The notes under the pieces are model-generated. The model had not been told where the DNA came from. It did no database searches and saw nothing but the letters and a program-made list of their open reading frames with translations. The translations under genes were made by a program, and so were the position numbers. A stretch of DNA of 64,000 bases from Nocardioides ginsengisegetis (GTDB taxonomy: Bacteria > Actinomycetota > Actinomycetes > Propionibacteriales > Nocardioidaceae): contig NZ_JACGXA010000003.1 of NCBI RefSeq assembly GCF_014138045.1, positions 310,001 to 374,000 of the forward strand. The letters run 5' to 3'. Below are positions 1 through 64,000 of the stretch, one piece after another. Each line of letters starts with the position of its first letter. Positions within the stretch are counted from its first letter, which is position 1.

Positions 1-257
1 CCGGCGTCGAGGTGCTGCACCACGACATCCGCACCGCCCCGCGCGTGCTGACCGCCGAGGCCCTCGCCGAGAGCGGCGGCCCGGCCCCGGCCCGCTCCTC
101 CGCGCCGTCCGGCGGGGCCCGCAAGCCCTACCGCGGCCAGGGTGGCGGCCCGTCCCGCGGCGGCCAGTCCCAGGGCGGCCCGCGCCGTGGCGGTCAGGGC
201 GGCGGCGACCGTCGTCAGGGCGGCCGCCCCGACGGCAACGCCCGCTGGGGTCGCTGA
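1..257 (+). CDS. C-terminal end of an RGG/GQ-rich protein (partial, possible DEAD-box helicase tail)
   Basis: The reading frame is open from the window edge and ends with TGA at 255-257, so only the last 84 or so residues are present. About 25 ordinary residues are followed by a low-complexity basic tail rich in Gly, Arg and Gln (repeated RGG, GGQ and GGDRR elements). Tails like this are typical of RNA-binding proteins, especially actinobacterial DEAD-box RNA helicases, where they add non-specific RNA affinity. No helicase motif lies inside the window, so the family is an inference from the tail alone; another RNA-binding protein is equally possible. It converges on the LysE gene, whose stop is 12 bases away. 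Confidence 0.4.
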   Translation, partial: GVEVLHHDIRTAPRVLTAEALAESGGPAPARSSAPSGGARKPYRGQGGGPSRGGQSQGGPRRGGQGGGDRRQGGRPDGNARWGR

Positions 258-269
258 CCCGAGCAGCAC

Positions 270-872
270 TCAGCCGAGCGCGAGCCCGGCCGCGATGGCG
301 AGCATGGTGAGTCCGATCAGGACGTCGAGCACCTGCCACGCCCGCGGCCGGGCCAGCACCCGGCTCGCGAGCCGGGCCCCGTGGCCCAGGCCCGCGAACC
401 ACGCCGTGCTGGCCACGCACGCGCCGACCGCGAACCACCACCTGCCGGAGTGGCCGTGCTGGTTCGCGATCGACCCGAGCAGCAGCACGGTGTCGAGGTA
501 GACGTGCGGGTTCAGCCAGGTGAGCGCCACCGCGCGCCCGAGCGCACCCCGGCGGGTCAGGCCGTTGCCGCCCGCCGCTGCCAGCGCCCCGGGCCGTAGT
601 GCCCGGCGCAGCGACGAGACGCCGTACCACCCGAGGAACGCGACGCCCAGCCAGCGCACGACCTCCAGCGCCCAGGGCGCGGCCTCCACGACCGTCCCGA
701 TCCCGGCGACGCCGGCGACGATCAGGACGACGTCGGAGAGCGTGCACACGAGCACGACGATCCCGACGTGCGAGCGCGCCAGGCCCTGCCGCAGCACGAA
801 CGCGTTCTGCGCGCCGATCGCAACGATCAGGGAGAGGCCGGTGGCCAGGCCGGCCGCGGCGGAGTCGAGCAC
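270..872 (-). CDS. LysE/ArgO family amino acid exporter
   Basis: A 200-residue inner-membrane protein of the LysE/ArgO family, which exports basic amino acids (lysine, arginine) using the proton gradient. The family signature GAQNAFVLRQGL is at about residues 20-31, and the second conserved block LTWLNPHVYLDTVLLLGS is at about 117-134; five to six hydrophobic segments cover the chain, as expected. The GTG start at 870-872 has a TAGCGT -10 box exactly six bases upstream (879-884 on the plus strand), which suggests a leaderless mRNA. The usual divergent LysR-type activator (LysG/ArgP) is not next to it here. The family is clear; the substrate is inferred. Confidence 0.9.
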   Translation of the reverse strand: MLDSAAAGLATGLSLIVAIGAQNAFVLRQGLARSHVGIVVLVCTLSDVVLIVAGVAGIGTVVEAAPWALEVVRWLGVAFLGWYGVSSLRRALRPGALAAAGGNGLTRRGALGRAVALTWLNPHVYLDTVLLLGSIANQHGHSGRWWFAVGACVASTAWFAGLGHGARLASRVLARPRAWQVLDVLIGLTMLAIAAGLALG

Positions 873-878
873 GGGAGC

Positions 879-884
879 ACGCTA
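879..884 (-). promoter_or_regulatory. -10 box of a leaderless promoter for the LysE gene
   Basis: TAGCGT on the minus strand ends six bases before the GTG start. The same TAGNNT-N6-start layout occurs at eight other genes in this window. Confidence 0.5.
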
Positions 885-902
885 GTCCCGCGTCGAAATG
901 CG

Positions 903-938
903 GAACGCCCCGCCCGCAGCATGCGGACGGGGCGGTTC
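903..938 (-). terminator. Hairpin terminator after the DUF6458 gene
   Basis: An imperfect hairpin begins ten bases beyond the stop at 948. The arms are 903-917 and 923-938, with one bulged G (934) and one mismatch, around a five-base loop. There is no U tract, as is common in actinobacteria. Confidence 0.5.
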
Positions 939-947
939 GGGGATCGC

Positions 948-1163
948 TCACACCTCGGTGCGGCGCTCCTCCACGTGGGTGGTGCGCGAGCGCTGCTGGT
1001 TGATCACGAGCGTCAGCACGAGGGCCAGGACGCCGCAGACGACGCAGATCCAGCCGACCGTGTCCGTGGCGACGTTGGCGTCGACCGCGTCCGGGAGGTC
1101 GACCGAGCCGGTGACCAGGATGAGTCCGAGGACGAGGAGGACGATGCCTGCTCCGATACCCAT
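948..1163 (-). CDS. DUF6458 family small membrane protein
   Basis: A 71-residue protein with two hydrophobic segments (about residues 3-17 and 36-55) separated by a short acidic link. The opening MGIGAGIVLLVLGLIL and the central DTVGWICVVCGV fit the actinobacterial DUF6458 family of small membrane proteins of unknown function. About 70 bases upstream is a sequence with the layout of a sigma-B/sigma-F-type promoter (GTTT, 16 bases, GGGTAT), so it may be stress-induced. A second small membrane protein at 41021-41164 has the same promoter type. A hairpin terminator follows it. The function is unknown. Confidence 0.75.
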   Translation of the reverse strand: MGIGAGIVLLVLGLILVTGSVDLPDAVDANVATDTVGWICVVCGVLALVLTLVINQQRSRTTHVEERRTEV

Positions 1164-1233
1164 GGGTGCTCCTTCGGTTGCGAATAGGGGGCGGTACGGC
1201 GACGGGGGAGGCGCCGCACCGCCTGTCGAAGGG

Positions 1234-1259
1234 ATACCCGGTGGGGACCCGGGGAAAAC
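1234..1259 (-). promoter_or_regulatory. Sigma-B/sigma-F-type promoter for the DUF6458 gene
   Basis: On the minus strand GTTT (1256-1259) is separated by 16 bases from GGGTAT (1234-1239). This fits the known sigma-F consensus of mycobacteria (GTTT-N15-17-GGGTAT) and the Streptomyces sigma-B consensus (GNNT-N14-16-GGGTAY). It is read from sequence only. Confidence 0.6.
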
Positions 1260-1265
1260 GTGACA

Positions 1266-1296
1266 GGAGCCACCCCGGTCGGACCGGCGTGGCTCC
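1266..1296 (-). terminator. Hairpin terminator after fadE5
   Basis: Eight-base perfect arms GGAGCCAC (1266-1273) and GTGGCTCC (1289-1296) enclose a nested CCGG/CCGG stem. It sits 28 bases beyond the fadE5 stop at 1324. Confidence 0.6.
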
Positions 1297-1323
1297 CGTC
1301 GTCGTGGGATCAGCGAGCAGACG

Positions 1324-3198
1324 TCAGAACGCGTCCTCGTCGAGGTCCATCAGCGAGAGGTCGGTCGCCTCGGCGATGGCCAGCTCGGCGGTGATCTTCG
1401 GCAGGTTGTGCGCGGCGAAGAACTGCGCGGCCGCGACCTTGCCCTCGTAGAAGGCCTTGTCCTTGCCCGGCTCCCCGCCCAGCTTCTCGAGCGCGACCTC
1501 GGCCTGGCGCAGCAGCAGCCAGCCGCAGACGACGTCGCCGAGCACCATCAGCAGGCGGCTGGTGTTCAGGCCCACCTTGTAGATGTTGCGCAGGTCGCCG
1601 CCCTCGGCCGACGCGTCGGCCGACATCAGGTCGTTGATCATGTGGCCGACCAGCGCGTTGGCGTCCTCGAGCGCCTTGGCGAGCAGACCGCGCTCGACCT
1701 TGAGGCGACCGTTGCCGGCCTCGCTGGCGATGAAGGACTCGATCTCCTTCGCGATGTGGCCCAGCGCCTTGCCCTGGTCCTTGACGATCTTGCGGAAGAA
1801 GAAGTCCTGGCCCTGGATCGCGGTCGTGCCCTCGTAGAGGGTGTCGATCTTGGCGTCGCGGACGTACTGCTCGAGGGGGTACTCCTGCAGGAAGCCGGAG
1901 CCGCCGAAGGTCTGCAGCGACTCGGTGCCGAGCAGCACCCACGACCGCTCCGAGCCGTAGCCCTTGACGATCGGGAGCAGCAGGTCGTTGACCGCGTTGG
2001 CGAGCTCGTCGACCTCGCCGGCGTGCTCGGCCAGCATGACCTTGTCCTGCCACGACGCGGTGTAGAGCACCAGGGCGCGCATGGCCTCGGCGAACGACTT
2101 CTGCGTCATCAGGGAGCGACGCACGTCGGGGTGGTGCGTGATCGTGACGCGCGGCGCAGTCTTGTCGGCGGACTGCGCCAGGTCGGCACCCTGCTGGCGG
2201 GTCTTGGCGAACTCCAGCGCGTTGAGGTAGCCGGTCGAGAGGGTCGCGATGGCCTTGGTGCCGACCATCATGCGGGCGTTCTCGATGACCTGGAACATCT
2301 GCGCGATGCCGTTGTGCACCTCGCCCAGCAGCCAGCCCTTGGCCGGCTCGCCGCCGCCGACGGCGGAGTCGCCGAAGGTGACCTCGCACGTGTTGGACAC
2401 CTTGATGCCCATCTTGTGCTCGACGTTGGTGACGTAGACGCCGTTGCGCTCGCCGGTCAGCTCGCCGGTCTCGTGGTCGAAGTGGATCTTCGGCACGAGG
2501 AACAGGCTCAGGCCCTTGGTGCCGGGGCCGCCCACGCCCTCGACGCCCACGGGGCGCGCGAGGACGAGGTGCATGATGTTCTCGCTCATGTCGTGCTCAC
2601 CCGAGGTGATGAAGCGCTTGACGCCCTCGATGTTCCACGAGCCGTCGTCGTTGGGGGTGGCCTTGGTGCGGCCGGCGCCCACGTCGGAGCCGGCGTCGGG
2701 CTCGGTCAGCACCATCGTGGCGCCCCACTGGCGGTCCACCATGTGCTGGGCGATGAGCTTGTCGCGCTCGTTGCCGTTGCGGTAGACGACGTTGGCGAAC
2801 GCGGGGCCCGCGGCGTACATCCAGATGGGGGCGTTGGAGCCCAGCACGAGCTCGCCCATGGCCCAGACGAGCGAGGAGGGGGCCGCCTGGCCGCCGATCT
2901 CCTCGAAGACCTGAAGGCGCCACCACTCGGCGTCCATCCAGGCCTTGTAGGACTTCTTGAACGAGTCACCGATGGGAGCGGTGTTGGTCTGCGGGTCGAA
3001 GACCGGCGGGTTGCGGTCGCTGTCCTCGTAGGACTCCGCCAGGTCCTCGCGGGCGAGGCGGTCGACCTCGCTGAGGATCGATCGCGCGGTGTCGCTGTCG
3101 ACCTCGGCGAACGGACCCGTGCCCAGGACCTCGTCCCGACCGAGCACCTCGAAGAGGTTGAACTCGATGTCGCGCAGGTTGCTCTTGTAGTGGCTCAC
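1324..3198 (-). CDS. fadE5: Acyl-CoA dehydrogenase FadE5
   Basis: A 624-residue flavin-dependent acyl-CoA dehydrogenase that makes trans-2-enoyl-CoA in the first step of beta-oxidation. It follows mycobacterial FadE5 closely from the opening [10 protein letters not shown] through NPPVFDP, the flavin/substrate segment [13 protein letters not shown] and VKRFITSGE, the region [10 protein letters not shown], and [20 protein letters not shown] to the terminal LMDLDEDAF. This is the long FadE class with an extra C-terminal helical domain, not the usual 380-residue type. The GTG start has an AAGGTGG ribosome site five bases upstream. A good promoter and a palindrome containing ACCGGT lie upstream (3238-3290), so repression by a TetR-type fatty-acid regulator is plausible. 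No partner beta-oxidation gene is adjacent. Confidence 0.93.
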
Positions 3199-3240
3199 TG
3201 ATCCACCTTTTCCGTGGGGGGGACGCGGTCAAACTCGGTG

Positions 3241-3289
3241 TACTACTGACCGGTAACAAAATAGTAGGAGGGCATCCCGGGCCGTGCAA
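3241..3289 (-). promoter_or_regulatory. fadE5 promoter with palindromic operator
   Basis: On the minus strand TTGCAC (3284-3289) and TACTAT (3261-3266) are 17 bases apart, an ideal housekeeping promoter. Just downstream, at the predicted start site, is TTACCGGTCA (3247-3256), centred on the palindrome ACCGGT and nested between TACTA (3241-3245) and TAGTA (3262-3266). A site there would block transcription when bound. The regulator is not identified. Confidence 0.6.
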
Positions 3290-3349
3290 GGCGCGGTGAC
3301 GTGGATTACCCGGCATTTGCCCGATCGTGACCTCGGACCCACTACGCCC

Positions 3350-3399
3350 TTGTGGGCCTGGGGATTGCGTCCTAAAATGTCTAGTAAGTCAGTCACATT
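3350..3399 (+). promoter_or_regulatory. tauE promoter with inverted repeat
   Basis: TTGTGG (3350-3355) and TAAAAT (3373-3378) are 17 bases apart. An inverted repeat AATGT (3376-3380) / ACATT (3395-3399) covers the -10 box and the predicted start site, the place expected for a repressor such as the neighbouring Rrf2 protein. Confidence 0.5.
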
Positions 3400-3419
3400 A
3401 AGGATTGAGGTGAGGCGGC

Positions 3420-4328
3420 ATGCGCAAGCTGCTGGTCCTCGCGCTCGTCGGCCTGCTTGCGCAGCTGGTCGACGGCTCCCTCGGCATGGGGTACGGCGTC
3501 ACCTCCTCGACGCTGCTCCTTGCCGGGGGGCTCGGTCCGGCCGCCGCCTCCGCGGCCGTGCACCTCTCCGAGATCGGGACGTCCCTGGTCTCCGGCGCCT
3601 CCCACCACGCCTTCGGCAACGTCGACTGGCGCACGGTCGGGATCCTCGCCCTGCCCGGCTTCGTCGGCGCCTTCCTCGGTGCGACGCTGCTGGTGCGCCT
3701 CGACGCTGCGGCCGCCGTGCCGGTGGTGGCGGCGCTCCTCCTCGCGCTGGGCGCCTACGTGACCTGGCGCTTCCTGGCCGCGCCCCGGCGCCTGCGGTTC
3801 AACCCGCGGCCCGAGGCCTGGTTCCTGGCCCCGATGGGGCTGTTCGCCGGTGCCCTCGACGCGATCGGCGGTGGCGGCTGGGGGCCGGTCGGCACCACCT
3901 CCCTGCTCTCCTCGGGACGGCTCGAGCCCCGCAAGGTGGTCGGCTCGGTCGACACCGCGGAGTTCGTCGTCTCGATCGGGGGGTCGCTCGGCTTCCTGCT
4001 CGGGCTGGGCAGTGCCGGTGTCAGCTGGGCATTCGCGGGCGCGCTGCTCGTCGGTGGCGTGGTGGCGGCTCCGCTGGCGGCGCTCGTCGTACGCCACCTC
4101 CGCCCGCGCATCCTCGGTGTCGCCGCCGGCGGGGTCATCGTGCTGACCAACCTCAAGACCCTCGCCGACTCCCTCGGCGCCTCGGGGATCACCGTGGCGT
4201 TGCTGGCGTCGGTCGTCTTCACGCTGTGGGTGCTGTGGATCGCCTGGGCCGTCAAGCTTGAGCAGGCCGTCGACGCCGACGCCACCCGCTACCTCCCGCG
4301 TGGGACTCCGGTCGTGAGCCGGCACTGA
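3420..4328 (+). CDS. TauE/SafE family sulfite/anion exporter
   Basis: A 302-residue membrane protein of the TauE/SafE (DUF81) family, whose members export sulfite, sulfoacetate or related organic anions. It has two homologous halves: GLLAQLVDGSLGMGYGVTSS at about 11-30 and GLFAGALDAIGGGGWGPVGT at about 140-159, each the family's repeated glycine-rich signature, with about eight membrane segments. GAGGTGAGG (3408-3416) is a clear ribosome site for the ATG. An Rrf2 regulator follows 49 bases downstream on the same strand, suggesting sulfur-responsive control as with CymR-type regulators. Family assignment is firm; sulfite as substrate is an inference. Confidence 0.88.
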   Translation: MRKLLVLALVGLLAQLVDGSLGMGYGVTSSTLLLAGGLGPAAASAAVHLSEIGTSLVSGASHHAFGNVDWRTVGILALPGFVGAFLGATLLVRLDAAAAVPVVAALLLALGAYVTWRFLAAPRRLRFNPRPEAWFLAPMGLFAGALDAIGGGGWGPVGTTSLLSSGRLEPRKVVGSVDTAEFVVSIGGSLGFLLGLGSAGVSWAFAGALLVGGVVAAPLAALVVRHLRPRILGVAAGGVIVLTNLKTLADSLGASGITVALLASVVFTLWVLWIAWAVKLEQAVDADATRYLPRGTPVVSRH

Positions 4329-4335
4329 ACCGGCG

Positions 4336-4360
4336 TTGGTCGACTGCCTGAGTCGACAAA
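4336..4360 (+). promoter_or_regulatory. Palindrome upstream of the Rrf2 gene (likely autoregulatory operator)
   Basis: GTCGACT (4339-4345) and AGTCGAC (4351-4357) form a perfect 7-bp inverted repeat with a 5-bp spacer; with one mismatch the arms extend to ten bases. It lies 21 bases before the ATG. Rrf2 proteins commonly repress their own promoter through such sites. Confidence 0.5.
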
Positions 4361-4377
4361 TCTGACACACTGCTCCC

Positions 4378-4836
4378 ATGCGAGTTTCCGCCAAGTCCGA
4401 CTACGCCCTGCGTGCCCTGATCGAGATGGCGACGCGAGTGGACGGGCGGGCGGTCAGCGCCGAGGAGCTCGGCCGGCTCCAGGAGATCCCGCACGGCTTC
4501 CTCCAGGCGATCCTCGCTGACCTGCGCCGCGCCGGCATCGTGATGTCGCAGCGCGGTCAGTCGGGCGGCTGGCGCATGGGCCGGGGCCCCGAGACGGTGT
4601 CGGTCGCCGACGTGATCCGCGCCGTCGACGGCCCGCTGGTCTCCGTCTACGGCCTGCGCCCCGAGGCGGTCAGCTACAACGAGTCCGCCGAGGTGCTCCA
4701 GCACGTCTGGATCGCCGCGCGACGCTCGCTGCGCGACGTCTTCGAGCAGGTCTCGATCCAGCAGCTCGCCGACGGCAAGCTGCCCAAGGCGGTCACGTCG
4801 CGGACCGCCGACGAGGACGCCTGGCAGCCGCACTGA
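4378..4836 (+). CDS. Rrf2 family transcriptional regulator
   Basis: A 152-residue Rrf2-type regulator. The start MRVSAKSDYALRALIEMA and the recognition region GFLQAILADLRRAGIV, then the wing SQRGQSGGWRM, are the family's N-terminal winged helix. There is no cysteine anywhere in the protein, so it cannot hold an iron-sulfur cluster as IscR, NsrR or RirA do; it belongs with the cluster-free CymR-like members that respond to sulfur metabolites or partner proteins. It follows the TauE/SafE gene and has a palindrome in its own upstream region. No Shine-Dalgarno sequence is visible before the ATG, so the mRNA may be leaderless. Control of tauE is an inference from position. Confidence 0.88.
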   Translation: MRVSAKSDYALRALIEMATRVDGRAVSAEELGRLQEIPHGFLQAILADLRRAGIVMSQRGQSGGWRMGRGPETVSVADVIRAVDGPLVSVYGLRPEAVSYNESAEVLQHVWIAARRSLRDVFEQVSIQQLADGKLPKAVTSRTADEDAWQPH

Positions 4837-4857
4837 CGGCTCCCCGTCGCGGCGGGG

Positions 4858-5985
4858 TCACTCCGCGAGCGGCCCGAGGGTCGCGTCGGCGAGCCGGCGC
4901 TTGAGCTTGCGCTTCTTCTTCTCGAGCTTGGCGTTGCGCTCCTCGAGGTCCGCGGCGTGCTCGCGCAGCCGGGCCACCTCGACGAGCACGTCGGCCAGGG
5001 CGTCGGTCGTGCGGGCGAGCCGCTCCTCGACCGGGTGGTGGTCGGGGACCTGGGCGTCGTCGGCGGGGCGCTCGGGGAGCAGGTCCGAGGTCGCGCCGAG
5101 GACGTCGTACCCGCCGTCGGCGATCTGCTTGGTCCAGCGCTCGGCCACCTCGAGGAGGTCGTCGTAGAGGTCGGCCGGGACTGACGCCCGCACCGGCGTC
5201 ACGGCCTCGCGGGGCAGGAACTCGCTGACCATGGCCCGGTCGCGGGCGCCGAGCCGGCCGTCGATCGCGTCGTTGACCTCCCGCAGCACCGAGGTGCCGG
5301 CGCCGTCGAGGGTGATCGAGGGTCCGCTCGCGACGAGGGGCAGGGCGGCGGCGTCGAAGCCCGCGAGCTCGCCGACGGCCCGCCAGATGGCCGGGCGCGG
5401 GTCGGCGGTGTCGGCGGGGAGGGGTACGACGTGGACGTGGCGCGGGTCGCGGACTGCGGCACCCCAGCGCTCGAGGACCTCGTCGAGGGCCTGCGCCGCC
5501 CAGAACTGCTGGGCCTGCTCGTGCTCGCGGGTCGGGTCCATGATCCGGCGGCGGAACCGGCCGAAGCTGGCCGCGCTGCCGGTGTCGACCGTGTCGGCCC
5601 AGCCGGTCACGACCTGGGTCGCGGGGTCCTGGGCCGTCACGACGACGTGCACCTCGAGGCCCGCCAGGCCGTCGAGGAGGAGGGCGATCTGGGGAGTCGT
5701 GCAGGCCGCGAGGAGGTCGTGGCTGACCACGACGGCGCCCTTCTCCTTGAACGCCCGGCGGCAGATGCCCGCCCAGACGCCCTCGACGTCGCGGCGGCGG
5801 TAGCCCCACACCTTGTGGTCGCGGCGCATCTCGAGGGCGGCCCGGAACATCTCGTGGGTGGACCTGGAGGGGGTGCACACACCCTGCTCGCGGAGCTCGT
5901 CGGCGTGGTGGGCCAGCTCGGCGCCCAGGAAGGCGCCGCCGGTGCCGGGGAGACCGATGTGGACGAAGGCCTTGCGTCGTGCCAT
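4858..5985 (-). CDS. Sulfotransferase-like protein with lysine-rich C-terminal helix
   Basis: A 375-residue protein starting MARRKAFVHIGLPGTGG. The opening matches the PAPS-binding P-loop of sulfotransferases (usual form HIGLPKTGTT), but here the KTGTT part reads GTGGA, losing the lysine normally needed to bind the sulfate donor. The middle is poorly conserved; the last 50 residues are a charged coiled coil ending in a basic run (LEKKKRKLKRR). The longer upstream extension to 6126 would overlap the next gene's promoter, so ATG 5983-5985 is chosen. It may be an inactive relative or a glycan-binding protein. It converges with the Rrf2 gene. Moderate confidence in the fold, low in activity. Confidence 0.6.
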   Translation of the reverse strand: MARRKAFVHIGLPGTGGAFLGAELAHHADELREQGVCTPSRSTHEMFRAALEMRRDHKVWGYRRRDVEGVWAGICRRAFKEKGAVVVSHDLLAACTTPQIALLLDGLAGLEVHVVVTAQDPATQVVTGWADTVDTGSAASFGRFRRRIMDPTREHEQAQQFWAAQALDEVLERWGAAVRDPRHVHVVPLPADTADPRPAIWRAVGELAGFDAAALPLVASGPSITLDGAGTSVLREVNDAIDGRLGARDRAMVSEFLPREAVTPVRASVPADLYDDLLEVAERWTKQIADGGYDVLGATSDLLPERPADDAQVPDHHPVEERLARTTDALADVLVEVARLREHAADLEERNAKLEKKKRKLKRRLADATLGPLAE

Positions 5986-6066
5986 GGCACGAGCGTGACA
6001 CCCGCAGGCGTGCGCCGGGTGAACGCCGCGTGACCGCTCGTGGGCTCCCGGGGTGAGCCCCGCCAC

Positions 6067-6080
6067 TAGAACGTGTTCCA
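6067..6080 (+). promoter_or_regulatory. KstR-type operator upstream of the NTF2-like gene
   Basis: The 14 bases fit the published KstR motif TNNAACNNGTTNNA exactly (core AACGTGTT, 6070-6077). The site lies 24-37 bases before the ATG, and a TACGAT -10 box (6091-6096) follows, so a bound TetR-type repressor would cover the -35 region. Confidence 0.55.
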
Positions 6081-6103
6081 GTTTGCGGCGTACGATGCCG
6101 CCC

Positions 6104-6550
6104 ATGACGACGTCCGACGCCATCACCTGGAACGCCCCCGACGGCGACCACCCCGCCCGGCGCGCCTCGCAGCGCTCCTACGCCGCGGTCGCCCGGGGAG
6201 ACCTGGCCGCGTGGCTGACGGTCTATGCCGAGGACGCGGTGCTCGAGGACCCGGTCGGCCCGTCGATGTTCGACCCGGAGGGCAAGGGCCACCACGGGCA
6301 CGAGGGGATCACGGCGTTCTGGAACGCCGCCATCGCCCCGGTCGGGACCTTCCACTTCACGATCCACGACTCCCACGCCAACGGCGACACCTGCGCCAAC
6401 GTCGGCACCATCACCACGACCTTCCCCGACGGCGGCCGCGTGGACACCGACCTGGTCATGGTCTACACCGTCCACGACGACGGCCGGGTCGCCTCGATGC
6501 GGGCGTTCTGGGAGCCCGAGCGCGCGATGGCGACCTACCGGAAGGAGTAG
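6104..6550 (+). CDS. NTF2-like (SnoaL/ketosteroid-isomerase fold) protein
   Basis: A 148-residue single-domain protein of the NTF2-like superfamily: an N-terminal helix pair (RRASQRSYAAVARGDLAAWL), then the typical YAEDAVLEDPVG strand, HEGITAFWNAAIAP, and a C-terminal sheet ending VMVYTVHDDGRVASMRAFWE. Relatives include steroid isomerases, polyketide cyclases and binding proteins. The ATG at 6104 is preferred over the GTG at 6053 because a KstR-type box and a TACGAT -10 element lie between them; the mRNA would then be leaderless. In actinobacteria KstR controls sterol catabolism, so a steroid or isoprenoid substrate is a reasonable guess. The catalytic residues were not checked. Confidence 0.8.
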   Translation: MTTSDAITWNAPDGDHPARRASQRSYAAVARGDLAAWLTVYAEDAVLEDPVGPSMFDPEGKGHHGHEGITAFWNAAIAPVGTFHFTIHDSHANGDTCANVGTITTTFPDGGRVDTDLVMVYTVHDDGRVASMRAFWEPERAMATYRKE

Positions 6551-6611
6551 TCGTGTGACACTCCAGTGGTGCAGAGCGTCGTAGGGGTGACGCCATCACA
6601 GGAGTGACAAG

Positions 6612-7133
6612 TTGAGTACAGGACATCTCGGGGAATTCGAGGAGTTCGCGCGAGCGCGGACCCCTCAGCTCCACCGCAGCGCGTGGCTGCTGTGTGGGGA
6701 CCGGCACCTGGCCGAGGACCTCGTGCAGGAGACGCTGGCGAAGGTCTACGTCCGGTGGCACCGCAAGCTCGGTGCGCGGATCGACAACCCCGCGGCGTAC
6801 GCCCAGACCACGCTCGTGCGGACCTTCCTGAGCGCGCGGCGACGCCGGAGCAGCGGTGAGCTGCCCTGGGCCGAGCTGCCCGAGCACGCGGGTCCTGACG
6901 AGTCCGCCGACAGCGACCTCCGGCTCGCCCTCCAGCGTGCGCTGGCCGGGTTGGCCCCGCTGGACCGTGCGGTGCTGGTGCTGCGCTACCTCGAGGACCT
7001 CAGTGTCGGCGAGGTCGCGGAGCGGCTCGGGGTCTCCCCGGGCGCGGTGCGCAACCGCAGCATGCGGGCGCTGGAGCGAGTCCGTCCTCTGCTCGACGAG
7101 TCACTCTCCGTCACCCGGAAGGACCCAGCATGA
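6612..7133 (+). CDS. SigE-family RNA polymerase sigma factor (ECF type)
   Basis: A 173-residue group 4 sigma factor. Sigma-2 spans about residues 12-75 (LHRSAWLLCGDRHLAEDLVQ, then the arginine-rich FLSARRRRSSGELPW), and sigma-4 about 100-160 (ALAGLAPLDRAVLVLRYLED, SVGEVAERLGVSPGAVRNRS). This pattern is the actinobacterial SigE-70 family. The start is TTG, supported by AGGAG seven bases upstream (6600-6604). The last bases ATGA overlap the start of a single-pass membrane protein at 7130, so the two are translationally coupled; that partner is a likely sensor or anti-sigma factor. Target promoters are unknown. Confidence 0.9.
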   Translation: MSTGHLGEFEEFARARTPQLHRSAWLLCGDRHLAEDLVQETLAKVYVRWHRKLGARIDNPAAYAQTTLVRTFLSARRRRSSGELPWAELPEHAGPDESADSDLRLALQRALAGLAPLDRAVLVLRYLEDLSVGEVAERLGVSPGAVRNRSMRALERVRPLLDESLSVTRKDPA

Positions 7134-7936
7134 CTGACCAGAATCCCCGAGACCTCTTCGACCGAGCGACGAACGGGCTGACGTCCGACGTCGACCGGCT
7201 CGTCTCCGGAGGCATCGCCCGAGGCCGGCGCGCGCAGCGCCGTCGACGGGCGGGTTCGATGCTCGCCGCGGTGGCCGTGTTCGGCGTCGTCGGCGCCGCG
7301 GCGAGCTTCATCCCCCACGCGACCGGCCGCGACGGCACACCGGTCGCCAGCGACCCGACCGTGAGCCCGTCGGCGTCGCCGACGGCCCCCAGCCCGACGA
7401 CGTCACCGACCGCATCGCCGACGGGGACGGCCAGCTCGTCGCCCGCGGACCCGACGGTGTCGGACCCGCCGCCGTTCGTCGCCGACCACGTCACCGTGAC
7501 GCCCGAGCAGGTGCCCGTCCTGGTCGAGGAGCAGCTCGGCCGGCAGGGAGCCGGCCCGATCCGGACCGGCCCGTCCTATGGCTCGGCCGGCAGTGCCGAC
7601 CGGCTCATCGCCCACTTCTCCTGGCAGGGCACGCTCGCGTCCGTGGTCATCGAGCGCTTCCCCGGCGACGGACAGGCGGCCTGCCAGCAGAGCGTCGGCC
7701 CGACCGGCGGCACGTGCAGCACCGACGAGGCCGGTCACCCGATGCTGCTCTGGGGGCCCACCCTCGGCGACGGCGTGGAGGCCCAGGGCGCGACGGTGTG
7801 GCGTGACGGGTTCGAGGTGGCAGCTCTGTCCTACAACGCGGCCGACGGGAAGAACTCCCCGCCGCTCTTCACCCACCCGCCGCTGACGATGGACGAGCTG
7901 ACGCTGCTCGCCACGGCCGACGCCTGGTTCAGCTGA
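7130..7936 (+). CDS. Single-pass membrane protein coupled to the sigma factor (possible anti-sigma/sensor)
   Basis: A 268-residue protein with a short cytoplasmic N-terminus, a basic stretch (RGRRAQRRRRAG, about 31-42), one membrane helix at about 43-65, a Ser/Thr/Pro linker of about 40 residues and an outer domain of about 150 residues with a cysteine pair (QAACQQSVG and GGTCSTDEA). Its start codon overlaps the sigma factor stop (ATGA), which implies co-regulation. Such pairs are often sigma/anti-sigma, yet no zinc-binding ZAS motif (HxxxCxxC) is present in the short cytoplasmic part, so an anti-sigma role is only inferred from position. The outer domain is not recognised. Confidence 0.65.
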   Translation: MTDQNPRDLFDRATNGLTSDVDRLVSGGIARGRRAQRRRRAGSMLAAVAVFGVVGAAASFIPHATGRDGTPVASDPTVSPSASPTAPSPTTSPTASPTGTASSSPADPTVSDPPPFVADHVTVTPEQVPVLVEEQLGRQGAGPIRTGPSYGSAGSADRLIAHFSWQGTLASVVIERFPGDGQAACQQSVGPTGGTCSTDEAGHPMLLWGPTLGDGVEAQGATVWRDGFEVAALSYNAADGKNSPPLFTHPPLTMDELTLLATADAWFS

Positions 7937-7942
7937 GGGCTC

Positions 7943-8587
7943 TCACTCGACGGCGTGCTCTGCGACCCACTCGACGAGGGGGCGCAGGGTGCGCCAGTCC
8001 TCCCGGACCCGGTCGGCGACGGCCGGGTCGTCGAGGTTCTCGAAGCCGTAGGGGCGGCCGACGAAGAGCTGCTTGCGGCGCAGAAGGTCGATGCGCGGGT
8101 GGTCGGCGTCGTAGCCGCGGGGTGCGGTCTTGAGCTGCTCACCGCCGACCTCCCAGCCGTCGGCGGCGTACCGGGCGACGAGCCTCTCGAGGACGGGTCC
8201 GGACTTGTCGTCGGCCATCGCCTCACGGATGGCGGCCAGGCGCGGGCCGGAGGCCTCGTAGAAGCCGGCGCCGACGCGCAGGCCGCGGGCCGACAGCTCG
8301 ACGTACCAGCCGGTCGCCGGGCCGGCGCCGACGAACGCGCCCTGGGCGGTCTTGTAGGGCGTCTTGTCCTTGGCGAAGCGGACGTCGCGGAAGGGGCGGA
8401 ACACCTTCGCGGGACCGAACTCCGGCTCGAGGGCGGCGCAGAGGGCGGTCATCGGCGCCTTCACCGACTCGGCGTAGACGTGCTTGTGCTTCTCCCAGAA
8501 CGACTTGGTGTTGTCGACCTCGAGGTCGTCGTAGAAGTCGAGTGCGGCGGTGGGGAAGCCCTCGAAGGGGGCCGGCTCGGCAGTCAC
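7943..8587 (-). CDS. DUF2461 family protein
   Basis: A 214-residue cytoplasmic protein of the DUF2461 (TIGR02453) family of unknown function. Family marks are FPTAALDFYDDLEVDNTKSF at about 11-30, RPFRDVRFAKDKTPYKT at about 64-80, YVELSARGLRVGAGFY at about 94-109 and the C-terminal YDADHPRIDLLRRKQL. The GTG start has TAGGCT exactly six bases upstream (8594-8599), so the mRNA is probably leaderless. It converges on the sigma-factor operon with six bases between the stops. Confidence 0.88.
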   Translation of the reverse strand: MTAEPAPFEGFPTAALDFYDDLEVDNTKSFWEKHKHVYAESVKAPMTALCAALEPEFGPAKVFRPFRDVRFAKDKTPYKTAQGAFVGAGPATGWYVELSARGLRVGAGFYEASGPRLAAIREAMADDKSGPVLERLVARYAADGWEVGGEQLKTAPRGYDADHPRIDLLRRKQLFVGRPYGFENLDDPAVADRVREDWRTLRPLVEWVAEHAVE

Positions 8588-8593
8588 GCGGCC

Positions 8594-8599
8594 AGCCTA
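8594..8599 (-). promoter_or_regulatory. -10 box of a leaderless promoter for the DUF2461 gene
   Basis: TAGGCT on the minus strand, six bases before the GTG start. Confidence 0.5.
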
Positions 8600-8780
8600 C
8601 GGCGGGCGTCGCGTCGAGGTCCGTGCAGGACAGCGGCGGGAGCGAGCCGGGGCGAGGCGATGGCGTACCGCTGCGCCGCCACCGCCTCGCGTCCGGTCGC
8701 CGGGTCCCCACGTCCCGACACTGGTGGAACGGTCGAGTCGCGGGGACGTGACGGCGTTGCGGCCAGAAATACGGGGAGAT

Positions 8781-8800
8781 TTCGTCGGCCGCCCGACGAA
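8781..8800 (-). terminator. Hairpin terminator after the lipoprotein gene
   Basis: A perfect 8-bp stem (8781-8788 with 8793-8800) has a 4-base loop, six bases beyond the stop at 8807. The following minus-strand sequence is relatively A/T-rich. The rest of the 8600-8780 gap shows no gene. Confidence 0.6.
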
Positions 8801-8806
8801 CCTCGC

Positions 8807-9946
8807 TCAGCCCAGCGGGGTGCTGACCTGCTCGTCGCCGCCCTGGGCGAGCGAGGTGACGGTCATCGTGTCGCCGCCGCAGCGGGGCTCCGCGACGAAC
8901 GCCTGGCCGCCCTTCGACTCGTAGACCACGTCGAGGCCGGCACCCGGCGTCCAGCGCATGAGCCGGGCGGGGTCGCCGTCCTGCTGCGGGTCGCGGGCGA
9001 AGTACGCCGATCCCGCGCACCACACGAGGCTGCCGGACGTGCCCGGTCCGAGGTCGTAGTACTCGTCGCCGGACCGCGCGAAGAAGCGGGCGGTCTCGAC
9101 GTTGTTCTCCTTGGGCACCACCGACCAGACGGCGCCGTCGTCGGTGACCAGGCCGTCCCAGCCGTGGCAGTCCTCGACGCCCTCGAACGGCGTGGTGGTC
9201 GTGCCGTCCAGCGCCACCACGGTCCGGCAGGACGGGTGGCTGTCGTCGAAGGTGAGCAGCGAGTCGCCGGCGGGGGTGATCCGGGCGCCGTTGAAGCCGT
9301 GCCGCTTCGGGGCGCACCAGCCGAGCGTGGACTTGCGGGTGGCCAGGTCGACCGACGCGACGCAGTAGCTCTGGCCGTGCACGGTCGCGTGCAGCACGTG
9401 CCCTTCGCCCATCGTCCAGGTGCCGCCGACCGTGGTCGGGACGTGGGAGTCGCCGTCGATGGAGAAGGTCTTGCCGGTCGCAAGGTCGGTGACCGTCGCC
9501 CGGCTCGGCGCGGTCTCCTTCGTGTCCTCGAACACGACGACCGCCCACTGGTCGTCCAGGAAGGCGTCGGTGACCCGCTCGCCGCTGCTGCCCGAGCCGG
9601 ACGCCGAGCTCGGGCCCTGCAGATCGGCCTGGCTGCCGGACTTGTTGACGGTCAGCGTCCAGTCGCCGTTGGTGGTGACGGTGGCCTCGGTGGAGCCGCC
9701 GACCGGGCTCCAGTCGAGCAGGTCACGGTCGGCCACGACCAGCGCCGGCTCGTCGGCCGTCCCGCCGGCGGGCAGGGCGGGGGTCGCGGGCGGGGTGCCG
9801 GGCGAGGTGGACGGGCTGCTCGACGGGCTGCCGCTCGAGGCGGTCGCGTCGGGCTTGCCGGCGAGCGGCTTCTTGTCGTCGGCGGTGCAGCCGGCCAGGG
9901 CCAGGGTCGCGGCGAGCAGGGCGGCGGTGGCGGCGTACCGGCGCAC
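8807..9946 (-). CDS. Secreted lipoprotein, possible beta-propeller
   Basis: A 379-residue lipoprotein. The signal peptide ends in the lipobox LALAGC (cysteine at residue 20), followed by a Ser/Pro/Thr linker to about residue 65 and then about 310 residues rich in repeated beta strands of the type 'GTWTMGEGHVLHATVHG', 'WCAPKRHGFNGARITPAGDS' and 'HPSCRTVVALDGTTTTPF', which resemble propeller blades. Six cysteines in the outer domain may form disulfides. The GTG start follows the stop of the upstream C39-like gene by one base, so the two form an operon. The function is unknown; a role beside the secreted peptidase is an inference. Confidence 0.75.
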   Translation of the reverse strand: MRRYAATAALLAATLALAGCTADDKKPLAGKPDATASSGSPSSSPSTSPGTPPATPALPAGGTADEPALVVADRDLLDWSPVGGSTEATVTTNGDWTLTVNKSGSQADLQGPSSASGSGSSGERVTDAFLDDQWAVVVFEDTKETAPSRATVTDLATGKTFSIDGDSHVPTTVGGTWTMGEGHVLHATVHGQSYCVASVDLATRKSTLGWCAPKRHGFNGARITPAGDSLLTFDDSHPSCRTVVALDGTTTTPFEGVEDCHGWDGLVTDDGAVWSVVPKENNVETARFFARSGDEYYDLGPGTSGSLVWCAGSAYFARDPQQDGDPARLMRWTPGAGLDVVYESKGGQAFVAEPRCGGDTMTVTSLAQGGDEQVSTPLG

Positions 9947-9947
9947 G

Positions 9948-11213
9948 TCAGACCCCGATGTTGTGCTGGAAGTGGGCCTTGTTGGCGCGGTAGCTCTTGT
10001 ACGCCGTCCGCCACTGGACGCGGTTGATGTAGGGCTCGGAGGGGTCGAAGCGCTGCTGGTTCCACGGCTCGAAGTAGCTGATCAGCGTGGGCTTGTCGCC
10101 CTTCTTGTCATAGCCGCGGCCCACCTGGAAGTGCCCGGAGGCGTCGTCGTCGAGGTAGGGGTAGTACTTCTTCAGCAGGATCGGGTGGAGCACGAGCGGG
10201 GCGTGGTAGTCGACGATGTGGCGCATGGTCAACAGCATCCACTGGTTGAAGGTCCAGTCGCCGATGTCGAGCACGACGTAGGGGCCGGCGTGGTCCTTGC
10301 GGTCCCAGCCGGTGCTGTTGTTGACCACGCGGACCATGTCGCTGATGGCGGTGCCGCCGCTGGTGGTGTTGAGCTGGTCGGCCCAGTAGGCCTGGCCCTT
10401 GTCGACGCCCTTCCAGCCCCAGGTGATCATCTGCATCGACGTCGGGCCGCACCAGTAGGTGCGGGTCTGCTCGGCCGTCTGCTTGGTGTCGAGGATGACC
10501 CGGCGCGCGGGGTAGTCCTTCTGGGTCTTGGGCTGCGGCTTCGAGGGGCTGGGGCTCGCGGTGGGGCTCGGTGACTTGCTCGGGCTGGGCGAGGACGACG
10601 CGCCCTTCGCCGCGACCGGCGCGTCGGCGCGGGCCTCGGGGTGCTGGGCCAGGAAGCCGGCGGGCAGCGGGACGCCCTCGATCTCGTGGCGGAGCAACCA
10701 CACCTTGGCCACTGAACGGGCGGCCTGGGTGAGCTCCTGCCGCTCGGCGACGGCCCGCGCGGACGGCGACAGCGCCGCGGCCCGGTCCAGGGTGGCCAGC
10801 ACGTCCAGGTCGCCGGTGGTGGAGCCCCCGGCGGGCCGGGCGGCGATGGTGCGGGCCGCGACGGCCATCCGGGCCTGCACGGTGGCCGGGCTGCTCTCGG
10901 TCCAGCCCGAGTGCAGGCAGTAGGTCTGGCCCTGGAAGTCGGCGCAGCGCACCAGCCCGCGCACGAGTGCGTCGGTGGTGGTCTTGCCGGTGATGCGGCC
11001 CAGGGTCCGGCCCTGGGCGACGACGCGGTCCACCTCGGCGCGCAGGTCCGCGGTCAGCGGGCCGTAGCCGGTCGCCTCGCCCGGCAGGGCGGCGTACTGC
11101 TGCTTCCCGGAGGGGCGCAGCGCGCCCTCGTCACCCCCGCCGCGCGGGATGAAGGGGGTGGCGGCGAGCAGGACGGCGAACGCGCCGATCGCGATCGTGC
11201 GGGGGCGGGGCAT
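9948..11213 (-). CDS. Secreted C39-like cysteine peptidase domain protein
   Basis: A 421-residue exported protein. ATG 11211-11213 (MPRPRTIAIG) gives a proper signal or anchor helix at about 5-22; the frame's longer 5' extension lacks support. Residues 40-200 are helical and of unknown type, 200-235 are a Ser/Pro/Lys linker, and the C-terminal 190 residues match the peptidase C39-like fold. The catalytic cysteine is in TYWCGPTSMQMITWGW, and the likely histidine is in GHFQVGRGYD followed by an aromatic strand. Such secreted domains cleave peptides or cross-links in the cell wall. It is co-transcribed with the lipoprotein gene one base downstream. Family assignment is from motif order only. Confidence 0.75.
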   Translation of the reverse strand: MPRPRTIAIGAFAVLLAATPFIPRGGGDEGALRPSGKQQYAALPGEATGYGPLTADLRAEVDRVVAQGRTLGRITGKTTTDALVRGLVRCADFQGQTYCLHSGWTESSPATVQARMAVAARTIAARPAGGSTTGDLDVLATLDRAAALSPSARAVAERQELTQAARSVAKVWLLRHEIEGVPLPAGFLAQHPEARADAPVAAKGASSSPSPSKSPSPTASPSPSKPQPKTQKDYPARRVILDTKQTAEQTRTYWCGPTSMQMITWGWKGVDKGQAYWADQLNTTSGGTAISDMVRVVNNSTGWDRKDHAGPYVVLDIGDWTFNQWMLLTMRHIVDYHAPLVLHPILLKKYYPYLDDDASGHFQVGRGYDKKGDKPTLISYFEPWNQQRFDPSEPYINRVQWRTAYKSYRANKAHFQHNIGV

Positions 11214-11323
11214 GGCGACGAACCTCGAGACCGGGGAAGGGGAGGGAGCCTCCCCACTGTCCCCGCTGACCTCACGAGTAGTCAAGCGCAACACCAGTCA
11301 CAGGCGTGGGGGGCTGGAATGAG

Positions 11324-11356
11324 CGAAGCCGCGGACCCATCGGGCTCGCGGCTTCG
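11324..11356 (-). terminator. Terminator hairpin after the tRNA-Gly array
   Basis: A ten-base outer stem (11324-11333 with 11347-11356) plus an inner CCC/GGG stem encloses the loop ATC. It lies at the 3' end of the second degenerate tRNA copy; no comparable terminator hairpin separates the true tRNA from the copies (the hairpin inside each copy is part of its tRNA-like sequence), so all three could be one transcript. Confidence 0.6.
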
Positions 11357-11359
11357 GTG

Positions 11360-11434
11360 CGGAGCGGATGACGAGACTCGAACTCGCGACATCGACGTTC
11401 GGGGGAGCGTCGCGCTCTGGAGCGCGACATTGGT
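11360..11434 (-). pseudogene. Degenerate tRNA-Gly(CCC)-like copy, distal
   Basis: This copy has the same sequence as the proximal one, 87 bases away, except that the tail reads CCG in place of CCA. The T arm, variable region and 3' acceptor strand are identical to the true tRNA. The anticodon stem is kept as CGACG/CGTCG around a 10-base loop holding CCCCC. The D loop is cut to two bases, and only four of seven acceptor pairs remain. It is followed directly by a terminator hairpin. Whether it is an RNA of use or a decaying copy cannot be told from one genome. Confidence 0.65.
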
Positions 11435-11534
11435 GGGGGGAGGGACTGGAGCGGATGACGAGACTCGAACTCGCGACATCGACGTTCGGGGGAGCGTCGC
11501 GCTCTGGAGCGCGACATTGGTGGGGGGAGGGACT
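11361..11534. repeat. Two perfect 87-bp tandem repeats built on tRNA-Gly
   Basis: Units 11361-11447 and 11448-11534 are identical as read. The next 36 bases (11535-11570), inside the true tRNA, repeat the start of the unit exactly. Each unit is a 75-base tRNA-like sequence plus a 12-base C-rich spacer. The 444-base gap 11214-11657 therefore contains a terminator, two repeats, the tRNA and its promoter region, and no protein gene. Confidence 0.9.
11447..11521 (-). pseudogene. Degenerate tRNA-Gly(CCC)-like copy, proximal
   Basis: It starts 12 bases after the CCA end of the true tRNA and can be aligned over its whole length: 5' acceptor strand ACCAATG (true tRNA GCGGATG), D stem GCTC/GAGC with a two-base loop, anticodon stem CGACG/CGTCG (true CGACC/GGTCG, a compensated C-G to G-C change), a ten-base loop, then an identical variable region, T arm, acceptor 3' strand and encoded CCA. 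The segment GTCGCGCT/AGCGCGAC can also form an alternative 8-bp hairpin. It cannot be a standard decoding tRNA, because three acceptor pairs are broken and the D loop is missing. Confidence 0.7.
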
Positions 11535-11609
11535 GGAGCGGATGACGAGACTCGAACTCGCGACATCGACCTTGGGAAGGTCGCGCTCTACCAACTGAGC
11601 TACATCCGC
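11534..11609 (-). tRNA. tRNA-Gly (anticodon CCC)
   Basis: A complete cloverleaf of 73 bases plus an encoded CCA. The acceptor is GCGGATG/CATCCGC with discriminator U, the D stem GCTC/GAGC, the anticodon stem CGACC/GGTCG around TTCCCAA (anticodon CCC at positions 3-5 of the loop), and the T arm GCGAG-TTCGAGT-CTCGT with one G-U pair. U73 and the CCC anticodon agree with glycine. A perfect 8-bp hairpin (11611-11628) lies directly before the 5' end and a TAGCAT -10-like box further upstream (11634-11639). Confidence 0.95.
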
Positions 11610-11657
11610 ACGCCGGTCGGGACCGGCGGGAGGATGCTACCCCACCTGAGGCGCGTC

Positions 11658-12437
11658 TCAGTCGAGGGTGGGACGGCCCAGGACGGGGTAGCGCGGGCTG
11701 ACCCGGTCGCCCGAGGAGCGCCCGGTGAGGCGGCGGTGCACCCAGGGTGCGGCCGACTCGCGGACCCAGGTCACGTGCTCGCGCAGCTGCTCGCCGCGGG
11801 GCGGTACGACGACCTCCGCGAGCGGGTGCGCCTCGAGGGCGTGCTCGAGGCCGAGGACGTCGAGCACCTCCGTCGCCATCCGCTGGTGGCCGGCCGGGCC
11901 CATGTGCATGCGGTCGGCGTCCCAGTAGCGCCAGTCGCGGTACTCGCGCAGCCGCCAGAAGTCGACGATGTCGGCGCCGTGCCGGTCGGCGGCGGCGCGG
12001 ACGAGCTCGTTGTAGAGCGCGAACCGGCCGCGCATCGGCCGGTAGATCGCCGAGCCGCCCGGGTCGAAGGCGGTCCACACGAGCACCCGCGCGCCGGTCG
12101 CGGCCAGCCGGCCGAGGGCGACGTCGTAGCGGTCGACCAGCCCGTCGATGTCGACCCGCGGCCGGAGGATGTCGTTGGCGCCGGCGTAGATCGTGACCAG
12201 GTCCGGCTCGAGGGCGAGGGCCGGCTCGAGCTGCTCGGCCAGGATCCCGTCCAGCTTGCGGCCCCGGATCGCGAGGTTGGCGTAGCCGAAGTCGTCCGTC
12301 CGTCCGGCGAGCACCTCGGCCACCCGGTCGGCCCAGCCACGCAGGCCGTTGGGCCGCGTCGGGTCGGGGTCACCGACGCCCTCGGTGAAGGAGTCGCCGA
12401 GGGCGACGTAGCGGTGAAACGAGGGAGCGGTCGACAT
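11658..12437 (-). CDS. SGNH/GDSL-family hydrolase
   Basis: A 259-residue SGNH-fold esterase/lipase with no signal peptide, so probably cytoplasmic. Block I is YVALGDSFTEGVGD (nucleophile Ser at about residue 15), block II the glycine in NLAIRGRKLDGIL, block III GANDILRP, and block V the Asp/His pair in DADRMHMGPAGH. These are the four conserved blocks in order. The ATG at 12437 has AGAAT about seven bases upstream, in line with a leaderless mRNA; an in-frame ATG three codons earlier (12446) is the alternative. It is divergent from dcd with 60 bases between the starts. The substrate is not evident. Confidence 0.9.
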   Translation of the reverse strand: MSTAPSFHRYVALGDSFTEGVGDPDPTRPNGLRGWADRVAEVLAGRTDDFGYANLAIRGRKLDGILAEQLEPALALEPDLVTIYAGANDILRPRVDIDGLVDRYDVALGRLAATGARVLVWTAFDPGGSAIYRPMRGRFALYNELVRAAADRHGADIVDFWRLREYRDWRYWDADRMHMGPAGHQRMATEVLDVLGLEHALEAHPLAEVVVPPRGEQLREHVTWVRESAAPWVHRRLTGRSSGDRVSPRYPVLGRPTLD

Positions 12438-12485
12438 GCTGTTCATTCTCGGGTCTCGGCGGGCTCGGGCACCGAGGGGGTCGGC

Positions 12486-12491
12486 TAGGGT
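12486..12491 (+). promoter_or_regulatory. -10 box of a leaderless promoter for dcd
   Basis: TAGGGT, six bases before the GTG start at 12498. Confidence 0.6.
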
Positions 12492-12497
12492 GCGACC

Positions 12498-13073
12498 GTG
12501 CTGCTGTCAGACCGCGACATCCTGGCCCAGATCGACGCCGGACGGATCGCGATGGACCCGTGGGAACCCGACATGCTGCAGCCGTCGTCGATCGACGTCC
12601 GGCTCGACCGGTTCTTCCGCGTCTTCGAGAACCACCGCTACCCGCACATCGACCCCGCGGTCGACCAGTCCGACCTGACGCGCGAGGTCGAGCCGGAGGG
12701 TGACGAGCCGTTCATCCTGCACCCGGGCGAGTTCGTGCTGGGATCGACGTACGAGGTCGTGACGCTGCCCGCCGACATCGCCGCCCGGGTCGAGGGCAAG
12801 TCGTCACTGGGGCGCCTCGGCCTGCTCACCCACGCCACCGCCGGCTTCGTGGACCCCGGCTTCTCCGGCCACGTGACGCTCGAGCTGGCCAACGTGGCGA
12901 CGCTGCCGATCAAGCTCTACCCGGGGATGAAGATCGGCCAGTTCTGCTTCTTCCAGCTCACCTCGCCGAGCGAGCACCCCTACGGCTCGGCGAAGTACGG
13001 CTCGCGCTACCAGGGCCAGCGTGGCCCGACGCCGTCGCGCTCGTTCCAGAACTTCCACCGCACCACCATCTGA
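12498..13073 (+). CDS. dcd: dCTP deaminase (likely dUMP-forming)
   Basis: A 191-residue trimeric nucleotide deaminase of the dUTPase fold. It shows the Dcd landmarks LLSDRDI at the start, [16 protein letters not shown] at about 28-43, [14 protein letters not shown], the phosphate-binding [20 protein letters not shown] at about 98-117, [15 protein letters not shown], and the C-terminal [18 protein letters not shown] lid. In M. tuberculosis and other actinobacteria the enzyme both deaminates dCTP and hydrolyses the product to dUMP, supplying thymidylate precursor; this protein is probably the same, though that rests on family knowledge. A TAGGGT box six bases upstream indicates a leaderless mRNA. 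Confidence 0.95.
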
Positions 13074-13080
13074 CGCCAAC

Positions 13081-13130
13081 GGGTCGTGCTGCTGACGGTG
13101 CGCCCTGGCGCACTCCCAGCAGCACGACCC
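13081..13130. repeat. 48-50 bp hairpin repeat, copy 1
   Basis: Perfect 13-bp arms (13081-13093 and 13118-13130) enclose a nested 6-bp stem GTGCGC/GCGCAC with a CCTG loop. The 48-base core (13082-13129) matches 46695-46742 at 40 of 48 positions, with equal length and nearly identical arms. It directly follows dcd and could also end transcription there, but copy 2 sits upstream of a gene, so a pure terminator role is unlikely. Confidence 0.7.
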
Positions 13131-13149
13131 GGTGGCGGGGGTGCGGTGT

Positions 13150-13302
13150 TCAGTTGTCGATGCGGTCGGCGAACCGGCGCAGCCGCTGGGCGACCTTGTG
13201 GCGCGGGGCGACGGACGGGACGCGCGGGCCCGCGGCGCGGGCGACCCGCTCGGCGATCTGGTGGCGAGCCTCGGTCTCGATGAGGAGGTGGGTGTCGTTC
13301 AT
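13150..13302 (-). CDS. Small basic protein downstream of the DUF4097 gene
   Basis: A 50-residue ORF beginning MNDTHLLIETEARH and ending LRRFADRID, with a good AGGAG ribosome site before the ATG. It is rich in Arg and Ala and reads as one amphipathic helix with no membrane segment. It lies 47 bases downstream of the DUF4097 gene on the same strand, so it is probably the last gene of the 14818-13150 group. Its codon use matches neighbouring genes (GC-rich third positions). It resembles no family I can name. Confidence 0.6.
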   Translation of the reverse strand: MNDTHLLIETEARHQIAERVARAAGPRVPSVAPRHKVAQRLRRFADRIDN

Positions 13303-13349
13303 GGCGGTCTCCTGGGTTCACTGGGTGGTGGTGGGCGTGGACGGGTGGG

Positions 13350-14174
13350 TCAGACCTCGGTCAGGACGATGTCGCCGCTGACGGTCTTGGCGCGGACCTC
13401 GACGTGGTCGGCGCCCTCGGCGGGCTCCCCGGCCCCGCGCAGGTTGCTGCGGATCGACCCCGAGATGGTGGAGATGTCGGTCCAGACGGGGACGCCGGCC
13501 GGGATGCCGACGTGGACGTCGCTGGAGGCGCCCTTGGCGGTGAAGCGGCCCCGGTGGGCGGTGCCGACCAGGAGGTCGCCGCTGCCGCTGGTGAGGGTGA
13601 CGTCGTCCTGGGCGTCGACGATCTTGAGGTCGCCGGACCCGGTCTTCACGACGGCCGGGCCGTTGGCGGTGCCGATCTCGACGTCGCCGGAGCCGGTCGA
13701 TACCGACACGGCGGACGTGGCGTGGCCGACGCTGATCTCGCCGGAGCCGCTCTTGGCCCGCAGCTCGCCGAGCGCCTCGGAGACACGGACGTCGCCGGAG
13801 CCGGTCTCGACCGTGGCGGGGCCACCGAGGGTGTCGAGCTGCACCTCGCCGGAGCCGCTCTTGACCCGGGCGGTGCCGACCCGGCCCTCGACGGTGATGT
13901 CCGCGCTCCCGGTCTTGACGGCCAGGTCGCTGTCGGTGGGCAGCGTGACGCGTACGTCGATCCGGGCGTCGCCGCTCAGGAAGCCGGTGCGCTGGTGCGG
14001 GGCGACGACGCTGATCTCGTCGCCGTCCTGACGGACCTCGACGGAGTCGGCGTCGCGTCCGGTGACGGAGACGAGGGTCTCGGTGGTGTCGGTCGCGGTG
14101 ATCGTCACGGTGCCCTTGCCGACCTCGACGTACAGGGCGGTGGGGCGGAGGGTCTCGAAGTGGTGCTCGGGCAT
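13350..14174 (-). CDS. DUF4097 family beta-helix protein
   Basis: A 274-residue protein of the DUF4097 family, predicted to form a right-handed beta solenoid. From about residue 85 the sequence repeats a unit of some 20 residues ending in (S/T)GSG(D/E) followed by a hydrophobic strand: TGSADITV, SGSGEVQL, TGSGDVRV, SGSGEISV, TGSGDVEI, TGSGDLKI, SGSGDLLV. There is no signal peptide or membrane segment, unlike many relatives that are anchored, so it is probably cytoplasmic. It is transcribed after a ribbon-helix-helix protein (14264-14818), with a hairpin in the intervening 89 bases. The two-gene association recurs in related actinobacteria as far as I recall; the function is unknown. Confidence 0.85.
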   Translation of the reverse strand: MPEHHFETLRPTALYVEVGKGTVTITATDTTETLVSVTGRDADSVEVRQDGDEISVVAPHQRTGFLSGDARIDVRVTLPTDSDLAVKTGSADITVEGRVGTARVKSGSGEVQLDTLGGPATVETGSGDVRVSEALGELRAKSGSGEISVGHATSAVSVSTGSGDVEIGTANGPAVVKTGSGDLKIVDAQDDVTLTSGSGDLLVGTAHRGRFTAKGASSDVHVGIPAGVPVWTDISTISGSIRSNLRGAGEPAEGADHVEVRAKTVSGDIVLTEV

Positions 14175-14201
14175 GTCTGCTCCTGGGTGTGCTCGTCCGC
14201 G

Positions 14202-14223
14202 GGACCAGCCTGGAGGCTGGTCC
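14202..14223 (-). terminator. Hairpin between the RHH gene and the DUF4097 gene
   Basis: A perfect 9-bp stem GGACCAGCC/GGCTGGTCC has the loop TGGA, 27 bases before the DUF4097 start. It could end or attenuate transcription from the RHH gene. Confidence 0.5.
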
Positions 14224-14263
14224 CCAGTGGGGGCTTGAGTGGGTTTGCTGGGGTGGTCCGGGC

Positions 14264-14818
14264 TCAGATCCAGCCGGTCATGCGGCGGTTGCCGCGGTTC
14301 TTGCCGGAGAACGGGTCGTTGCCGCCGCCGAAGAACGGGATGCTCGAGAGGTCGATGTCGACGTTGATCGCGCCCTCGCGGGTGGCGGCCCGGACGACGT
14401 TGACCAGCCAGGTGTTGAGGGAGTGGCCGGACCGGGCCGCGAGCTCCTCCGCCTTGGTCTTGACCGACTCGGGCATCCGGAGGGTGATCCGGGCGACGCC
14501 GCCCTCCTCCTCCATCTCCTCGGCGGAGGGGGGCGCCGGCGGGGCCGGCGGGGCGGGGGTGGCCAGCGGCGCGCTCTGCACGACGAAGTCGAGCTCCCGG
14601 CCGTTGAGCCGCACGTCGACGCCGCCGCTCGGCATCTCGGCCGTGATCTCGGCCGCCGCCTGGGAGACGGCCTCCATCAGGGCCAGCCGGGCCGACGGGT
14701 CGAGGGCGAAGGTGAGGCGCTCGGCGGCCTGGCGGGTCTCCGGGCCGGCGGCCTCTGCGGCGGCGACGAGGTCCCGGCGGAGGCTGTCGATGTACGGCGT
14801 GATGTCCATGTGCATCAT
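14264..14818 (-). CDS. Ribbon-helix-helix (HicB-like) DNA-binding protein
   Basis: A 184-residue protein. The N-terminal half (1-85) contains helices and a short sheet (LNGRELDFVV); a Pro/Ala linker and an acidic patch (EEMEEEGG) follow; then comes a ribbon-helix-helix domain at about 107-145 (RITLRMPESVKTKAEELAAR, SGHSLNTWLVNVV), the fold of HicB antitoxins, Arc and MetJ. The C-terminus is Gly/Asn/Arg-rich. No HicA toxin gene is adjacent, so it is better seen as a regulator of itself and of the DUF4097 gene. Immediately upstream are three perfect TGACGTCA palindromes and two variants, the likely binding sites. ATG 14818 or 14809 may be the start. Confidence 0.75.
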   Translation of the reverse strand: MMHMDITPYIDSLRRDLVAAAEAAGPETRQAAERLTFALDPSARLALMEAVSQAAAEITAEMPSGGVDVRLNGRELDFVVQSAPLATPAPPAPPAPPSAEEMEEEGGVARITLRMPESVKTKAEELAARSGHSLNTWLVNVVRAATREGAINVDIDLSSIPFFGGGNDPFSGKNRGNRRMTGWI

Positions 14819-14820
14819 CC

Positions 14821-14893
14821 TGACATCATTGTGGTGTCACGTCAAGCATTTCTGACGTCAACTTTGACGTCACGTGCTGGCGGGGTGACGTCA
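14821..14893. promoter_or_regulatory. Cluster of TGACGTCA operator palindromes
   Basis: Perfect TGACGTCA palindromes lie at 14853-14860, 14865-14872 and 14886-14893, with variants TGACATCA at 14821-14828 and TCACGTCA at 14837-14844. They fill the space between the divergent RHH protein and SLC5 symporter genes. Confidence 0.65.
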
Positions 14894-14951
14894 CCGCCGG
14901 GGCGGGTCTACGGTGGGCAGGCTGTCACCACGGATTCTGGAAGGGCCGCAC

Positions 14952-16691
14952 ATGGCTTTCTCGGGCATCACGGCACTCGCGAGCGACACGCTCATCGATG
15001 CGAGTCCCGTCGACTACCTCATCGTCTTCATCTACTTCGCGTTCGTGCTCGCCATCGGCTGGATGGCCAGTCGCCGCGTCTCGGACTCCCTCGACTTCTT
15101 CCTGTCGGGGCGCTCGCTGCCCGCCTGGGTGACCGGCCTGGCCTTCATCTCCGCCAACCTCGGCGCGGTCGAGATCATGGGCATGTCGGCCAACGGCGCG
15201 GAGTTCGGCCTGCCCACGGTCCACTACTTCTGGATCGGCGCGATCCCGGCGATGCTGTTCCTCGGCGTCGTGATGATGCCGTTCTACTACGGCTCGAAGG
15301 TCCGGTCGGTGCCGGAGTTCATGCTCCGCCGGTTCGGCCCGGGTGCCCACCTGGTCAACTCGATCTCGTTCGCCGTGGCGCAGCTGCTGATCGCGGGCGT
15401 GAACCTCTACCTGCTCGGCAGCATCGTGCACGCCCTGCTCGGCTGGCCGCTCCCGGTCGCCCTGCTGGTCGCGGCGCTGATCGTGCTCTCCTACATCACC
15501 CTCGGCGGCCTCAAGGCCGCGATCTACAACGAGGTGCTCCAGTTCTTCGTCATCGTCGCCTCGCTGGCGCCGCTGACGTTCATCGGCCTGCACAAGGTCG
15601 GCGGCTGGAGCGGGCTCATGGACAAGGTGGCCCCCGAGAAGGGTGGCGCCACCGTCGACCAGCAGCTCAACTCCTGGCCCGGCCAGGCCCTGTCCGGCTT
15701 CGACTCCCCGGTCATCTCGGTGATCGGCATCGTCTTCGGCCTGGGCTTCGTGCTGTCCTTCGGCTACTGGACGACCAACTTCGTCGAGGTCCAGCGCGCG
15801 ATGGCCTCCGACTCGATCTCCTCGGCCCGCAAGACCCCGGTGATCGGCGCCTTCCCGAAGATGTTCGTCCCGTTCATCACGATCGTGCCCGGCATGATCG
15901 CGGCCGTCCTGGTCTCGGAGATGGCCAAGCTCAAGGCCGGCGGCACGGTCCCCGGCGGGTCCTCCGGGGACGGCGTCACCTACAACGACGCGCTGCTCTT
16001 CCTGATGCGCGACGTGCTGCCCAACGGTCTCCTCGGCCTGGCGATCACCGGCCTGCTGGCGGCCTTCATGGCCGGCATGGCGGCCAACATCTCGGCGTTC
16101 AACACGGTCTTCAGCTACGACCTGTGGGGCGACTACGTCGTCAAGGGCCGCGAGGACGGCTACTACCTGCGGATCGGTCGCTACGCGACCGTGGCGGCGA
16201 CGGTGGTCGCGATCTTCACGGCCTCGCTGGCCGCGAGCTTCTCCAACATCATGACCTACCTCCAGACGCTGTTCGGGTTCTTCAACGCCCCGCTCTTCGC
16301 GACGTTCATCCTCGGCATGTTCTGGAAGCGGATGACCTCCACGGCCGGCTGGGTCGGGCTCGTGTCCGGCACGCTGTCGGCGGTGGCGATCGCCTTCCTG
16401 TCCGAGGACGCCTTCGGGTCGGCGTCGACCGGCGTGATCCCCGTGAGCGGCCAGGGCGCGGCGTTCCTCGCCGCCTCGACCGCCTTCGTCGTCGACGTGG
16501 CGCTCAGCATCGCGGTCTCGATGGTGACCCAGCCCAAGCCCGCCTCCGAGCTGGTCGGCCTGGTCTACTCCGAGACCCCGGTCGAGCAGCGCACGGACGA
16601 GCACGAGGCGTCGTACCCGTGGTTCCGTCGCACCGTCCCGCTCGCCGGCCTCGCCCTCGGCATGGTCATCGTCCTGAACGCCCTGTTCTGA
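14952..16691 (+). CDS. SLC5-type sodium:solute symporter
   Basis: A 579-residue inner-membrane transporter of the sodium:solute symporter (SSS/SLC5) family with about 13-14 hydrophobic helices. Family features are DYLIVFIYFAFVLAIGW in helix 1, the unwound-helix region SGRSLPAWVTGLAFISANLG at about 50-70, the signature GIVFGLGFVLSFGYWTTNFV near 260-280, and GMAANISAFNTVFSYDLW near 380. The ATG at 14952 has GGAAGG upstream and gives an outside N-terminus; the 39-base upstream extension is not needed. A small two-helix protein follows 13 bases later in the same operon. It is divergent from the RHH gene across an array of TGACGTCA sites. The substrate (sugar, nucleoside or organic acid) cannot be read from sequence. 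Confidence 0.9.
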   Translation: MAFSGITALASDTLIDASPVDYLIVFIYFAFVLAIGWMASRRVSDSLDFFLSGRSLPAWVTGLAFISANLGAVEIMGMSANGAEFGLPTVHYFWIGAIPAMLFLGVVMMPFYYGSKVRSVPEFMLRRFGPGAHLVNSISFAVAQLLIAGVNLYLLGSIVHALLGWPLPVALLVAALIVLSYITLGGLKAAIYNEVLQFFVIVASLAPLTFIGLHKVGGWSGLMDKVAPEKGGATVDQQLNSWPGQALSGFDSPVISVIGIVFGLGFVLSFGYWTTNFVEVQRAMASDSISSARKTPVIGAFPKMFVPFITIVPGMIAAVLVSEMAKLKAGGTVPGGSSGDGVTYNDALLFLMRDVLPNGLLGLAITGLLAAFMAGMAANISAFNTVFSYDLWGDYVVKGREDGYYLRIGRYATVAATVVAIFTASLAASFSNIMTYLQTLFGFFNAPLFATFILGMFWKRMTSTAGWVGLVSGTLSAVAIAFLSEDAFGSASTGVIPVSGQGAAFLAASTAFVVDVALSIAVSMVTQPKPASELVGLVYSETPVEQRTDEHEASYPWFRRTVPLAGLALGMVIVLNALF

Positions 16692-16704
16692 AGGAGGCTC
16701 TCCC

Positions 16705-16971
16705 ATGGCTAGTGACAAGAAGACCGCGGGCGCGCTCGACGTCCGCAACATCATCGGCTCGCTGCTCACGATCTACGGCGTGATCCTGCTCGGCATGGGC
16801 ATCTTCGGCGACACCGAGACCGACAAGACCGGCGGCATCAACGCCAACCTCTGGGCCGGGCTGATCCTGCTCGCGACCGGCGTGGGCTTCCTGGCGTGGG
16901 CGCGGCTCAAGCCGGTCGTCGTGCCCGACCAGGTGGAGCACGACGACACGGCTCCCCACATGGGCGGCTGA
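16705..16971 (+). CDS. Small two-helix membrane partner of the SLC5 symporter
   Basis: An 88-residue protein with a hydrophilic N-terminus, two membrane helices (about residues 18-34, LLTIYGVILLGMGIFG, and 50-66, WAGLILLATGVGFLAWA) and a charged tail. AGGAGG eight bases before the ATG is a strong ribosome site, and the gene starts 13 bases after the symporter stop, so the two are co-transcribed. I do not recognise a family. A subunit or stabilising peptide for the transporter is inferred from position and size. Confidence 0.8.
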   Translation: MASDKKTAGALDVRNIIGSLLTIYGVILLGMGIFGDTETDKTGGINANLWAGLILLATGVGFLAWARLKPVVVPDQVEHDDTAPHMGG

Positions 16972-16980
16972 CGGCGCTCG

Positions 16981-18291
16981 TCAGGGGTGGGCGACGTCCC
17001 GCGCGCCCTGCGGCGCCGGGCTGCGTACGACGACCGCGTCGATCGCGCCCCCGCGCGTGTAGAGGTCGACGGAGAACGGGCAGCCCCCGGCCTCGGTCGC
17101 CATCACCAGGGCGAGCTCGAGTGCGGGTCGTCGGCCCACCACCTCCGGCCGTCGCACCCCGCACGCATTCGCCGGCGGGACGCCGGTCGTCACGGTGAGC
17201 TGGGGCACGGCGTAGCCGCGGCCGTCCAGCTCCACCCGTCGGGTCGCGGCCGTGACCCGGTCGAGGACGGCTGCCCACACGGGCCGGCGGAACAGGACCT
17301 CCTGGTCGCGCAGACGCGTGACCGGCGCGCCGTCGAGGAAGACGCGGACCGTCGGGGCGAAGCCCGGCTGGGCGGTGGCCCGTCCGGCGGCGAAGTCGAG
17401 GAACTCCCAGGCCCGGGTGCGCTCGCCGAAGTGGACCTCGCACGCGGGGCCCGAGGGGGACGCGGTCAACAGGGTCACCACGTCGTCGCGCTCGACGACG
17501 GTGCCGGTCGTCGGGTCGGTGCCGAGGACCCGGTCGGCCGGCTCGCAGGCGGGGGAGTCGGCGAGCCGCACCCTGAGCCCCCGTGCCTCGAGCATCGACT
17601 CCGCCTCGTCGGTCGACAGGGCGAACACCGAGGGGACCTGGTCGGCGCCCAGCTTCTCCGGCGGGTCGGGCGGCAGTGACCTGGCCGGGGCACCGTCCGG
17701 CTGGAGCAGCGCCGTGAGCCCGGCTACCACCGCGAGTGCAGCCGCCGCGACGACCACGCCGCGGAGACGTCGCGCCGGCGCGGCGGCCACGGGTCGTGGG
17801 GGGTCGACCGCGATGGTCTCGCCGGCGAGGCCGAGCACCTGGGCGGCCTCGTCGCTGTCGGCCGCGGGCAGGGCGCCCAGGACGCCGCGGGCCAGGCCCG
17901 GCACCTCGCGAGAGCGCACGGACAGCGCGGCCGCAGCGTCACGCGCCCGGAGCCGCGCGAAGTAGAGGAGGACCGCTGCGTCGCGCAGACCGGCCGGGAG
18001 TGCGGCCACCGCCTCGCGTGCCGCGAGCGACTCGTCCGAGACGATCCGGTAGGCGTCGAGGGTGTCCACGACCGCGGCGTCGCCCGGGTCGACCTCCCGG
18101 TCGGCGCGGACCCGGCCGACGAGGGCCTGCAGCACCACCGGGTCGGGGTCGTCGAGACGCGCGACCTGGCGGGCGCTGTGGTCGAGGGCGTCGGCCACGA
18201 GGGCGTGCGCGCGGGCGTTGGAGCGGCCCATCAGCACGGCGGTGCGCACGAGCATCGCGTGCCGAGCGTCGACGTACGTCTGGACGTCCAT
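16981..18291 (-). CDS. Sigma-factor-like domain fused to a membrane helix and extracellular PASTA-like domain
   Basis: A 436-residue fusion. Residues 1-150 resemble a degenerate SigE-family sigma factor: a sigma-2-like helical region without the usual conserved acidic and aromatic residues, and a sigma-4-like part (EAVAALPAGLRDAAVLLYFA, then AAAALSVRSREVPGLARG). One membrane helix follows at about 176-196. Outside is a PASTA-like domain at about 215-285 (VPSVFALSTDEAESMLEARG, GTDPTTGTVVERDDVVTLL) and a C-terminal domain of about 150 residues with conserved cysteines. PASTA domains bind peptidoglycan fragments or beta-lactams. AGGAGGG gives a firm ATG. It may be a membrane-tied regulator that senses the wall; DNA binding looks doubtful. 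Confidence 0.7.
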   Translation of the reverse strand: MDVQTYVDARHAMLVRTAVLMGRSNARAHALVADALDHSARQVARLDDPDPVVLQALVGRVRADREVDPGDAAVVDTLDAYRIVSDESLAAREAVAALPAGLRDAAVLLYFARLRARDAAAALSVRSREVPGLARGVLGALPAADSDEAAQVLGLAGETIAVDPPRPVAAAPARRLRGVVVAAAALAVVAGLTALLQPDGAPARSLPPDPPEKLGADQVPSVFALSTDEAESMLEARGLRVRLADSPACEPADRVLGTDPTTGTVVERDDVVTLLTASPSGPACEVHFGERTRAWEFLDFAAGRATAQPGFAPTVRVFLDGAPVTRLRDQEVLFRRPVWAAVLDRVTAATRRVELDGRGYAVPQLTVTTGVPPANACGVRRPEVVGRRPALELALVMATEAGGCPFSVDLYTRGGAIDAVVVRSPAPQGARDVAHP

Positions 18292-18335
18292 GGCCCTCCT
18301 GTCGCCGCCACGCTATGCCTGCCCCGGATATGCAG

Positions 18336-18376
18336 CGTGGCGGATCCGGCGCACCAGGTGCGCCGGATCCGCCACG
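18336..18376 (-). terminator. Strong 19-bp hairpin terminator after the Fe-S oxidoreductase
   Basis: A perfect 19-bp stem (18336-18354 with 18358-18376) has a CAG loop, 18 bases beyond the stop at 18395. It is the longest perfect hairpin seen in the window. Confidence 0.8.
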
Positions 18377-18394
18377 GTGACGGTCCTGCGGCTC

Positions 18395-21300
18395 TCAGAG
18401 GTCGAAGAGCGATCCGGCCTCGTCGATGGCCACGTCGGTCTTCGGCTGGTGGGCCTCACCGCTGCTGGCCGGCTTCGGCTTCTCCGGCTCGGCCTCGGGC
18501 TCCACTGCTGCTTCGGGCTCGGGCTCCGGCTCCGCGGATGCCTCGGGCTCCGGCTCGGGCTCGGGCTCGGCGTCCTCGCTCGCGCCGCTGGCGGCGGCGG
18601 TCGCGGCGGCGCTGATCGCGGCGCCGGGGCTGAGGTCGCCCTCGGGCTCGGGCTCCTCGGTTGCCTCCGGCTCCGGCTCCGGCTCGGGCTCCGCAGCGGC
18701 CTCCGGCTCGGGCTGGGCCTCGACGGGCTCGGCCCTGGTCGGGGCGGCGGCGGGCTCGGGCGCCTCGATGTCGAACAGCGAACCGCCCTCGGGGATCTCG
18801 CTGGACGGCGTCGCGGCCGGCGCGGCGGGCGCGGCGGGAGCCTTCGGCTCCTCCGTCGCCGCGGGCTCCGGCTCGGGCTCGGGCTCCGGCTCGGGCTCCT
18901 CCGTCGCCTCGGGCTCCGGCTCGGGCTCCGGTTCGGCCTTCGCCTCGGGCTCCGGCTCGGGCTCCGGTTCGGCCTTCGCCTCGGTCGGCTCCGGCTTCGC
19001 AGGCGCCGGCGCGGGCTCGGGGGCCTCGAGGTCGAACAGCGAGCCACCCTCCGGGATCTCGGTCGCGGGTGCGGCGGCCGGGGTGCTGGACGTGGCGGCA
19101 GGCTCCGGCTCCTCGCTCACCTCGGGCTCGGGCTCGGCGGCTGCCTCAGCCTCGGCTTCAGGCTCAGGCTCGGGCTCTGCCTCGGCCTCCGGCGCGGCCT
19201 TGGCCTCGCTCGCGGCCGGCTCCTCGGCGGGGGCGTCGAGGTCGAAGAGCGACCCGGAGCCCAGGGCCGCCTCGGCGGCCGGCTTCGCCTTCGGTGCAGC
19301 CTCGGTCTCCGCAGCCTCGGTCTCGGCAGCCGCGGGCTCCGGGGTCGCGGGCTCGGCCTCCGGGGTCTCGGGGGCGTCCGGGGTGTCGAGGTCGAACAGC
19401 GAGCCGCCGGACGATGCGGGCTTGGCCGCCTTCGCCTCCTCCGTGACGGGCTTCTCCGCATCGGCGGTGGCCGGCTTGTCCTCGGCCGGCGCCTCCGTGG
19501 CGTCCTCGGCGGGGGTGTCGAAGAGCGACGAGCCGCCGCTGGCCTTGGCCGCGGGTCCCGCGTCCGCGGTCTCGGTGACGGTCTCCTCGGTCTGGGTCGC
19601 GTCGCCTGCCTCGGGCTCGGCCTTCTTCGCGGCCGGGGCCGGGGCCTCGCCGGGCTTGGCCTTGGTGGCGACCTCGCCCTTGACCGAGGCGAGCAGCATC
19701 TGCGCGACGTCGAGGACCTCGACCTCCTCGCGGGCCTCGCCCTTGGCCTGCTGGGCGGTCAGGCCGTCGGAGAGCATCACGCGGCAGAACGGGCAGCCCA
19801 CGGCGATCTGGTCGGCGCCGGTGCCGACGGCCTCGACGGTGCGGTTGACGTTGATCCGCTCGCCGATGTTCTCCTCCATCCACATGCGGGCACCACCGGC
19901 GCCGCAGCAGAAGGACTTCTCGGAGTTGCGCTCCATCTCGACGAACTCGGCGCCGGGCAGGACCTGGAGCAGCTCGCGCGGCGGGGTGTAGACGCCGTTG
20001 TGGCGGCCGATGTAGCAGGGGTCGTGGTAGGTGATCGAGCGCTTGTGGGCGCCCTCACCGCTGGTGACCGGGGTCAGCTTGCCCTCGCGCACGAGCCGGT
20101 TGAGCAGCTGCGTGTGGTGCACGACCTCGAGCTCGACCCCGAACTCCTTGTACTCGTTCTTGAGCGTGTTGAAGCAGTGGGCGCAGGTCGAGACGACCTT
20201 CTTGACCTTGTACTCCTTGAACGTCTCGACGTTCTGCTGGGCCAGGCCCTGGAAGACGAACTCGTTGCCGGCGCGGCGGGCCGGGTCGCCGGTGCAGGTC
20301 TCGCCGTTGCCCAGGACGCCGAAGGAGACGCCTGCGATGTCGAGCAGCTCGGCCACCGCGCGCGTGGTCTTCTTCGCCCGGTCCTCGTAGGCGCCGGCGC
20401 AGCCGACCCAGAACAGCCAGTCGACCTCGTCCAGCGACTCGATGGTCTCGCCGACGACCTTCACCTCGAAGTCGAGGCCCTTGGCCCAGTCCATGCGCGC
20501 CGAGGGCGACATGTTCCACGGGTTGCCCTTGTTCTCCAGGCCCTTGAAGAGGCCGTTGAGCTCGGCGGGGAAGTTGGACTCGACCAGGATCGCGTAGCGG
20601 CGCATGTCGACGATGTGGTCGACGTGCTCGATGTCGACGGGGCACTGCTGGACGCAGGCGCCGCACGAGGTGCAGGACCACAGCACGTCGGGGTCGATCA
20701 CGCCGTACATCGACTCGTCACCGATGAGCGGCCGCTCGACCTCCTGGGTCAGGGTGTCGTTGCCCTCGAGGAGCGCGGGGCGCGCGTCCTCGTCGGCCTG
20801 GAGGTACGGCGCCTTCGCGTAGGCGTGGTCGCGCAGCGCGGTGATGAGGAGCTTGGGGGAGAGCGGCTTCTCGGTGTTCCAGGCCGGGCACTGCGACTGG
20901 CAGCGGCCGCACTCGGTGCACGAGGTGAAGTCGAGGATGCCCTTCCAGCTGAAGTCCTCGACGGAGCCGACGCCGAGCACGGAGTCCTCGTCGAGATCGT
21001 CGATGTCGTCGAGGGTGATCGCCTTGCCGGCCGAGGTCAGCGGCTTGAGGCCACCCAGCGCGGTGGTCGCGCCGTCGGTGTCGCGGCCCGCGGACTCGCG
21101 CTTGAACCAGATGTTGAAGAAGGCCAGGAAGCGGTGCCAGGCGACACCCATCGTGAGGTTGACCGAGATCGTGATCATCCAGATGAAGGAGATGAGGATC
21201 TTCAGCATCGACACGAAGTAGATCGCGTTCTTCAGCGAGCCCTCGGACATGCCGGAGAACGCCTCGCCCAGCCAGAACGTCAGCGGGTAGTGGAACGCCG

Positions 21301-21841
21301 TCGAGTCGCTCTCGAGGGCGTACTCCAGGCCGCGCAGGGTGACGATGCAGAGGCCGACACCGAGGATGACCGACTCGACGAAGTAGGCCTGCCACATGGT
21401 CGAGCCGTAGAACCGGCCGTCGGTGCCGCGGGTGCGCTCCTTGGGCCGGGAGACGCGGTAGCCGATGAACGCGCAGATCGCCACGATCATCACGAGCGTC
21501 ACGAACTCGGTGAGCCACTCCCAGAGGAAGAAGTGGCCGATCAGCGGCAGCGCGAACTCGGCGTGGAAGAGCTGGCCGAAGGCCGTGACCAGGGTGAAGA
21601 ACAGCAGCCCGAAGCCGATGAAGATGAACCAGTGGCCCGCGCCGACCCAGTGCCACTGGAGCATCCGGGTGTGGAGCAACGACTCCTTCAGCAAGGTCAC
21701 GGTGCGCTTGCCGGGGTTGTCGCTGCGCGAGGCCGGCTGCCCGACCTTGATGACCCCGATCATCGAGCGGATCGCCCGCACGAAGAAGACGATGCCGACG
21801 ACGGCGATCGCGAGGGAGACGACAATGGCGAAGATCTGCAT
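18395..21841 (-). CDS. Membrane Fe-S oxidoreductase (Rv0338c-like) with SLFD-repeat tail
   Basis: A 1148-residue protein. Residues 1-260 hold five or six membrane helices resembling a haem-binding HdrE/NarI-type anchor. Two 4Fe-4S motifs follow ([12 protein letters not shown] and [12 protein letters not shown], about 300-400), then two CCG domains ([40 protein letters not shown]; about 470-700), the arrangement of HdrD/GlpC-like electron-transfer proteins and mycobacterial Rv0338c. It probably passes electrons between a cytoplasmic donor and the quinone pool. From about residue 725 the chain is disordered and rich in Glu, Pro and Ala, with six copies of SLFD, the last being the C-terminus itself (GSLFDL). 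ATG 21841 has GGAG upstream. Co-transcribed genes are not seen; a strong terminator follows. Confidence 0.88.
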
Positions 21842-22000
21842 GGGACTACTGCTCCTCGTCGGGGCGGGCACGCCGGTCCGGCACGCGTGTCGCGAGCCTA
21901 GGGCTGCCACAGGTTCTGCGTCAGCGGTGGACCTCTGTGAGACAGATCCTACCGGCAGGTAACTTCGCGTGGCACGCCGCGTTCGTCACCCGGGAACGCC

Positions 22001-22034
22001 GACGGCGGCCGGTCCCCGAGGACCGGCCGCCGTC
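22001..22034 (-). terminator. Terminator after the M4 metallopeptidase gene
   Basis: A perfect 15-bp stem (22001-22015 with 22020-22034) has the loop CCGA, 17 bases beyond the stop at 22052. Confidence 0.8.
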
Positions 22035-22051
22035 AGCGGTGCTGGGGTGGA

Positions 22052-23608
22052 TCAGTTGACCGAGACCGCCGACCAGGCAGCCTTGACCGCCGCGACCTGG
22101 GTCGAGGTGGCGCCGTACAGGTCGGTGGCCGCGTTGACGTTCGCGACGCGGGCACCGGCGTAGTTGGTGCTCGAGGTCATGTAGACCGTCAGGGCGCGGT
22201 ACCAGATCTTGGCGGCGGCGTCGCGGCCGATGCCGGTGATCGTGGAGCCGTTGCACGTCGGGCTGTTGTAGGCGATGCCGTTGATCGTCTTCGCGCCGCT
22301 GCCCTCGGACAGCAGGTAGAAGTAGTGGTTGGCGGGACCCGAGGAGTAGTGCACGTCGACGCGCTTGGTCGCGGTGCTCCAGCAGTCCTGGCTGCCACCG
22401 TCCATCGACGGCTTGTCCATCCGGCGGATGTAGTTGGTCGCCGGGTTGTAGGCGCGGTAGATCTGCTCGCCGATGACGTAGTCGGGGGTGTCCCCGGCCA
22501 TGTTGGCGTACCACTCGACCATCGTGCCGAAGATGTCGGAGTTGGCCTCGTTCAGGCCGCCCGACTCACCGCGGTAGGTCAGGCCGGCGGTGCGGCTGGT
22601 GACGCCGTGGCTCATCTCGTGGCCGGCCACGTCCAGCGCGACCAGCGGGTAGGTGGTGGCGTCGCCGTCGCCGTAGCGCATGCAGAAGCACGAGTCGCTC
22701 CACGACGCGTTGACGTAGGCGCCGTCGTGGACGAAGGAGCGTGCGCCCTTGCCGTCGTTGGCGATGCCGTTCCGGCCGTACGTGTTCTTGTAGAAGTCCC
22801 ACGTCTTCGCGATGCCGTAGTGCGCGTCCACGCCGGCGGTCTGGGCGTTGCTCGTGGAGCCGTTGCCCCACACGTTGTCGGCGTCGGTGAACAGCGGGGT
22901 GCTGGTGCCGTAGGGGCCGTTGTACGTCGCGTTGCCGCCGCGGCTGGCGTCGACCATCGTGTACTGGCCGCCCGTGAGGGTCGTCTCCAGCGGAACGGTG
23001 CCGGTGAAGAGGCCGGTGCCGGTGCCGGTGTCCTCGAGGACCGAGGGCCAGCTCGCCAGGACGCCGCCCTTGCGGGCGTCGACGAAGACGTACTCGCCGG
23101 CGGGGGAGCCGTCGGCGTTGCGGCCGGTGACGTCGACGCGCCAGGCCAGCGCCGGGGCGCGGTGCGCCGCGAGGACGACCAGCTCCGGGCTGGACTTGCG
23201 GCCGGCGAAGTCGACCGCGTGGGCCGCCTTCGTCGCGGCGCGCTGGGCCGAGACGGTCGGCGTGGTCGCGAGGTGGAGCCCCTGCGTGAGCTTCGAGCCG
23301 CTGACCGACTCGAAGCGGCCGCCCTGCGCCTGGTGGACGACGAAGTCGCCGCCGACGACCTCCAGGCCGCGGAAGGTGCGGGTGAAGCGGACGTGGCTGC
23401 CGCCGTCCTTGTCGAGGACGGTGTCCTTGACCCGGAGGTCCTGGCCGCGGCCGACGCCGGCGTGCTGCTCGGCGTTGCTGCGGGCCGAGGCGATGCTGTC
23501 GCCGCGGACGTCGTGGGTGGTGTCGGCTGCCTGAGAATTGCCTGCCGTCGCGACCAGGGCTGCGGAGACGCAGCCGAGGGCGAGGGCAGAAGCCAGCGTG
23601 GGCTTCAT
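22052..23608 (-). CDS. Secreted M4 (thermolysin-like) zinc metalloprotease
   Basis: A 518-residue preproprotease. The signal peptide is MKPTLASALALG to about residue 27; the ATG at 23608 has GGGAG upstream, and the longer frame only adds an unlikely leader. FTP-type and PepSY-like propeptide regions follow to about 190 (LEVVGGDFVVHQAQGG, ALAWRVDVTGRNADGS). The mature domain has the zinc site HEMSH, the third ligand glutamate in GGLNEANSDIFG, and the active-site region DVHYSSGPANHYFYLLSEG. It is secreted and probably degrades extracellular protein. It lies downstream of another exported metallohydrolase-like gene, but a hairpin separates them. Confidence 0.93.
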   Translation of the reverse strand: MKPTLASALALGCVSAALVATAGNSQAADTTHDVRGDSIASARSNAEQHAGVGRGQDLRVKDTVLDKDGGSHVRFTRTFRGLEVVGGDFVVHQAQGGRFESVSGSKLTQGLHLATTPTVSAQRAATKAAHAVDFAGRKSSPELVVLAAHRAPALAWRVDVTGRNADGSPAGEYVFVDARKGGVLASWPSVLEDTGTGTGLFTGTVPLETTLTGGQYTMVDASRGGNATYNGPYGTSTPLFTDADNVWGNGSTSNAQTAGVDAHYGIAKTWDFYKNTYGRNGIANDGKGARSFVHDGAYVNASWSDSCFCMRYGDGDATTYPLVALDVAGHEMSHGVTSRTAGLTYRGESGGLNEANSDIFGTMVEWYANMAGDTPDYVIGEQIYRAYNPATNYIRRMDKPSMDGGSQDCWSTATKRVDVHYSSGPANHYFYLLSEGSGAKTINGIAYNSPTCNGSTITGIGRDAAAKIWYRALTVYMTSSTNYAGARVANVNAATDLYGATSTQVAAVKAAWSAVSVN

Positions 23609-23662
23609 GCACGAGCTCCCTGGGGGTGTGGTGGGGGCGCCGGAGATGTTGCGGTCCGACTG

Positions 23663-23696
23663 GGGGGTGAGCGGATTCCATCCGGACCTCACCCCC
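23663..23696 (-). terminator. Hairpin between the 831-residue exoprotein gene and the M4 gene
   Basis: Nine-base arms GGGGGTGAG (23663-23671) and CTCACCCCC (23688-23696) enclose a nested GGAT/ATCC stem. It lies 86 bases after the stop at 23783 and 54 bases before the M4 start, so it ends the former or regulates the latter. Confidence 0.5.
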
Positions 23697-23782
23697 GCCA
23701 CAAGAGGAACTGGCGTGCAGAAACGTGCAGTGCACAAAGGTGAGGCAGGCGGACCCCTCCGCTCTCACCCGATGGGGTGTGG

Positions 23783-26278
23783 TCAGCCCACCCGCCGCAA
23801 CGCGGTCACCTCACCCGCCCGGTCGAACGTCACCTGCATGCGTACGTCGTCGTCCTGGCCGGTCCGGGCGCAGAACGTGTAGTGGTCGCCGAGCCGGGTG
23901 TAGGGCTGGCCGACGGTCTCCATGACGGCCCGGGTCGACATGCCGTCGTGGATGCGGCCCTCGACGACGCGCACCGGCTGCCGCAGCTCGGGGTTGCGGC
24001 AGGAGTCCGGGGCGATGCCCGTGGCCCGCTCCCACATCTGCAGGTAGGCCTCGGCGCCGCGGGACATGTCCTCGAGGATGGCCGCGCCGTCACCCGGCTT
24101 GCTGGTGCCGGCGACCTTGGTCAGGTCCTGGATCCAGTCGGGGTAGAGGCCGTACTGCGCGACGCCGTCGGCGTTGATGTCGTAGACCCGCTTGCCGGCG
24201 TGCTGCTGCCGGACGGTCACGCCGCCCATGCCGGTGAAGGGGTAGGTGACCGGGTCGGCGACGTCGGTGCCGCGCGGGTCGCCCTGTGCGCCGAGGCCGT
24301 TCATGTCCGCGCCGTAGCCGATGCCCCAGTAGTAGCGGTGGTCCGCCCAGCCGACGTGCTCGCGCCACTTGGCCACGAAGCCGGTGGAGTCGCCGGCGTA
24401 CGGCGTGATGAAGCCGCCCGCCCTGTAGATCCGCGGGTAGGCGTCCGGGGTGGACCAGGAGTGCGACGACACGATGCCGGGGTACTTCATGGCCTCGATC
24501 TCGTCGAGCGCCGAGTTGCGGGCCTTCACGCTCATGTGGTCGGGGTCGAAGATCATGTGGCGCTGGGCGAGGGCCTTGATGGTGTGCTCGCCGAGCGTGG
24601 TCAGGCCGCGGCTGTTGCAGTGGTCCGGCGGCGGGTAGATCGGCAGCGCGCCCAGGTTGAGCGACCCGAACAGCTCGCCCACGGCTCCGAACAGCGCGTC
24701 CTGCTGGCCGGCCGAGATGTCCGGCGCGGCGACCTGGTTGTGGTCGTGGGCCTCGGGGTCGGCGGGCTCGCAGTGCTGCATGTCCCAGTAGGAGCCGGTC
24801 TCCATGAAGTTGGCGGAGTTCACGACCGCGCCGACCTCGCCGTTGTCGCCGGCGATGCCGGACAGCGCGTTGTCGAACTTGTTGACCAGCTCCATCTGGC
24901 GCACGCCCATCGCGCGGACCTGGTCGAGCTGCTTGTCGATCGAGGCGATGTCGCAGGCCGGGACGTCGCCACCGGGCAGGTGCTTGTAGGTGCAGCCGAA
25001 CGGGCGGCTCGTCTCGATGCCCATGATCACCGCCATCTTCCCGGCGTTGATGACCTTGCGGGCCTGGAAGGGGTTGGTGACGATCCGGTAGAAGCCCTTG
25101 CCGGGGCCACCGAACTGGGCGTCGATGTAGTCCTGCATCTTGTACATGTCCTTCGCCTGGAGGCGGATGGAGTCCATGTCGTCGCAGGAGTTGTGCTTGA
25201 TCGGGTAGATCTGGCACAGCTGGTTGTTCTCGACCAGCAGGTTGACGAAGATGCGCTGGCCGCCGCGCCACGAGCGCTCCAGCCAGCGGTAGTAGGTGCC
25301 CTCGTGGGTCAGCGACTCCGGCGCCGGCCAGTCCTTGAACGTCGGCCAGCCGACCGGGTCGTGGCTGGGGCGGCCGGACAGGGCCGCCTCGAGCACCGAG
25401 CCGTAGCCGCCGGTGTAGGTGTGGTCCGGGCAGTCGACCAGGGCGTACGGCGCGCCGTACTTGTCCCAGGGCTTGCCGCAGTGGACGTCGCCGCCGAGGA
25501 ACTCGAAGGCCATGCCGTGGGTGTGCGCGTCGACGTACCCCCGCACCTCCTGGTACGGCGTGACGCCCGCGGTCGGGTCGCCGTCGATGTCGATCTGGGC
25601 CTCGGGGTAGGCCGTGCAGCCGGTGGTGCGGGTCAGCAGGAAGTCGGACGTGCCGCCCTGCTTCAGCGCGGTCTTGCCGCTGGTGAAGGTGATCCGGTCA
25701 CCGTGCTGGACGGCCTTCCACTCGGTGTCCGTGCTGGGCGCGTCGGCCTTGCCGCCGGCGGCGCTGACGAACTTCCGGGCCTTGTCGTAGAGGAGGTAGG
25801 TGCCGAGCTTCGTCGGCTTGAAGAAGAGCGGCTCGCTGTCGGGGGTGAGGCTGTAGCAGCCGTTGGCCATCGCGTAGCGCGTCTCCGGGTGGAGGGCGCG
25901 CGGCGCCATGACCGGCGTGGTCGTCAGCCGCGGGTCGGCGGTCTGCCGCTCGGCCGCGACGTAGGCCGCGTTGGCCTTCTTCTCCGCGGCGGTCGTCGGG
26001 TCCTGGGTCTCCGGACCCGTGTCGCTCGCCCGGGAGAGGGAGTTCTTGGTGGCGGGATCGTTGTGGTTGTGCGGCGCGGCCCCCGGCGGGTCGGTGTGCG
26101 GCAGCGCCTCGAGCACGGCCGCCTTGGTCGCGTCGTACTTCGCGAGGAGGGTCCCGCCGCGGCTCCCGTAGGAGGGGATCGCGACGGCCGACGCCACCAG
26201 GACGGCGGCGAGGGTGCCCGACCAGACGAGTCGGCGCACGGGCCGTCGATCGGGGTGCTGGGGGGAGTTTCGGCGCAC
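23783..26278 (-). CDS. Large secreted metal-dependent hydrolase-like protein
   Basis: An 831-residue exported protein: an arginine-rich start and signal helix (about 16-34, LVWSGTLAAVLVASAVAIP), about 200 residues without a known domain, then a catalytic-looking region. DAHTHGMAFEFLGGDVHC (about 251-268), AVIMGIETSRPFGC, IFDPDHMS and the later SSHSWSTPDAYP supply the spaced Asp/His/Glu pattern of amidohydrolase or M19 (renal dipeptidase)-type TIM barrels. About ten cysteines fit an extracellular protein. The start GTG/ATG was not resolved further. It is probably a secreted peptidase or amidase, but no exact family match is claimed. A terminator-like hairpin lies downstream. Confidence 0.6.
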   Translation of the reverse strand: MRRNSPQHPDRRPVRRLVWSGTLAAVLVASAVAIPSYGSRGGTLLAKYDATKAAVLEALPHTDPPGAAPHNHNDPATKNSLSRASDTGPETQDPTTAAEKKANAAYVAAERQTADPRLTTTPVMAPRALHPETRYAMANGCYSLTPDSEPLFFKPTKLGTYLLYDKARKFVSAAGGKADAPSTDTEWKAVQHGDRITFTSGKTALKQGGTSDFLLTRTTGCTAYPEAQIDIDGDPTAGVTPYQEVRGYVDAHTHGMAFEFLGGDVHCGKPWDKYGAPYALVDCPDHTYTGGYGSVLEAALSGRPSHDPVGWPTFKDWPAPESLTHEGTYYRWLERSWRGGQRIFVNLLVENNQLCQIYPIKHNSCDDMDSIRLQAKDMYKMQDYIDAQFGGPGKGFYRIVTNPFQARKVINAGKMAVIMGIETSRPFGCTYKHLPGGDVPACDIASIDKQLDQVRAMGVRQMELVNKFDNALSGIAGDNGEVGAVVNSANFMETGSYWDMQHCEPADPEAHDHNQVAAPDISAGQQDALFGAVGELFGSLNLGALPIYPPPDHCNSRGLTTLGEHTIKALAQRHMIFDPDHMSVKARNSALDEIEAMKYPGIVSSHSWSTPDAYPRIYRAGGFITPYAGDSTGFVAKWREHVGWADHRYYWGIGYGADMNGLGAQGDPRGTDVADPVTYPFTGMGGVTVRQQHAGKRVYDINADGVAQYGLYPDWIQDLTKVAGTSKPGDGAAILEDMSRGAEAYLQMWERATGIAPDSCRNPELRQPVRVVEGRIHDGMSTRAVMETVGQPYTRLGDHYTFCARTGQDDDVRMQVTFDRAGEVTALRRVG

Positions 26279-26372
26279 GGTGGTTCCTTCCCGCTGAGCT
26301 GCGTGGACCGTTCAACGAGCGGGGGACCGCGACGTCACCCTCGCGAAGGTGGCACGCGTCGCAGGCGCTGTC

Positions 26373-26378
26373 TAGGTT
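26373..26378 (+). promoter_or_regulatory. -10 box of a leaderless promoter for the nucleotidyltransferase gene
   Basis: TAGGTT, six bases before the GTG start at 26385. Confidence 0.5.
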
Positions 26379-26384
26379 GCTCCG

Positions 26385-27143
26385 GTGACGTCCCGCGAGC
26401 ACGCCCTCGAGTCCGCACGCCGCCTGGTCGCCGAGCGCTTCCCCGACGCGACCGCGGCCTGGTTGTCCGGCAGCGTCGTGCTGGGCGGCGCGACGTCGAC
26501 GTCGGACCTGGACATCACCGTCCTGCAGGCGTCGGGCGGTGCCCACCGCGAGTCCCTGCAGTACGACGGGTGGCCGGTCGAGCTGTTCGTGCACACCGCC
26601 GACTCGGTCCGGCACTACGTCGCCAAGGACCGCGACCGGCGCCGGCCGACCATGGCGCGGCTCGTCTCCGGCGGCGAGATGCTCCTGGACGTCGACGGGT
26701 CGGGGGCGGCCCTGGTCGCGGAGTGCACCGCCGCGGTCGCGGCCGGGCCGCCCGCGCTGGAGGGGTCCGCGCTCGAGCTGGCGCGCTATGGGCTCACCGA
26801 CCTGCTCGACGACCTCGTCGGCGGCGGCCCGCCCGCGATCATGGCCGCGGTGGCGGTGGAGGTGTGGCGCGAGGCGACCGAGCTGCTGCTGGCGGTCGAG
26901 GGCCGTTGGTCGGGCACCGGCAAGTGGCTGGTCCGCGAGCTCGAGGCGCACGATGCCGTCGCGGGATCGACGTACGCCCCGCGGCTGCTGGCCGCACTGC
27001 GGGCGGCACTGGACGGCGACCCGGGTCCGCTGGTCGTCGTGGCCGACGAGGTCCTCGACCTGGCCGGCGGACGCCTGTGGGCGGGCTTCCGGCTCGGCGG
27101 TGACGCGCCGGTCAGTCCGGCGTCCCCCCGATCCGGCGGGTGA
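26385..27143 (+). CDS. Nucleotidyltransferase-domain protein
   Basis: A 252-residue protein of the MNT/aminoglycoside-nucleotidyltransferase superfamily. The catalytic signature GSVVLGGATSTSDLDITVLQ at about 29-48 contains the G-S motif and two metal-binding aspartates (DLD), and ELFVHT at about 66-71 is the following strand. The C-terminal half is helical and may bind the second substrate. The GTG start has a TAGGTT box six bases upstream. Its 3' end overlaps the convergent IclR gene by 32 bases. No partner HEPN toxin is adjacent, so an MNT/HEPN toxin-antitoxin role is not supported. The substrate is unknown. Confidence 0.82.
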   Translation: MTSREHALESARRLVAERFPDATAAWLSGSVVLGGATSTSDLDITVLQASGGAHRESLQYDGWPVELFVHTADSVRHYVAKDRDRRRPTMARLVSGGEMLLDVDGSGAALVAECTAAVAAGPPALEGSALELARYGLTDLLDDLVGGGPPAIMAAVAVEVWREATELLLAVEGRWSGTGKWLVRELEAHDAVAGSTYAPRLLAALRAALDGDPGPLVVVADEVLDLAGGRLWAGFRLGGDAPVSPASPRSGG

Positions 27144-27876
27144 GGCCGGCGGCCGTGCGCCGCACGTGCTCGACGATCCGGGCCGGCTCGGGGTCGGTGA
27201 TGGCGTCGACGGGGTAGGTCACCGCGACCCCGGCGACGGGATGCCCGTTGTGGTCGAGCACCGCTGCGGCGACGCTGGCGAGACCCGGCGTGACCTCGCC
27301 GTCCTCGGTCGCGTAGCCGCGCTGCCGGGTCTCCGACAGCAGCGTGCGCAGGCCGCTGAGCGTGCGGGGGCCGAGCCCGTGCCGGTCCACGAAGTCCCGC
27401 GGCGAGGAGTAGAGAGCCCGCACCTGCGGGGCGGGCAGCGCGGCCAGGATCGCCCGGCCGCTGGCCGTGAGCTGGGCCGGCAGCCGGACCCCCACGTCGG
27501 TGACGAGCGGCGGCCGTCCGGGCGCCCGCTCCTCCAGGACGTAGAGGACGTCGCGACCGTGCAGCACCGCGAGGTGCGCGGACTGGTGGACCCGGTCGAC
27601 GAGGTCGGCGAGCGGCCGGCGGGCGATCCGCTGGAGCGGCTCCTGCCGGGCGTAGCCGCTCCCCACCTCGAAGGCCGCGAGCCCGAGGCCGTAGCGGTGC
27701 TCCTCGACCAGGTGCACGACGAAGCCCTCCTCCACCATGGCGCGCAGCAGGTGGTACGCCGTGGAGCGCGGCAGGTCGCAGGCCCGCATGATCCGGTCCA
27801 GCGGCACCGGGTCGGGCTGGCTGGCCAGGAACCGGAGGACCCGCAGGGTGCGGGTCGCGGCGGGCACCTGGCTCAT
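27112..27876 (-). CDS. IclR family transcriptional regulator (candidate HutR)
   Basis: A 254-residue regulator: N-terminal winged helix at about 8-65 (RTLRVLRFLASQPDPVPLDR, ACDLPRSTAYHLLRAM) and the IclR effector domain at about 80-245 (RIARRPLADLVDRVHQSAHL, GYATEDGEVTPGLASVAA, AVAGVAVTYPVDAI). It is not next to a metabolic operon, but hutH and hutU, 5 and 9 kb away, carry a 16-bp operator very close to the published motif of the IclR-type histidine-utilisation regulator HutR of Corynebacterium (TCTGwwATwCCAGA, as recalled). That makes this gene the best local candidate for the hut regulator, an inference only. A TAGCCT box lies seven bases before the ATG. Confidence 0.85.
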   Translation of the reverse strand: MSQVPAATRTLRVLRFLASQPDPVPLDRIMRACDLPRSTAYHLLRAMVEEGFVVHLVEEHRYGLGLAAFEVGSGYARQEPLQRIARRPLADLVDRVHQSAHLAVLHGRDVLYVLEERAPGRPPLVTDVGVRLPAQLTASGRAILAALPAPQVRALYSSPRDFVDRHGLGPRTLSGLRTLLSETRQRGYATEDGEVTPGLASVAAAVLDHNGHPVAGVAVTYPVDAITDPEPARIVEHVRRTAAGLTRRIGGTPD

Positions 27877-27932
27877 GGGCCCGAGGCTAGTGCCCGCGCC
27901 GTGCCCTCCGGGTCGGTCCGCGCCGAGCGTCC

Positions 27933-27938
27933 TAGGGT
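27933..27938 (+). promoter_or_regulatory. -10 box of a leaderless promoter for the VOC gene
   Basis: TAGGGT, six bases before the GTG start at 27945. Confidence 0.6.
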
Positions 27939-27944
27939 GGGGTC

Positions 27945-28514
27945 GTGTACTTCGAGAACGTCGTCTTCGACGCCACCGATCCGCAGACCACCGGCCGGGC
28001 CTGGGAGGCCGAGCTCGGCACCGAGACGCTGACCGACGAGGAGGCCGGGTTCGAGACTCGCCTCGCGGTGCCCGGCGGACCCGAGCTGGACCTGTGCTTC
28101 CAGCGGGTGCCGGACGAGCCGACCGGGACCCCGCGGCTCCACCTCGACGTCCGGGACGGGGAGCTCACGGCGCTGCGGCTGGAGTCTGCCGACCCCGCGC
28201 GGGACCTGGCCTTCTGGGAGTGGCTGACCAGCTGGACGCCGGTCGCGGGCAGCGACGTGCACGGTCTCCGGCACCCGTCCGGCCGCGGGCCGGTGCTCGC
28301 GCTGGTGCCGGAGGAGCAGCCGAAGACGGACGCCAAGAACCCGACCCACCTCGACCTCCGGCTGGAGTCGGACGACGACGCCGAGGCGGTCGCGAGCGGG
28401 ATCGAGGACCGGGGCGGGCGCGAGCTCCACTTCGCGTGGGGAGACCTGCCGTGGCGCCACTTCGCCGATCCGTCCGGCAACGAGTTCTGCGTGCTGGCTG
28501 CCCGGAAGGGCTAG
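27945..28514 (+). CDS. VOC (glyoxalase/bleomycin-resistance fold) family protein
   Basis: A 189-residue protein with two beta-alpha-beta-beta-beta modules. The first (about 1-70) starts MYFENVVFDATDPQTTGRAW and ends with the strand RLHLDVRD; the second (about 105-185) ends in THLDLRLES and the family's terminal pattern FADPSGNEFCVL. The fold usually binds a metal and acts on small toxic or aromatic compounds. It is the usual actinobacterial glyoxalase-like protein without a defined substrate. The leaderless promoter TAGGGT-N6-GTG fixes the start. Confidence 0.88.
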   Translation: MYFENVVFDATDPQTTGRAWEAELGTETLTDEEAGFETRLAVPGGPELDLCFQRVPDEPTGTPRLHLDVRDGELTALRLESADPARDLAFWEWLTSWTPVAGSDVHGLRHPSGRGPVLALVPEEQPKTDAKNPTHLDLRLESDDDAEAVASGIEDRGGRELHFAWGDLPWRHFADPSGNEFCVLAARKG

Positions 28515-28521
28515 CGGGCGA

Positions 28522-28893
28522 CTAGCTGGTGGCGCCCGGCCGGTAGTCGTCGGCGCGGTGGTCGACGTCGGGGTCGACGCGGTCGGCGGTGCGGAGGGTG
28601 TCCTCCTGGCGCGCCTCCTCCACGTGCCGGCCCAGGCGGGCCTCGGCAGCGGCCTTCTCGGCGCGCTCGGCCTCGGCGCGGGCGAGCTCGGCACGCGCCT
28701 CGGCCTCCTGCGCCTGCTGCTCCGACTCGGCGACGGCGGTGCCGTGGGTCGCGACCGCTTCGATGCGGAGCTGCTCGGCGGCGGCGCGGTCCTGCTCGGC
28801 CCGGCGGTTGCGGTTCATGACCGCGACGGCCGCCAGGGCGATGCCCAGCACGACGACGAGCAGGACGACGATGATGACGGTGGTGGTCGACAT
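28522..28893 (-). CDS. Small membrane-anchored coiled-coil protein
   Basis: A 123-residue protein: one N-terminal membrane helix (MSTTTVIIVVLLVVVLGIAL onward to about residue 26) followed by an NRNRR basic stop and an Ala/Glu/Arg-rich region (about 32-95) with heptad-like spacing that should form a coiled coil, then an acidic tail. The start ATG at 28891-28893 lies inside a much longer frame that is only the shadow of the MFS gene upstream. It is in the same direction as the MFS gene, 35 bases after its stop, so co-transcription is likely. I do not recognise a family. Confidence 0.75.
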   Translation of the reverse strand: MSTTTVIIVVLLVVVLGIALAAVAVMNRNRRAEQDRAAAEQLRIEAVATHGTAVAESEQQAQEAEARAELARAEAERAEKAAAEARLGRHVEEARQEDTLRTADRVDPDVDHRADDYRPGATS

Positions 28894-28928
28894 GCCTGCG
28901 TCGTACCCGATCCCGGCCGGCTCACGCC

Positions 28929-30137
28929 TCAGGAGAGCTCGCGCTCGGCCGCGACCGGCACCAGCGGCAGCGCCGCGAGCGCGAAGAGGGCGCCCAGCGC
29001 GAAGGTGGCGGGGTAGCCGAACGCCGCGACGGCCAACCCCGCCAGCGGGGGTACGGCGCTCGCCGCGAGGAACTGCGCGGTGTTCTGGATGCCCAGCGCC
29101 CGGCCCGACCAGAACGGGCCGGCCCGCTCCGCGACCGCGGTGAAGGCGAGCCCGTTGTCGGCCACGGTGAGGACGGTCGCCAGCACCATCAGGGCGACCG
29201 CGACGGCCCAGCCGGCCCCGGCCGCCAGGCCCAGCAGCGCCATCGTCGCGCCGGCCGCGGCGGCGACCCAGCGCAGCGGGCGCATCCGGCTGCCGACCAC
29301 GTCGGAGAGGTGGCCGGCCGCGATCCGGCCGACGGCCCCGGCCAGCTGGGAGGCGGCCACGACCGAGCCGGCCCCGGCAGCCGACCAGTGCCGGTCCTGC
29401 ACCAGCCAGACCAGCGCGAACGTCCACACCAGGAACTGCGGGACCACGAGCAGGACCGAGACGCCGTGGATGCGGGCGAGGTAGCCGTCGCGACGGTAGG
29501 GGTTGGGAGCGATGCCGGCAGCGACCTCGGGCCGCGGCGGGTCCACCACGACCAGGGCCACGACCACCGTGGCCAGGCCGCACGCGACGGTCGGCACCCA
29601 CAGGGCCGCCTGGACGCCGTGGCGGTCGGCGACCACCGCCATCGACAGCGCGGCCACGCCGACGCCGACCGGCTGGGCCATCTGTCGCACGCCCATCGCG
29701 AGACCGCGCCGCCCGGCGGGGAACCAGCCGACCACGACCCGGCCGCTGGCCGCGTTGGTGCTCGCCGCGCTCGCACCGGCGAGCAGGAGGGTGAGCACCA
29801 GCAGCGGCAGCCGGTCGGTGAGCGTGCTGGCCACGCCGGCGAGGGTGGTCAGCGCGAGGCCGGAGACGAGCACGAAGCGCTCGCCCCGCAGGTCGGACAC
29901 GAGCCCCCACGCCACCAGCGCCAGCATCACGCCGACCGTCGGCGCCGCCGCCACGAGTCCGGCCTCGGCCAGGCTCAGGCCGAGCCGGGCGTGCAGCACC
30001 GGGATCAGGAAGGCGGGGCCGTGCACCATCACCGCGGCCGCCGCCTGGGCGAGCGTGCTCGCGCCGAGCATCGACCAGCGCCGCGCGGTCCCGATGTCCG
30101 GCGCCCGACGCGCCACGGTGTCCCTCGTGGTGGTCAT
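28929..30137 (-). CDS. MFS transporter
   Basis: A 402-residue protein with twelve hydrophobic segments and the MFS loop motif between helices 2 and 3 (AWGLVSDLRGERFVL, a variant of GxxxDRxGR). The second half repeats it as AAGHLSDVVGSRMRP. It resembles the general metabolite/H+ symporters with short loops. The start MTTTRDTVARR is chosen because the first helix then begins near residue 18. No adjacent enzyme hints at the substrate. A small coiled-coil membrane protein follows. Confidence 0.85.
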   Translation of the reverse strand: MTTTRDTVARRAPDIGTARRWSMLGASTLAQAAAAVMVHGPAFLIPVLHARLGLSLAEAGLVAAAPTVGVMLALVAWGLVSDLRGERFVLVSGLALTTLAGVASTLTDRLPLLVLTLLLAGASAASTNAASGRVVVGWFPAGRRGLAMGVRQMAQPVGVGVAALSMAVVADRHGVQAALWVPTVACGLATVVVALVVVDPPRPEVAAGIAPNPYRRDGYLARIHGVSVLLVVPQFLVWTFALVWLVQDRHWSAAGAGSVVAASQLAGAVGRIAAGHLSDVVGSRMRPLRWVAAAAGATMALLGLAAGAGWAVAVALMVLATVLTVADNGLAFTAVAERAGPFWSGRALGIQNTAQFLAASAVPPLAGLAVAAFGYPATFALGALFALAALPLVPVAAERELS

Positions 30138-30182
30138 GCCGCCCAGTCAACGCCGCGGCGATCGACGTACGGCGCCGCGTCT

Positions 30183-30215
30183 TGCCTGATGGCCCGTGAG
30201 ATGGGCCATCAGGCA
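30183..30215 (-). terminator. Terminator after the first choice-of-anchor gene
   Basis: A perfect 13-bp stem (30183-30195 with 30203-30215) has a 7-base loop. It begins seven bases beyond the stop at 30223. Confidence 0.8.
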
Positions 30216-30222
30216 GGAGGGG

Positions 30223-31497
30223 TCAGCGGCCGCTGGGCTTGATCTTGAGCTGGGCCTGGCCGAGGTTGATCACGGCGCCGGACCCGTCCAGCAGCGTGAT
30301 CCGCACGGCGGTGACGGAGAGCCCGTTGGGCTTCATCTCCGACAGGGAGCGCTCGATCTTCGCGACGCCGGGGATGGTGAGGACGCCGGTGTCGGGGAAG
30401 CTCTGCGGGTCGCCGTTGGAGGTGATGCTGCCGACCGTCGTGCCCGCCAGCGTGCGGATCAGGCGACCGCCCGCGAGCCGGTCGACGTTGACCCGGCCGA
30501 CGATGCCGGTGATGACGAGCTGGCCGTCGCCGAGGTTGAACGAGGCGACGCGGCCCGAGGCGAAGCCGGTCGTCTTGTCGGCCGTCTGCTTGCCCATCAC
30601 CTTGGTGCTGAGGCCCTGGACGGCGATGTTGCCGCCGAGGTCGAGGCTGGCGATCGACTTGCTCCGGGCGTCGCCGCCGGTGCCCTGGCAGGGGACGTAC
30701 TGGAGCGGGGTCGGGCCGCTGCGGACGTTGTCGGCCACGCCGGTGGCCCGGGTGGCGTTGGCGTTGCCCTTGAAGATGCCGTGGATGACCCCGTCGTAGA
30801 GGTGTGCGGCGCTGTGCGCGATGCGGACGCGCGTGTCGGAGACCAGGAGGTGCACGTCGGCGGCGTTGGCCGTCGCGTGCGCGGCGTGGTCGGTGGCCGA
30901 CTCGTGGGAGGTGCCGACCGCGACGGTCGCGACGCCGGGGATCGTGAGCGGCTGGCCGGGGGTGGGGACCGGGAAGGACTGCGCCGGCAGGCCCGGGCTG
31001 ACCAGCGAGACGCCACCGATGGCGGTCGAGGTGATGGTGTGGAAGCCGGTCGCGTCGTGCACGGCGGAGGACTTCGAGTGGATCGCGGTGAGCACGAGCT
31101 TGCCCGCGCCCGTCTGGGCAAGGGTCACCCGGGCCACGTCGTGCACGGTGCTGGAGGACACGCGCGCGCCGTCCTGACCGGTGGCGGTCCACGCGTGGGT
31201 CTTGACGCCCTCGGCGAGCCCGGCGCCCGGCAGGGTCACCGAGGCCTCGTAGTTGCGGTGGTCACGTCCGGCCTCGTTGGTGCAGCTGATGACGTCGTAC
31301 CCGGTGGTGTCGGAGCTCGCGGGCACCTGGCCACCCTGGACGCGGGTGCCGAAGCCGGAGGTCTTCATCGCGAACGCCGTGGGCGTCCGCGCGGCCTGGT
31401 TGGCGCCGTCGGCGGCCTGGGCGTCCAGGCTCGGCGAGGCGACGAGGCCCGCGGACAGCAGGGCGACGAGGGACGGCAGGACGAGTCGTGTGCGCAT
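30223..31497 (-). CDS. Choice-of-anchor P family secreted protein (paralog 1)
   Basis: A 424-residue exported protein. The start MRTRLVLPSLVALL (ATG 31497) gives a signal peptide cleaved after about residue 28 (AQA). The mature chain is made of beta strands typical of the choice-of-anchor P family: FAMKTSGFGTRVQGGQVP at the front, DTTGYDVISCTNEAG, PGVATVAVGTS, VPCQGTGG in the middle (about 274-281), TGIVGRVNVDRLAGGRL and VRITLLDGSGAVINLGQA near the end. No LPxTG or anchor is visible despite the family name. It has a tandem paralog upstream (31659-32912) with which it shares the same motifs in order. The role in the cell envelope is unknown. Confidence 0.8.
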   Translation of the reverse strand: MRTRLVLPSLVALLSAGLVASPSLDAQAADGANQAARTPTAFAMKTSGFGTRVQGGQVPASSDTTGYDVISCTNEAGRDHRNYEASVTLPGAGLAEGVKTHAWTATGQDGARVSSSTVHDVARVTLAQTGAGKLVLTAIHSKSSAVHDATGFHTITSTAIGGVSLVSPGLPAQSFPVPTPGQPLTIPGVATVAVGTSHESATDHAAHATANAADVHLLVSDTRVRIAHSAAHLYDGVIHGIFKGNANATRATGVADNVRSGPTPLQYVPCQGTGGDARSKSIASLDLGGNIAVQGLSTKVMGKQTADKTTGFASGRVASFNLGDGQLVITGIVGRVNVDRLAGGRLIRTLAGTTVGSITSNGDPQSFPDTGVLTIPGVAKIERSLSEMKPNGLSVTAVRITLLDGSGAVINLGQAQLKIKPSGR

Positions 31498-31641
31498 GTG
31501 GTGATTTCTCCCGGGGTGGGCCGTGGGCCCGTGGTGTGGCATGGCATGACGGCGACGTTGGTGTCGCGCTCCCACGAGGACAACGCCTGCGCGCACCGCG
31601 GGTGACGGGTGACCGTGGTCACCCGCCACCCCCGGGGGAGG

Positions 31642-31662
31642 CTGACCGAGCGTGTCGGTCAG
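31642..31662 (-). terminator. Hairpin at the end of the second choice-of-anchor gene
   Basis: An 8-bp stem CTGACCGA/TCGGTCAG (31642-31649, 31655-31662) overlaps the stop codon at 31659. A second hairpin GGGTGAC/GTCACCC (31607-31613, 31618-31624) lies just beyond. The 161-base gap contains nothing else. Confidence 0.5.
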
Positions 31663-32912
31663 TTGCCGCTGTCGAGGATCTCGAGCCGTGCGAGGCCGAG
31701 GTTCAAGACAGCGCCGGTGCCGTCGAGCAGGGTGATCCGCAGCGAGATCACGGACATGCCGTTCGGCGTCTTCTTCACGATGTTGCGCTCCAGGCGCGCC
31801 ACACCGGGGATCTCCAGCACGTCGGTGTCGGGGAACGTCTGCGGCTCACCGTTGGCGATGATCGTGCCGATGGTGGTGCCGTCGATGGAGCGGATCACCT
31901 TGTCACCGACGCGCTTGACGTTGACCCGGCCGACGATGGCCTTGACGAGCAGGTCGCTCCCGATGGCGATCCGGGAGATGGAGCCCTGCTCGAACCCGCT
32001 CGCGGTGGTGGCGTTCTGCGTGCCCCACTCGCGGCTGGCCGCGTTGCGGATCTCGATGTCGGACCGCGGGCTCGAGTGTGCGATCGACTTGCGGCGCAGG
32101 TCGCCTCCGGTGCCCTGGCAGGGCATGAGGAGGTACGACGTCCTCCCGGTCGTCACGTTGTCGTCCAGGCCGCGGTTGCGGCTGCTGGAGGAGTAGCCGC
32201 GGAAGAGGCCGGAGCGCACGCCCTCCCCGATCTGGGCCGCGGAGTGCGCGATCCGGAAGCGCGAGCCGGTGGCCAGCACCGTGATGTCGACGGCGTTGGC
32301 CGAGGCCTTGGCTCCGTCTCCGTCGTGCAGCTCGCGGGCGTCGCCGATCGCGATGGTGGCCAGGCCCGGCACCGTGACCGGCTGGTCCGGCGTCGGGAGG
32401 TCGAGCACCTGCGGCTCGCCGCCCGGCGGCGTGAACGTCAGCGAGCCGACGTGGGTGACGGTGGTGGAGTGGTAGCCGCTGCCGTCGTGGAAGGCGCGAG
32501 AGTCGGACCTCACGGCGTGCAGCTCGAGGGCGCCTGCCGAGGGGTCCCCGATGGTGAGCTGCTCGATGCTGTTGCGCGAGTTCGACGCCACGGTGCCGCC
32601 GGACGTGGTCGTCCAGACGGTGGTGGTGATGTTGTGCATGGTGCCCAGCCCGGGCACGGTCGTGTCCTCGAGGTGGTTCTCGCGGTTGAGTCCGGCCCTG
32701 TTGTTGCAGCCGATCACCTGGTAGGCGGTGGTGTCGGTCCCGGCGGGGACGTCGCCGCCCTCGCCCCGGCTCCCGAACCCCGATCCGCCGAGGGCGAACT
32801 GCGTCGGAGTCTTCTCCGAGGCTGCCATCCCCTGGGCGGTGGTGGTGCCCAAGGTGACGGCGCCTGCCGTCATGAGGGCAAGGACGGATCCTGCGATGAG
32901 TGGTGTGCGCAT
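31659..32912 (-). CDS. Choice-of-anchor P family secreted protein (paralog 2)
   Basis: A 417-residue paralog of the downstream gene: signal peptide MRTPLIAGSVLALMTAGA, then FALGGSGFGSRGEGGDVP, DTTAYQVIGCNNRAG, PGLATIAIGD, MPCQGTGG, KAIVGRVNVKRVGDK, GEPQTFPDTDVLEIPGVARL and LRITLLDGTGAVLNLGLA. The shared block order shows tandem duplication followed by divergence. Cysteines are conserved at two sites (VISCTN/VIGCNN and PCQGTGG), so a disulfide is likely. It shares a 246-base intergenic region with hutH. The function is not known. Confidence 0.8.
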   Translation of the reverse strand: MRTPLIAGSVLALMTAGAVTLGTTTAQGMAASEKTPTQFALGGSGFGSRGEGGDVPAGTDTTAYQVIGCNNRAGLNRENHLEDTTVPGLGTMHNITTTVWTTTSGGTVASNSRNSIEQLTIGDPSAGALELHAVRSDSRAFHDGSGYHSTTVTHVGSLTFTPPGGEPQVLDLPTPDQPVTVPGLATIAIGDARELHDGDGAKASANAVDITVLATGSRFRIAHSAAQIGEGVRSGLFRGYSSSSRNRGLDDNVTTGRTSYLLMPCQGTGGDLRRKSIAHSSPRSDIEIRNAASREWGTQNATTASGFEQGSISRIAIGSDLLVKAIVGRVNVKRVGDKVIRSIDGTTIGTIIANGEPQTFPDTDVLEIPGVARLERNIVKKTPNGMSVISLRITLLDGTGAVLNLGLARLEILDSGN

Positions 32913-33087
32913 GCGTGTGCTCTCCCCGTGTGAGCAGCCCGAGACGGTTCAGCGCCCGGGCCTGTTGGCGTTCGCGACCCTGGTCGCCCCCCGTACTGCC
33001 TCCAGGCCTTCACCTGTCTTTTACCCATCGTGTGAGCCGGAACACGTCCCGGAAGGTAAAGAAAACGGCGGGGTCGCGCGGCGACGA

Positions 33088-33103
33088 GTCTGGGATCCGA
33101 GAC
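33088..33103. promoter_or_regulatory. HutR-like operator upstream of hutH
   Basis: GTCTGGGATCCGAGAC, a near-palindrome with one mismatched pair. It is identical to the site upstream of hutU. It lies 55 bases before the hutH ATG, upstream of any promoter core, which suits an activator. Confidence 0.65.
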
Positions 33104-33158
33104 GGGTGCGCCGTGTCCCGCTCTGGTGGGCGACCGGTCCCGGGCGTTGGATGGGGGC

Positions 33159-34724
33159 ATGTCCGTTCCTGATCTGCGCACCCGCCCCGTGGCCGTCGGC
33201 GTCGGCCCCGTGTCCCTCGACGACGTCGTCGCCGTCGCCCGCGGCGGCGCTCCCGTCGAGCTGACCGAGGAGGCGTTGACCGCCCTGGCCCGGGCACGCG
33301 AGGTGGTCGAGGTGCTCGCGTCGGCCGCCACCCCGGCGTACGGCATCTCGACGGGGTTCGGCGCCCTCGCGACCCGGCACATCCCGACCGAGATGCGCGC
33401 CCAGCTGCAGAAGTCGCTGGTGCGCTCGCACGCCGCCGGCTCCGGCCCCGAGGTCGAGCGCGAGGTGACGCGCGGGCTGATGCTGCTGCGTCTCTCCACC
33501 CTGGCCACCGGCCACACCGGCGTCCGGGTCGAGACCGCGCAGCTGCTCGCCGGCCTGTTGTCGGCCGGGATCACCCCGGTCGTGCGTGAGTACGGCTCGC
33601 TGGGCTGCTCGGGCGACCTCGCGCCGCTGTCCCACTGCGCGCTGGCGCTGATGGGGGAGGGCGACGTCCGCGACGCCGACGGTGTCCTGATGCCCGCGGC
33701 CGACGCGCTGGCCGCCGCCGGGCTCACCCCGGTCGAGCTCGAGGCCAAGGAGGGCCTCGCCCTCATCAACGGCACCGACGGGATGCTCGGGATGCTCGTC
33801 ATGGCGATCCACGACCTGCGGATGCTGCTGCGCACGGCCGACGTCTCGGCGGCCATGTCGGTCGAGGGCCAGCTCGGCACCGACCGGGTCTTCGCGCCCG
33901 AGCTGCAGGCGATCCGGCCGCACCCCGGCCAGGCGCTCTCGGCGGCCAACCTGACCCGCGTCCTCGCCGACTCCGGCGTCGTCGCCTCCCACCGCGGCCC
34001 TGACTGCAACCGCGTCCAGGACGCCTACTCGCTGCGCTGCTCGCCGCAGGTGCACGGCGCCGCCCGCGACACCGTCGAGTACGCCGCGCAGGTGGCCGGC
34101 CGCGAGCTGGCGAGCGCCGTCGACAACCCGGTGGTCCTCGCAGAGGAGGGACGGGTCGAGTCCAACGGCAACTTCCACGGCGCCCCGGTCGCCTACGTCC
34201 TGGACTTCCTCGCCATCGTCGCCGCCGACGTCGCCTCGATCAGCGAGCGACGTACCGACCGGTTCCTGGACAAGGCCCGCAACCACGGGCTGCCGCCGTT
34301 CCTCGCCGACGACCCGGGCGTCGACAGTGGCCACATGATCGCGCAGTACACCCAGGCCGCGATCGTCTCCGAGCTCAAGCGCCTCGCCGTCCCGGCCTCG
34401 GTCGACTCGATTCCCTCCAGTGCGATGCAGGAGGACCACGTCTCGATGGGCTGGTCGGCCGCGCGCAAGCTGCGCCGCTCCGTCGACGGCCTGACTCGCG
34501 TGGTCGCGATCGAGGTGCTGACCGCTGCCCGCGCCCTCGACCTGCGCGCTCCGCTGGAGCCGTCGCCGGCCACCGCCGCCGTCGTACGCCTCCTGCGGGA
34601 GTCGGGCATCCAGGGCCCCGGCCCCGACCGCCACCTCTCGCCCGAGATCGAGGCGGCGGTCGAGCTGGTCCGCTCCGGCGCCGTCCTGCGCGCCGTCGAG
34701 GACGTCCTGGGGGAGCTGGCCTGA
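33159..34724 (+). CDS. hutH: Histidine ammonia-lyase
   Basis: A 521-residue enzyme that turns L-histidine into trans-urocanate and ammonia, the first step of histidine breakdown. It shows YGISTGFGALATRHIP at about 58-73, the prosthetic-group region GSLGCSGDLAPLSHCALAL at about 146-164, NGTDGMLGMLV, and NPVVLAEEGRVESNGNFHG near 325. The MIO cofactor forms from CSG here instead of ASG, as in Streptomyces HutH. The ATG at 33159 fits the family; the 33-base upstream extension does not. A 16-bp operator and a TTGGAT -10-like box precede it. Confidence 0.95.
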   Translation: MSVPDLRTRPVAVGVGPVSLDDVVAVARGGAPVELTEEALTALARAREVVEVLASAATPAYGISTGFGALATRHIPTEMRAQLQKSLVRSHAAGSGPEVEREVTRGLMLLRLSTLATGHTGVRVETAQLLAGLLSAGITPVVREYGSLGCSGDLAPLSHCALALMGEGDVRDADGVLMPAADALAAAGLTPVELEAKEGLALINGTDGMLGMLVMAIHDLRMLLRTADVSAAMSVEGQLGTDRVFAPELQAIRPHPGQALSAANLTRVLADSGVVASHRGPDCNRVQDAYSLRCSPQVHGAARDTVEYAAQVAGRELASAVDNPVVLAEEGRVESNGNFHGAPVAYVLDFLAIVAADVASISERRTDRFLDKARNHGLPPFLADDPGVDSGHMIAQYTQAAIVSELKRLAVPASVDSIPSSAMQEDHVSMGWSAARKLRRSVDGLTRVVAIEVLTAARALDLRAPLEPSPATAAVVRLLRESGIQGPGPDRHLSPEIEAAVELVRSGAVLRAVEDVLGELA

Positions 34725-34739
34725 CCCGCGCCGGGGTGA

Positions 34740-35984
34740 TCAGGGCAGCGCCTGGATCACCGCCTGCGCCGTGCGGTGCGCGATCTCGTAGCCGTCCCGC
34801 ACCGCCTTGCGGAAGTGCAGACCGCCCCACACCCGGGCGTTCTCGGCGTCCCGCTCGATGGACGTGAGGTCGGTGTAGAACTTGTGCGCCGGGGTGTTGA
34901 CCGAGATCAGCTCCAGCGGCGTGTTCTCCCCGAACGTCTGCCGGATCACCTCGACGGCCGGACCGGTGAGGCAGGCGTGGCCGCTGACGTAGTCGGAGTA
35001 GTTCGGGTTCGCGATGAACGGCGTCCACCCGGTCTCGGTCGAGGTGGCCGGGTTGCCGTCCGACTCGGCGCCCGCCACGGCCTGGCTGGGCCGCCAGAAC
35101 CCGACGTCACGCTTGAGCTGCCAGCAGCGGATGGCCGCGTCGGTCATCGCTGCGTGGATCCGCCCGAAGAGTCGGGCGGTGTCGATCAGGCTCTCCGGGT
35201 GCGCGGTCAGGCGCCGGATCAGTGCGTCACCGACCATGGTCGCGGAGTTGGAGTTGTAGAACGTCGCCATCGCGGCCTCGTCCGGGTGGGTGAGCGCCCC
35301 GGCGGTGCTGCCGATGGTCTTGACCTCGTTGAAGTCGGTCGCGTAGGCCGCGCTGGTCAGCGGGTCCGGCCGCCCGGACCAGGCGATCGGCGCGTCGAGG
35401 ACCAGCGGGCGCAGGGAGCCCAGCCAGGCGGCGAGCATGTCGGTGGCGCCCGGGTTGGGTCCCCAGACCCCGATGCCGGGGGTGAGCGTGTAGTGGATCG
35501 AGGCGTCGAGGTAGTGGTCGCCCACCCGGCTCGCGATCATGTCCGCCGCCGCGCGCCCGCCGATCCGGACGCCCTTCGACTGCTCGTGCCCGTCGGGGAC
35601 CAGGGCCAGGCTGGCGCTCAGGTCGGCGTCCAGCTTGGCGCCCGCGGTCGGGTAGTAGTGGAGCAGCACGTCGTGGGCGGCGGTCGCCACTGCGGCCGTC
35701 TCCGAGCTCGTCTGGCGCTGCTCGGACCTGCGGGCCGCGTCGTACATCGCGACGGAGGTGAATCCGAGCACGGGCACGCCGACCGGGATCGGGGTGGCGC
35801 CGTCGGTGTAGACGGTCCGGAAGGAGATCCGCTCCCAGTCGAGCACCACCTGGGCGCTCTCGGCCCCCGAGGGGGCGGCGCGGTCGCCGGCGGCGCCGGA
35901 CGGGGCGGTGAATGGCGTGGCGGCGAGCGGGGCGACCGCGAGGACGGCGGCCGAGAGCAGGGCGCAGGCACGTGGAGCGAGCAT
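34740..35984 (-). CDS. Vanadium-dependent haloperoxidase-type PAP2 protein (exported)
   Basis: A 414-residue protein with a signal peptide (LSAAVLAVAPLAATPF) and an all-helical PAP2/haloperoxidase domain. Vanadate/phosphate-binding motifs appear in order: KRDVGFWRPSQAV (about 302-314), SGHACLTGPAV (about 349-359) and WGGLHFRKAVRDGYEIA (about 392-408), supplying Lys, Arg, Ser-Gly-His, and Arg/His. This is the standard set for vanadium haloperoxidases and related acid phosphatases. Which of the two it does, and on what, cannot be told. It converges on hutH with a 15-base gap and is followed upstream by the frameshifted LuxR gene. Confidence 0.85.
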   Translation of the reverse strand: MLAPRACALLSAAVLAVAPLAATPFTAPSGAAGDRAAPSGAESAQVVLDWERISFRTVYTDGATPIPVGVPVLGFTSVAMYDAARRSEQRQTSSETAAVATAAHDVLLHYYPTAGAKLDADLSASLALVPDGHEQSKGVRIGGRAAADMIASRVGDHYLDASIHYTLTPGIGVWGPNPGATDMLAAWLGSLRPLVLDAPIAWSGRPDPLTSAAYATDFNEVKTIGSTAGALTHPDEAAMATFYNSNSATMVGDALIRRLTAHPESLIDTARLFGRIHAAMTDAAIRCWQLKRDVGFWRPSQAVAGAESDGNPATSTETGWTPFIANPNYSDYVSGHACLTGPAVEVIRQTFGENTPLELISVNTPAHKFYTDLTSIERDAENARVWGGLHFRKAVRDGYEIAHRTAQAVIQALP

Positions 35985-36059
35985 GGGGGGACCTCCGTTG
36001 GTCGGTGTTCACGACGTACCTCTTGGGTAGCGCCGCGGGAGGTCCGCGACCATTCGCGT

Positions 36060-36756
36060 TCAGGCGAATCTTTCGACGTCCGCGGAGTGGTCCTCCAGGT
36101 GGGCGTCCGGCCAGGCGGTGAGCGCCGTGGCCGCGGCGAGCCGGTTGCCGACGCCGAGCTTGCGGTAGGCGTGCTCGAGGTGCTTGCGGACGGTGCAGGT
36201 CGCGACGCCCATGCGGTCGGCGATCTCGGGGTTGGACAGGCCGGCGGCGACCAGGGCCAGGGCGTGCCGTTCGCGGGCCGTGAGGTGGTCGGGGAGGGCC
36301 ACGGTGGTGTCGCGCACCAGGCGCTGGACGGTCGGCGCGATCATCGCGAGCAGCGTGACGTCCCGGATGGTGAACGCCCGACGCTCGCGGGTCCAGCCAC
36401 AGCTGGGCGACGCGGTCCCGGCTCTTGCGGAACCCGTGGTTGAGGCTGTCGACCAGGCCCTCCGCGCGCAGCTTGTCGGTGCTGCCGGCGACCCGCGTCC
36501 ACTGCACGATCCCGAGCGCGAGCACGCCGTCGCAGCCCGGGTCGTCCAGCGCCGGGTGGCCACGTGGCAGGGCCACCGCGTCGATGACGCGGCCGTCCGG
36601 CTCGAACAGGGCCAGGCCGATCGCGTCGCAGGGGATGAGGCGGGCAAGGTGCTCGAGCACGTCGGTGCCGGGCAGCGGCCGCCCCTGGACCGGCTCGGCC
36701 GCGAGGAGGTAACGCAGCGCGGCCTGGTCCGATGCGGAGAGCAGCAGGTCGGGCAT
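36060..36756 (-). pseudogene. Frameshifted LuxR-family regulator (GAF-like + HTH)
   Basis: Two frames together make one protein of about 231 residues. The N-terminal part (MPDLLLSASDQAALRYLLAA onward, from ATG 36756 with GGGAGG upstream) runs to RVAQLWLDP and looks like a small sensor domain; the C-terminal part (FTIRDVTLLAMIAPTVQRL, then LTARERHALALVAAGLSNPE and the LuxR recognition helix) continues in the +1-shifted frame. Removing one base from the GGG at 36389-36391 (plus strand) joins them as LDRERRAFTIRD. It is either a recent loss-of-function mutation or a sequencing error. The downstream half keeps no start codon of its own. It lies between the haloperoxidase and hutU genes. Confidence 0.75.
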
Positions 36757-36847
36757 GACGCCTCCCGGATGGCCTGGACCTCCAACCTAGCGACGCGCCC
36801 GGGTGGGTCGGTATGACCCGTTGGAGTCGTTTGCAGGGGATTGGCAG

Positions 36848-36863
36848 GTCTGGGATCCGAGAC
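36848..36863. promoter_or_regulatory. HutR-like operator upstream of hutU
   Basis: The same 16 bases as at 33088-33103, with a gap of 54 bases to the ATG (55 for hutH). The matching sequence and spacing argue for common control. Confidence 0.65.
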
Positions 36864-36917
36864 TCAGGTGCCGCGCAGGTGCTGGTGGCGCTGCGGCGGG
36901 CGGAGTTGGATGAGGCC

Positions 36918-38582
36918 ATGACCATCTCGAACCCGCGCCTGCCGATCCACGCCGCCACCGGCACCGAGCTGACCGCGAAGTCGTGGCAGACCGAGGCGCC
37001 GCTGCGGATGCTGATGAACAACCTCGACCCGGAGAACGCCGAGCGCCCCGAGGACCTCGTCGTCTACGGCGGCACCGGCAAGGCGGCCCGCAGCTGGGAG
37101 GCGTACGACGCGCTCGTCCGCACCCTGCGCGACCTCGAGGACGACGAGACGATGCTCGTGCAGTCCGGCAAGCCGGTCGGCGTGATGCGCACCCACCCGT
37201 GGGCACCCCGCGTGCTGATCGCCAACTCCAACCTGGTCGGCGACTGGGCCAACTGGGAGGAGTTCCGCCGGCTCGAGGACCTCGGGCTGACGATGTACGG
37301 CCAGATGACCGCAGGGTCCTGGATCTACATCGGCACCCAGGGGATCCTCCAGGGCACGTTCGAGACGTTCGCGGCCGTCGCCGACAAGAGGTTCTCCGGG
37401 ACCCTGGCCGGCACCATCACCGTCACCGCCGGCCTCGGCGGCATGGGCGGTGCCCAGCCGCTGGCGGTCACCATGAACGACGGCGTCGTCATCTGCATCG
37501 AGTGCGACCAGTCCCGGATCACCCGCCGCATCGAGCACCGCTACCTCGACGTCCAGGCGTCCTCGCTCGAGGAGGCCGTGGAGATGGCGGTGGCCGCGCG
37601 CGACGAGCGGCGTCCGCTGTCCATCGGCGTGCTCGGCAACGCCGCGGCGATGCTCCCCGAGCTGCTCGAGTCGGACGCGCCGATCGACATCGTCACCGAC
37701 CAGACCTCCGCCCACGACCCGCTGTTCTACCTGCCGGTCGGCACCGCCTTCGAGGACTGGGAGCGCGAGCGCACCGAGGACCCGGCCGGCTTCACCAAGC
37801 GCGCGCAGGAGTCGATGGCCGCCCACGTCCGGGCGATGGTGGAGTTCCAGGACAAGGGCGCCGAGGTCTTCGACTACGGCAACTCGATCCGCGACGAGGC
37901 CCGCAAGGGTGGCTACGACCGGGCCTTCGAGTTCCCCGGCTTCGTGCCGGCCTACATCCGGCCGCTCTTCTGCGAGGGCAAGGGCCCTTTCCGCTGGGCC
38001 GCGCTGTCCGGCGACCCGGCCGACATCGCCGCCACGGACAAGGCGATCCTCGAGCTCTTCCCCGAGAACGAGCGGCTGCGCACGTGGATCACCATGGCCG
38101 GCGAGCGCGTGCACTTCCAGGGCCTCCCGGCCCGCATCTGCTGGCTGGGGTACGGCGAGCGCCACCTCGCCGGCCTGAAGTTCAACGAGATGGTCGCCTC
38201 GGGCGAGCTCAAGGCGCCGGTCGTGATCGGCCGCGACCACCTCGACTGCGGCTCGGTCGCCTCGCCCTACCGGGAGACCGAGGCGATGCTCGACGGCTCC
38301 GACGCGATCGCTGACTGGGCCCTGCTCAACGCCCTGGTCAACACCGCCTCGGGCGCGACGTGGGTCTCGATCCACCACGGCGGCGGCGTCGGCATGGGGC
38401 GCTCCATCCACGCCGGCCAGGTCTGCGTCGCCGACGGGACGGCACTGGCCGCCGAGAAGATCGAGCGGGTGCTCACCAACGACCCGGGCATGGGCGTGAT
38501 CCGCCACGTCGACGCCGGCTACGAGCGGGCCGCCGAGGTGGCCGCGGAGCGCGGCGTGCGCATCCCCATGTCCGAGCGCTGA
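36918..38582 (+). CDS. hutU: Urocanate hydratase
   Basis: A 554-residue NAD+-dependent enzyme converting urocanate to imidazolonepropionate, step two of histidine catabolism. It is recognisable by [21 protein letters not shown] N-terminus (here [20 protein letters not shown]), [55 protein letters not shown] (NAD+ region) and the active-site region of the conserved cysteine ([12 protein letters not shown], about 410), ending [18 protein letters not shown]. The ATG at 36918 is preferred to 36813, because the upstream segment contains the operator and a TTGGAT -10-like box. hutH, the previous enzyme, is 3.8 kb away. Confidence 0.95.
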
Positions 38583-38596
38583 GTGGGACGGAACCC

Positions 38597-38602
38597 TAGG
38601 GT
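38597..38602 (+). promoter_or_regulatory. -10 box of a leaderless promoter for the M48 protease gene
   Basis: TAGGGT, six bases before the GTG start at 38609. Confidence 0.6.
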
Positions 38603-38608
38603 GGTCAC

Positions 38609-39619
38609 GTGACCACCCAGCCGGCCCGTTCTCGGGTCCCACTGCCCGGCATCAGCTCGCGCGCGTGGGAGCACCCCGCCGACCGCGGCGCCCTCGTGGC
38701 GCTGCGCAAGCTGAAGGGCTTCGACACCGTCCTCAAGGCGATGTCGGGGCTCTTCAACGAGCGCGCGGTCCGGCTGGTGTTCCTCGGGTCGGCGATCCGG
38801 GTCGACGACCGCCAGTTCCCCACGCTCCACCGGCTCCTCGGCGAGGTGGCGCAGACGCTCGACGCCGCCGAGCTGCCGGAGCTCTACGTCTCGGCCAACC
38901 CTGTGCCGCAGGCCATGACGATCGGCATGAACAAGCCGTTCATCGTGGTCACCTCCGGCATGGTCGAGCTGCTCGACGACGAGGAGATGCGCTTCGTCCT
39001 GGGCCACGAGCTCGGCCACGCGGTGAGCGGGCACGCGGTCTACCAGACGCTGCTGCAGCGGCTGATCCAGCTGAGCGGGGTGCTGTCGTCGGTGCCGTTG
39101 GGCGGGCTCGGCGTGCGCGCCATCATGGCTGCGCTCTACGAGTGGTCGCGCAAGGCGGAGCTGTCCGCCGACCGGGCCGGACTGCTCGCCACCCAGGACC
39201 CGGCGACGGCGTTCCGGGTGCACATGAAGCTCGCCAGCGGCGGCCACCTCGACGACCTCGACGCGACGTCGTTCTTCGCGCAGGGCACGGAGTACGAGGA
39301 GTCCGACCTGCGCGACTCGGTGCTCAAGCTGCTGCTCATCGAGAACCGCACCCACCCCTTCGCGGTGGTGCGTGCCAGCGAGCTGCGCCGGTGGGTCGAC
39401 GCGGGGGAGTACACCCGCTTCCTCGGCGGCGCCTACCCGCGTCGCGACACCGACGACGCCGCCACGGTCAGCGAGGCGGCGTCGGCCGCGGCCCGGAGCT
39501 ACGGCGAGACGTTCAAGCAGACCCAGGACGCGTTGGGCCGGATGGTGCACGACGCCGCGGGCTGGCTCGGCAGCGCCAAGATGTGGCTCGACGAGACGCT
39601 CCGCCGCGACGACGACTGA
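38609..39619 (+). CDS. M48 family zinc metallopeptidase
   Basis: A 336-residue peptidase with the M48 zinc site HELGHAVSGHAV at about 132-143 and the third ligand glutamate in WSRKAELSADRAGLLAT about 50 residues later. It lacks strong membrane helices (only a moderately hydrophobic stretch after the zinc motif), so it belongs to the soluble or peripheral members rather than HtpX. The C-terminus is helical. The start GTG has a TAGGGT box six bases upstream. It is transcribed 26 bases downstream of hutU but from its own promoter. Confidence 0.88.
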   Translation: MTTQPARSRVPLPGISSRAWEHPADRGALVALRKLKGFDTVLKAMSGLFNERAVRLVFLGSAIRVDDRQFPTLHRLLGEVAQTLDAAELPELYVSANPVPQAMTIGMNKPFIVVTSGMVELLDDEEMRFVLGHELGHAVSGHAVYQTLLQRLIQLSGVLSSVPLGGLGVRAIMAALYEWSRKAELSADRAGLLATQDPATAFRVHMKLASGGHLDDLDATSFFAQGTEYEESDLRDSVLKLLLIENRTHPFAVVRASELRRWVDAGEYTRFLGGAYPRRDTDDAATVSEAASAAARSYGETFKQTQDALGRMVHDAAGWLGSAKMWLDETLRRDDD

Positions 39620-39691
39620 GCGTCCCCGCGGGGTCAGGCGGCGCGGGAAACCCGATGGTCGCGCGCCCGCCCGGTGGTCCAGAATCTCCCC

Positions 39692-40951
39692 GTGACGGAT
39701 GGTGCGGTTGAGGCGGACGAGATCAGACCCCCCGCGGCGGTGCCGCCCCGACTGACCCGGCGCGGCATCCCCACGGACCCGAACCTGCGGGTCCTCGCGC
39801 TCGGCACCTTCGTCAACCGGGCCGGCACCGGGGCCTCGACCACGACGTTCGCGCTGTTCTTCACCCAGAAGGTCGGGCTGTCCGCGACCGACATCGGCCT
39901 GGTGCTCTCGGTCGCCTCGGTGCTGGCGATGCTCGCCCAGGTGCCGCTCGGCCATCTCGGCGACACCCGTGGCCCGCGCGAGACCATGCGGGCGCTGACG
40001 ATCGCGGCGGGCACGGTTCTGATGGGACTCCTGGTCGCCCGCTCGCTCTGGGCCGTGATGGCCGTGATGGCGCTGTCGACGGTGCTCTTCTCCGGCAACG
40101 CCGCGGTGCGCAACGGCTACATCGCCCGGGTGGCGACCGGGGGGCGCGGGGTGATGTTCAAGGCCTACCTGCGGGCGGTCACCAACGTCGCGATGAGCCT
40201 GGGGGCCGCGCTCGGCGGACTCGCGCTGCTCGTCGACGAGACGTGGGCCTACCTGGCCGTCTTCGCCCTCGACGGGGTCTCCGGCATCCTGACGGGCCTG
40301 CTCTGCTCGCGGCTGCCGCACCTGGCCCCGGCGCCGGCACGGGCTGCCGGCGAGCCGCGGTTGGCGGTCCTGCGGGACCGCCCGTTCGTGGTCGTGACGC
40401 TGCTCAACGGCGTGGTCGCCATGCACTTCGTGGTGATGACGCTGGCCATCCCGCTGTGGATCGCGGCCCACACGCAGGCGCCGACCTCGATGGTCGCCGT
40501 CCTGCTCGTGCTCAACACGGTCGTCGTGGCGCTCTTCCAGGTCCGCCTCTCGCGCGGCCGGGACGACGTGATGGCGTCGGCGCGGGCGATGGTCGTCGGG
40601 TGCGCGTGGATCGCGGTCGGCTTCGTGGTCATCTCCTTCAGCAGCGACACGTCGGCGGTCGTCGCCGTCGTGCTGCTCGTCCTCGGCGCCGCCGTGCACG
40701 TGGTCGGCGAGATGATCTCCAGCGGTGGCCAGTGGGGGATCTCCATGGGGCTGGCGCCCGAGCAGCGCCAGGGCCAGTACCAGGGCTTCGCCGGGCTCGG
40801 CTTCTCCCTGTCCAACGTCGTCGCCCCGACCCTGATCACGCTGCTCTGCATCGAGTGGGGGCGTCCCGGCTGGTGGGTCCTGGGGGGACTCGTGCTCGGG
40901 GCCGGCGCGCTGCTGGTGCCGGTCAGCCGATGGGCCCTGAGGACCCGCTGA
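39692..40951 (+). CDS. MFS transporter
   Basis: A 419-residue transporter with about twelve membrane helices; the conserved loop 2-3 motif appears as PLGHLGDTRGPRETMR (about 84-99). The N-terminus is an unusually long cytoplasmic lead of some 30 residues. The GTG at 39692 has CAGAAT six bases upstream, again a leaderless layout; the 18-base longer frame is less likely. The substrate is unknown. It ends before a strong bidirectional hairpin. Confidence 0.85.
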   Translation: MTDGAVEADEIRPPAAVPPRLTRRGIPTDPNLRVLALGTFVNRAGTGASTTTFALFFTQKVGLSATDIGLVLSVASVLAMLAQVPLGHLGDTRGPRETMRALTIAAGTVLMGLLVARSLWAVMAVMALSTVLFSGNAAVRNGYIARVATGGRGVMFKAYLRAVTNVAMSLGAALGGLALLVDETWAYLAVFALDGVSGILTGLLCSRLPHLAPAPARAAGEPRLAVLRDRPFVVVTLLNGVVAMHFVVMTLAIPLWIAAHTQAPTSMVAVLLVLNTVVVALFQVRLSRGRDDVMASARAMVVGCAWIAVGFVVISFSSDTSAVVAVVLLVLGAAVHVVGEMISSGGQWGISMGLAPEQRQGQYQGFAGLGFSLSNVVAPTLITLLCIEWGRPGWWVLGGLVLGAGALLVPVSRWALRTR

Positions 40952-40971
40952 GGTGGCCCCGGACATGCAAC

Positions 40972-40999
40972 GACCCCCGGCCCAGGAGGGCCGGGGGTC
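40972..40999. terminator. Bidirectional terminator between converging MFS and DUF6131 genes
   Basis: A perfect 12-bp stem (40972-40983 with 40988-40999) has the loop AGGA, 20 bases after one stop and 21 from the other. Confidence 0.8.
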
Positions 41000-41020
41000 A
41001 GAGCTTGTCGCCGCTGCGGG

Positions 41021-41164
41021 TCAGTAGTACCTGCGGCGCGTGCCGCCGATCGGAACGAAGTTCAGGATCAGGCCCACGACGATGAGGATCAGACCGATCG
41101 TCGTCAGGACGGGGATTGCGGCCACGAGGCCGATGATGAGCAGGATCAGGCCGAGTACAACCAT
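41021..41164 (-). CDS. DUF6131-like small membrane protein
   Basis: A 47-residue protein that is almost entirely two hydrophobic segments (MVVLGLILLIIGLVAAIPVL, then a second strand of similar make-up with LILIVVGLILNFVP) ending in GGTRRRYY. The pattern fits the DUF6131 family of tiny actinobacterial membrane proteins. GGAGGGAG is a strong ribosome site. A GAGT-N15-GGGTAT promoter (41201-41225) suggests control by a sigma-B/sigma-F-type stress factor. It is too short for most ORF callers. The function is unknown. Confidence 0.75.
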   Translation of the reverse strand: MVVLGLILLIIGLVAAIPVLTTIGLILIVVGLILNFVPIGGTRRRYY

Positions 41165-41200
41165 GATGTGTTCTCCCTCCGGGGAATAGGTAGTCGTCCT

Positions 41201-41225
41201 ATACCCGGAGCGCGGCAGTTCACTC
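41201..41225 (-). promoter_or_regulatory. Sigma-B/sigma-F-type promoter for the DUF6131 gene
   Basis: On the minus strand GAGT (41222-41225), 15 bases, GGGTAT (41201-41206) matches the Streptomyces sigma-B consensus GNNT-N14-16-GGGTAY. Confidence 0.55.
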
Positions 41226-41279
41226 CCGGGCGAACGCGAATCGGGGCGTGGCGCAGGTCACGCCCCGCTCACTCCCCGC

Positions 41280-42146
41280 TCACACGCCGAGCGCGGTGAT
41301 CGCCTCGTGGATCGAGAGCGTCCGCTCGGCGGACTCGACGTGGAGGTTCTCCACCATCTTGCCGTTGTAGGTCACGACGCCGGACCCCTTGCCTTCCTCC
41401 CACGCCGCGAGGATCCCGCGGGCGTCCTCGACGGCCGACTCGCTCGGCGCGAACGCCGTGTTGGCGCCCTCGACCTGGCCGGGGTGGATCAGGGTCTTGC
41501 CGTCGAAGCCCATCTCGCGGCCCTGCTGGCACTCGGCGAGGAAGCCGTCGATGTTCTTCACGTCGTTGTAGACGCCGTCGAGGATCGCGACGCCGGCGGC
41601 GCGCGCGGCCAGCAGCGAGAGCGAGAGCGAGGTCAGGAGCGGTGCGCGGCCCGGGACGTGCTCGGCGTACAGCTCCTTGACGAGGTCGTTGGTGCCCATG
41701 ACCAGGACCGCGAGCCGGTCGGAGGCCGCCGCGATCTCGCGGACGTTGAACACCGCCTCGGGCGTCTCGACCATCGCCCACAGGCGGGTGTGATCGGGGG
41801 CGCCGGCCTTCTCCAGCGCGGCGACCAGGGCGCGGACCTCGTCGGCGCTGTTGACCTTGGGGACCACCACGCCCGCCGGGCCGGCCTGGGCGGCGGCGAC
41901 GATGTCGTCGTCGTGCCACTGGGTGCCGATGCCGTTGACGCGGATGGTGACCGTACGGCGGCCGTACTCGCCCGACGCGGCGGCCGCGGCGGCGGCCTCA
42001 CGGGCGGCGGGCTTGGCGTCGGGGGCCACGGCGTCCTCGAGGTCGAGGATCAGGCCGTCGCAGGCGATCGCCTTGGCCTTCTCCAGCGCCCGCTCGTTGG
42101 AGCTCGGCATGTAGAGGACCGAGCGCAGGGGGGTGAAGTCACTCAT
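41280..42146 (-). CDS. HpcH/HpaI aldolase, CitE-like lyase
   Basis: A 288-residue TIM-barrel lyase of the CitE/malyl-CoA-lyase superfamily: [17 protein letters not shown] at about 8-24, [12 protein letters not shown] (metal-binding Glu/Asp) at about 31-42, [31 protein letters not shown] with the second metal-binding glutamate, [11 protein letters not shown] and [16 protein letters not shown]. Stand-alone CitE-like enzymes cleave or hydrolyse short-chain CoA thioesters such as malyl- or citramalyl-CoA. Its ATG overlaps the stop of the upstream homologue (ATGA), so the pair is translated together. Confidence 0.9.
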
Positions 42147-43228
42147 GCGGGCACCTCGATCGCGTCGTACTGCTTCTTCAGCTCGGGGTCGATCGCGGCG
42201 AGCTCCTCGGCCAGCCGCACCATCACCAGGCACTGCTTGAGGGAGGCGTCGTCCTCCATCTTGCCGTCGAGCATCACCGCGCCGGTGCCGTCACCCATGG
42301 CCGCGACCACGCGGCGGGCGTGCTTGATGTCCTCGACGCTGGGGCTGAAGACCCGGTTGGCGATGGCGATCTGCTTGGGGTGCAGGCTCCACGTGCCGAC
42401 GCAGCCGAGCAGGAAGGCGTTGCGGAACTGGTCCTCGCACGCGACCTCGTCGGCGATGTCGCCGAAGGGGCCGTAGTAGGGGTAGATGCCGTGCATCGCG
42501 CAGGCGTCGACCATCCGGGCGATCGTGTAGTGCCAGAGGTCCTGCTGGTAGGTCGCGCGCTCGCCGACCTCGATGCCGTCGGAGGACTTGGTCGGGTCCT
42601 GGCGGACGAGGTAGCCGGGGTGGCCGCCGCCGACGCGGGTGGTCTTCATGCGGCGGTCCGCCGCGAGGTCGGCCGGGCCGAGGGAGAGGCCCTGCATGCG
42701 CGGGCTGGCGCCGCAGATCTCCTCGACGTTGGCCACGCCGCGGGCGGTCTCGAGGATCGCGTGCACGAGGATCGGCCGGTCCAGTCCGGCCTTGGCCTCG
42801 AGCTGGGCGAGCAGCCGGTCGACGTAGTGGATGTCCTCGGCGCCCTGCACCTTCGGCACCATGATCACGTCGAGCTTGTCGCCGATGGCCGGCACGAGCG
42901 TGGTCAGGTCGTCGAGGACCCAGGGGCTGTCGAGGGCGTTGATCCGGGTCCAGAGCTGGGTGGGCCCGAAGTCGGTGCCCTGGGCGATCTTCACCAGGCC
43001 CTCGCGGGCGGCGACCTTGTTGTCGGCCTTGACGGCGTCCTCGAGGTTGCCGAGCAGGACGTCGACGGTGCCGACCATGGCCGGGATCTTGGCGGCCATC
43101 TTCTCGTTGCTCGGGTCGAAGAAGTGGATCGCCCGGCTGGGGCGGGCCGGGACCTCGGTCAGGGGGGTCGGGGCCCCCACGGCGAGGGGGCGGAAGAAGT
43201 CCTTGGCGCTACGGCTGCTGCTGGGCAT
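42143..43228 (-). CDS. Malyl-CoA lyase-like (HpcH/HpaI family) protein
   Basis: A 361-residue member of the same superfamily, of the larger malyl-CoA/beta-methylmalyl-CoA lyase type: [20 protein letters not shown] at about 32-51, [74 protein letters not shown] and [20 protein letters not shown], which carry the CoA-binding and metal-binding residues. With the coupled CitE-like gene it may form a two-step acyl-CoA route or a heteromer. The ATG has TAGTTT six bases upstream (43235-43240), so a leaderless mRNA is likely. Confidence 0.9.
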
Positions 43229-43234
43229 GGGCGG

Positions 43235-43240
43235 AAACTA
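43235..43240 (-). promoter_or_regulatory. -10 box of a leaderless promoter for the malyl-CoA lyase operon
   Basis: TAGTTT on the minus strand, six bases before the ATG. Confidence 0.5.
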
Positions 43241-43289
43241 GCAGCGGGTGGCTACTCGCCGGTATGACCGATCTGACAGTGGATCCCCA

Positions 43290-43838
43290 TCAGCGCGGGC
43301 GGCGGAACCAGCAACGCTTCGGCGACTCCGCCACGGGCGCCGGGGTCGGTGCGGGCGTCGCGCGGTGCGCCGCGAGCCTCGCCGTACGGCGTTGGCGCCA
43401 GCCCGCAACGGTGGAGTCGACGTCGCGCGGCATCGTGATCAGCGGCGGCCCCTCGGGCGGTCGGTAGCGGGCGGCGATCACCCGGGCGTTGAACTCCTCG
43501 ACCTCGCGCCGCACCTCGGCCTCGACGTTGAGGCGGTCGAGCAGGGCGTCGAGCTCGGCGTCGTCCTTGCGGAGCTGGAGCGAGGCCGGCAGCACCGCGA
43601 TGTGCTCGCGCTCGACCAGCTTCTTCAGCCACCAGTCCGGGTCGTGGGTCGGGCCGAGGTCCGTGATCGGCTTGCCGGCACCGGGCAGGTTGTCGAACTC
43701 GCCCTTGGCCATCGCGACCCGGATCTGCTGGTCGACCCAGCTGGCCTGGTTGTGCATCCGGGCCGCGGCCGCGCTGCGGCCGGTGCGCTCGTCCTTCTCG
43801 GGGAGAGGGTCGGTCTGGCGGTCGGGCTGGTCGGTCAC
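43290..43838 (-). CDS. DUF1992 (DnaJ-homologue C28-like) family protein
   Basis: A 182-residue cytoplasmic protein. The DUF1992 core is at about 25-95: VDQQIRVAMAKGEFDNLPGA, GKPITDLGPTHDPDWWLKKL and HIAVLPASLQLRKDDAELDA. The family occurs with DnaJ domains in eukaryotes (DNAJC28) but stands alone in bacteria; its function is unknown. GTG 43838 with GGAGGTGA just upstream sets the start. The C-terminal 40 residues are basic and Pro/Ala-rich. It follows the MFS gene after 23 bases and may share its transcript. Confidence 0.85.
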   Translation of the reverse strand: MTDQPDRQTDPLPEKDERTGRSAAAARMHNQASWVDQQIRVAMAKGEFDNLPGAGKPITDLGPTHDPDWWLKKLVEREHIAVLPASLQLRKDDAELDALLDRLNVEAEVRREVEEFNARVIAARYRPPEGPPLITMPRDVDSTVAGWRQRRTARLAAHRATPAPTPAPVAESPKRCWFRRPR

Positions 43839-43861
43839 TGGGTCACCTCCGTGCGGCCAGA

Positions 43862-45334
43862 TTACCCGGCGGGGGTGGGGCCCCCAGGGTCCTCCGGGTC
43901 CTCGGCGGCCTCGCGCGGCATCACGAGCAGGGCCGCGGCGGCGAGCAGGGCGGCGACCGCGCAGACCGTCCAGACGGTGAGGTAGCCCTGCAGCGGGGCG
44001 TGGCCCTCGGTCGGGTCGTCGAGCGATCCGGTCGAGGCCAGGGCGATCGCGAACACCGAGGAGGCGATGGCGCCGCCGACGGTCTTGGTCGCGTTGGTCA
44101 TGCCGGTGGCGAAGCCGGTGCGGTCGGCGGGTGCGGCGGCAGCTGCGGCCGCGGGGAGGGCCGCGACCAGGGCGCCGGACCCGAGGCCGGCGACGGCCAT
44201 GTTGAGCAGGGCCTGGCCGGTGCTCTCGTGGAAGGGCAGCCACAGCGCGTAGCCGGCGGCGACCAGGACCGCCGAGAGCACCAGCGCGTTGCGGGCGCCG
44301 AACCAGCGCGAGGTCAGCGGCAGCGTGAAGGCGCCGATCGCAAGCGTGATGACGTAGACGCCGATCAGGGTGGAGACGAAGCCGGCGTCCGCGCCGAGGC
44401 CGTAGCCCGCGACGTCGGGGTCGGTGCGGGCGAAGGTCGACAGCGGGATCTGGGCCCCCAGCACGGACATGCCGAACAGGAACGCGGTCAGCTGCACCGG
44501 CCACTGGCGCGGCTGGGCGAACAGCCGGACGTCCACGATGGGGTCGGGGTGGGCGGCCTCGAAACGGACGAACGGCACCATCGTGGCGATCCCGGCGGCG
44601 ACGAGGACCCACGCGAGGAGGCTGCCGGGACCGTCGAGGCGTACGGCGATCAGGCCCGCCATCACGAGTCCGAGGGCGAGCGTGACCAGGCCCAGGCCGC
44701 GGTAGTCGATGCCCCCGCGCCCGACGCCCTGCACGTCCTCGATCCCGACCAGCACGACGAAGAAGCAGGCGGTCACGGCGACGGCCGGGAGCATCAGGAC
44801 CAGGCCCATCGACGTCGACTCGACGAGCGCCCCGCTGGTGAGCGCGCCGATGATCACCGACAGCTCGAGGGCGCCGACGAGGATCGCGGCCGCTCGCCGG
44901 GTCAGGAGCGCCTGGCGGCCGGTGCCGGCCGTCCGGCGGTGGATGATCGCGACCTCCATGGGCAACCACACGACGTACGCACCCTGGAGGGCGAAGCCGA
45001 CCAGGAACGTCGTGAAGGAGGGGGCGAACGCGAGGATCCAGGAGCCGAGGGCGGTGACGGCGCTGGAGAGCAGCAGCACCTTCTTGTGCCCGACGAGGTC
45101 GCCCAGGCGCGCCAGGAACGGCACCACGAGCGCCGAGACGATGAGCTGCGCCGCCTCGAACCAGTTGACGTCGGCGTCGCGCATGTCGAGGTGGTGCGCG
45201 ACGTCCTTCCAGATGGGCGTGTAGTAGCCCTGCAGGATGCCGCTGGCGATCTCGACGCAGACCAGGAAGCCGACGATGGCGACGAGGCTGTGGGTCCCCT
45301 CGGCCGGCCGTCGGTCGAGCCGGTGGACGCTCAT
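43862..45334 (-). CDS. MFS transporter (DHA2-like, 12-14 helices)
   Basis: A 490-residue transporter beginning MSVHRLDRRPAEGTHSLVAI. About 14 hydrophobic segments and the motif FLARLGDLVGHKKVLLL between helices 2 and 3 place it near the drug:H+ antiporter-2 group. Its ATG overlaps the stop of an M20 peptidase (ATGA), so the two are one operon. Pairing with a peptidase suggests it moves the peptidase's substrate or product, for example an N-acyl amino acid or dipeptide. That is an inference. Confidence 0.85.
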   Translation of the reverse strand: MSVHRLDRRPAEGTHSLVAIVGFLVCVEIASGILQGYYTPIWKDVAHHLDMRDADVNWFEAAQLIVSALVVPFLARLGDLVGHKKVLLLSSAVTALGSWILAFAPSFTTFLVGFALQGAYVVWLPMEVAIIHRRTAGTGRQALLTRRAAAILVGALELSVIIGALTSGALVESTSMGLVLMLPAVAVTACFFVVLVGIEDVQGVGRGGIDYRGLGLVTLALGLVMAGLIAVRLDGPGSLLAWVLVAAGIATMVPFVRFEAAHPDPIVDVRLFAQPRQWPVQLTAFLFGMSVLGAQIPLSTFARTDPDVAGYGLGADAGFVSTLIGVYVITLAIGAFTLPLTSRWFGARNALVLSAVLVAAGYALWLPFHESTGQALLNMAVAGLGSGALVAALPAAAAAAAPADRTGFATGMTNATKTVGGAIASSVFAIALASTGSLDDPTEGHAPLQGYLTVWTVCAVAALLAAAALLVMPREAAEDPEDPGGPTPAG

Positions 45335-46677
45335 CGGGGGATCCTCTCGATCAGGAGCTGGTACCAGGCGACGCCGTCGAGGAACGCCTCGACGTCGAGG
45401 TGCTCGTCGTAGGAGTGGATGGACTCGCGCTGGGCCTTGGTCATCCGGAAGGGCGCGAAGCGGTAGACGCGCTCGCAGATCTCGGTGAAGTGGCGCGAGT
45501 CGGTGGCGGCCATCATCACGTAGGGGGCGGCGAAGGCGTCGGGGAAGAGCTCGCCGATGGTCTCCTCGAGCAGCGCGAACGCGTCGTCCATCGGGGAGAC
45601 CGGGCTCGGCTCGTTCTGCTCGACCACGTCGATGTGGACGTCGTCGTCGGAGATCGCGCGGCGCACGTGGTCCAGGACGCCCGCGACGGTGTCGCCGACC
45701 ATGACCCGGATGTTGACGCCGGCCTTGGCGGTGCTGGCGATGACGTTGAGCGCAGGGCTGCCCGACAGCGTCGTGATCGCGAACGTCGTCCGCGTCATCG
45801 CCGCGGACTCGGGACCCGCGGCGACCAGCGCCCGGGTGAGGACCGGGCGGAGACGTCCGGCGTTGGCCATCAGGGGGCGCAGCGCCACGGAGGCGTGCGG
45901 GGCCATCCGGCGCAGCAGCTCCACGGTCGCGTCGGGGGTGCTGGCGGGCATGGGAGCCCGCTCGAGCCGGAGGATCGCGCGGGCCAGGCGGGCGGTCGGC
46001 CCCATCCGGGCCGGCGTCGACGCGTGGCCGCCACGGCCCTCGACGCGCAGCTCGATGCTGGTGGTGCCCTTCTCGGTCACCCCGATGACGCCGATCGGCG
46101 CGGCCACGCCGGGGAAGGCCTCGTGGGCGACAGCGCCGCCCTCGTCGAGCACGAACCAGGGGCGTACGCCGGCCGCCCGCAGGTGGGCGACGGCCTCGGG
46201 CGCCGCCGTGCCGGAGACCTCCTCGTCGCAGCCGAACGAGAGCCACACGTCCTGCGCGGGGGTGAAGCCCTGCTCGAGCAGCACCTCGACGGCCTCGGCG
46301 ATGCCGACCAGCGAGCCCTTGTCGTCGAGGGTCCCGCGGCCCCAGATCGCGCCGCCGACCAGGGTTGCGCCGAAGGGCGGGTGCTGCCAGGGAGCGTCCT
46401 CGTCGACGGGCACGACGTCGAGGTGGGCCATCAGCACGACGGGCCGGCTGTCGTCGGCCCCGCGCCAGCGGAAGAGCAGTCCGTGGGTGCCGACGCGGGT
46501 CAGCTCGGTCTCGGCGTGCAGCCGCGGGAACTGCTTCCGGAGCTCGACGAGGAACTCGTCGAACTGCGCGGTGTCCACGGCCGCGGGGTCGCGGTGGGAG
46601 ACCGTCGGGATCCGGACGAGGGCCTGCAGCTTGGCGATCGCGCGGGCGTGCTCGGGCCCGCCCTCCCTCGTGGACAT
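45331..46677 (-). CDS. M20 family metallopeptidase (PM20D1/Gly-Xaa carboxypeptidase-like)
   Basis: A 448-residue cytoplasmic di-zinc peptidase. Ligand motifs in order: VVLMAHLDVVPVDEDAPWQH (about 80-99), WGRGTLDDKGSLVGIAEAVE (bridging Asp), SFGCDEEVSGTAAPE (catalytic Glu and zinc Glu), and a late histidine in QRESIHSYDEHLDVE. The central insert (GVTEKGTTSIELRVEGRGGH) is the dimerisation domain. It resembles PM20D1/CPS1 enzymes, which cleave N-acyl amino acids or dipeptides. The ATG has TAGGTT seven bases upstream. A HutR-like operator lies 75 bases further up, so it may supply histidine from peptides; that is a hypothesis. Confidence 0.88.
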   Translation of the reverse strand: MSTREGGPEHARAIAKLQALVRIPTVSHRDPAAVDTAQFDEFLVELRKQFPRLHAETELTRVGTHGLLFRWRGADDSRPVVLMAHLDVVPVDEDAPWQHPPFGATLVGGAIWGRGTLDDKGSLVGIAEAVEVLLEQGFTPAQDVWLSFGCDEEVSGTAAPEAVAHLRAAGVRPWFVLDEGGAVAHEAFPGVAAPIGVIGVTEKGTTSIELRVEGRGGHASTPARMGPTARLARAILRLERAPMPASTPDATVELLRRMAPHASVALRPLMANAGRLRPVLTRALVAAGPESAAMTRTTFAITTLSGSPALNVIASTAKAGVNIRVMVGDTVAGVLDHVRRAISDDDVHIDVVEQNEPSPVSPMDDAFALLEETIGELFPDAFAAPYVMMAATDSRHFTEICERVYRFAPFRMTKAQRESIHSYDEHLDVEAFLDGVAWYQLLIERIPR

Positions 46678-46694
46678 GCGGTGAAACCTAGCCG

Positions 46695-46742
46695 GGTCGT
46701 GCTGCTCAGGGAGCGCTATCGCGCACTCTCATCAGCACGACC
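46695..46742. repeat. 48-bp hairpin repeat, copy 2
   Basis: This has the same length as copy 1 (13082-13129) and is identical at 40 of 48 positions, with perfect 10-bp outer arms GGTCGTGCTG/CAGCACGACC. Here it overlaps the region where the -35 element of the M20 promoter would lie, between the -10 box (46685-46690) and the operator (46753-46768). Confidence 0.7.
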
Positions 46743-46752
46743 GGGCCGACGT

Positions 46753-46768
46753 GTCTCGGATGTGAGAC
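46753..46768. promoter_or_regulatory. HutR-like operator upstream of the M20 peptidase operon
   Basis: GTCTCGGATGTGAGAC keeps perfect 5-bp arms GTCTC/GAGAC and the GGAT core seen at hutH and hutU. It lies 75 bases before the ATG, about two helical turns (21 bases) further than in hutU. Confidence 0.5.
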
Positions 46769-46831
46769 TGGGCTGGCGTGGTGGTCGTTGACCCCGGTGC
46801 CGGGGCCCGGTGGACTGGCGGGGTGCCCCCG

Positions 46832-47440
46832 TCATCCGCCCCAGCTGCCGCGGTGGACGACGTCCTCGAGCGGCTTGCGTCGGCGTCGCGACGGCGAACC
46901 AGCGGCGCCGGTGTCCTCGACGCGATGCCCGAGGGTGATGACGCCGACGGGGTCGAAGGTGTCCGGGATGCCGAACGTTGCTCGCACCTGCGGTTCCTTG
47001 TCGGGCGGGATTCCGAAGAAGCAGGACCCGAGCCCCTCGTCGACCGCGGTCTGCAGGATGAGCAGACTCGCCATCGCCGCGTCCATGTGCCAGAACGGCA
47101 CCGGCCAGCGGGCCTCGTCGCGGTCGGCCCAGCCCTTGTCCGTCTCCGCGTAGCGGGCGAGGTAGGCGGCCTTGCTCGAGCACGGCACCACCACGACGGG
47201 CGCCCGCATCATGCCGGCGAGCCAGCTGTCGGGCTGGTCCACGTCGTCGGACGTGGCGACCCAGAAGCGTCGTACGTCGTCGGGGGTGTCCAGCACGAGG
47301 AATCCCCAGCCCTGGCTGAAGCCCGCGCTCGGGGCGCGCGTGGCGTTGTCGAGCGCACGGTCGACGACCGCCGGGTCCACCGGGGTCTCGGCGTAGTTGC
47401 GGATCATCTTGCGGCGTCGGACGACGTCCTGGAACTCCAT
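46832..47440 (-). CDS. Nitroreductase family protein
   Basis: A 202-residue FMN-dependent oxidoreductase: MEFQDVVRRRKMIRNYAETP (FMN phosphate-binding Arg residues), NATRAPSAGFSQGWGFLVL, MDAAMASLLILQTAVDEGLG and SCFFGIPPDKEPQVRATFGI followed by the GHR-type C-terminal flavin contact (TLGHRVEDTG). It probably reduces a quinone, nitro or cofactor-type substrate with NAD(P)H. ATG 47438-47440 is used; the 23-residue longer frame is not supported. Its start codon lies inside CCATGG, beside an alternative start of the divergent M20 amidohydrolase. Confidence 0.88.
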   Translation of the reverse strand: MEFQDVVRRRKMIRNYAETPVDPAVVDRALDNATRAPSAGFSQGWGFLVLDTPDDVRRFWVATSDDVDQPDSWLAGMMRAPVVVVPCSSKAAYLARYAETDKGWADRDEARWPVPFWHMDAAMASLLILQTAVDEGLGSCFFGIPPDKEPQVRATFGIPDTFDPVGVITLGHRVEDTGAAGSPSRRRRKPLEDVVHRGSWGG

Positions 47441-47450
47441 GGAGGCAAGC

Positions 47451-48656
47451 GTGCCTGACGACTTCGAGCGGATGTGGGCCGACCTCGGCCCGGTCGGGCG
47501 CTCGGCCACCTCGGGCGGCTACTTCCGCCAGCCCTGGACGTCGGCGGAGGTGGAGCTGCGGTCGTGGTTCGTGGCGCAGTGCGTCGCGCGCGGCCTGCGG
47601 GTCGAGGCCGACGGGCTCGGCAACGTGGTCGGCTGGTGGGAGCATCCCGGGGCGTCGGGCCCGGCGGTGCTCACCGGGTCGCACCTCGACTCGGTGCTGG
47701 ACGGGGGCGCGTACGACGGCCCGCTCGGCGTCGTCTCGGCGCTCGCGGCCGTGGACGCCTTGCGGGACAGGGGATTCGTGCCCGCGCGGCCGATCGGCGT
47801 CTCGGTGTTCGCGGAGGAGGAGGGCTCGCGGTTCGGGTTGGCCTGCCTCGGGTCGCGGCTGGTCGCGGGGGCGCTGCCATGGTCGACCGCGCGCGAGCTG
47901 CGCGACCGCGACGGGGTGTTCCTCGGCGACGCGCTCGCAGCGGAGGGCCTGGACGGGACGCCGCTGTCGCTGGCGTCGGTCGGCACCTTCGTCGAGCTGC
48001 ACGTGGAGCAGGGCCGCGACCTCGTCGACCGGGGGGCCGCGGTCGGCGTCGCCAGCGAGATCTGGCCGCACGGGCGCTACCGCTTCGACTTCACCGGGGC
48101 CGCCAACCATGCCGGCACGACCCGGATGGAGGACCGCGCCGACCCGATGCTCACCTACGCGATGACGGCGCTCGCCGCCAACAAGCAGGCGCGGCTGGCC
48201 GGGCAGCGCGCCACGTTCGGGCGCATCGACGTGGCCCCCAACGGCACCAACGCGATCCCGTCGCGGGTGACCGCGTGGCTCGACGCGCGGTGCTCGACCG
48301 ATGACGGGCTGGCCTCGCTGGTGGAGGCGATCTCGGCGCAGGCCTCCGACCGGGCCTCTCGGGACGGCACCGCCCTGACCGTCACCGCCGAGTCGGTGTC
48401 GTCGTCGGTGGCCTTCTCCCCGGGGCTGGCCGCCTCGATCGCGGCCGACCACGAGGGCGGCGACTGGCCGGTCATCCCGACCCAGGCCGGCCACGACGCC
48501 GGCACCCTCTCGGCCGCGGGGATCCCCACCGCGATGCTCTTCGTGCGCAACCCGACCGGCATCTCGCACTCGCCCGCGGAGCACGCCTCGATGCCGGACT
48601 GCCTGGTGGGCGTCTCGGCGCTCGCGGACACGCTGGAGAGGCTGGCCGGGTCGTGA
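47451..48656 (+). CDS. M20 amidohydrolase of the hut operon (allantoate amidohydrolase-like)
   Basis: A 401-residue di-metal amidase of the AllC/N-carbamoyl-amino-acid hydrolase type. LTGSHLDSVLDGGAYDGPLG at about 73-92 carries the first metal ligands, FAEEEGSRFGLACLGSR the catalytic/metal glutamates, LHVEQG the third, and NHAGTTRMEDRADPML the substrate region. The start is GTG 47451, because GGAGG sits five bases before it; ATG 47439 is the alternative. The gene overlaps hutF (GTGA). Since hutF yields N-formylglutamate and no HutG is nearby, this enzyme probably removes the formyl group. The direct evidence is genomic context only. Confidence 0.85.
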   Translation: MPDDFERMWADLGPVGRSATSGGYFRQPWTSAEVELRSWFVAQCVARGLRVEADGLGNVVGWWEHPGASGPAVLTGSHLDSVLDGGAYDGPLGVVSALAAVDALRDRGFVPARPIGVSVFAEEEGSRFGLACLGSRLVAGALPWSTARELRDRDGVFLGDALAAEGLDGTPLSLASVGTFVELHVEQGRDLVDRGAAVGVASEIWPHGRYRFDFTGAANHAGTTRMEDRADPMLTYAMTALAANKQARLAGQRATFGRIDVAPNGTNAIPSRVTAWLDARCSTDDGLASLVEAISAQASDRASRDGTALTVTAESVSSSVAFSPGLAASIAADHEGGDWPVIPTQAGHDAGTLSAAGIPTAMLFVRNPTGISHSPAEHASMPDCLVGVSALADTLERLAGS

Positions 48657-50050
48657 CGGCGGCGTCGTACCTCCTGGAGCGGGCGTGGGTCGACGGGGCC
48701 GTCCACGACGACGTGCTGGTCGAGGTCGAGGACGGACGGTTCACTTCCGTCACACTCCCCGGGCACTCCCGTACGTTCCCGAGGGTTGCAACCCTCCAGA
48801 ACGTCCGGGATCGCCGGTCCACCGGTGATTCCGCCCCGACCGCGACCCGCATCCCCGGCCTGACGATCCCCGGCCTGGCCAACTGCCACAGCCATGCCTT
48901 CCACCGGGCGCTGCGCGGGCGGACCCAGCGGGAGCGGGGGACGTTCTGGACCTGGCGCGACCAGATGTACGCCGTGGCCGGGAGGCTGGACCCCGACACC
49001 TACTTCGCGTTGGCGCGAGCGACCTACCGCGAGATGGCGGCGGCGGGGATCACGGCCGTGGGGGAGTTCCACTACCTGCACCACCAGCCCGGCGGCACGC
49101 CCTACGCCGACCCGAACGCGATGGGGCTGGCCCTGGTCGAGGCGGCGCGCGAGGCCGGGATCCGGATCGCGCTGCTCGACACGGTCTACCTCAGCTCGGG
49201 CTTCGGGAAGCCGGTCGAAACCGCGCAATTGCGCTACGACGACGGTGACGCGGCCGCCTGGGGGGCCAGAACCCAGCAACTGCTGGGAAACGTGCAGCGC
49301 GACGGCGTCGTCGTCGGCGCGGCCGTGCACAGCGTGCGGGCCGTCCCGCGCGACCAGCTGGCGACGGTCAGGGAGGCGGTCGACGGCACGATGCCCCTCC
49401 ACGTCCACCTCTCCGAGCAGGTGGCCGAGAACGACGGCTGCCTCGCGGCGTACGGCGTCACCCCGACCCGGCTGCTCCACGACGCCGGCCTGCTGACGCC
49501 CGCGACGACCGCCGTGCACGCGACACACCTCACCGACGACGACATCCGGCTCCTCGGCGAGACCGGCACCTACGCCGACTTCTGCCCCACCACCGAGCGC
49601 GACCTCGGCGACGGCATCGGCCCGAGCCGCAGGCTCCACGAGGCCGGCAGCCGGCTGACGCTGGGCAGCGACAGCCACGCGGTCATCGACCTGTTCGAGG
49701 AGATGCGGGCGGTCGAGCTCGACGAGCGGCTGGCCACCCGGCAGCGCGGCCACTGGACCGCCGCCGAGCTGCTGACCGCAGCCACGACGACCGGCCACGA
49801 GAGCCTCGGCTTCGCCGACGCCGGCGCCATCGCGGTCGGCAACCGGGCCGACCTCGTCACCCTCGACCCCGCCACCCCACGCACCGCCGGGACCGGTGGC
49901 GACGAGAACACCGCGGTCTTCGCAGCGACCGCCGAGGACGTCACCCAGGTGATGGTCGACGGGCGGGTCGTGGTGCGGCAGGGTGACCGCGCCGACATCG
50001 GGCGCGAGCTGGCGGCCGCCATCGACACGATCTGGAAGGGCACAGCGTGA
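48653..50050 (+). CDS. hutF: Formimidoylglutamate deiminase
   Basis: A 465-residue amidohydrolase-superfamily enzyme. It converts N-formimidoyl-L-glutamate to N-formyl-L-glutamate and ammonia, the fourth step of the HutF/HutG route. The metal motif is [20 protein letters not shown] at about 78-97, followed by [11 protein letters not shown] at about 140, LHVHLSEQ near 250, [11 protein letters not shown] and [15 protein letters not shown] (metal Asp). It overlaps the upstream M20 gene (GTGA) and the downstream hutI (GTGA), so the three are one operon with coupled translation. The N-terminus is longer than in some relatives. Confidence 0.92.
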
Positions 50051-51210
50051 GCAGCACCCTCATCACCGGCATCGCCGAGCTGGTCACCAACGACCCCGAC
50101 GCCGACGACCTCCTCGGGGCGATCGCCGACGCCGCCCTCGTCGTCGAGGGGGCGAAGGTCGCCTGGGTCGGCCGGGCGATCGATGCCCCCGAGGCCGACG
50201 AGCGCCTCGACGTCGGCGGCCGCGCGGTGCTGCCCGGCTTCGTGGACTCCCACTCCCACCTGGTCTTCGCGGGCGACCGGGCCGCCGAGTTCGCGGCCCG
50301 GATGGCAGGCGAGAGCTACGCCGCCGGCGGGATCCGTACGACGGTCGCGGCGACCCGGGCCGCCACCGACGAGCAGCTCACCAGCCACGTGGCCCGGCTG
50401 GTCGCCGAGATGCGCCGCCAGGGGACGACCACGGTGGAGATCAAGAGCGGCTACGGCCTCTCCACCCACGACGAGGCGCGCAGCCTGGCCGTGGCCCGGC
50501 AGTTCACCGAGGAGACCACGTTCCTCGGCGCCCACGTCGTGCCGGCCGACCACGCCGACGACCCGGCGGCGTACGTCGACCTCGTGACCGGACCGATGCT
50601 CGACGCGGCGGCGCCGTACGCCCGCTGGATCGACGTGTTCTGCGAGCGAGGCGCGTTCGACGGCGACCAGGCCCGCACGGTCCTCGCCGCCGGCGCGGCG
50701 AAGGGGCTGCGCGGCCGGCTGCACGCCAACCAGCTGGGCCCCGGCCCCGGCGTCCGGCTCGCCGCCGAGCTCGGGCTCACCGCCGTCGACCACTGCACCT
50801 ACCTCGAGGACGCCGATGTCGACGCGCTGCGCGACAGCGGCACGATCGCGACGCTGCTGCCCGGCGTGGAGTTCTCGACCCGGCAGCCCTACCCCGACGC
50901 CCGCCGCCTCCTCGACGCCGGCGTGCGGGTCGCGATCGCCAGCGACTGCAACCCCGGGTCGTGCTTCACCAGCTCGCTGCCGCTGTGCGTCGCGCTGGCC
51001 GTCCGGGAGATGGGGATGACCCCCGCCGAGGCGGTCCACGCGGCGACCGCGACGGGAGCGCGCGCCCTCGACCGCGACGACGTCGGCGCGCTCACCGTCG
51101 GCAAGCGGGCCGACCTGATGGTGCTCGACGCCCCCAGCCACGTGCACCTGGCCTACCGCCCCGGCGTGCCCCTCGTGCAGCAGGTCTGGCAGGGCGGTCG
51201 GCCGGTCTGA
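50047..51210 (+). CDS. hutI: Imidazolonepropionase
   Basis: A 387-residue zinc or iron amidohydrolase that opens the ring of imidazolonepropionate to give formimidoylglutamate, step three of histidine use. Motifs: [20 protein letters not shown] at about 71-90, [31 protein letters not shown] near 136-151, [35 protein letters not shown] near 228-245, and [17 protein letters not shown] (metal Asp). Ring-opening precedes HutF in the pathway, although its gene is downstream. It overlaps hutF by four bases. Confidence 0.94.
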
Positions 51211-51324
51211 GCCGCCCTAAGGCACCCCCGCCGGACGGCCACCTCAGATAGGGAGGTTGTCCGATGTGGGCGCCTACCTCAGGGAGCGAACCTCGTCTCA
51301 CCGACCCGAGATGAGGAGCACCAG

Positions 51325-51462
51325 ATGTACGACCACACCAACCAGATCCTGAAGTCCGAGATCGACTACCGCGCGATGCGGATCCGGTCCGGGCTCAAGG
51401 GGCGCCGCACCAGGCTTCCCCGCGTACGTCGATCCGTGGTGGACAGCGACATCGTCCGCTGA
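51325..51462 (+). CDS. Small basic ORF between hutI and the LAL regulator
   Basis: A 45-codon ORF beginning MYDHTNQILKSEIDYRAMRI and ending VVDSDIVR. AGGAG six bases before the ATG is a good ribosome site, codon use agrees with the genome, and the product has 9-10 arginines in a helix-like stretch. There is no membrane segment. It sits 15 bases before the LAL regulator gene on the same strand, so it may be translated from the same mRNA. Nothing known resembles it; a leader peptide or small regulator is possible. Confidence 0.5.
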   Translation: MYDHTNQILKSEIDYRAMRIRSGLKGRRTRLPRVRRSVVDSDIVR

Positions 51463-51477
51463 CGGGCCCGCGAAAAG

Positions 51478-54462
51478 ATGGGCACCGCACCGGACGTTCA
51501 CGAGATCATGGGCGACGTGGCAGGACACACGAGCAAGACCCTGGTGGGACGAGACGCCGAGCTGACGGAGATCGCTTCGTTGCTCGGCGTCCGTCGCATC
51601 CCCGGGGACCGGTCCTCGAGCGACCGCGAGGCCACCAACGTGCTGCTGTCCGGTGACGCCGGCGTCGGCAAGACCCGCCTGCTGACCGAGCTGCGCGACG
51701 TGGCCTTCACCGAGGGCTGGCAGGTCTTCGCCGGCCACTGCCTCGACTTCGGCGACAGCGCCCTGCCCTACCTGCCCTTCTCCGAGGTGCTCGGCCGGAT
51801 GGCCACCGACCTGCCCGCAGTCGTCGACGCCGTCGCCGGCCAGCACCCCGCCCTGGCCCGCCTCCAGCCCGGCCGTCGCGTGATGAACGCCGACGCCGAC
51901 CGCGAGACGGGCGCCCTGGACCGCACCGACCTGTTCGAGGCCGTCCACGCCCTGCTCGAGGCCGCCGCCGAGGCCGCGCCGCTGCTCCTGGTCATCGAGG
52001 ACGCCCACTGGGCCGACCAGTCGACGCGCGACATGCTCAGCTTCCTCTTCTCCCGTCCCTTCGCCGGCCCGGTCGCGATCGTCGCGTCCTACCGCTCCGA
52101 CGACCTTCACCGCCGCCACCCGCTCCGCACCCAGGTCGCGGAGTGGTCGCGGATCCGCGGGGTCGAGCGGATCCAGCTGGCCCCGCTCTCCGCCGGCGAC
52201 GTGCGCACCCTCATCGCCGAGCTCGACGCCGGCCCCATCTCCGAGGACCAGGTCGCCGGCATCGTGGACCGCGCCGAGGGCAACGCGTTCTTTGTCGAGG
52301 AGCTCGTGGGCGCTGCCTCCGGCCCGGGCCGCTGGGTGCCCGCCGACCTCGCCGACGTGCTGCTCGTCCGCCTCGACCGTCTCGACGACACCGCGCGCCA
52401 GGTCGTCCGCGCGGCCAGCGTCGCCGGCCGCAAGGTCAGCCACGAGATGCTGGCCGCCGCCTCCCTGCTTGACGACACCGCTCTCGACGAGGGCCTGCGC
52501 CGCGCGGTCGAGATGAACGTCCTGGTCGCCGGCGCCGGCACCTACACCTTCCGGCACGCCCTGCTCGGCGAGGCGGTGTACGACGACCTGCTGCCGGGCG
52601 AGCGGGTCCGCCTCCACGCGGCGTACTGCGCGGCGCTGAGCGACGGCCGGGCCCGGGGCACCGCGGCCGAGCTGGCCCGGCACGCCCGGCTGGCCATGGA
52701 CCTCGACACCGCCCTGGACGCCAGCATCCGGGCCGGCAACGAGGCGACCGCGATCGGCGGCCCGGACGAGGCCGCCCAGCACTACCAACAGGCCCTGGAG
52801 CTGCTCGCCGACCCGCGCCGCCGGGCCGACCTCGACGTCGACGTGTCCAAGCTGACCGTCAGCGCGGCCGAGGCCCTGATGGCCAGCGGTCATCCGATCC
52901 GCGCCGCGGCGCTGGTGGCCGAGCAGCTGACCTGCCTGCCGGCGGACGCCTCGCCGGCCTGGCGGGCGCGGATGCTGGCCGTCCGCGCGGCGGCCCTGGT
53001 GATCATCGAGACCGACGAGGACGCGGCCGCCGTGTCCGCCCGGGCACTCGAGCTGGTGCCGGACGACGCCCCGATGCTGCGCGCCCGGGTGCTGACCACC
53101 CATGCCCGGGTGCTCGCCGCGTTGGGCCGCTTCGAGGAGGCCCAGGCGGTCGGCATCGACGCCCTCGCCCTGGCCGAGAAGCTCAACATGTCCGAGCTGG
53201 CCTCCGACGCGATCACCACTCTGTCCGGCCTCAAGAAGGCCGGCCCCAAGGAGGGGCTGCGGGCCGCCCTGACCGACGCGATCCTGCGCGCCCAGGAGTC
53301 CGGCGCGATCCACGCCGAGCTCCGCGGCCGGTTCTTCCTGGCCCGCTCCTACCAGGACTGGGCGGAGTTCGAGGAGACCGAGCGCTGGTTCCGCAGCGCG
53401 ATCGAGCGCGGCCAGGCGGCCGGGCTGGCGTGGGCGCCGTACGCCTTCGAGTCGCGGTGGCAGCTCGCCTGGGTGCTGATGGTCAGCGGCCGCTGGGACG
53501 AGGCGCTGGAGCTCTGCGGGATCGACGGCCAGTCCGCGCCCCCGATCCCGAAGGCGCTGCTCGACAGCGTCCGGCTCAACATCCAGCACGGCCGCGGGCT
53601 CGACGTCGCGGCCGAGACCCTCGCGCTGCGCCGGCACTGGCACAAGGAGGGCGGGATCGCCATCCACGCCAGCACCGTCGAGCTGCTGGACGCCGGGCGC
53701 CGCGCGGACGCGGCCGGCGCGGTGGCGTCGTACGAGCACGCCGTCGACGTGCTCGGCCGGATCTGGCACGAGTGGTTCCCGGCCCGGGTGCGGCTCGCCG
53801 CGGTCACGATCGGGGCGATCGCCCAGGCCGTCCCGACCCTCGCGGCCGGCGAGCGCGCGACGTTCCAGGAGCGTGCCGAGCGGCTGCACGCCGAGGGCCA
53901 CACCGTGCTCGAGCGCTACACCGACCCGTCAGGCTTCTGGGGGCCCGAGGGACGAGCCTGGGTGAAGCGCCTCGACGCCGAGGTGCTGCGGCTGCGCTGG
54001 CTGACGGGCATCGACGCGCCACCCCTCGACGCCCTCGTGCGCGCCTGGGAGGAGACCGTGGTGCTGTTCGCCGACTTCGGCGACGTCTTCGAGCTGGCCC
54101 GCACGCGCACCGTGCTCGCCGGCATCCTGCGGGCGTCCGGCGACGCCACCCGGGCCCGGGAGGTCGGCGACCTGGCGCGCGCCGCAGCCCACCAGCTCGG
54201 TGCCCAGCCGCTGCTCGACGAGCTCCGCGCCCTCGGCAGCACCCCCGCCCGGGGCGACGCCGCCCCCGACGCGCTCACGCCCCGCGAGACCGAGATCCTG
54301 GCTCTCGTGGCGGAGGGTCGCTCCAACGGCGAGATCGGCAAGCAGCTGTTCATCAGCGCCAAGACCGTCTCGGTCCACGTCTCCAACATCCTCGGCAAGC
54401 TCGGGGCGGCCGGCCGCACCGAGGCCGCCGCGATCGGGCGCCGGAGGGGTCTGGTCGAATAG
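51478..54462 (+). CDS. LAL-type LuxR family transcriptional regulator with AAA/NACHT-like ATPase
   Basis: A 994-residue regulator of the LAL (large ATP-binding LuxR) group. Walker A is LLSGDAGVGKTRLL (about 56-69) and Walker B LLLVIEDAHWADQSTRDM (about 170-187), followed by AAA sensor regions, then a long helical-repeat region (about 350-900) with many Ala/Leu pairs of TPR type, and a C-terminal LuxR HTH (LTPRETEILALVAEGRSNGE, AKTVSVHVSNILGKLGA). ATP switching controls DNA binding, and the repeats take the signal. Start ATG 51478 lacks a strong ribosome site; ATG 51508 is an alternative. Its target genes are unknown. Confidence 0.92.
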   Translation: MGTAPDVHEIMGDVAGHTSKTLVGRDAELTEIASLLGVRRIPGDRSSSDREATNVLLSGDAGVGKTRLLTELRDVAFTEGWQVFAGHCLDFGDSALPYLPFSEVLGRMATDLPAVVDAVAGQHPALARLQPGRRVMNADADRETGALDRTDLFEAVHALLEAAAEAAPLLLVIEDAHWADQSTRDMLSFLFSRPFAGPVAIVASYRSDDLHRRHPLRTQVAEWSRIRGVERIQLAPLSAGDVRTLIAELDAGPISEDQVAGIVDRAEGNAFFVEELVGAASGPGRWVPADLADVLLVRLDRLDDTARQVVRAASVAGRKVSHEMLAAASLLDDTALDEGLRRAVEMNVLVAGAGTYTFRHALLGEAVYDDLLPGERVRLHAAYCAALSDGRARGTAAELARHARLAMDLDTALDASIRAGNEATAIGGPDEAAQHYQQALELLADPRRRADLDVDVSKLTVSAAEALMASGHPIRAAALVAEQLTCLPADASPAWRARMLAVRAAALVIIETDEDAAAVSARALELVPDDAPMLRARVLTTHARVLAALGRFEEAQAVGIDALALAEKLNMSELASDAITTLSGLKKAGPKEGLRAALTDAILRAQESGAIHAELRGRFFLARSYQDWAEFEETERWFRSAIERGQAAGLAWAPYAFESRWQLAWVLMVSGRWDEALELCGIDGQSAPPIPKALLDSVRLNIQHGRGLDVAAETLALRRHWHKEGGIAIHASTVELLDAGRRADAAGAVASYEHAVDVLGRIWHEWFPARVRLAAVTIGAIAQAVPTLAAGERATFQERAERLHAEGHTVLERYTDPSGFWGPEGRAWVKRLDAEVLRLRWLTGIDAPPLDALVRAWEETVVLFADFGDVFELARTRTVLAGILRASGDATRAREVGDLARAAAHQLGAQPLLDELRALGSTPARGDAAPDALTPRETEILALVAEGRSNGEIGKQLFISAKTVSVHVSNILGKLGAAGRTEAAAIGRRRGLVE

Positions 54463-54466
54463 CCGG

Positions 54467-55345
54467 GTGACCCCCGAGACCTACCGCTGCTCGGCCGCCA
54501 GCGCCCTCGACGCGGAGCCGATGGCCGGCACGGCGCCGGAGGACACGGCCTGGCTCCTCGTCGAGTACGCCGGCTCCTGGGGCCGCAACGCCGTGGCCGA
54601 CAGCCGTCTCCCCGACGGGGTCCGCGAGGTCCTCGAGGGGGCCGTCGGTGTCCGGGTCCAGCTGATCCGCCGGCACGGCGGCTGGGCCGGACCGGGGGTG
54701 CACGTCTTCGCCGCCCGGCTCGGCGCGACCGGCCGCGTCTGGGGCACCGTCCTCGAGCGGGTGGACCAGGTCACCGACCTCGACCTGGGCGCGCTGGCGC
54801 GGGGCGGGGACCCGGGCCTGCCGGCCCACGAGGGGCCGCTCTGGCTGCTGTGCACCAACGGCCGCCGGGACCGCTGCTGCGCCGAGATCGGCCGCCCGGT
54901 CGCGGCCGCCCTGGCCGAGCGCTGGCCCGCCGCGACCTGGGAGACGACCCACCTCGGCGGCCACCGGTTCTCCGGCACCCTCCTGGCGCTGCCCAGCGGG
55001 GTGACCCTCGGCCGCCTCGACCCGGACACGGCCGTCGAGGCCTGCGCCGAGATCGCCGCGGGTGGCTTTCCCACGGCCAACGCGCGCGGACGCGCCGGAC
55101 TGCCCGCTGCGGCGCAGGTCGCCGAGCTCCACGTCCGGACCGCACTCGGCCTCGATGGTCTCCACGACCTCGACGACGTGTCGGTCGGACTCGGGACGGG
55201 AGAGACCGTCTCCCTCACCGTGGCCGGCCGCGAGCACCGCCTCACGGTCGCCTCCACGCCCGGCGAGCCGCGTCGGCAGAGCTGCGCCGACCTGAAGCTC
55301 AAGGGCGCCCCCGTGCACACGGTCACGGGGTGGGACCGGCCCTGA
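54467..55345 (+). CDS. Sucrase/ferredoxin-like family protein
   Basis: A 292-residue protein of the Suc_Fer-like family (thioredoxin-like ferredoxin fold), whose members include [2Fe-2S] proteins. Recognisable are ETYRCSAASALDAEPMAGTA at the start, the cysteine cluster LLCTNGRRDRCCAEIGRPVA at about 126-145, TTHLGGHRFSGTLLALPSGV near 163-182 and a C-terminal small sheet. C-x(8)-C-C and the nearby histidine are possible cluster ligands, but cluster binding was not tested. The GTG at 54467 is right after the LAL stop, so it may be in the same transcript. The role is unknown. Confidence 0.8.
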   Translation: MTPETYRCSAASALDAEPMAGTAPEDTAWLLVEYAGSWGRNAVADSRLPDGVREVLEGAVGVRVQLIRRHGGWAGPGVHVFAARLGATGRVWGTVLERVDQVTDLDLGALARGGDPGLPAHEGPLWLLCTNGRRDRCCAEIGRPVAAALAERWPAATWETTHLGGHRFSGTLLALPSGVTLGRLDPDTAVEACAEIAAGGFPTANARGRAGLPAAAQVAELHVRTALGLDGLHDLDDVSVGLGTGETVSLTVAGREHRLTVASTPGEPRRQSCADLKLKGAPVHTVTGWDRP

Positions 55346-55413
55346 CCGACCTGTCCAGTCAGGTGGTGGGCGTCACCGTGTGGACGAATCCGCAGGCGGG
55401 TAGAAGTCCGTCC

Positions 55414-55932
55414 GTGATCGACCCCGCGACCACGACCCCCCTGGAGTCCAACACCAGCGGCGACGGCTGGCACCTGCCCACCCGCCGTTGGTCAGTGCGC
55501 CGCCGGACCGCGCGCCTCTACGACGACGGGCAGGGCGCCGGCCTCCTCCTCCCCGTCTCGGGCGTGCGCGCCGGATCCGGCCGAGGGATCCTGCTGCGCC
55601 CCGACGGGGTGGTCGTGCGGACCAGCGACGCCCCGGTCCACCTCACCTGGCAGCACGTCTTCGACTTCCGCCCGCACTGGAGCCGCGGTGTGCCCCGGTT
55701 CCCGACCGGGCGGGACGTCGTGCACAACTGGCTCACCGTCGACCTCGGTGGGAGTCACGACGATTCCCCCCGGGTCGACGCGACCAGCCTGGCCCTGGAC
55801 CCGTGGCTCGCGCTCCGGGTGCTGCGCCACTACCTCGACCACCCGCCGCGGCGCGTCGAGCTCGCGACCGAGGCGGCCCTCACCCGTGTCGCGACGCTGG
55901 GCGGCTCAGTCCGTCCAGCCGAGCAGACCTGA
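55414..55932 (+). CDS. Hypothetical protein, beta-strand-rich N-terminal half
   Basis: A 172-residue soluble protein from GTG 55414, which has TAGAAGT upstream in the leaderless position. The N-terminal half is rich in short strands (WSVRRRTARLYDDGQGAGLL, GILLRPDGVVVRTS), and the C-terminal part is helical (LALDPWLALRVLRHYLDHPP). There is no signal peptide. Its final 27 bases overlap the convergent response regulator. I recognise no family. Confidence 0.6.
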   Translation: MIDPATTTPLESNTSGDGWHLPTRRWSVRRRTARLYDDGQGAGLLLPVSGVRAGSGRGILLRPDGVVVRTSDAPVHLTWQHVFDFRPHWSRGVPRFPTGRDVVHNWLTVDLGGSHDDSPRVDATSLALDPWLALRVLRHYLDHPPRRVELATEAALTRVATLGGSVRPAEQT

Positions 55933-56286
55933 GACCTCCCGGCACAACCCCATCGGGTCGAAGGGCTTGGGGATCACCCCGGCCACCGTCAGGTCGTCCC
56001 ACATCCGGTGGTCGCCCACCTGCACCTTGGCGGTCAGGAAGATCACCGGGATCTGGCGGGTGGTCGCGCCGTCGCGCAGGTGACGGAAGGTCGTGGGCCC
56101 GTCCATCTCCGGCATCATCACGTCGAGCAGGACGGCGTCGGGCTGGTGCCGGTCGGCCAGCACGAGCGCCTCGGCGCCCCCGGACGCGGCGATCACCCGC
56201 CAGCCGCCGACGACCTCGAGGGCCAGTTGCGTGATCTCCCGGATCGAGTCGTCGTCGTCCACCACCAGCACCGTGCGCACCATCAC
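55906..56286 (-). CDS. Single-domain response regulator
   Basis: A 126-residue receiver domain only (CheY/Spo0F-like), without an output domain. The acidic pocket is DDDD at about 10-13, the phosphorylated aspartate is in PDAVLLDVMMPEMDG (about 50-64), the threonine in IPVIFLTAK and the lysine in GVIPKPFDP. It lies 30 bases after the histidine kinase gene in the same operon, so the kinase is its likely phosphodonor; the signal must pass to another protein because no DNA-binding domain exists. Confidence 0.92.
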   Translation of the reverse strand: MMVRTVLVVDDDDSIREITQLALEVVGGWRVIAASGGAEALVLADRHQPDAVLLDVMMPEMDGPTTFRHLRDGATTRQIPVIFLTAKVQVGDHRMWDDLTVAGVIPKPFDPMGLCREVSGLLGWTD

Positions 56287-56316
56287 CGAGCCTTCCCCGA
56301 GAGTGTGGGCGCCATG

Positions 56317-58458
56317 CTAGGCCGTCGGTCGGGAGGACCGTCGCGCCGCGGCCCCGGGTTCGGCCCCCGACCGTCGGGGCGAGGGGAGGGTGAACGTCAG
56401 CACGGCGCCGCGGCCGGGCGCGTTCGCCGCCCAGATCCGCCCGCCGTGCCCCTCCACGATGCCGCGGCTGATCGCGAGCCCCAGTCCGGTGCCGCCCTTC
56501 TGGCGGGCGTCGGAGGAGTCGACCTGCTCGAAGGGCTCGAAGATGCTCTCCAGCTTCTCGGCCGGGATCCCGCGCCCCTGGTCGCGGACCGTGAAGACGA
56601 CCTCGCCGCCCTGCTCCCGCGCCTCGAGGTGGACCACGCCGCCGGGCTCGGAGTAGGTGATGGCGTTGCCGAGCAGGTTGGTGAGGGTCTGGATGATCCG
56701 GTCCTCGTCGGCGAGCACCCGCCCGCTCGTGTCGCCGACCTCGATCCGGACCCGCATCTGGGTGGCCAGGCCCTCGATCTGGTGCGCGGCCGTCGCGACG
56801 AGGTCGGCGGCCTCGAGGACGGCCACGGTCATCGGCCGGGTCCCGGACTCGATGCGCTCGATGTCGAGCAGGTCGTTGATCAGGCGGGTGAGCCGCTCGC
56901 TGCTCTGCAGGGCGATGGTGACCAGGGGCCCGGCCCGCTCCGGGAGCTCGCCCAGGCTTCCGCCGGCGAGGAGTCCGAGGGAGCCCCGGATCGAGGTCAG
57001 CGGGGTGCGCAGCTCGTGGCTGACCACCGAGAGGAACTCGTTCTTCATCCGTTCGACCTCGCGGCGCTGGGTGACGTCCCGGAAGACGACGACGGCTCCC
57101 CGGACGGTGTCGTCGTCCAGCAGCGGCGAGGCGGTGATCTCGACCGCGAAGGTCTGGCCGTCGGCGCGGAGGTAGACGTCCTCCTCGGGCTGCGCGACGG
57201 TCCCGCTGCGGATCGCCTGGCTGATGTAGCAGCCGTCGGAGGGGTACGGCGTGCCGTCGACGGCCGGCGCGTGGAAGTGGTCGTGGGCGACCTTGCCGAG
57301 GAGGTCGTCGGGCGAGTGGCCCAGGAGCGCCGCACCGGCCGGGTTGACGAAGGTGACGCGGCCCGCGGGGTCGACGCCGTAGATGCCGTCGCCCACCGAG
57401 GTCAGCAGCACCTCGTTCTGCCGGGCCAGGCGCCTCAGGTCGGCGGTCTGCGCGCGCACCCGACGCTCGAGGTCGACGCGGAGGGCGGCGTTGTCGGCGG
57501 CGAGGAGGGTCTGCCGCGCAGCGGCCGCCAGGAAGAGGGCGATCCACAGCACGGCCTCCGTCGCGCGCAGGTGGTCCCCCCGGACCGAGACCTGGATGAC
57601 GCCCGCGACGAAGAGCACGGCGAAGACCAGCACGGTCGCCCGGGCGTCCGAGCCGGGTCCGTTGGCCCCGGGCGAGGCGGCGTCGGCGTGCTCGCTGGGG
57701 TACCAGGCGGCGAGGGAGATGACGAGGTAGCCGCCGATCCACAGCAGGTCGACGTAGCTGCCCCACTCGAAGGTGCCCTTCGCCGCGAGCACGGCGAACG
57801 CCAGGTCGGCGACGGTGTAGAGGAGGAACCCGGCGGCGACCATCGCCAGGGCCGGGCGGTCCGCGCCCCGGGTGCGGAGGACCAGCAGCATGGCCACCGT
57901 GGCCAGCACGATGTCGAGGACCGGGAAGAGCAGGTCGCTCCAGCGCTGGGACGGCGAGCTGGCGGTCGCCTCGAGGAGCTCGGAGTAGACGAGGACCGAG
58001 CAGATGACCAGCACCGCACCCGCGGCGATCGCGCCGTCCAGGAACATGACGAGGGCGTCGGCACCGCGACGACGGACGCTGGGGAACATGAGCAGCCCGG
58101 CGATCGAGAGGGCCAGGGCCAGGGCGATCCCGGCGTTGCTCACCGCGCTCGGCGAGGTGACCACGTCGGCACCCACGACGGTCGCCCACAGGTTGGCGGC
58201 CACCGCCGTGCACCCGGCCGACATCAGGAGGAGCCAGGAACGACGGCGACGTCCGGCCGTCTGTGCGGCCCGGGCGCCGCAGCTGACGGCTCCCAGGACC
58301 CCGGCCAGCAGGAGACCGGCCCCGCTGGCGGCCTGACGGGTGGCCAGCGAGAAGCCCGGCTGGAGCAGGAAGGCGAAGAGGGCCACCAGGGCCAGGGCGC
58401 TCGGGGCGGCGACGGCGAACCGGCGCCGCTGCGTGGCAAGCGTGGCGGGGCTCCCCAT
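56317..58458 (-). CDS. Membrane sensor histidine kinase with PAS domain
   Basis: A 713-residue kinase. Residues 1-320 form about eight or nine membrane helices (a MASE-like sensor), a coiled-coil linker follows (VDLERRVRAQTADLRRL), then PAS at about 345-455 (SVGDGIYGVDPAGRVTFVNP, GAVVVFRDVTQRREVERM), HisKA with the phosphorylated His in SHELRTPL (about 465), and HATPase with N box LTNLLGNAITYS, G1 DQGRGIP and G2 GGTGLGLAIS (about 560-690). It ends in a basic tail. TAGCGT lies six bases before the ATG. With the single-domain regulator downstream it forms a two-component pair. The signal is unknown. Confidence 0.93.
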   Translation of the reverse strand: MGSPATLATQRRRFAVAAPSALALVALFAFLLQPGFSLATRQAASGAGLLLAGVLGAVSCGARAAQTAGRRRRSWLLLMSAGCTAVAANLWATVVGADVVTSPSAVSNAGIALALALSIAGLLMFPSVRRRGADALVMFLDGAIAAGAVLVICSVLVYSELLEATASSPSQRWSDLLFPVLDIVLATVAMLLVLRTRGADRPALAMVAAGFLLYTVADLAFAVLAAKGTFEWGSYVDLLWIGGYLVISLAAWYPSEHADAASPGANGPGSDARATVLVFAVLFVAGVIQVSVRGDHLRATEAVLWIALFLAAAARQTLLAADNAALRVDLERRVRAQTADLRRLARQNEVLLTSVGDGIYGVDPAGRVTFVNPAGAALLGHSPDDLLGKVAHDHFHAPAVDGTPYPSDGCYISQAIRSGTVAQPEEDVYLRADGQTFAVEITASPLLDDDTVRGAVVVFRDVTQRREVERMKNEFLSVVSHELRTPLTSIRGSLGLLAGGSLGELPERAGPLVTIALQSSERLTRLINDLLDIERIESGTRPMTVAVLEAADLVATAAHQIEGLATQMRVRIEVGDTSGRVLADEDRIIQTLTNLLGNAITYSEPGGVVHLEAREQGGEVVFTVRDQGRGIPAEKLESIFEPFEQVDSSDARQKGGTGLGLAISRGIVEGHGGRIWAANAPGRGAVLTFTLPSPRRSGAEPGAAARRSSRPTA

Positions 58459-58464
58459 GCCGGG

Positions 58465-58470
58465 ACGCTA
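58465..58470 (-). promoter_or_regulatory. -10 box of a leaderless promoter for the histidine kinase
   Basis: TAGCGT on the minus strand, six bases before the ATG at 58456-58458. Confidence 0.5.
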
Positions 58471-58523
58471 GCAGCGGACGCCGGTCGCGGTGGGCACTTC
58501 GGGACGACGTTCCGCCACCACTT

Positions 58524-58542
58524 GACGTACTCGTAGTATGTG
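58524..58542 (+). promoter_or_regulatory. TetR-like palindrome and -10 box upstream of the P450 gene
   Basis: GACGTACT (58524-58531) and AGTATGTG (58535-58542) form an inverted repeat with six of eight pairs and a three-base centre. It contains the -10 box TAGTAT (58534-58539), six bases before the GTG at 58546, so a bound repressor would block the start. Confidence 0.5.
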
Positions 58543-58545
58543 ACG

Positions 58546-59928
58546 GTGACCACGGTCGAGCGCGATGTCCATGACCTCACCGAGCAGCGCTTCACCCGGA
58601 TGCGCCCGTTCGGGGGTGACGCGCCGCCGCCGATCGACACGAGCGGGCTGCCGCCGGGCCCGCGCTGGCCGGTCTTCCTGCAGAGCGCGGGGCTGCTGCG
58701 CTTCCGGCACCGCTTCGTGCCCTACCTCCACCGCAGGTACGGCGACGTCTTCACCGTGCGGATCATCCCCGGCGGCCGGCCGCTGGTCCTGTTCACGCGG
58801 CCCGAGCACGCCAAGGAGATCTTCGCGGGCGACCCGGAGGTCTTCCACGCCGGCAAGGGCAACGCGATCCTGGGCCCGATCATGGGGGAGCACTCGCTGC
58901 TCCTCCAGGACTCCGGTGAGCACAAGCGGGCGCGCAAGCTGCTGATGCCGGCCTTCAACGGCCACGCCCTGCGCGGCTACGAGGCCCTCGTGACCGAGGT
59001 CGCCGCGGCGGAGGCCGCCCACTGGACGCGGGGCGCCGAGCTCCGGGCGCTGGACCGGATGAACGCCGTCACCCTCGAGGTGATCCTCCGGGTCGTCTTC
59101 GGGGTCACCGACGAGACCCGGCTCGCCGAGCTGCGCCCCCGGGTCAACAAGACCGTCGACATCAGCCCCGCGATCCTGCTCGGCTGGGGCTACCCCGCCC
59201 TGCAGAAGTTCGGTCCGTGGAAGAAGACCGTGCAGAACCAGCACGAGCTCGACCAGCTGATCTACCGCGAGATCCGCGAGCGCCGGGCGGCTCCCGACCT
59301 GGCCGAGCGCACCGACGTCCTCTCGCGGCTGATCCTGATCGAGGACGGCGGCGACGCGCTCACCGACACCGAGCTCCGCGACCAGCTCGTGACCCTGCTG
59401 CTCGCGGGCCACGAGACCACCGCCACCGCGCTGGCCTGGGCCCTCCACGAGATCGGCCGCTCCCCGGAGCAGCTCGCCCGCGCCCGGACGGCCGCGCTCG
59501 AGGGCGACGACGCCTGGCTCGACGCGGTGATGAAGGAGTCGATGCGGCTGCACCCGGTCATCCCGATGGTCGTGCGGACCCTGATGAAGCCCGCGACCGT
59601 CGGCGGCATCGACCTGCCGGCCGGCACCACGATCGGGCCGTCGATCCTGGTCGCCCACAGCCGGCCGGAGAACCACCCCGACCCGGACCGCTTCGACCCC
59701 GAGCGCTTCCTGGGCCACAACCCGCCCACCAACACCTGGATCCCGTTCGGTGGCGGCGTACGTCGCTGCATCGGCGCAGGCTTCTCGCTGATGGAGGGCG
59801 TCGCCGTGCTCCGCGAGGTGCTGCGCGCCTGGGACGTGACCGCGGTCGGGGAGGACGAGCCGAAGGTCCGCAACATCACCAGCGTCCCGAGGAACGGGGC
59901 GCGGATCCGGGTGACCGCTCGCGCCTGA
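58546..59928 (+). CDS. Cytochrome P450
   Basis: A 460-residue soluble P450. The oxygen-activation motif in helix I is AGHETTATALAW at about 285-296, the ExxR motif is in MKESMRLHPVIPMVVRTL (about 326-343), and the haem loop is FGGGVRRCIGAGFSL (about 400-414) with the cysteine ligand. The sequence follows the CYP102/CYP138-like group rather than the short bacterial CYP105 type. GTG 58546 is preferred to 58540, because the -10 box TAGTAT lies exactly six bases before it. The MFS exporter 49 bases downstream may export a product. Its substrate and redox partner are not known; no ferredoxin is adjacent. Confidence 0.93.
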   Translation: MTTVERDVHDLTEQRFTRMRPFGGDAPPPIDTSGLPPGPRWPVFLQSAGLLRFRHRFVPYLHRRYGDVFTVRIIPGGRPLVLFTRPEHAKEIFAGDPEVFHAGKGNAILGPIMGEHSLLLQDSGEHKRARKLLMPAFNGHALRGYEALVTEVAAAEAAHWTRGAELRALDRMNAVTLEVILRVVFGVTDETRLAELRPRVNKTVDISPAILLGWGYPALQKFGPWKKTVQNQHELDQLIYREIRERRAAPDLAERTDVLSRLILIEDGGDALTDTELRDQLVTLLLAGHETTATALAWALHEIGRSPEQLARARTAALEGDDAWLDAVMKESMRLHPVIPMVVRTLMKPATVGGIDLPAGTTIGPSILVAHSRPENHPDPDRFDPERFLGHNPPTNTWIPFGGGVRRCIGAGFSLMEGVAVLREVLRAWDVTAVGEDEPKVRNITSVPRNGARIRVTARA

Positions 59929-59977
59929 CCCGGAAATCGCGTGCACCCGGTGGCCCCGGGTGCCACGCTTGCTGGTC

Positions 59978-61279
59978 GTGACCTGGCGTGACCGCTTCCG
60001 GGCGATGCGGATGGACGTGACCCCCCTGCGGGAGTCGCGCGACTTCCGGCTCCTCTTCCTGGCCGGCACCGTCTTCTACCTCGGCGGCATGGTCACCTAC
60101 GTCGCGATCCCCTACCAGATCTACACGCTCACCGGCTCCAACTTCGCGGTCGGTGCGATCGGCCTGGTCGAGCTGGTGCCGCTCGTCGTCTTCGGCCTGT
60201 ACGGCGGTGCGCTGGCCGACCACGTCGACCGCCGCAGGCTGCTGATCTGGACGGGGGTCGCCCAGGCCGGGTTCACCGTCGTGCTGGCCGTCAACGCGTT
60301 CGGCGACGACCCCCACGTGCCGCTGATCTTCGTGGTGGCCGGCCTGCTGGCCTCGAGCTCGGCCATGCAGCGGCCCTCCCGCGAGGCGCTCATGCCACGC
60401 ACGGTCCGCCACGACCAGATCACCGCCGCCAACAACCTGACCAGCCTCGGCATGCAGATCGGCGTGCTGGTCGGGCCGGCGATCGGCGGCCTGCTGGTGG
60501 CCTACGTCGGCATCGGCTGGTGCTACACCGTCGACATCGCGGGGCTCGGCGTCGCGACCCTGATGTTCGTCCTGATGCGGCCCTACCCGCACCGCGCCGA
60601 GACCACGCCGCCCAGCCTGGCCGGCATCCGCGACGGACTGCGCTACGCCCTCGGCCGCCGCGACCTGCTCGGCACCTACCTCGTCGACATCGCGGCCATG
60701 CTGCTCGCCCTGCCGGTGGTGCTCTTCCCGGCCCTGGCCAAGGAGGTCTTCGCGCGTCCCGAGCTCCTCGGCCTGCTCTACTCCGCCGAGACCGTCGGTG
60801 CCCTCGTGGCGACCGCCCTCAGCGGCTGGACCACGCGGGTGCACCTCCACGGCCGGGCGATCGTGATCGCCGCCGCGGCGTACGGCGCGTGTGTCGGGCT
60901 GGCGGGCCTGATGCCGAGCATCTGGCTGGTGATGCTGTTCCTGGCGTTGTCCGGCGCGGCCGACATGGTCTCGGCGACGTTCCGCGGCACGGTGTGGAAC
61001 CAGACGATCCCCGAGACGATGCGGGGCCGACTCGCGGGCATCGAGATGCTGTCCTACTCGATCGGCCCGCTGGGCGGGCAGGTCCGGGCCGGCGCGGTGG
61101 CCGACCTGTGGAGCGTCCGCGGCTCGATCGCCAGCGGTGGCTTCGCCTGCATCGCCGGCGTCGGGCTCACGGCCCTCGCGCTGCGCGACTTCTGGACCTA
61201 CGACGCGAGGACCGACGAGCACGCGGTCGCCGAGAGGGCGGCCCGCGCGCTCGCCGGTGAGCAGGTCGAGCTGGGGTGA
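59978..61279 (+). CDS. MFS transporter (enterobactin-exporter-like)
   Basis: A 433-residue transporter with about twelve helices: FRLLFLAGTVFYLGGMVTYV opens helix 1, and the loop motif GALADHVDRRRLLIW follows helix 2. The layout with a short N-terminus and TPLRESRDFR before helix 1 fits the EntS/MFS_3 type. GTG 59978 avoids an unlikely 18-base leader. It lies 49 bases after the P450 gene and is probably in the same operon. The substrate is unknown. Confidence 0.85.
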   Translation: MTWRDRFRAMRMDVTPLRESRDFRLLFLAGTVFYLGGMVTYVAIPYQIYTLTGSNFAVGAIGLVELVPLVVFGLYGGALADHVDRRRLLIWTGVAQAGFTVVLAVNAFGDDPHVPLIFVVAGLLASSSAMQRPSREALMPRTVRHDQITAANNLTSLGMQIGVLVGPAIGGLLVAYVGIGWCYTVDIAGLGVATLMFVLMRPYPHRAETTPPSLAGIRDGLRYALGRRDLLGTYLVDIAAMLLALPVVLFPALAKEVFARPELLGLLYSAETVGALVATALSGWTTRVHLHGRAIVIAAAAYGACVGLAGLMPSIWLVMLFLALSGAADMVSATFRGTVWNQTIPETMRGRLAGIEMLSYSIGPLGGQVRAGAVADLWSVRGSIASGGFACIAGVGLTALALRDFWTYDARTDEHAVAERAARALAGEQVELG

Positions 61280-61283
61280 GGGT

Positions 61284-62165
61284 TCAGCGCAGGTGCGCCA
61301 GTTTCCACATCCCCATCGCGGCGTGCGGCATGCCGTTCTCGTCGCTCGGCCAGAAGCACATCGTGAGGTACTTGCCGCGCGGCACGTCGTAGCTCCAGGC
61401 CACCGTGTGGCCGGCGCCGATCACGAGCGTCCCGCCATGTCCGGGCAGGGCCCACGACGGGTCGCCGTTGGCGCCACTGGCGAAGTAGCGGCGCACCTTC
61501 GCGGCCGTCGTGGATTCCTTGACCTGCGCGAGCTCCACGAAGTGCGGCTCGTCGGTCTTGTTGGTCGAGCGCATCCAGCCCGAGTGGTGCATCCGCCTCG
61601 GCTCGCTGAAGTCGTGCTCGCCGACCATGTTGATCGGCCCGTGCGACACCGGCATCCAGCGCTGCTGGACCTTCCCGGTGACCCGCAGCGTCCGCCAGGT
61701 GCCCCGGTCGAGGTTGACCAGGTAGTACTGGCCGGCGTCGAGGCGTGTCGCGAACGACGGGGCCTCGCCCTTCTCGACGAAGGTCCCGCCGTAGAACTCC
61801 ACGTTGCGGTCGATCCGCCGGATCTTCTTGAGGTTGCCGTTGAAGATGCCGCCGAAGTCGCCCTGCAGCTCCTTGAGGGAGTAGCCGTCGTGCAGGCGCA
61901 GCAGCTCGACGCTGCCGCTTCCGGCCGACCTGATGTCGAAGATGGTCGCGCCCGGGCGGAAGCCGGTCAGGCTGCGGCGGATGGACCCGTCCTCGGCGAC
62001 CGTGATCGTGACCCGGACGGGCGGTGCCTGGGTGGCGCCGGCGGGGCGCTGGATGGCAGGAGCGCCGGCCGGCGTGGCCGCGGCGCCCGTGGGGGCCAGC
62101 GTGGCGCCGGCCAGGGCGGTGGAGGCGAGTGTCGCCACCGCCACGAAGCGTGAGAGCAGGTGCAT
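61284..62165 (-). CDS. Secreted protein with cupredoxin-like C-terminus
   Basis: A 293-residue exported protein (signal peptide MHLLSRFVAVATLASTALAG, cleaved at about residue 30). Two beta-rich modules follow. The last part, HTVAWSYDVPRGKYLTMCFW and then ENGMPHAAMGMWKL, contains His, Cys, His and Met in the order of type 1 copper sites, although the Cys-His spacing (ten residues) is longer than in plastocyanins. ASTQ-like linkers are absent. No operon partner is seen; it converges on the MFS gene. Copper binding is only suggested by residue order. Confidence 0.55.
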   Translation of the reverse strand: MHLLSRFVAVATLASTALAGATLAPTGAAATPAGAPAIQRPAGATQAPPVRVTITVAEDGSIRRSLTGFRPGATIFDIRSAGSGSVELLRLHDGYSLKELQGDFGGIFNGNLKKIRRIDRNVEFYGGTFVEKGEAPSFATRLDAGQYYLVNLDRGTWRTLRVTGKVQQRWMPVSHGPINMVGEHDFSEPRRMHHSGWMRSTNKTDEPHFVELAQVKESTTAAKVRRYFASGANGDPSWALPGHGGTLVIGAGHTVAWSYDVPRGKYLTMCFWPSDENGMPHAAMGMWKLAHLR

Positions 62166-62298
62166 GGGTTTCCTCCGTTTCGGGGTTCCGAGCGAGCCCC
62201 AAGGGAGTGAATGCCCGGCGCAGTCGCGACCGTGGCCGAATGCCGCGAAATGACTCAGCCGGGCCCGCCCGAACGGCGGTTGGGTGCCGGGGTCCGGG

Positions 62299-63438
62299 TC
62301 ACCCGAAGGCAGCGCGTACGTCGCCCTCGGTGAGGCCGTAGTCGGCCAGGTCGTAGCGGTGCGCGGGCCGGCGCCCGCCGCGCCGCGACTCTGCGTCGAT
62401 CTGCTCGACCGCTGCGGCCGCGGCCCTTGTCCAGTCCAGCCCGAAGGCGTCGTAGATCCCGCGTGTGGTGCCGACCGGGTCCTGGACGAACGCCCCGTAG
62501 TCCACGTCGACGAACTGCGCCGGGTCGTGGTGGGTGCGGGCCTCCTCGAAGGAGCGCCACGAGCGGGCGAGCATGGCGAGCTGGGTCCGGCCGATCGTCT
62601 CGCCGACGAAGGTGGTCGAGTGCCCCGCGGTGGCCTCGGCCGACAGCGAGCACGCCGAGGCGATCGAGGTGACCGGGTCGCGGTGGGTGTGCACGACCAG
62701 CGCGTCGGGGTAGACCGCCATGAGGGCGTCGAGGGCGGCCAGGTGGGAGGGGTTCTTCAGGACCCAGCGCTTCTCCGGGTCGTTGAGCCCGATCAGCTGG
62801 AGGTTGGCCCGGTGGCGGGCGTAGGCGTCGGTCCAGTCCTGCTCCGCCAGCCACGCGGAGTAGCGCGGCACGTGGGCCAGCGACTCGTAGCTGATCGACT
62901 TGCCGGTCTGGCGCAGCAGCCGCCAGCACTCCTCCACGGACGTGGCGTCCATGTAGTGGATCCCCATGAACTCGGGGTTCTCGACGTGGTGCTCGCTGAA
63001 CGCCGCCTGCATGGCGGTGAAGACCGGGTCCTGCTCCCAGCTCTCGCGCGGCGGCCGGGGCTGGGGGAACTCGGTGAGCCACAGCTCCAGGCCCTGGTGG
63101 GCCGGGTCGGCGTTGAGGAGCCGGTGCAGCGCGGTCGTGCCGGTGCGGGGCAGGCCGACCACGAAGATCGGTCGCTCGACCGGCACGTCGGCGTGCTCGG
63201 GGTGCTCGCCGAACCGGAGCTGGGTGAGCAGCCGCCCGACCAGCGCGCTCTTGACCTGGCCGCGCTGGAAGTAGTTGCCCACGCCCGTCAGCCCCGCCTC
63301 CGGGGAGTTGAGGTCCTCGACGAGGATCCGCAGACCCTCCTCGTGCGCGGTGCCGCCGAAGTCCTCGAGCCCCGTGGTGCGCACGGCCGCGGCCGCGATG
63401 TCGTCGTACGAGCCGACGTCGTCCCGGACCCGGCTCAT
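62299..63438 (-). CDS. Sulfotransferase family protein
   Basis: A 379-residue sulfotransferase-3-like enzyme with the PAPS-binding P-loop FVVGLPRTGTTALHRLL at about 92-108, then LNDPEKRWVLKNPSHLAAL and VVHTHRDPVTSIAS (3'-phosphate-binding region, about 235-260). The catalytic base is not obvious in the divergent middle. In actinobacteria these cluster with lipid or steroid genes. The ATG overlaps the stop of the upstream SDR gene by four bases (ATGA), so the two are one operon. The acceptor is unknown. Confidence 0.88.
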   Translation of the reverse strand: MSRVRDDVGSYDDIAAAAVRTTGLEDFGGTAHEEGLRILVEDLNSPEAGLTGVGNYFQRGQVKSALVGRLLTQLRFGEHPEHADVPVERPIFVVGLPRTGTTALHRLLNADPAHQGLELWLTEFPQPRPPRESWEQDPVFTAMQAAFSEHHVENPEFMGIHYMDATSVEECWRLLRQTGKSISYESLAHVPRYSAWLAEQDWTDAYARHRANLQLIGLNDPEKRWVLKNPSHLAALDALMAVYPDALVVHTHRDPVTSIASACSLSAEATAGHSTTFVGETIGRTQLAMLARSWRSFEEARTHHDPAQFVDVDYGAFVQDPVGTTRGIYDAFGLDWTRAAAAAVEQIDAESRRGGRRPAHRYDLADYGLTEGDVRAAFG

Positions 63439-64000
63439 CGGGAGTGGAACTCCCCGCAGTCGACGGTCAGCACCTGCCCCGTCACCGCGCTCGCGAGGTC
63501 GCTGGCGAGGAAGAGCGTCGCCCGCGCGACCTCGTCGGGCGTGGCCAGCCGCTTCAGGTCCGTGGGCTGGGCCTTCTGCCGGTAGATCTCCTCGTGGGTG
63601 ACGCCCTGCTCGGAGGCCAGCCAGTCGAAGTAGGCCTTGTTGACGTCCTCGTAGATGTAGGACGGCGCGACGCTGTTGACCCGGATGCCACGCGGGCCGA
63701 GCTCGGTCGCCAGCGACGAGGACAGGTGCGCCAGCGCCCCCTTGCTGAGCTTGTAGCCGGCGTACTCCGGCTGCGAGGAGTACATGACACAGGAGTTCAG
63801 CATGATGACCGACCCCTGCGACTCCGCCAGGGCGTCGGCGAAGAGCGCCGAGAGCCGCAGCGGGGCGAAGACGTTGGTCTCGTTGGCCGCGCGCAGGCCG
63901 TCGAGGTCGAGCGTCGTGAGCGGGTCCATCGGCGGGATCCCGAAGGCGTTGTTGATCAGGCAGTCGACGCGGCCGAACTCGTCCAGCGCGGCCCGCACCA
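63435..64000 (-). CDS. Short-chain dehydrogenase/reductase (partial, N-terminus missing)
   Basis: The frame is open at the window edge; about 188 residues are visible. Present are NNAFGIPP (the NNAG-type motif), the catalytic serine in LNSCVMYSSQPEYAGYKLSK with Tyr and Lys of the YxxxK motif, and RGIRVNSVAPSYIYED. The TGxxxGxG cofactor motif lies outside the window. It is an NAD(P)H-dependent classical SDR, coupled by overlap to the sulfotransferase gene, so the pair likely modifies the same lipid or sterol-like substrate. That is an inference. Confidence 0.85.
   Translation of the reverse strand, partial: VRAALDEFGRVDCLINNAFGIPPMDPLTTLDLDGLRAANETNVFAPLRLSALFADALAESQGSVIMLNSCVMYSSQPEYAGYKLSKGALAHLSSSLATELGPRGIRVNSVAPSYIYEDVNKAYFDWLASEQGVTHEEIYRQKAQPTDLKRLATPDEVARATLFLASDLASAVTGQVLTVDCGEFHSR

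Follow-up and report, generated by a model that had tools for sequence, protein, structure and literature searches.

The window analysed here is a 64,000-nt stretch of the Nocardioides ginsengisegetis genome. According to ARAGORN and Rfam, its sole tRNA is tRNA-Gly(CCC), the gene for which is located on the minus strand at 11534..11609; it is intact, its CCA is encoded, and it was matched by Rfam RF00005 with 69.8 bits. Directly behind it, on the same strand, are two direct repeats of 87 bp that are 100% identical in the register of the repeat finder. In the register of the tRNA, unit 1 (11447..11533) ends in CCGCTCCA and unit 2 (11360..11446) in CCGCTCCG, and the two differ in the last base only (CCG in unit 2). 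Read 5' to 3' on the minus strand, each unit is composed of an 18-nt spacer, the hairpin GTCGCGCTC-CA-GAGCGCGAC, the linker GCTCCCCCGAAC, and the sequence GTCGATGTCGCGAGTTCGAGTCTCGTCATCCGCTCC(A/G), which is homologous to the tRNA and is a verbatim copy of it from the 3' strand of the anticodon stem onward. In unit 1, the hairpin was located at 11496..11515 as an inverted repeat and by folding, and its 3' arm is the strand that spans the D stem and the anticodon stem of the tRNA. The linker of this unit occupies 11484..11495 (as judged from the alignments and the list of linkers), and the verbatim copy (11447..11483) includes the 3' strand of the anticodon stem, the T arm, the 3' strand of the acceptor, and the CCA end. 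The hairpin and linker of unit 2 (11409-11428 and 11397-11408, together 11397..11428) were located with the inverted-repeat finder. Only after the last unit, at 11325..11355 on the minus strand, is there a hairpin of high predicted stability (-23.1 kcal/mol, z -2.9); it is a possible terminator without a T run. The array is followed by the gene for a C39-like peptidase (9948-11294, minus strand). By eye, a promoter-like motif (about TTGAC...GACAGTGG) was noted upstream of the peptidase gene, and it recurs in several species.

A preliminary description of this locus had reported tRNA-Gly(CCC) followed by two 87-bp tandem units, an intact T arm and 3' acceptor strand, a CCA end in unit 1, and a C-rich anticodon loop; all of these were found in the window. 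The tandem is real and not a single unit, since an exact 87-bp repeat is not due to chance and similar arrays recur in dozens of further assemblies, including single-contig ones. That the tRNA and the array share a transcript, as was also proposed, is plausible from the sequence. The arrangement is peculiar to this tRNA within its own genome: none of the other 45 tRNAs had its last 34 nt repeated within the following 600 nt (ungapped comparison; the best had 11 mismatches). A further match in the same genome (L004) was rejected as an array; it is an ordinary tRNA-Gly(GCC).

The units had also been described as near-full-length tRNA-like RNAs, a view that was not sustained. As judged from the alignments, the tRNA-derived portion of a unit extends only from the 3' strand of the D stem to the 3' end, while an unconserved spacer and a hairpin arm make up the 5' third. 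The region 5' of GAGCGCGAC is not conserved (its spacer identity is at the level of shuffled sequences), and it holds neither a conserved 5' acceptor strand nor a conserved D arm. ARAGORN did not recognize any of the units as a tRNA, whether in the window or in the 37 array loci submitted to it; it did call the true tRNA-Gly in each of these 37 loci and, outside the array, a tRNA-Arg in L033. No complete cloverleaf, the form that GlyRS would charge, was called in any unit by ARAGORN (window and 37 loci) or by Rfam (window). At the gathering score of Rfam, the true tRNA alone was matched in the 20 array loci submitted. At E ≤ 1, the tRNA matches in the window stretch were confined to the true tRNA, and weak matches to mir-4928 and the L21 leader, both below the gathering score, were taken to be chance. 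Most units keep the T arm, and unit 1 of the window has both this arm and the 3' CCA; nine of 71 units, from five loci, have C at T54 of the T loop. The preliminary description had pointed to a compensating change in the anticodon stem. The fifth pair is indeed G-C in place of C-G in the window, but the compensation is not kept, because over 34 units this pair varies (G-C in 17, A.C in 14, C-G in two, and G.G in one) and is non-standard in 15 of them. Nor was covariation of the stems across the genus, as had been put forward for examination, supported: among the 16 pairs of the consensus fold, no two-sided change was found in 34 aligned first units.

Comparison of the locus across Nocardioides, which had been recommended, revealed tRNA-derived arrays well beyond this strain. 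With a 296-bp query, matches were obtained in all 196 genomes of the genus that were searched (including the source genome), because all have a similar tRNA; loci from 130 of the 196 were examined by sequence. There was a match in 37 of these 130, one of which (L085) has a short partial duplication only, leaving 36 with at least one unit. Sixteen of these loci have one copy, 12 have two, four have three, one has four, one has five, and two have seven; at least two copies are therefore present in 20 of the 36, and the copy number is not constant across the genus. The first copied 3' half starts 46-79 nt past position 72 of the tRNA (36 of 130 loci, all with an intact tRNA); in L060, where a repeat is inserted, it starts 127 nt past this position. 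Besides L060, which is interrupted by that other repeat, the irregular loci are L049, which is decayed, and L010, which contains runs of N. The contigs of the draft genomes G091 and G135 (L030) break off within the array or at its edge, and copy numbers from drafts are therefore minimum values.

A covariance model was built from 34 units and applied at a threshold of E ≤ 1e-16. It matched 38 of 215 genus genomes, of which 37 carry units; the other, G070 (72.9 bits), was rejected because it scores like a true tRNA. Arrays that the model missed were seen by sequence in G194, G071, and G047 (L032, L060, and L049, respectively). Units are thus carried by at least 37 of the 215 genomes. In a search of 149 genomes of the family, a second genus was found to have arrays, in the two genomes G222 and G267. 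At the same threshold, which would miss diverged arrays and arrays on other tRNAs, nothing was found outside these two genera in the order sample (293 genomes, 37 genera) or the class sample (296 genomes, 114 genera). An exact pattern was found at 19 loci in GTDB contigs, 18 of them from Nocardioides and one from an actinobacterial MAG; it was not found in viral contigs, and spread by viruses was rejected. The array of G310 (L152) has three units and is 82% identical to the window over 1.7 kb, with a different spacer. Among the titles retrieved from the open-licence PMC literature, none described an array of this kind in Nocardioides.

Conservation within the units was assessed in 29 of 36 first units; seven aberrant ones were excluded, and spacers shorter than 8 nt were not compared. 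Identity between species was about 0.95 in the tRNA-derived parts. In the linker it was 0.718, compared to 0.507 in shuffled sequences, whereas in the spacer it was 0.440, compared to 0.426. The linker is pyrimidine-rich and mostly 12 nt long, its commonest forms being GCTCTGCCCACC and ACTCTGCCCACC; the commonest form in the genus was given as RCTCTGCCCACC. Its C content is 50%, versus 41% in the sequence that precedes the hairpin arm. A C-rich linker held open was considered, but the predicted accessibility did not support it: the predicted openness was 0.41 in the linker and 0.40 in the rest of the array (p 0.78; 30 of 36 loci). The 5' arm of the hairpin differs from species to species, yet its complementarity to the fixed 3' arm exceeds that of shuffled spacers (Fisher combined p 8e-7 over 38 units, with kinship not corrected for). 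Taken unit by unit, seven of 38 reached p ≤ 0.05, and six fell below the mean of their own shuffles. The anticodon loop is altered in 31 of 34 aligned units. The remaining three (L026, L029, and L032) represent a second type of array, with a longer linker that retains the CAAGGTCGAT of the tRNA, and they group together on a tree of dcd with 81% support. The period of regular arrays is 73-106 nt. Nine of 34 arrays run at their ends into a partial copy of the spacer, as tandem duplication predicts.

The T loop of the tRNA varies between species, and the units follow it. At T-loop index 16, the main variable base, all 71 units were identical to their own tRNA (units with N were excluded), and at index 17 this was true of 70 of 71. 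Fifteen array loci have a tRNA that departs from the commonest form at these positions; of their 24 units, 23 matched their own tRNA at both bases. On the weakly resolved dcd tree, in the form built here, the T-loop variant requires 11 changes among the 35 carriers of arrays. In L035, the acceptor stem of the tRNA is altered, and the unit carries the same alteration. The units and the tRNA therefore evolve in concert, being kept alike by recombination or by repeated duplication.

The history of the array was followed on the dcd tree, for which dcd was the sole marker used. It included 73 loci, of which 35 have arrays; five array loci that lacked a usable dcd were excluded. Support was weak for 31 of its 70 inner branches. 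The presence of arrays was not clustered on this tree: 27 changes were required, the mean after shuffling was 24.6, and 455 of 500 shuffles gave a number as low. Strongly supported branches force at least five changes in presence. Most genomes of the genus have no array, and with presence unclustered, the array is dispensable. Five of 93 loci without a full copy retain the block of hairpin arm and linker (one of these, L111, is at a contig end), and remnants or partial deletions were recognized in L040, L041, L042, L044, and L085. Such remnants and the scattered presence suggest that the array is probably lost frequently; it may be regained by exchange.

The hairpins that follow the arrays were also compared. 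The preliminary description had noted a terminator hairpin after the last copy only; the hairpin at 11325-11355 is strong, but a scan of 11200-11800 for T-run terminators found none. Besides the window, L024 and L028 have a strong hairpin directly after the last unit, and a similar one was noted by eye in L160. Over all loci, however, the hairpins after the last unit were no stronger (median -23.85) than those in random 160-nt windows (-23.2), and a general terminator after the last unit was rejected for this reason. The hairpin after the array was stronger than that before it in 32 of 34 cases, but the lengths searched were unequal, which biases this comparison. L140 has a strong terminator-like hairpin (CGAAGGGCCCCTCC...GGAGGGGCCCTTCGGTCTTC), with a T-rich tail, between the tRNA and the unit core; because it precedes this core, the unit of L140 may lie beyond the main terminator. 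The hairpin belongs to the repeated unit and follows both the tRNA and the unit. Other repeats were observed nearby. The palindrome-bearing repeat inserted before the first unit of L060 (ACCGGATATCCGGT) is present twice there; L011 and L014 have a similar CCCCGGATATCCGGGG palindrome behind the array; and intergenic repeats around GCGGTGAGCCACGCGG / GCGGTGGCCCACCCACATTC are found downstream of the tRNA in L064, L027, L033, and L085.

As the best explanation, held with moderate confidence, we propose that the array consists of 3'-trailer repeats of pre-tRNA-Gly(CCC) that are homogenised by recombination and in which the hairpin and linker aid the formation of the 3' end. The array would have originated by tandem duplication of the 3' part of the tRNA together with the trailer. 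Its growth, shrinkage, loss, and identity to the tRNA would result from recombination between the shared segments of ~37-50 nt. Transcription would include it in the tRNA precursor as a 3' trailer, which would then be trimmed off. The hairpin and linker would be kept for their part in 3'-end formation, i.e. termination or trailer processing, with the Rho-dependent termination that occurs in the tyrT repeats of E. coli as a model. This last step is the weakest; a role in termination or processing is a guess, which fits the conserved hairpin and linker. In favor of the trailer-repeat explanation we count the units behind the intact tRNA across the genus, the linker conserved beside a divergent spacer, the match of the units to their own tRNA, the complementarity of the hairpin arms, the partial spacer copies at array ends, the lack of such repeats at the other tRNAs of the source genome, and the like layout in E. 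coli K-12. Counted against it are the null result on accessibility, the ordinary hairpins at the array ends, the arrangement in L140, the dispensability of the array, the lack of covariation, and the T54C units.

The main rival is an inert tandem duplication, in which slippage or recombination at the tail of the tRNA would have incidentally produced an array that is homogenised with the tRNA and has no function. The scattered presence, the remnants and partial deletions, the range of one to seven copies, the T54C units, and the lack of an array in most relatives are all consistent with it, and simple decay after duplication had already been suggested in the preliminary description. Against decay alone stand the conserved linker next to a spacer at the shuffled level and the units that track their own tRNA; this linker, and the hairpin kept in most units through differing 5' arms, also count against the inert reading, which we consider possible but somewhat doubtful. 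Alternatively, the units could be attR scars of mobile elements that integrated into the 3' end of the tRNA. The 3' part of a tRNA is a usual target of integrases, and attR sites share with the arrays a tRNA 3' part repeated downstream. In genome G158, moreover, a phage integrase (PF00589, E 9.5e-20) lies directly behind tRNA-Gly(CCC) (L113, G158:C1:6650-7790). Elsewhere in that genome, on a different contig (L274, G158:C59), a second 3' half of the tRNA precedes a homologue of the C39-like peptidase that stands behind the array in the window (52% identity). We infer that these contigs represent opposite ends of a single element; the integrase and the displaced half show that tRNA-Gly(CCC) is an integration site. 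The displaced half, however, keeps TTCCCAAGGTCGAT from the anticodon loop and is devoid of the GAGCGCGAC-linker block, whereas the arrays are short tandems in which the hairpin-linker block is conserved and the loop is altered in most units, unlike a fragment that continues the tRNA from a crossover in the anticodon loop. The units also equal their own tRNA and not an older version of it, and an integrase-like tblastn match behind this tRNA was obtained in the G158 locus only (one query, short flanks). These features argue against the arrays being integration scars, an origin that we regard as very improbable. Separately, integrase-like tblastn matches were found beside several other tRNA genes of the source genome (L219, L223, L232, and L238; PF00589 was confirmed in L219), which thus has several tRNA-linked elements or remnants.

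The units might instead act in trans, as small RNAs or sponges that are cut from the tRNA transcript and pair via the C-rich linker in the manner of 3'ETS fragments. Spacers of tRNA precursors can act as RNA sponges, and the linker is both rich in C and conserved; it is not predicted to be especially unpaired, though, Rfam offered at its gathering score nothing but the tRNA in 20 array loci and no credible other family in the window stretch, and both copy number and presence are unstable. Such a role appears improbable. More remote still is a non-decoding tRNA-Gly for peptidoglycan synthesis of the staphylococcal type, a role that had been raised at the outset with reference to staphylococcal tRNA-Gly with altered D loops and to a glycine bridge in Nocardioides walls. 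It could draw on the T arm, acceptor 3' strand, and CCA kept in unit 1; glycylation is implausible without a 5' acceptor strand, and the lack of a conserved D arm, the failure of the units to be recognized as tRNAs, the non-standard fifth anticodon pairs, and the absence of arrays from most of the genus make the chance of it negligible. A broader reading is that the array is a lineage-specific RNA module in which hairpin-linker-T-arm units, released from pre-tRNA-Gly(CCC), form a dosage-tunable regulator whose strength is set by copy number. This regulator could be a terminator, a processing decoy, or a small RNA, with recombination keeping the units identical to the host tRNA; we hold this joint reading to be speculative and rather unlikely.

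The closest known system is the tyrT/tyrV - rttR array of E. coli (rtT RNA, tpr), in which an intact tRNA is likewise followed by tandem units, with the tRNA 3' end reproduced verbatim at the end of every unit. Inspection of the sequence of the tyrV-rttR region of E. coli K-12 confirmed three repeats of 178 bp, all of which close with the final 19 nt of tRNA-Tyr. The copied part of the tRNA is longer in Nocardioides (about 37-50 nt), and the tRNA, phylum, spacer, and period (178 versus 73-106 nt in regular arrays) all differ. The Nocardioides units are probably non-coding; their periods are often not multiples of three, and coding repeats were rejected on that account. Rfam gave no rtT match in the window stretch or in 20 array loci. 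Given tandem units behind an intact tRNA that each end in its 3' end, we file the array as a new variant of the tyrT/rtT layout, by layout and not by descent, no kinship in sequence having been seen. To our knowledge, the E. coli tyrT repeats have no settled role. The 3'ETS-leuZ sponge resembles the present case in that a tRNA trailer is a possible functional RNA. We know of no repeat array there, and in Nocardioides a sponge role is putative. Variation in copy number has a counterpart in rtT RNA, where two strains of Paratyphi A are reported to differ in copy number by 175 bp (PMC2658671).

The arrays provide a case in which a tRNA gene evolves in concert with copies in its tail that are not tRNAs, a process that could alter the 3' half of the working tRNA. 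With a similar array now found in another phylum, in one to seven copies and absent in relatives, Nocardioides offers natural controls for the function of tRNA-tail arrays.
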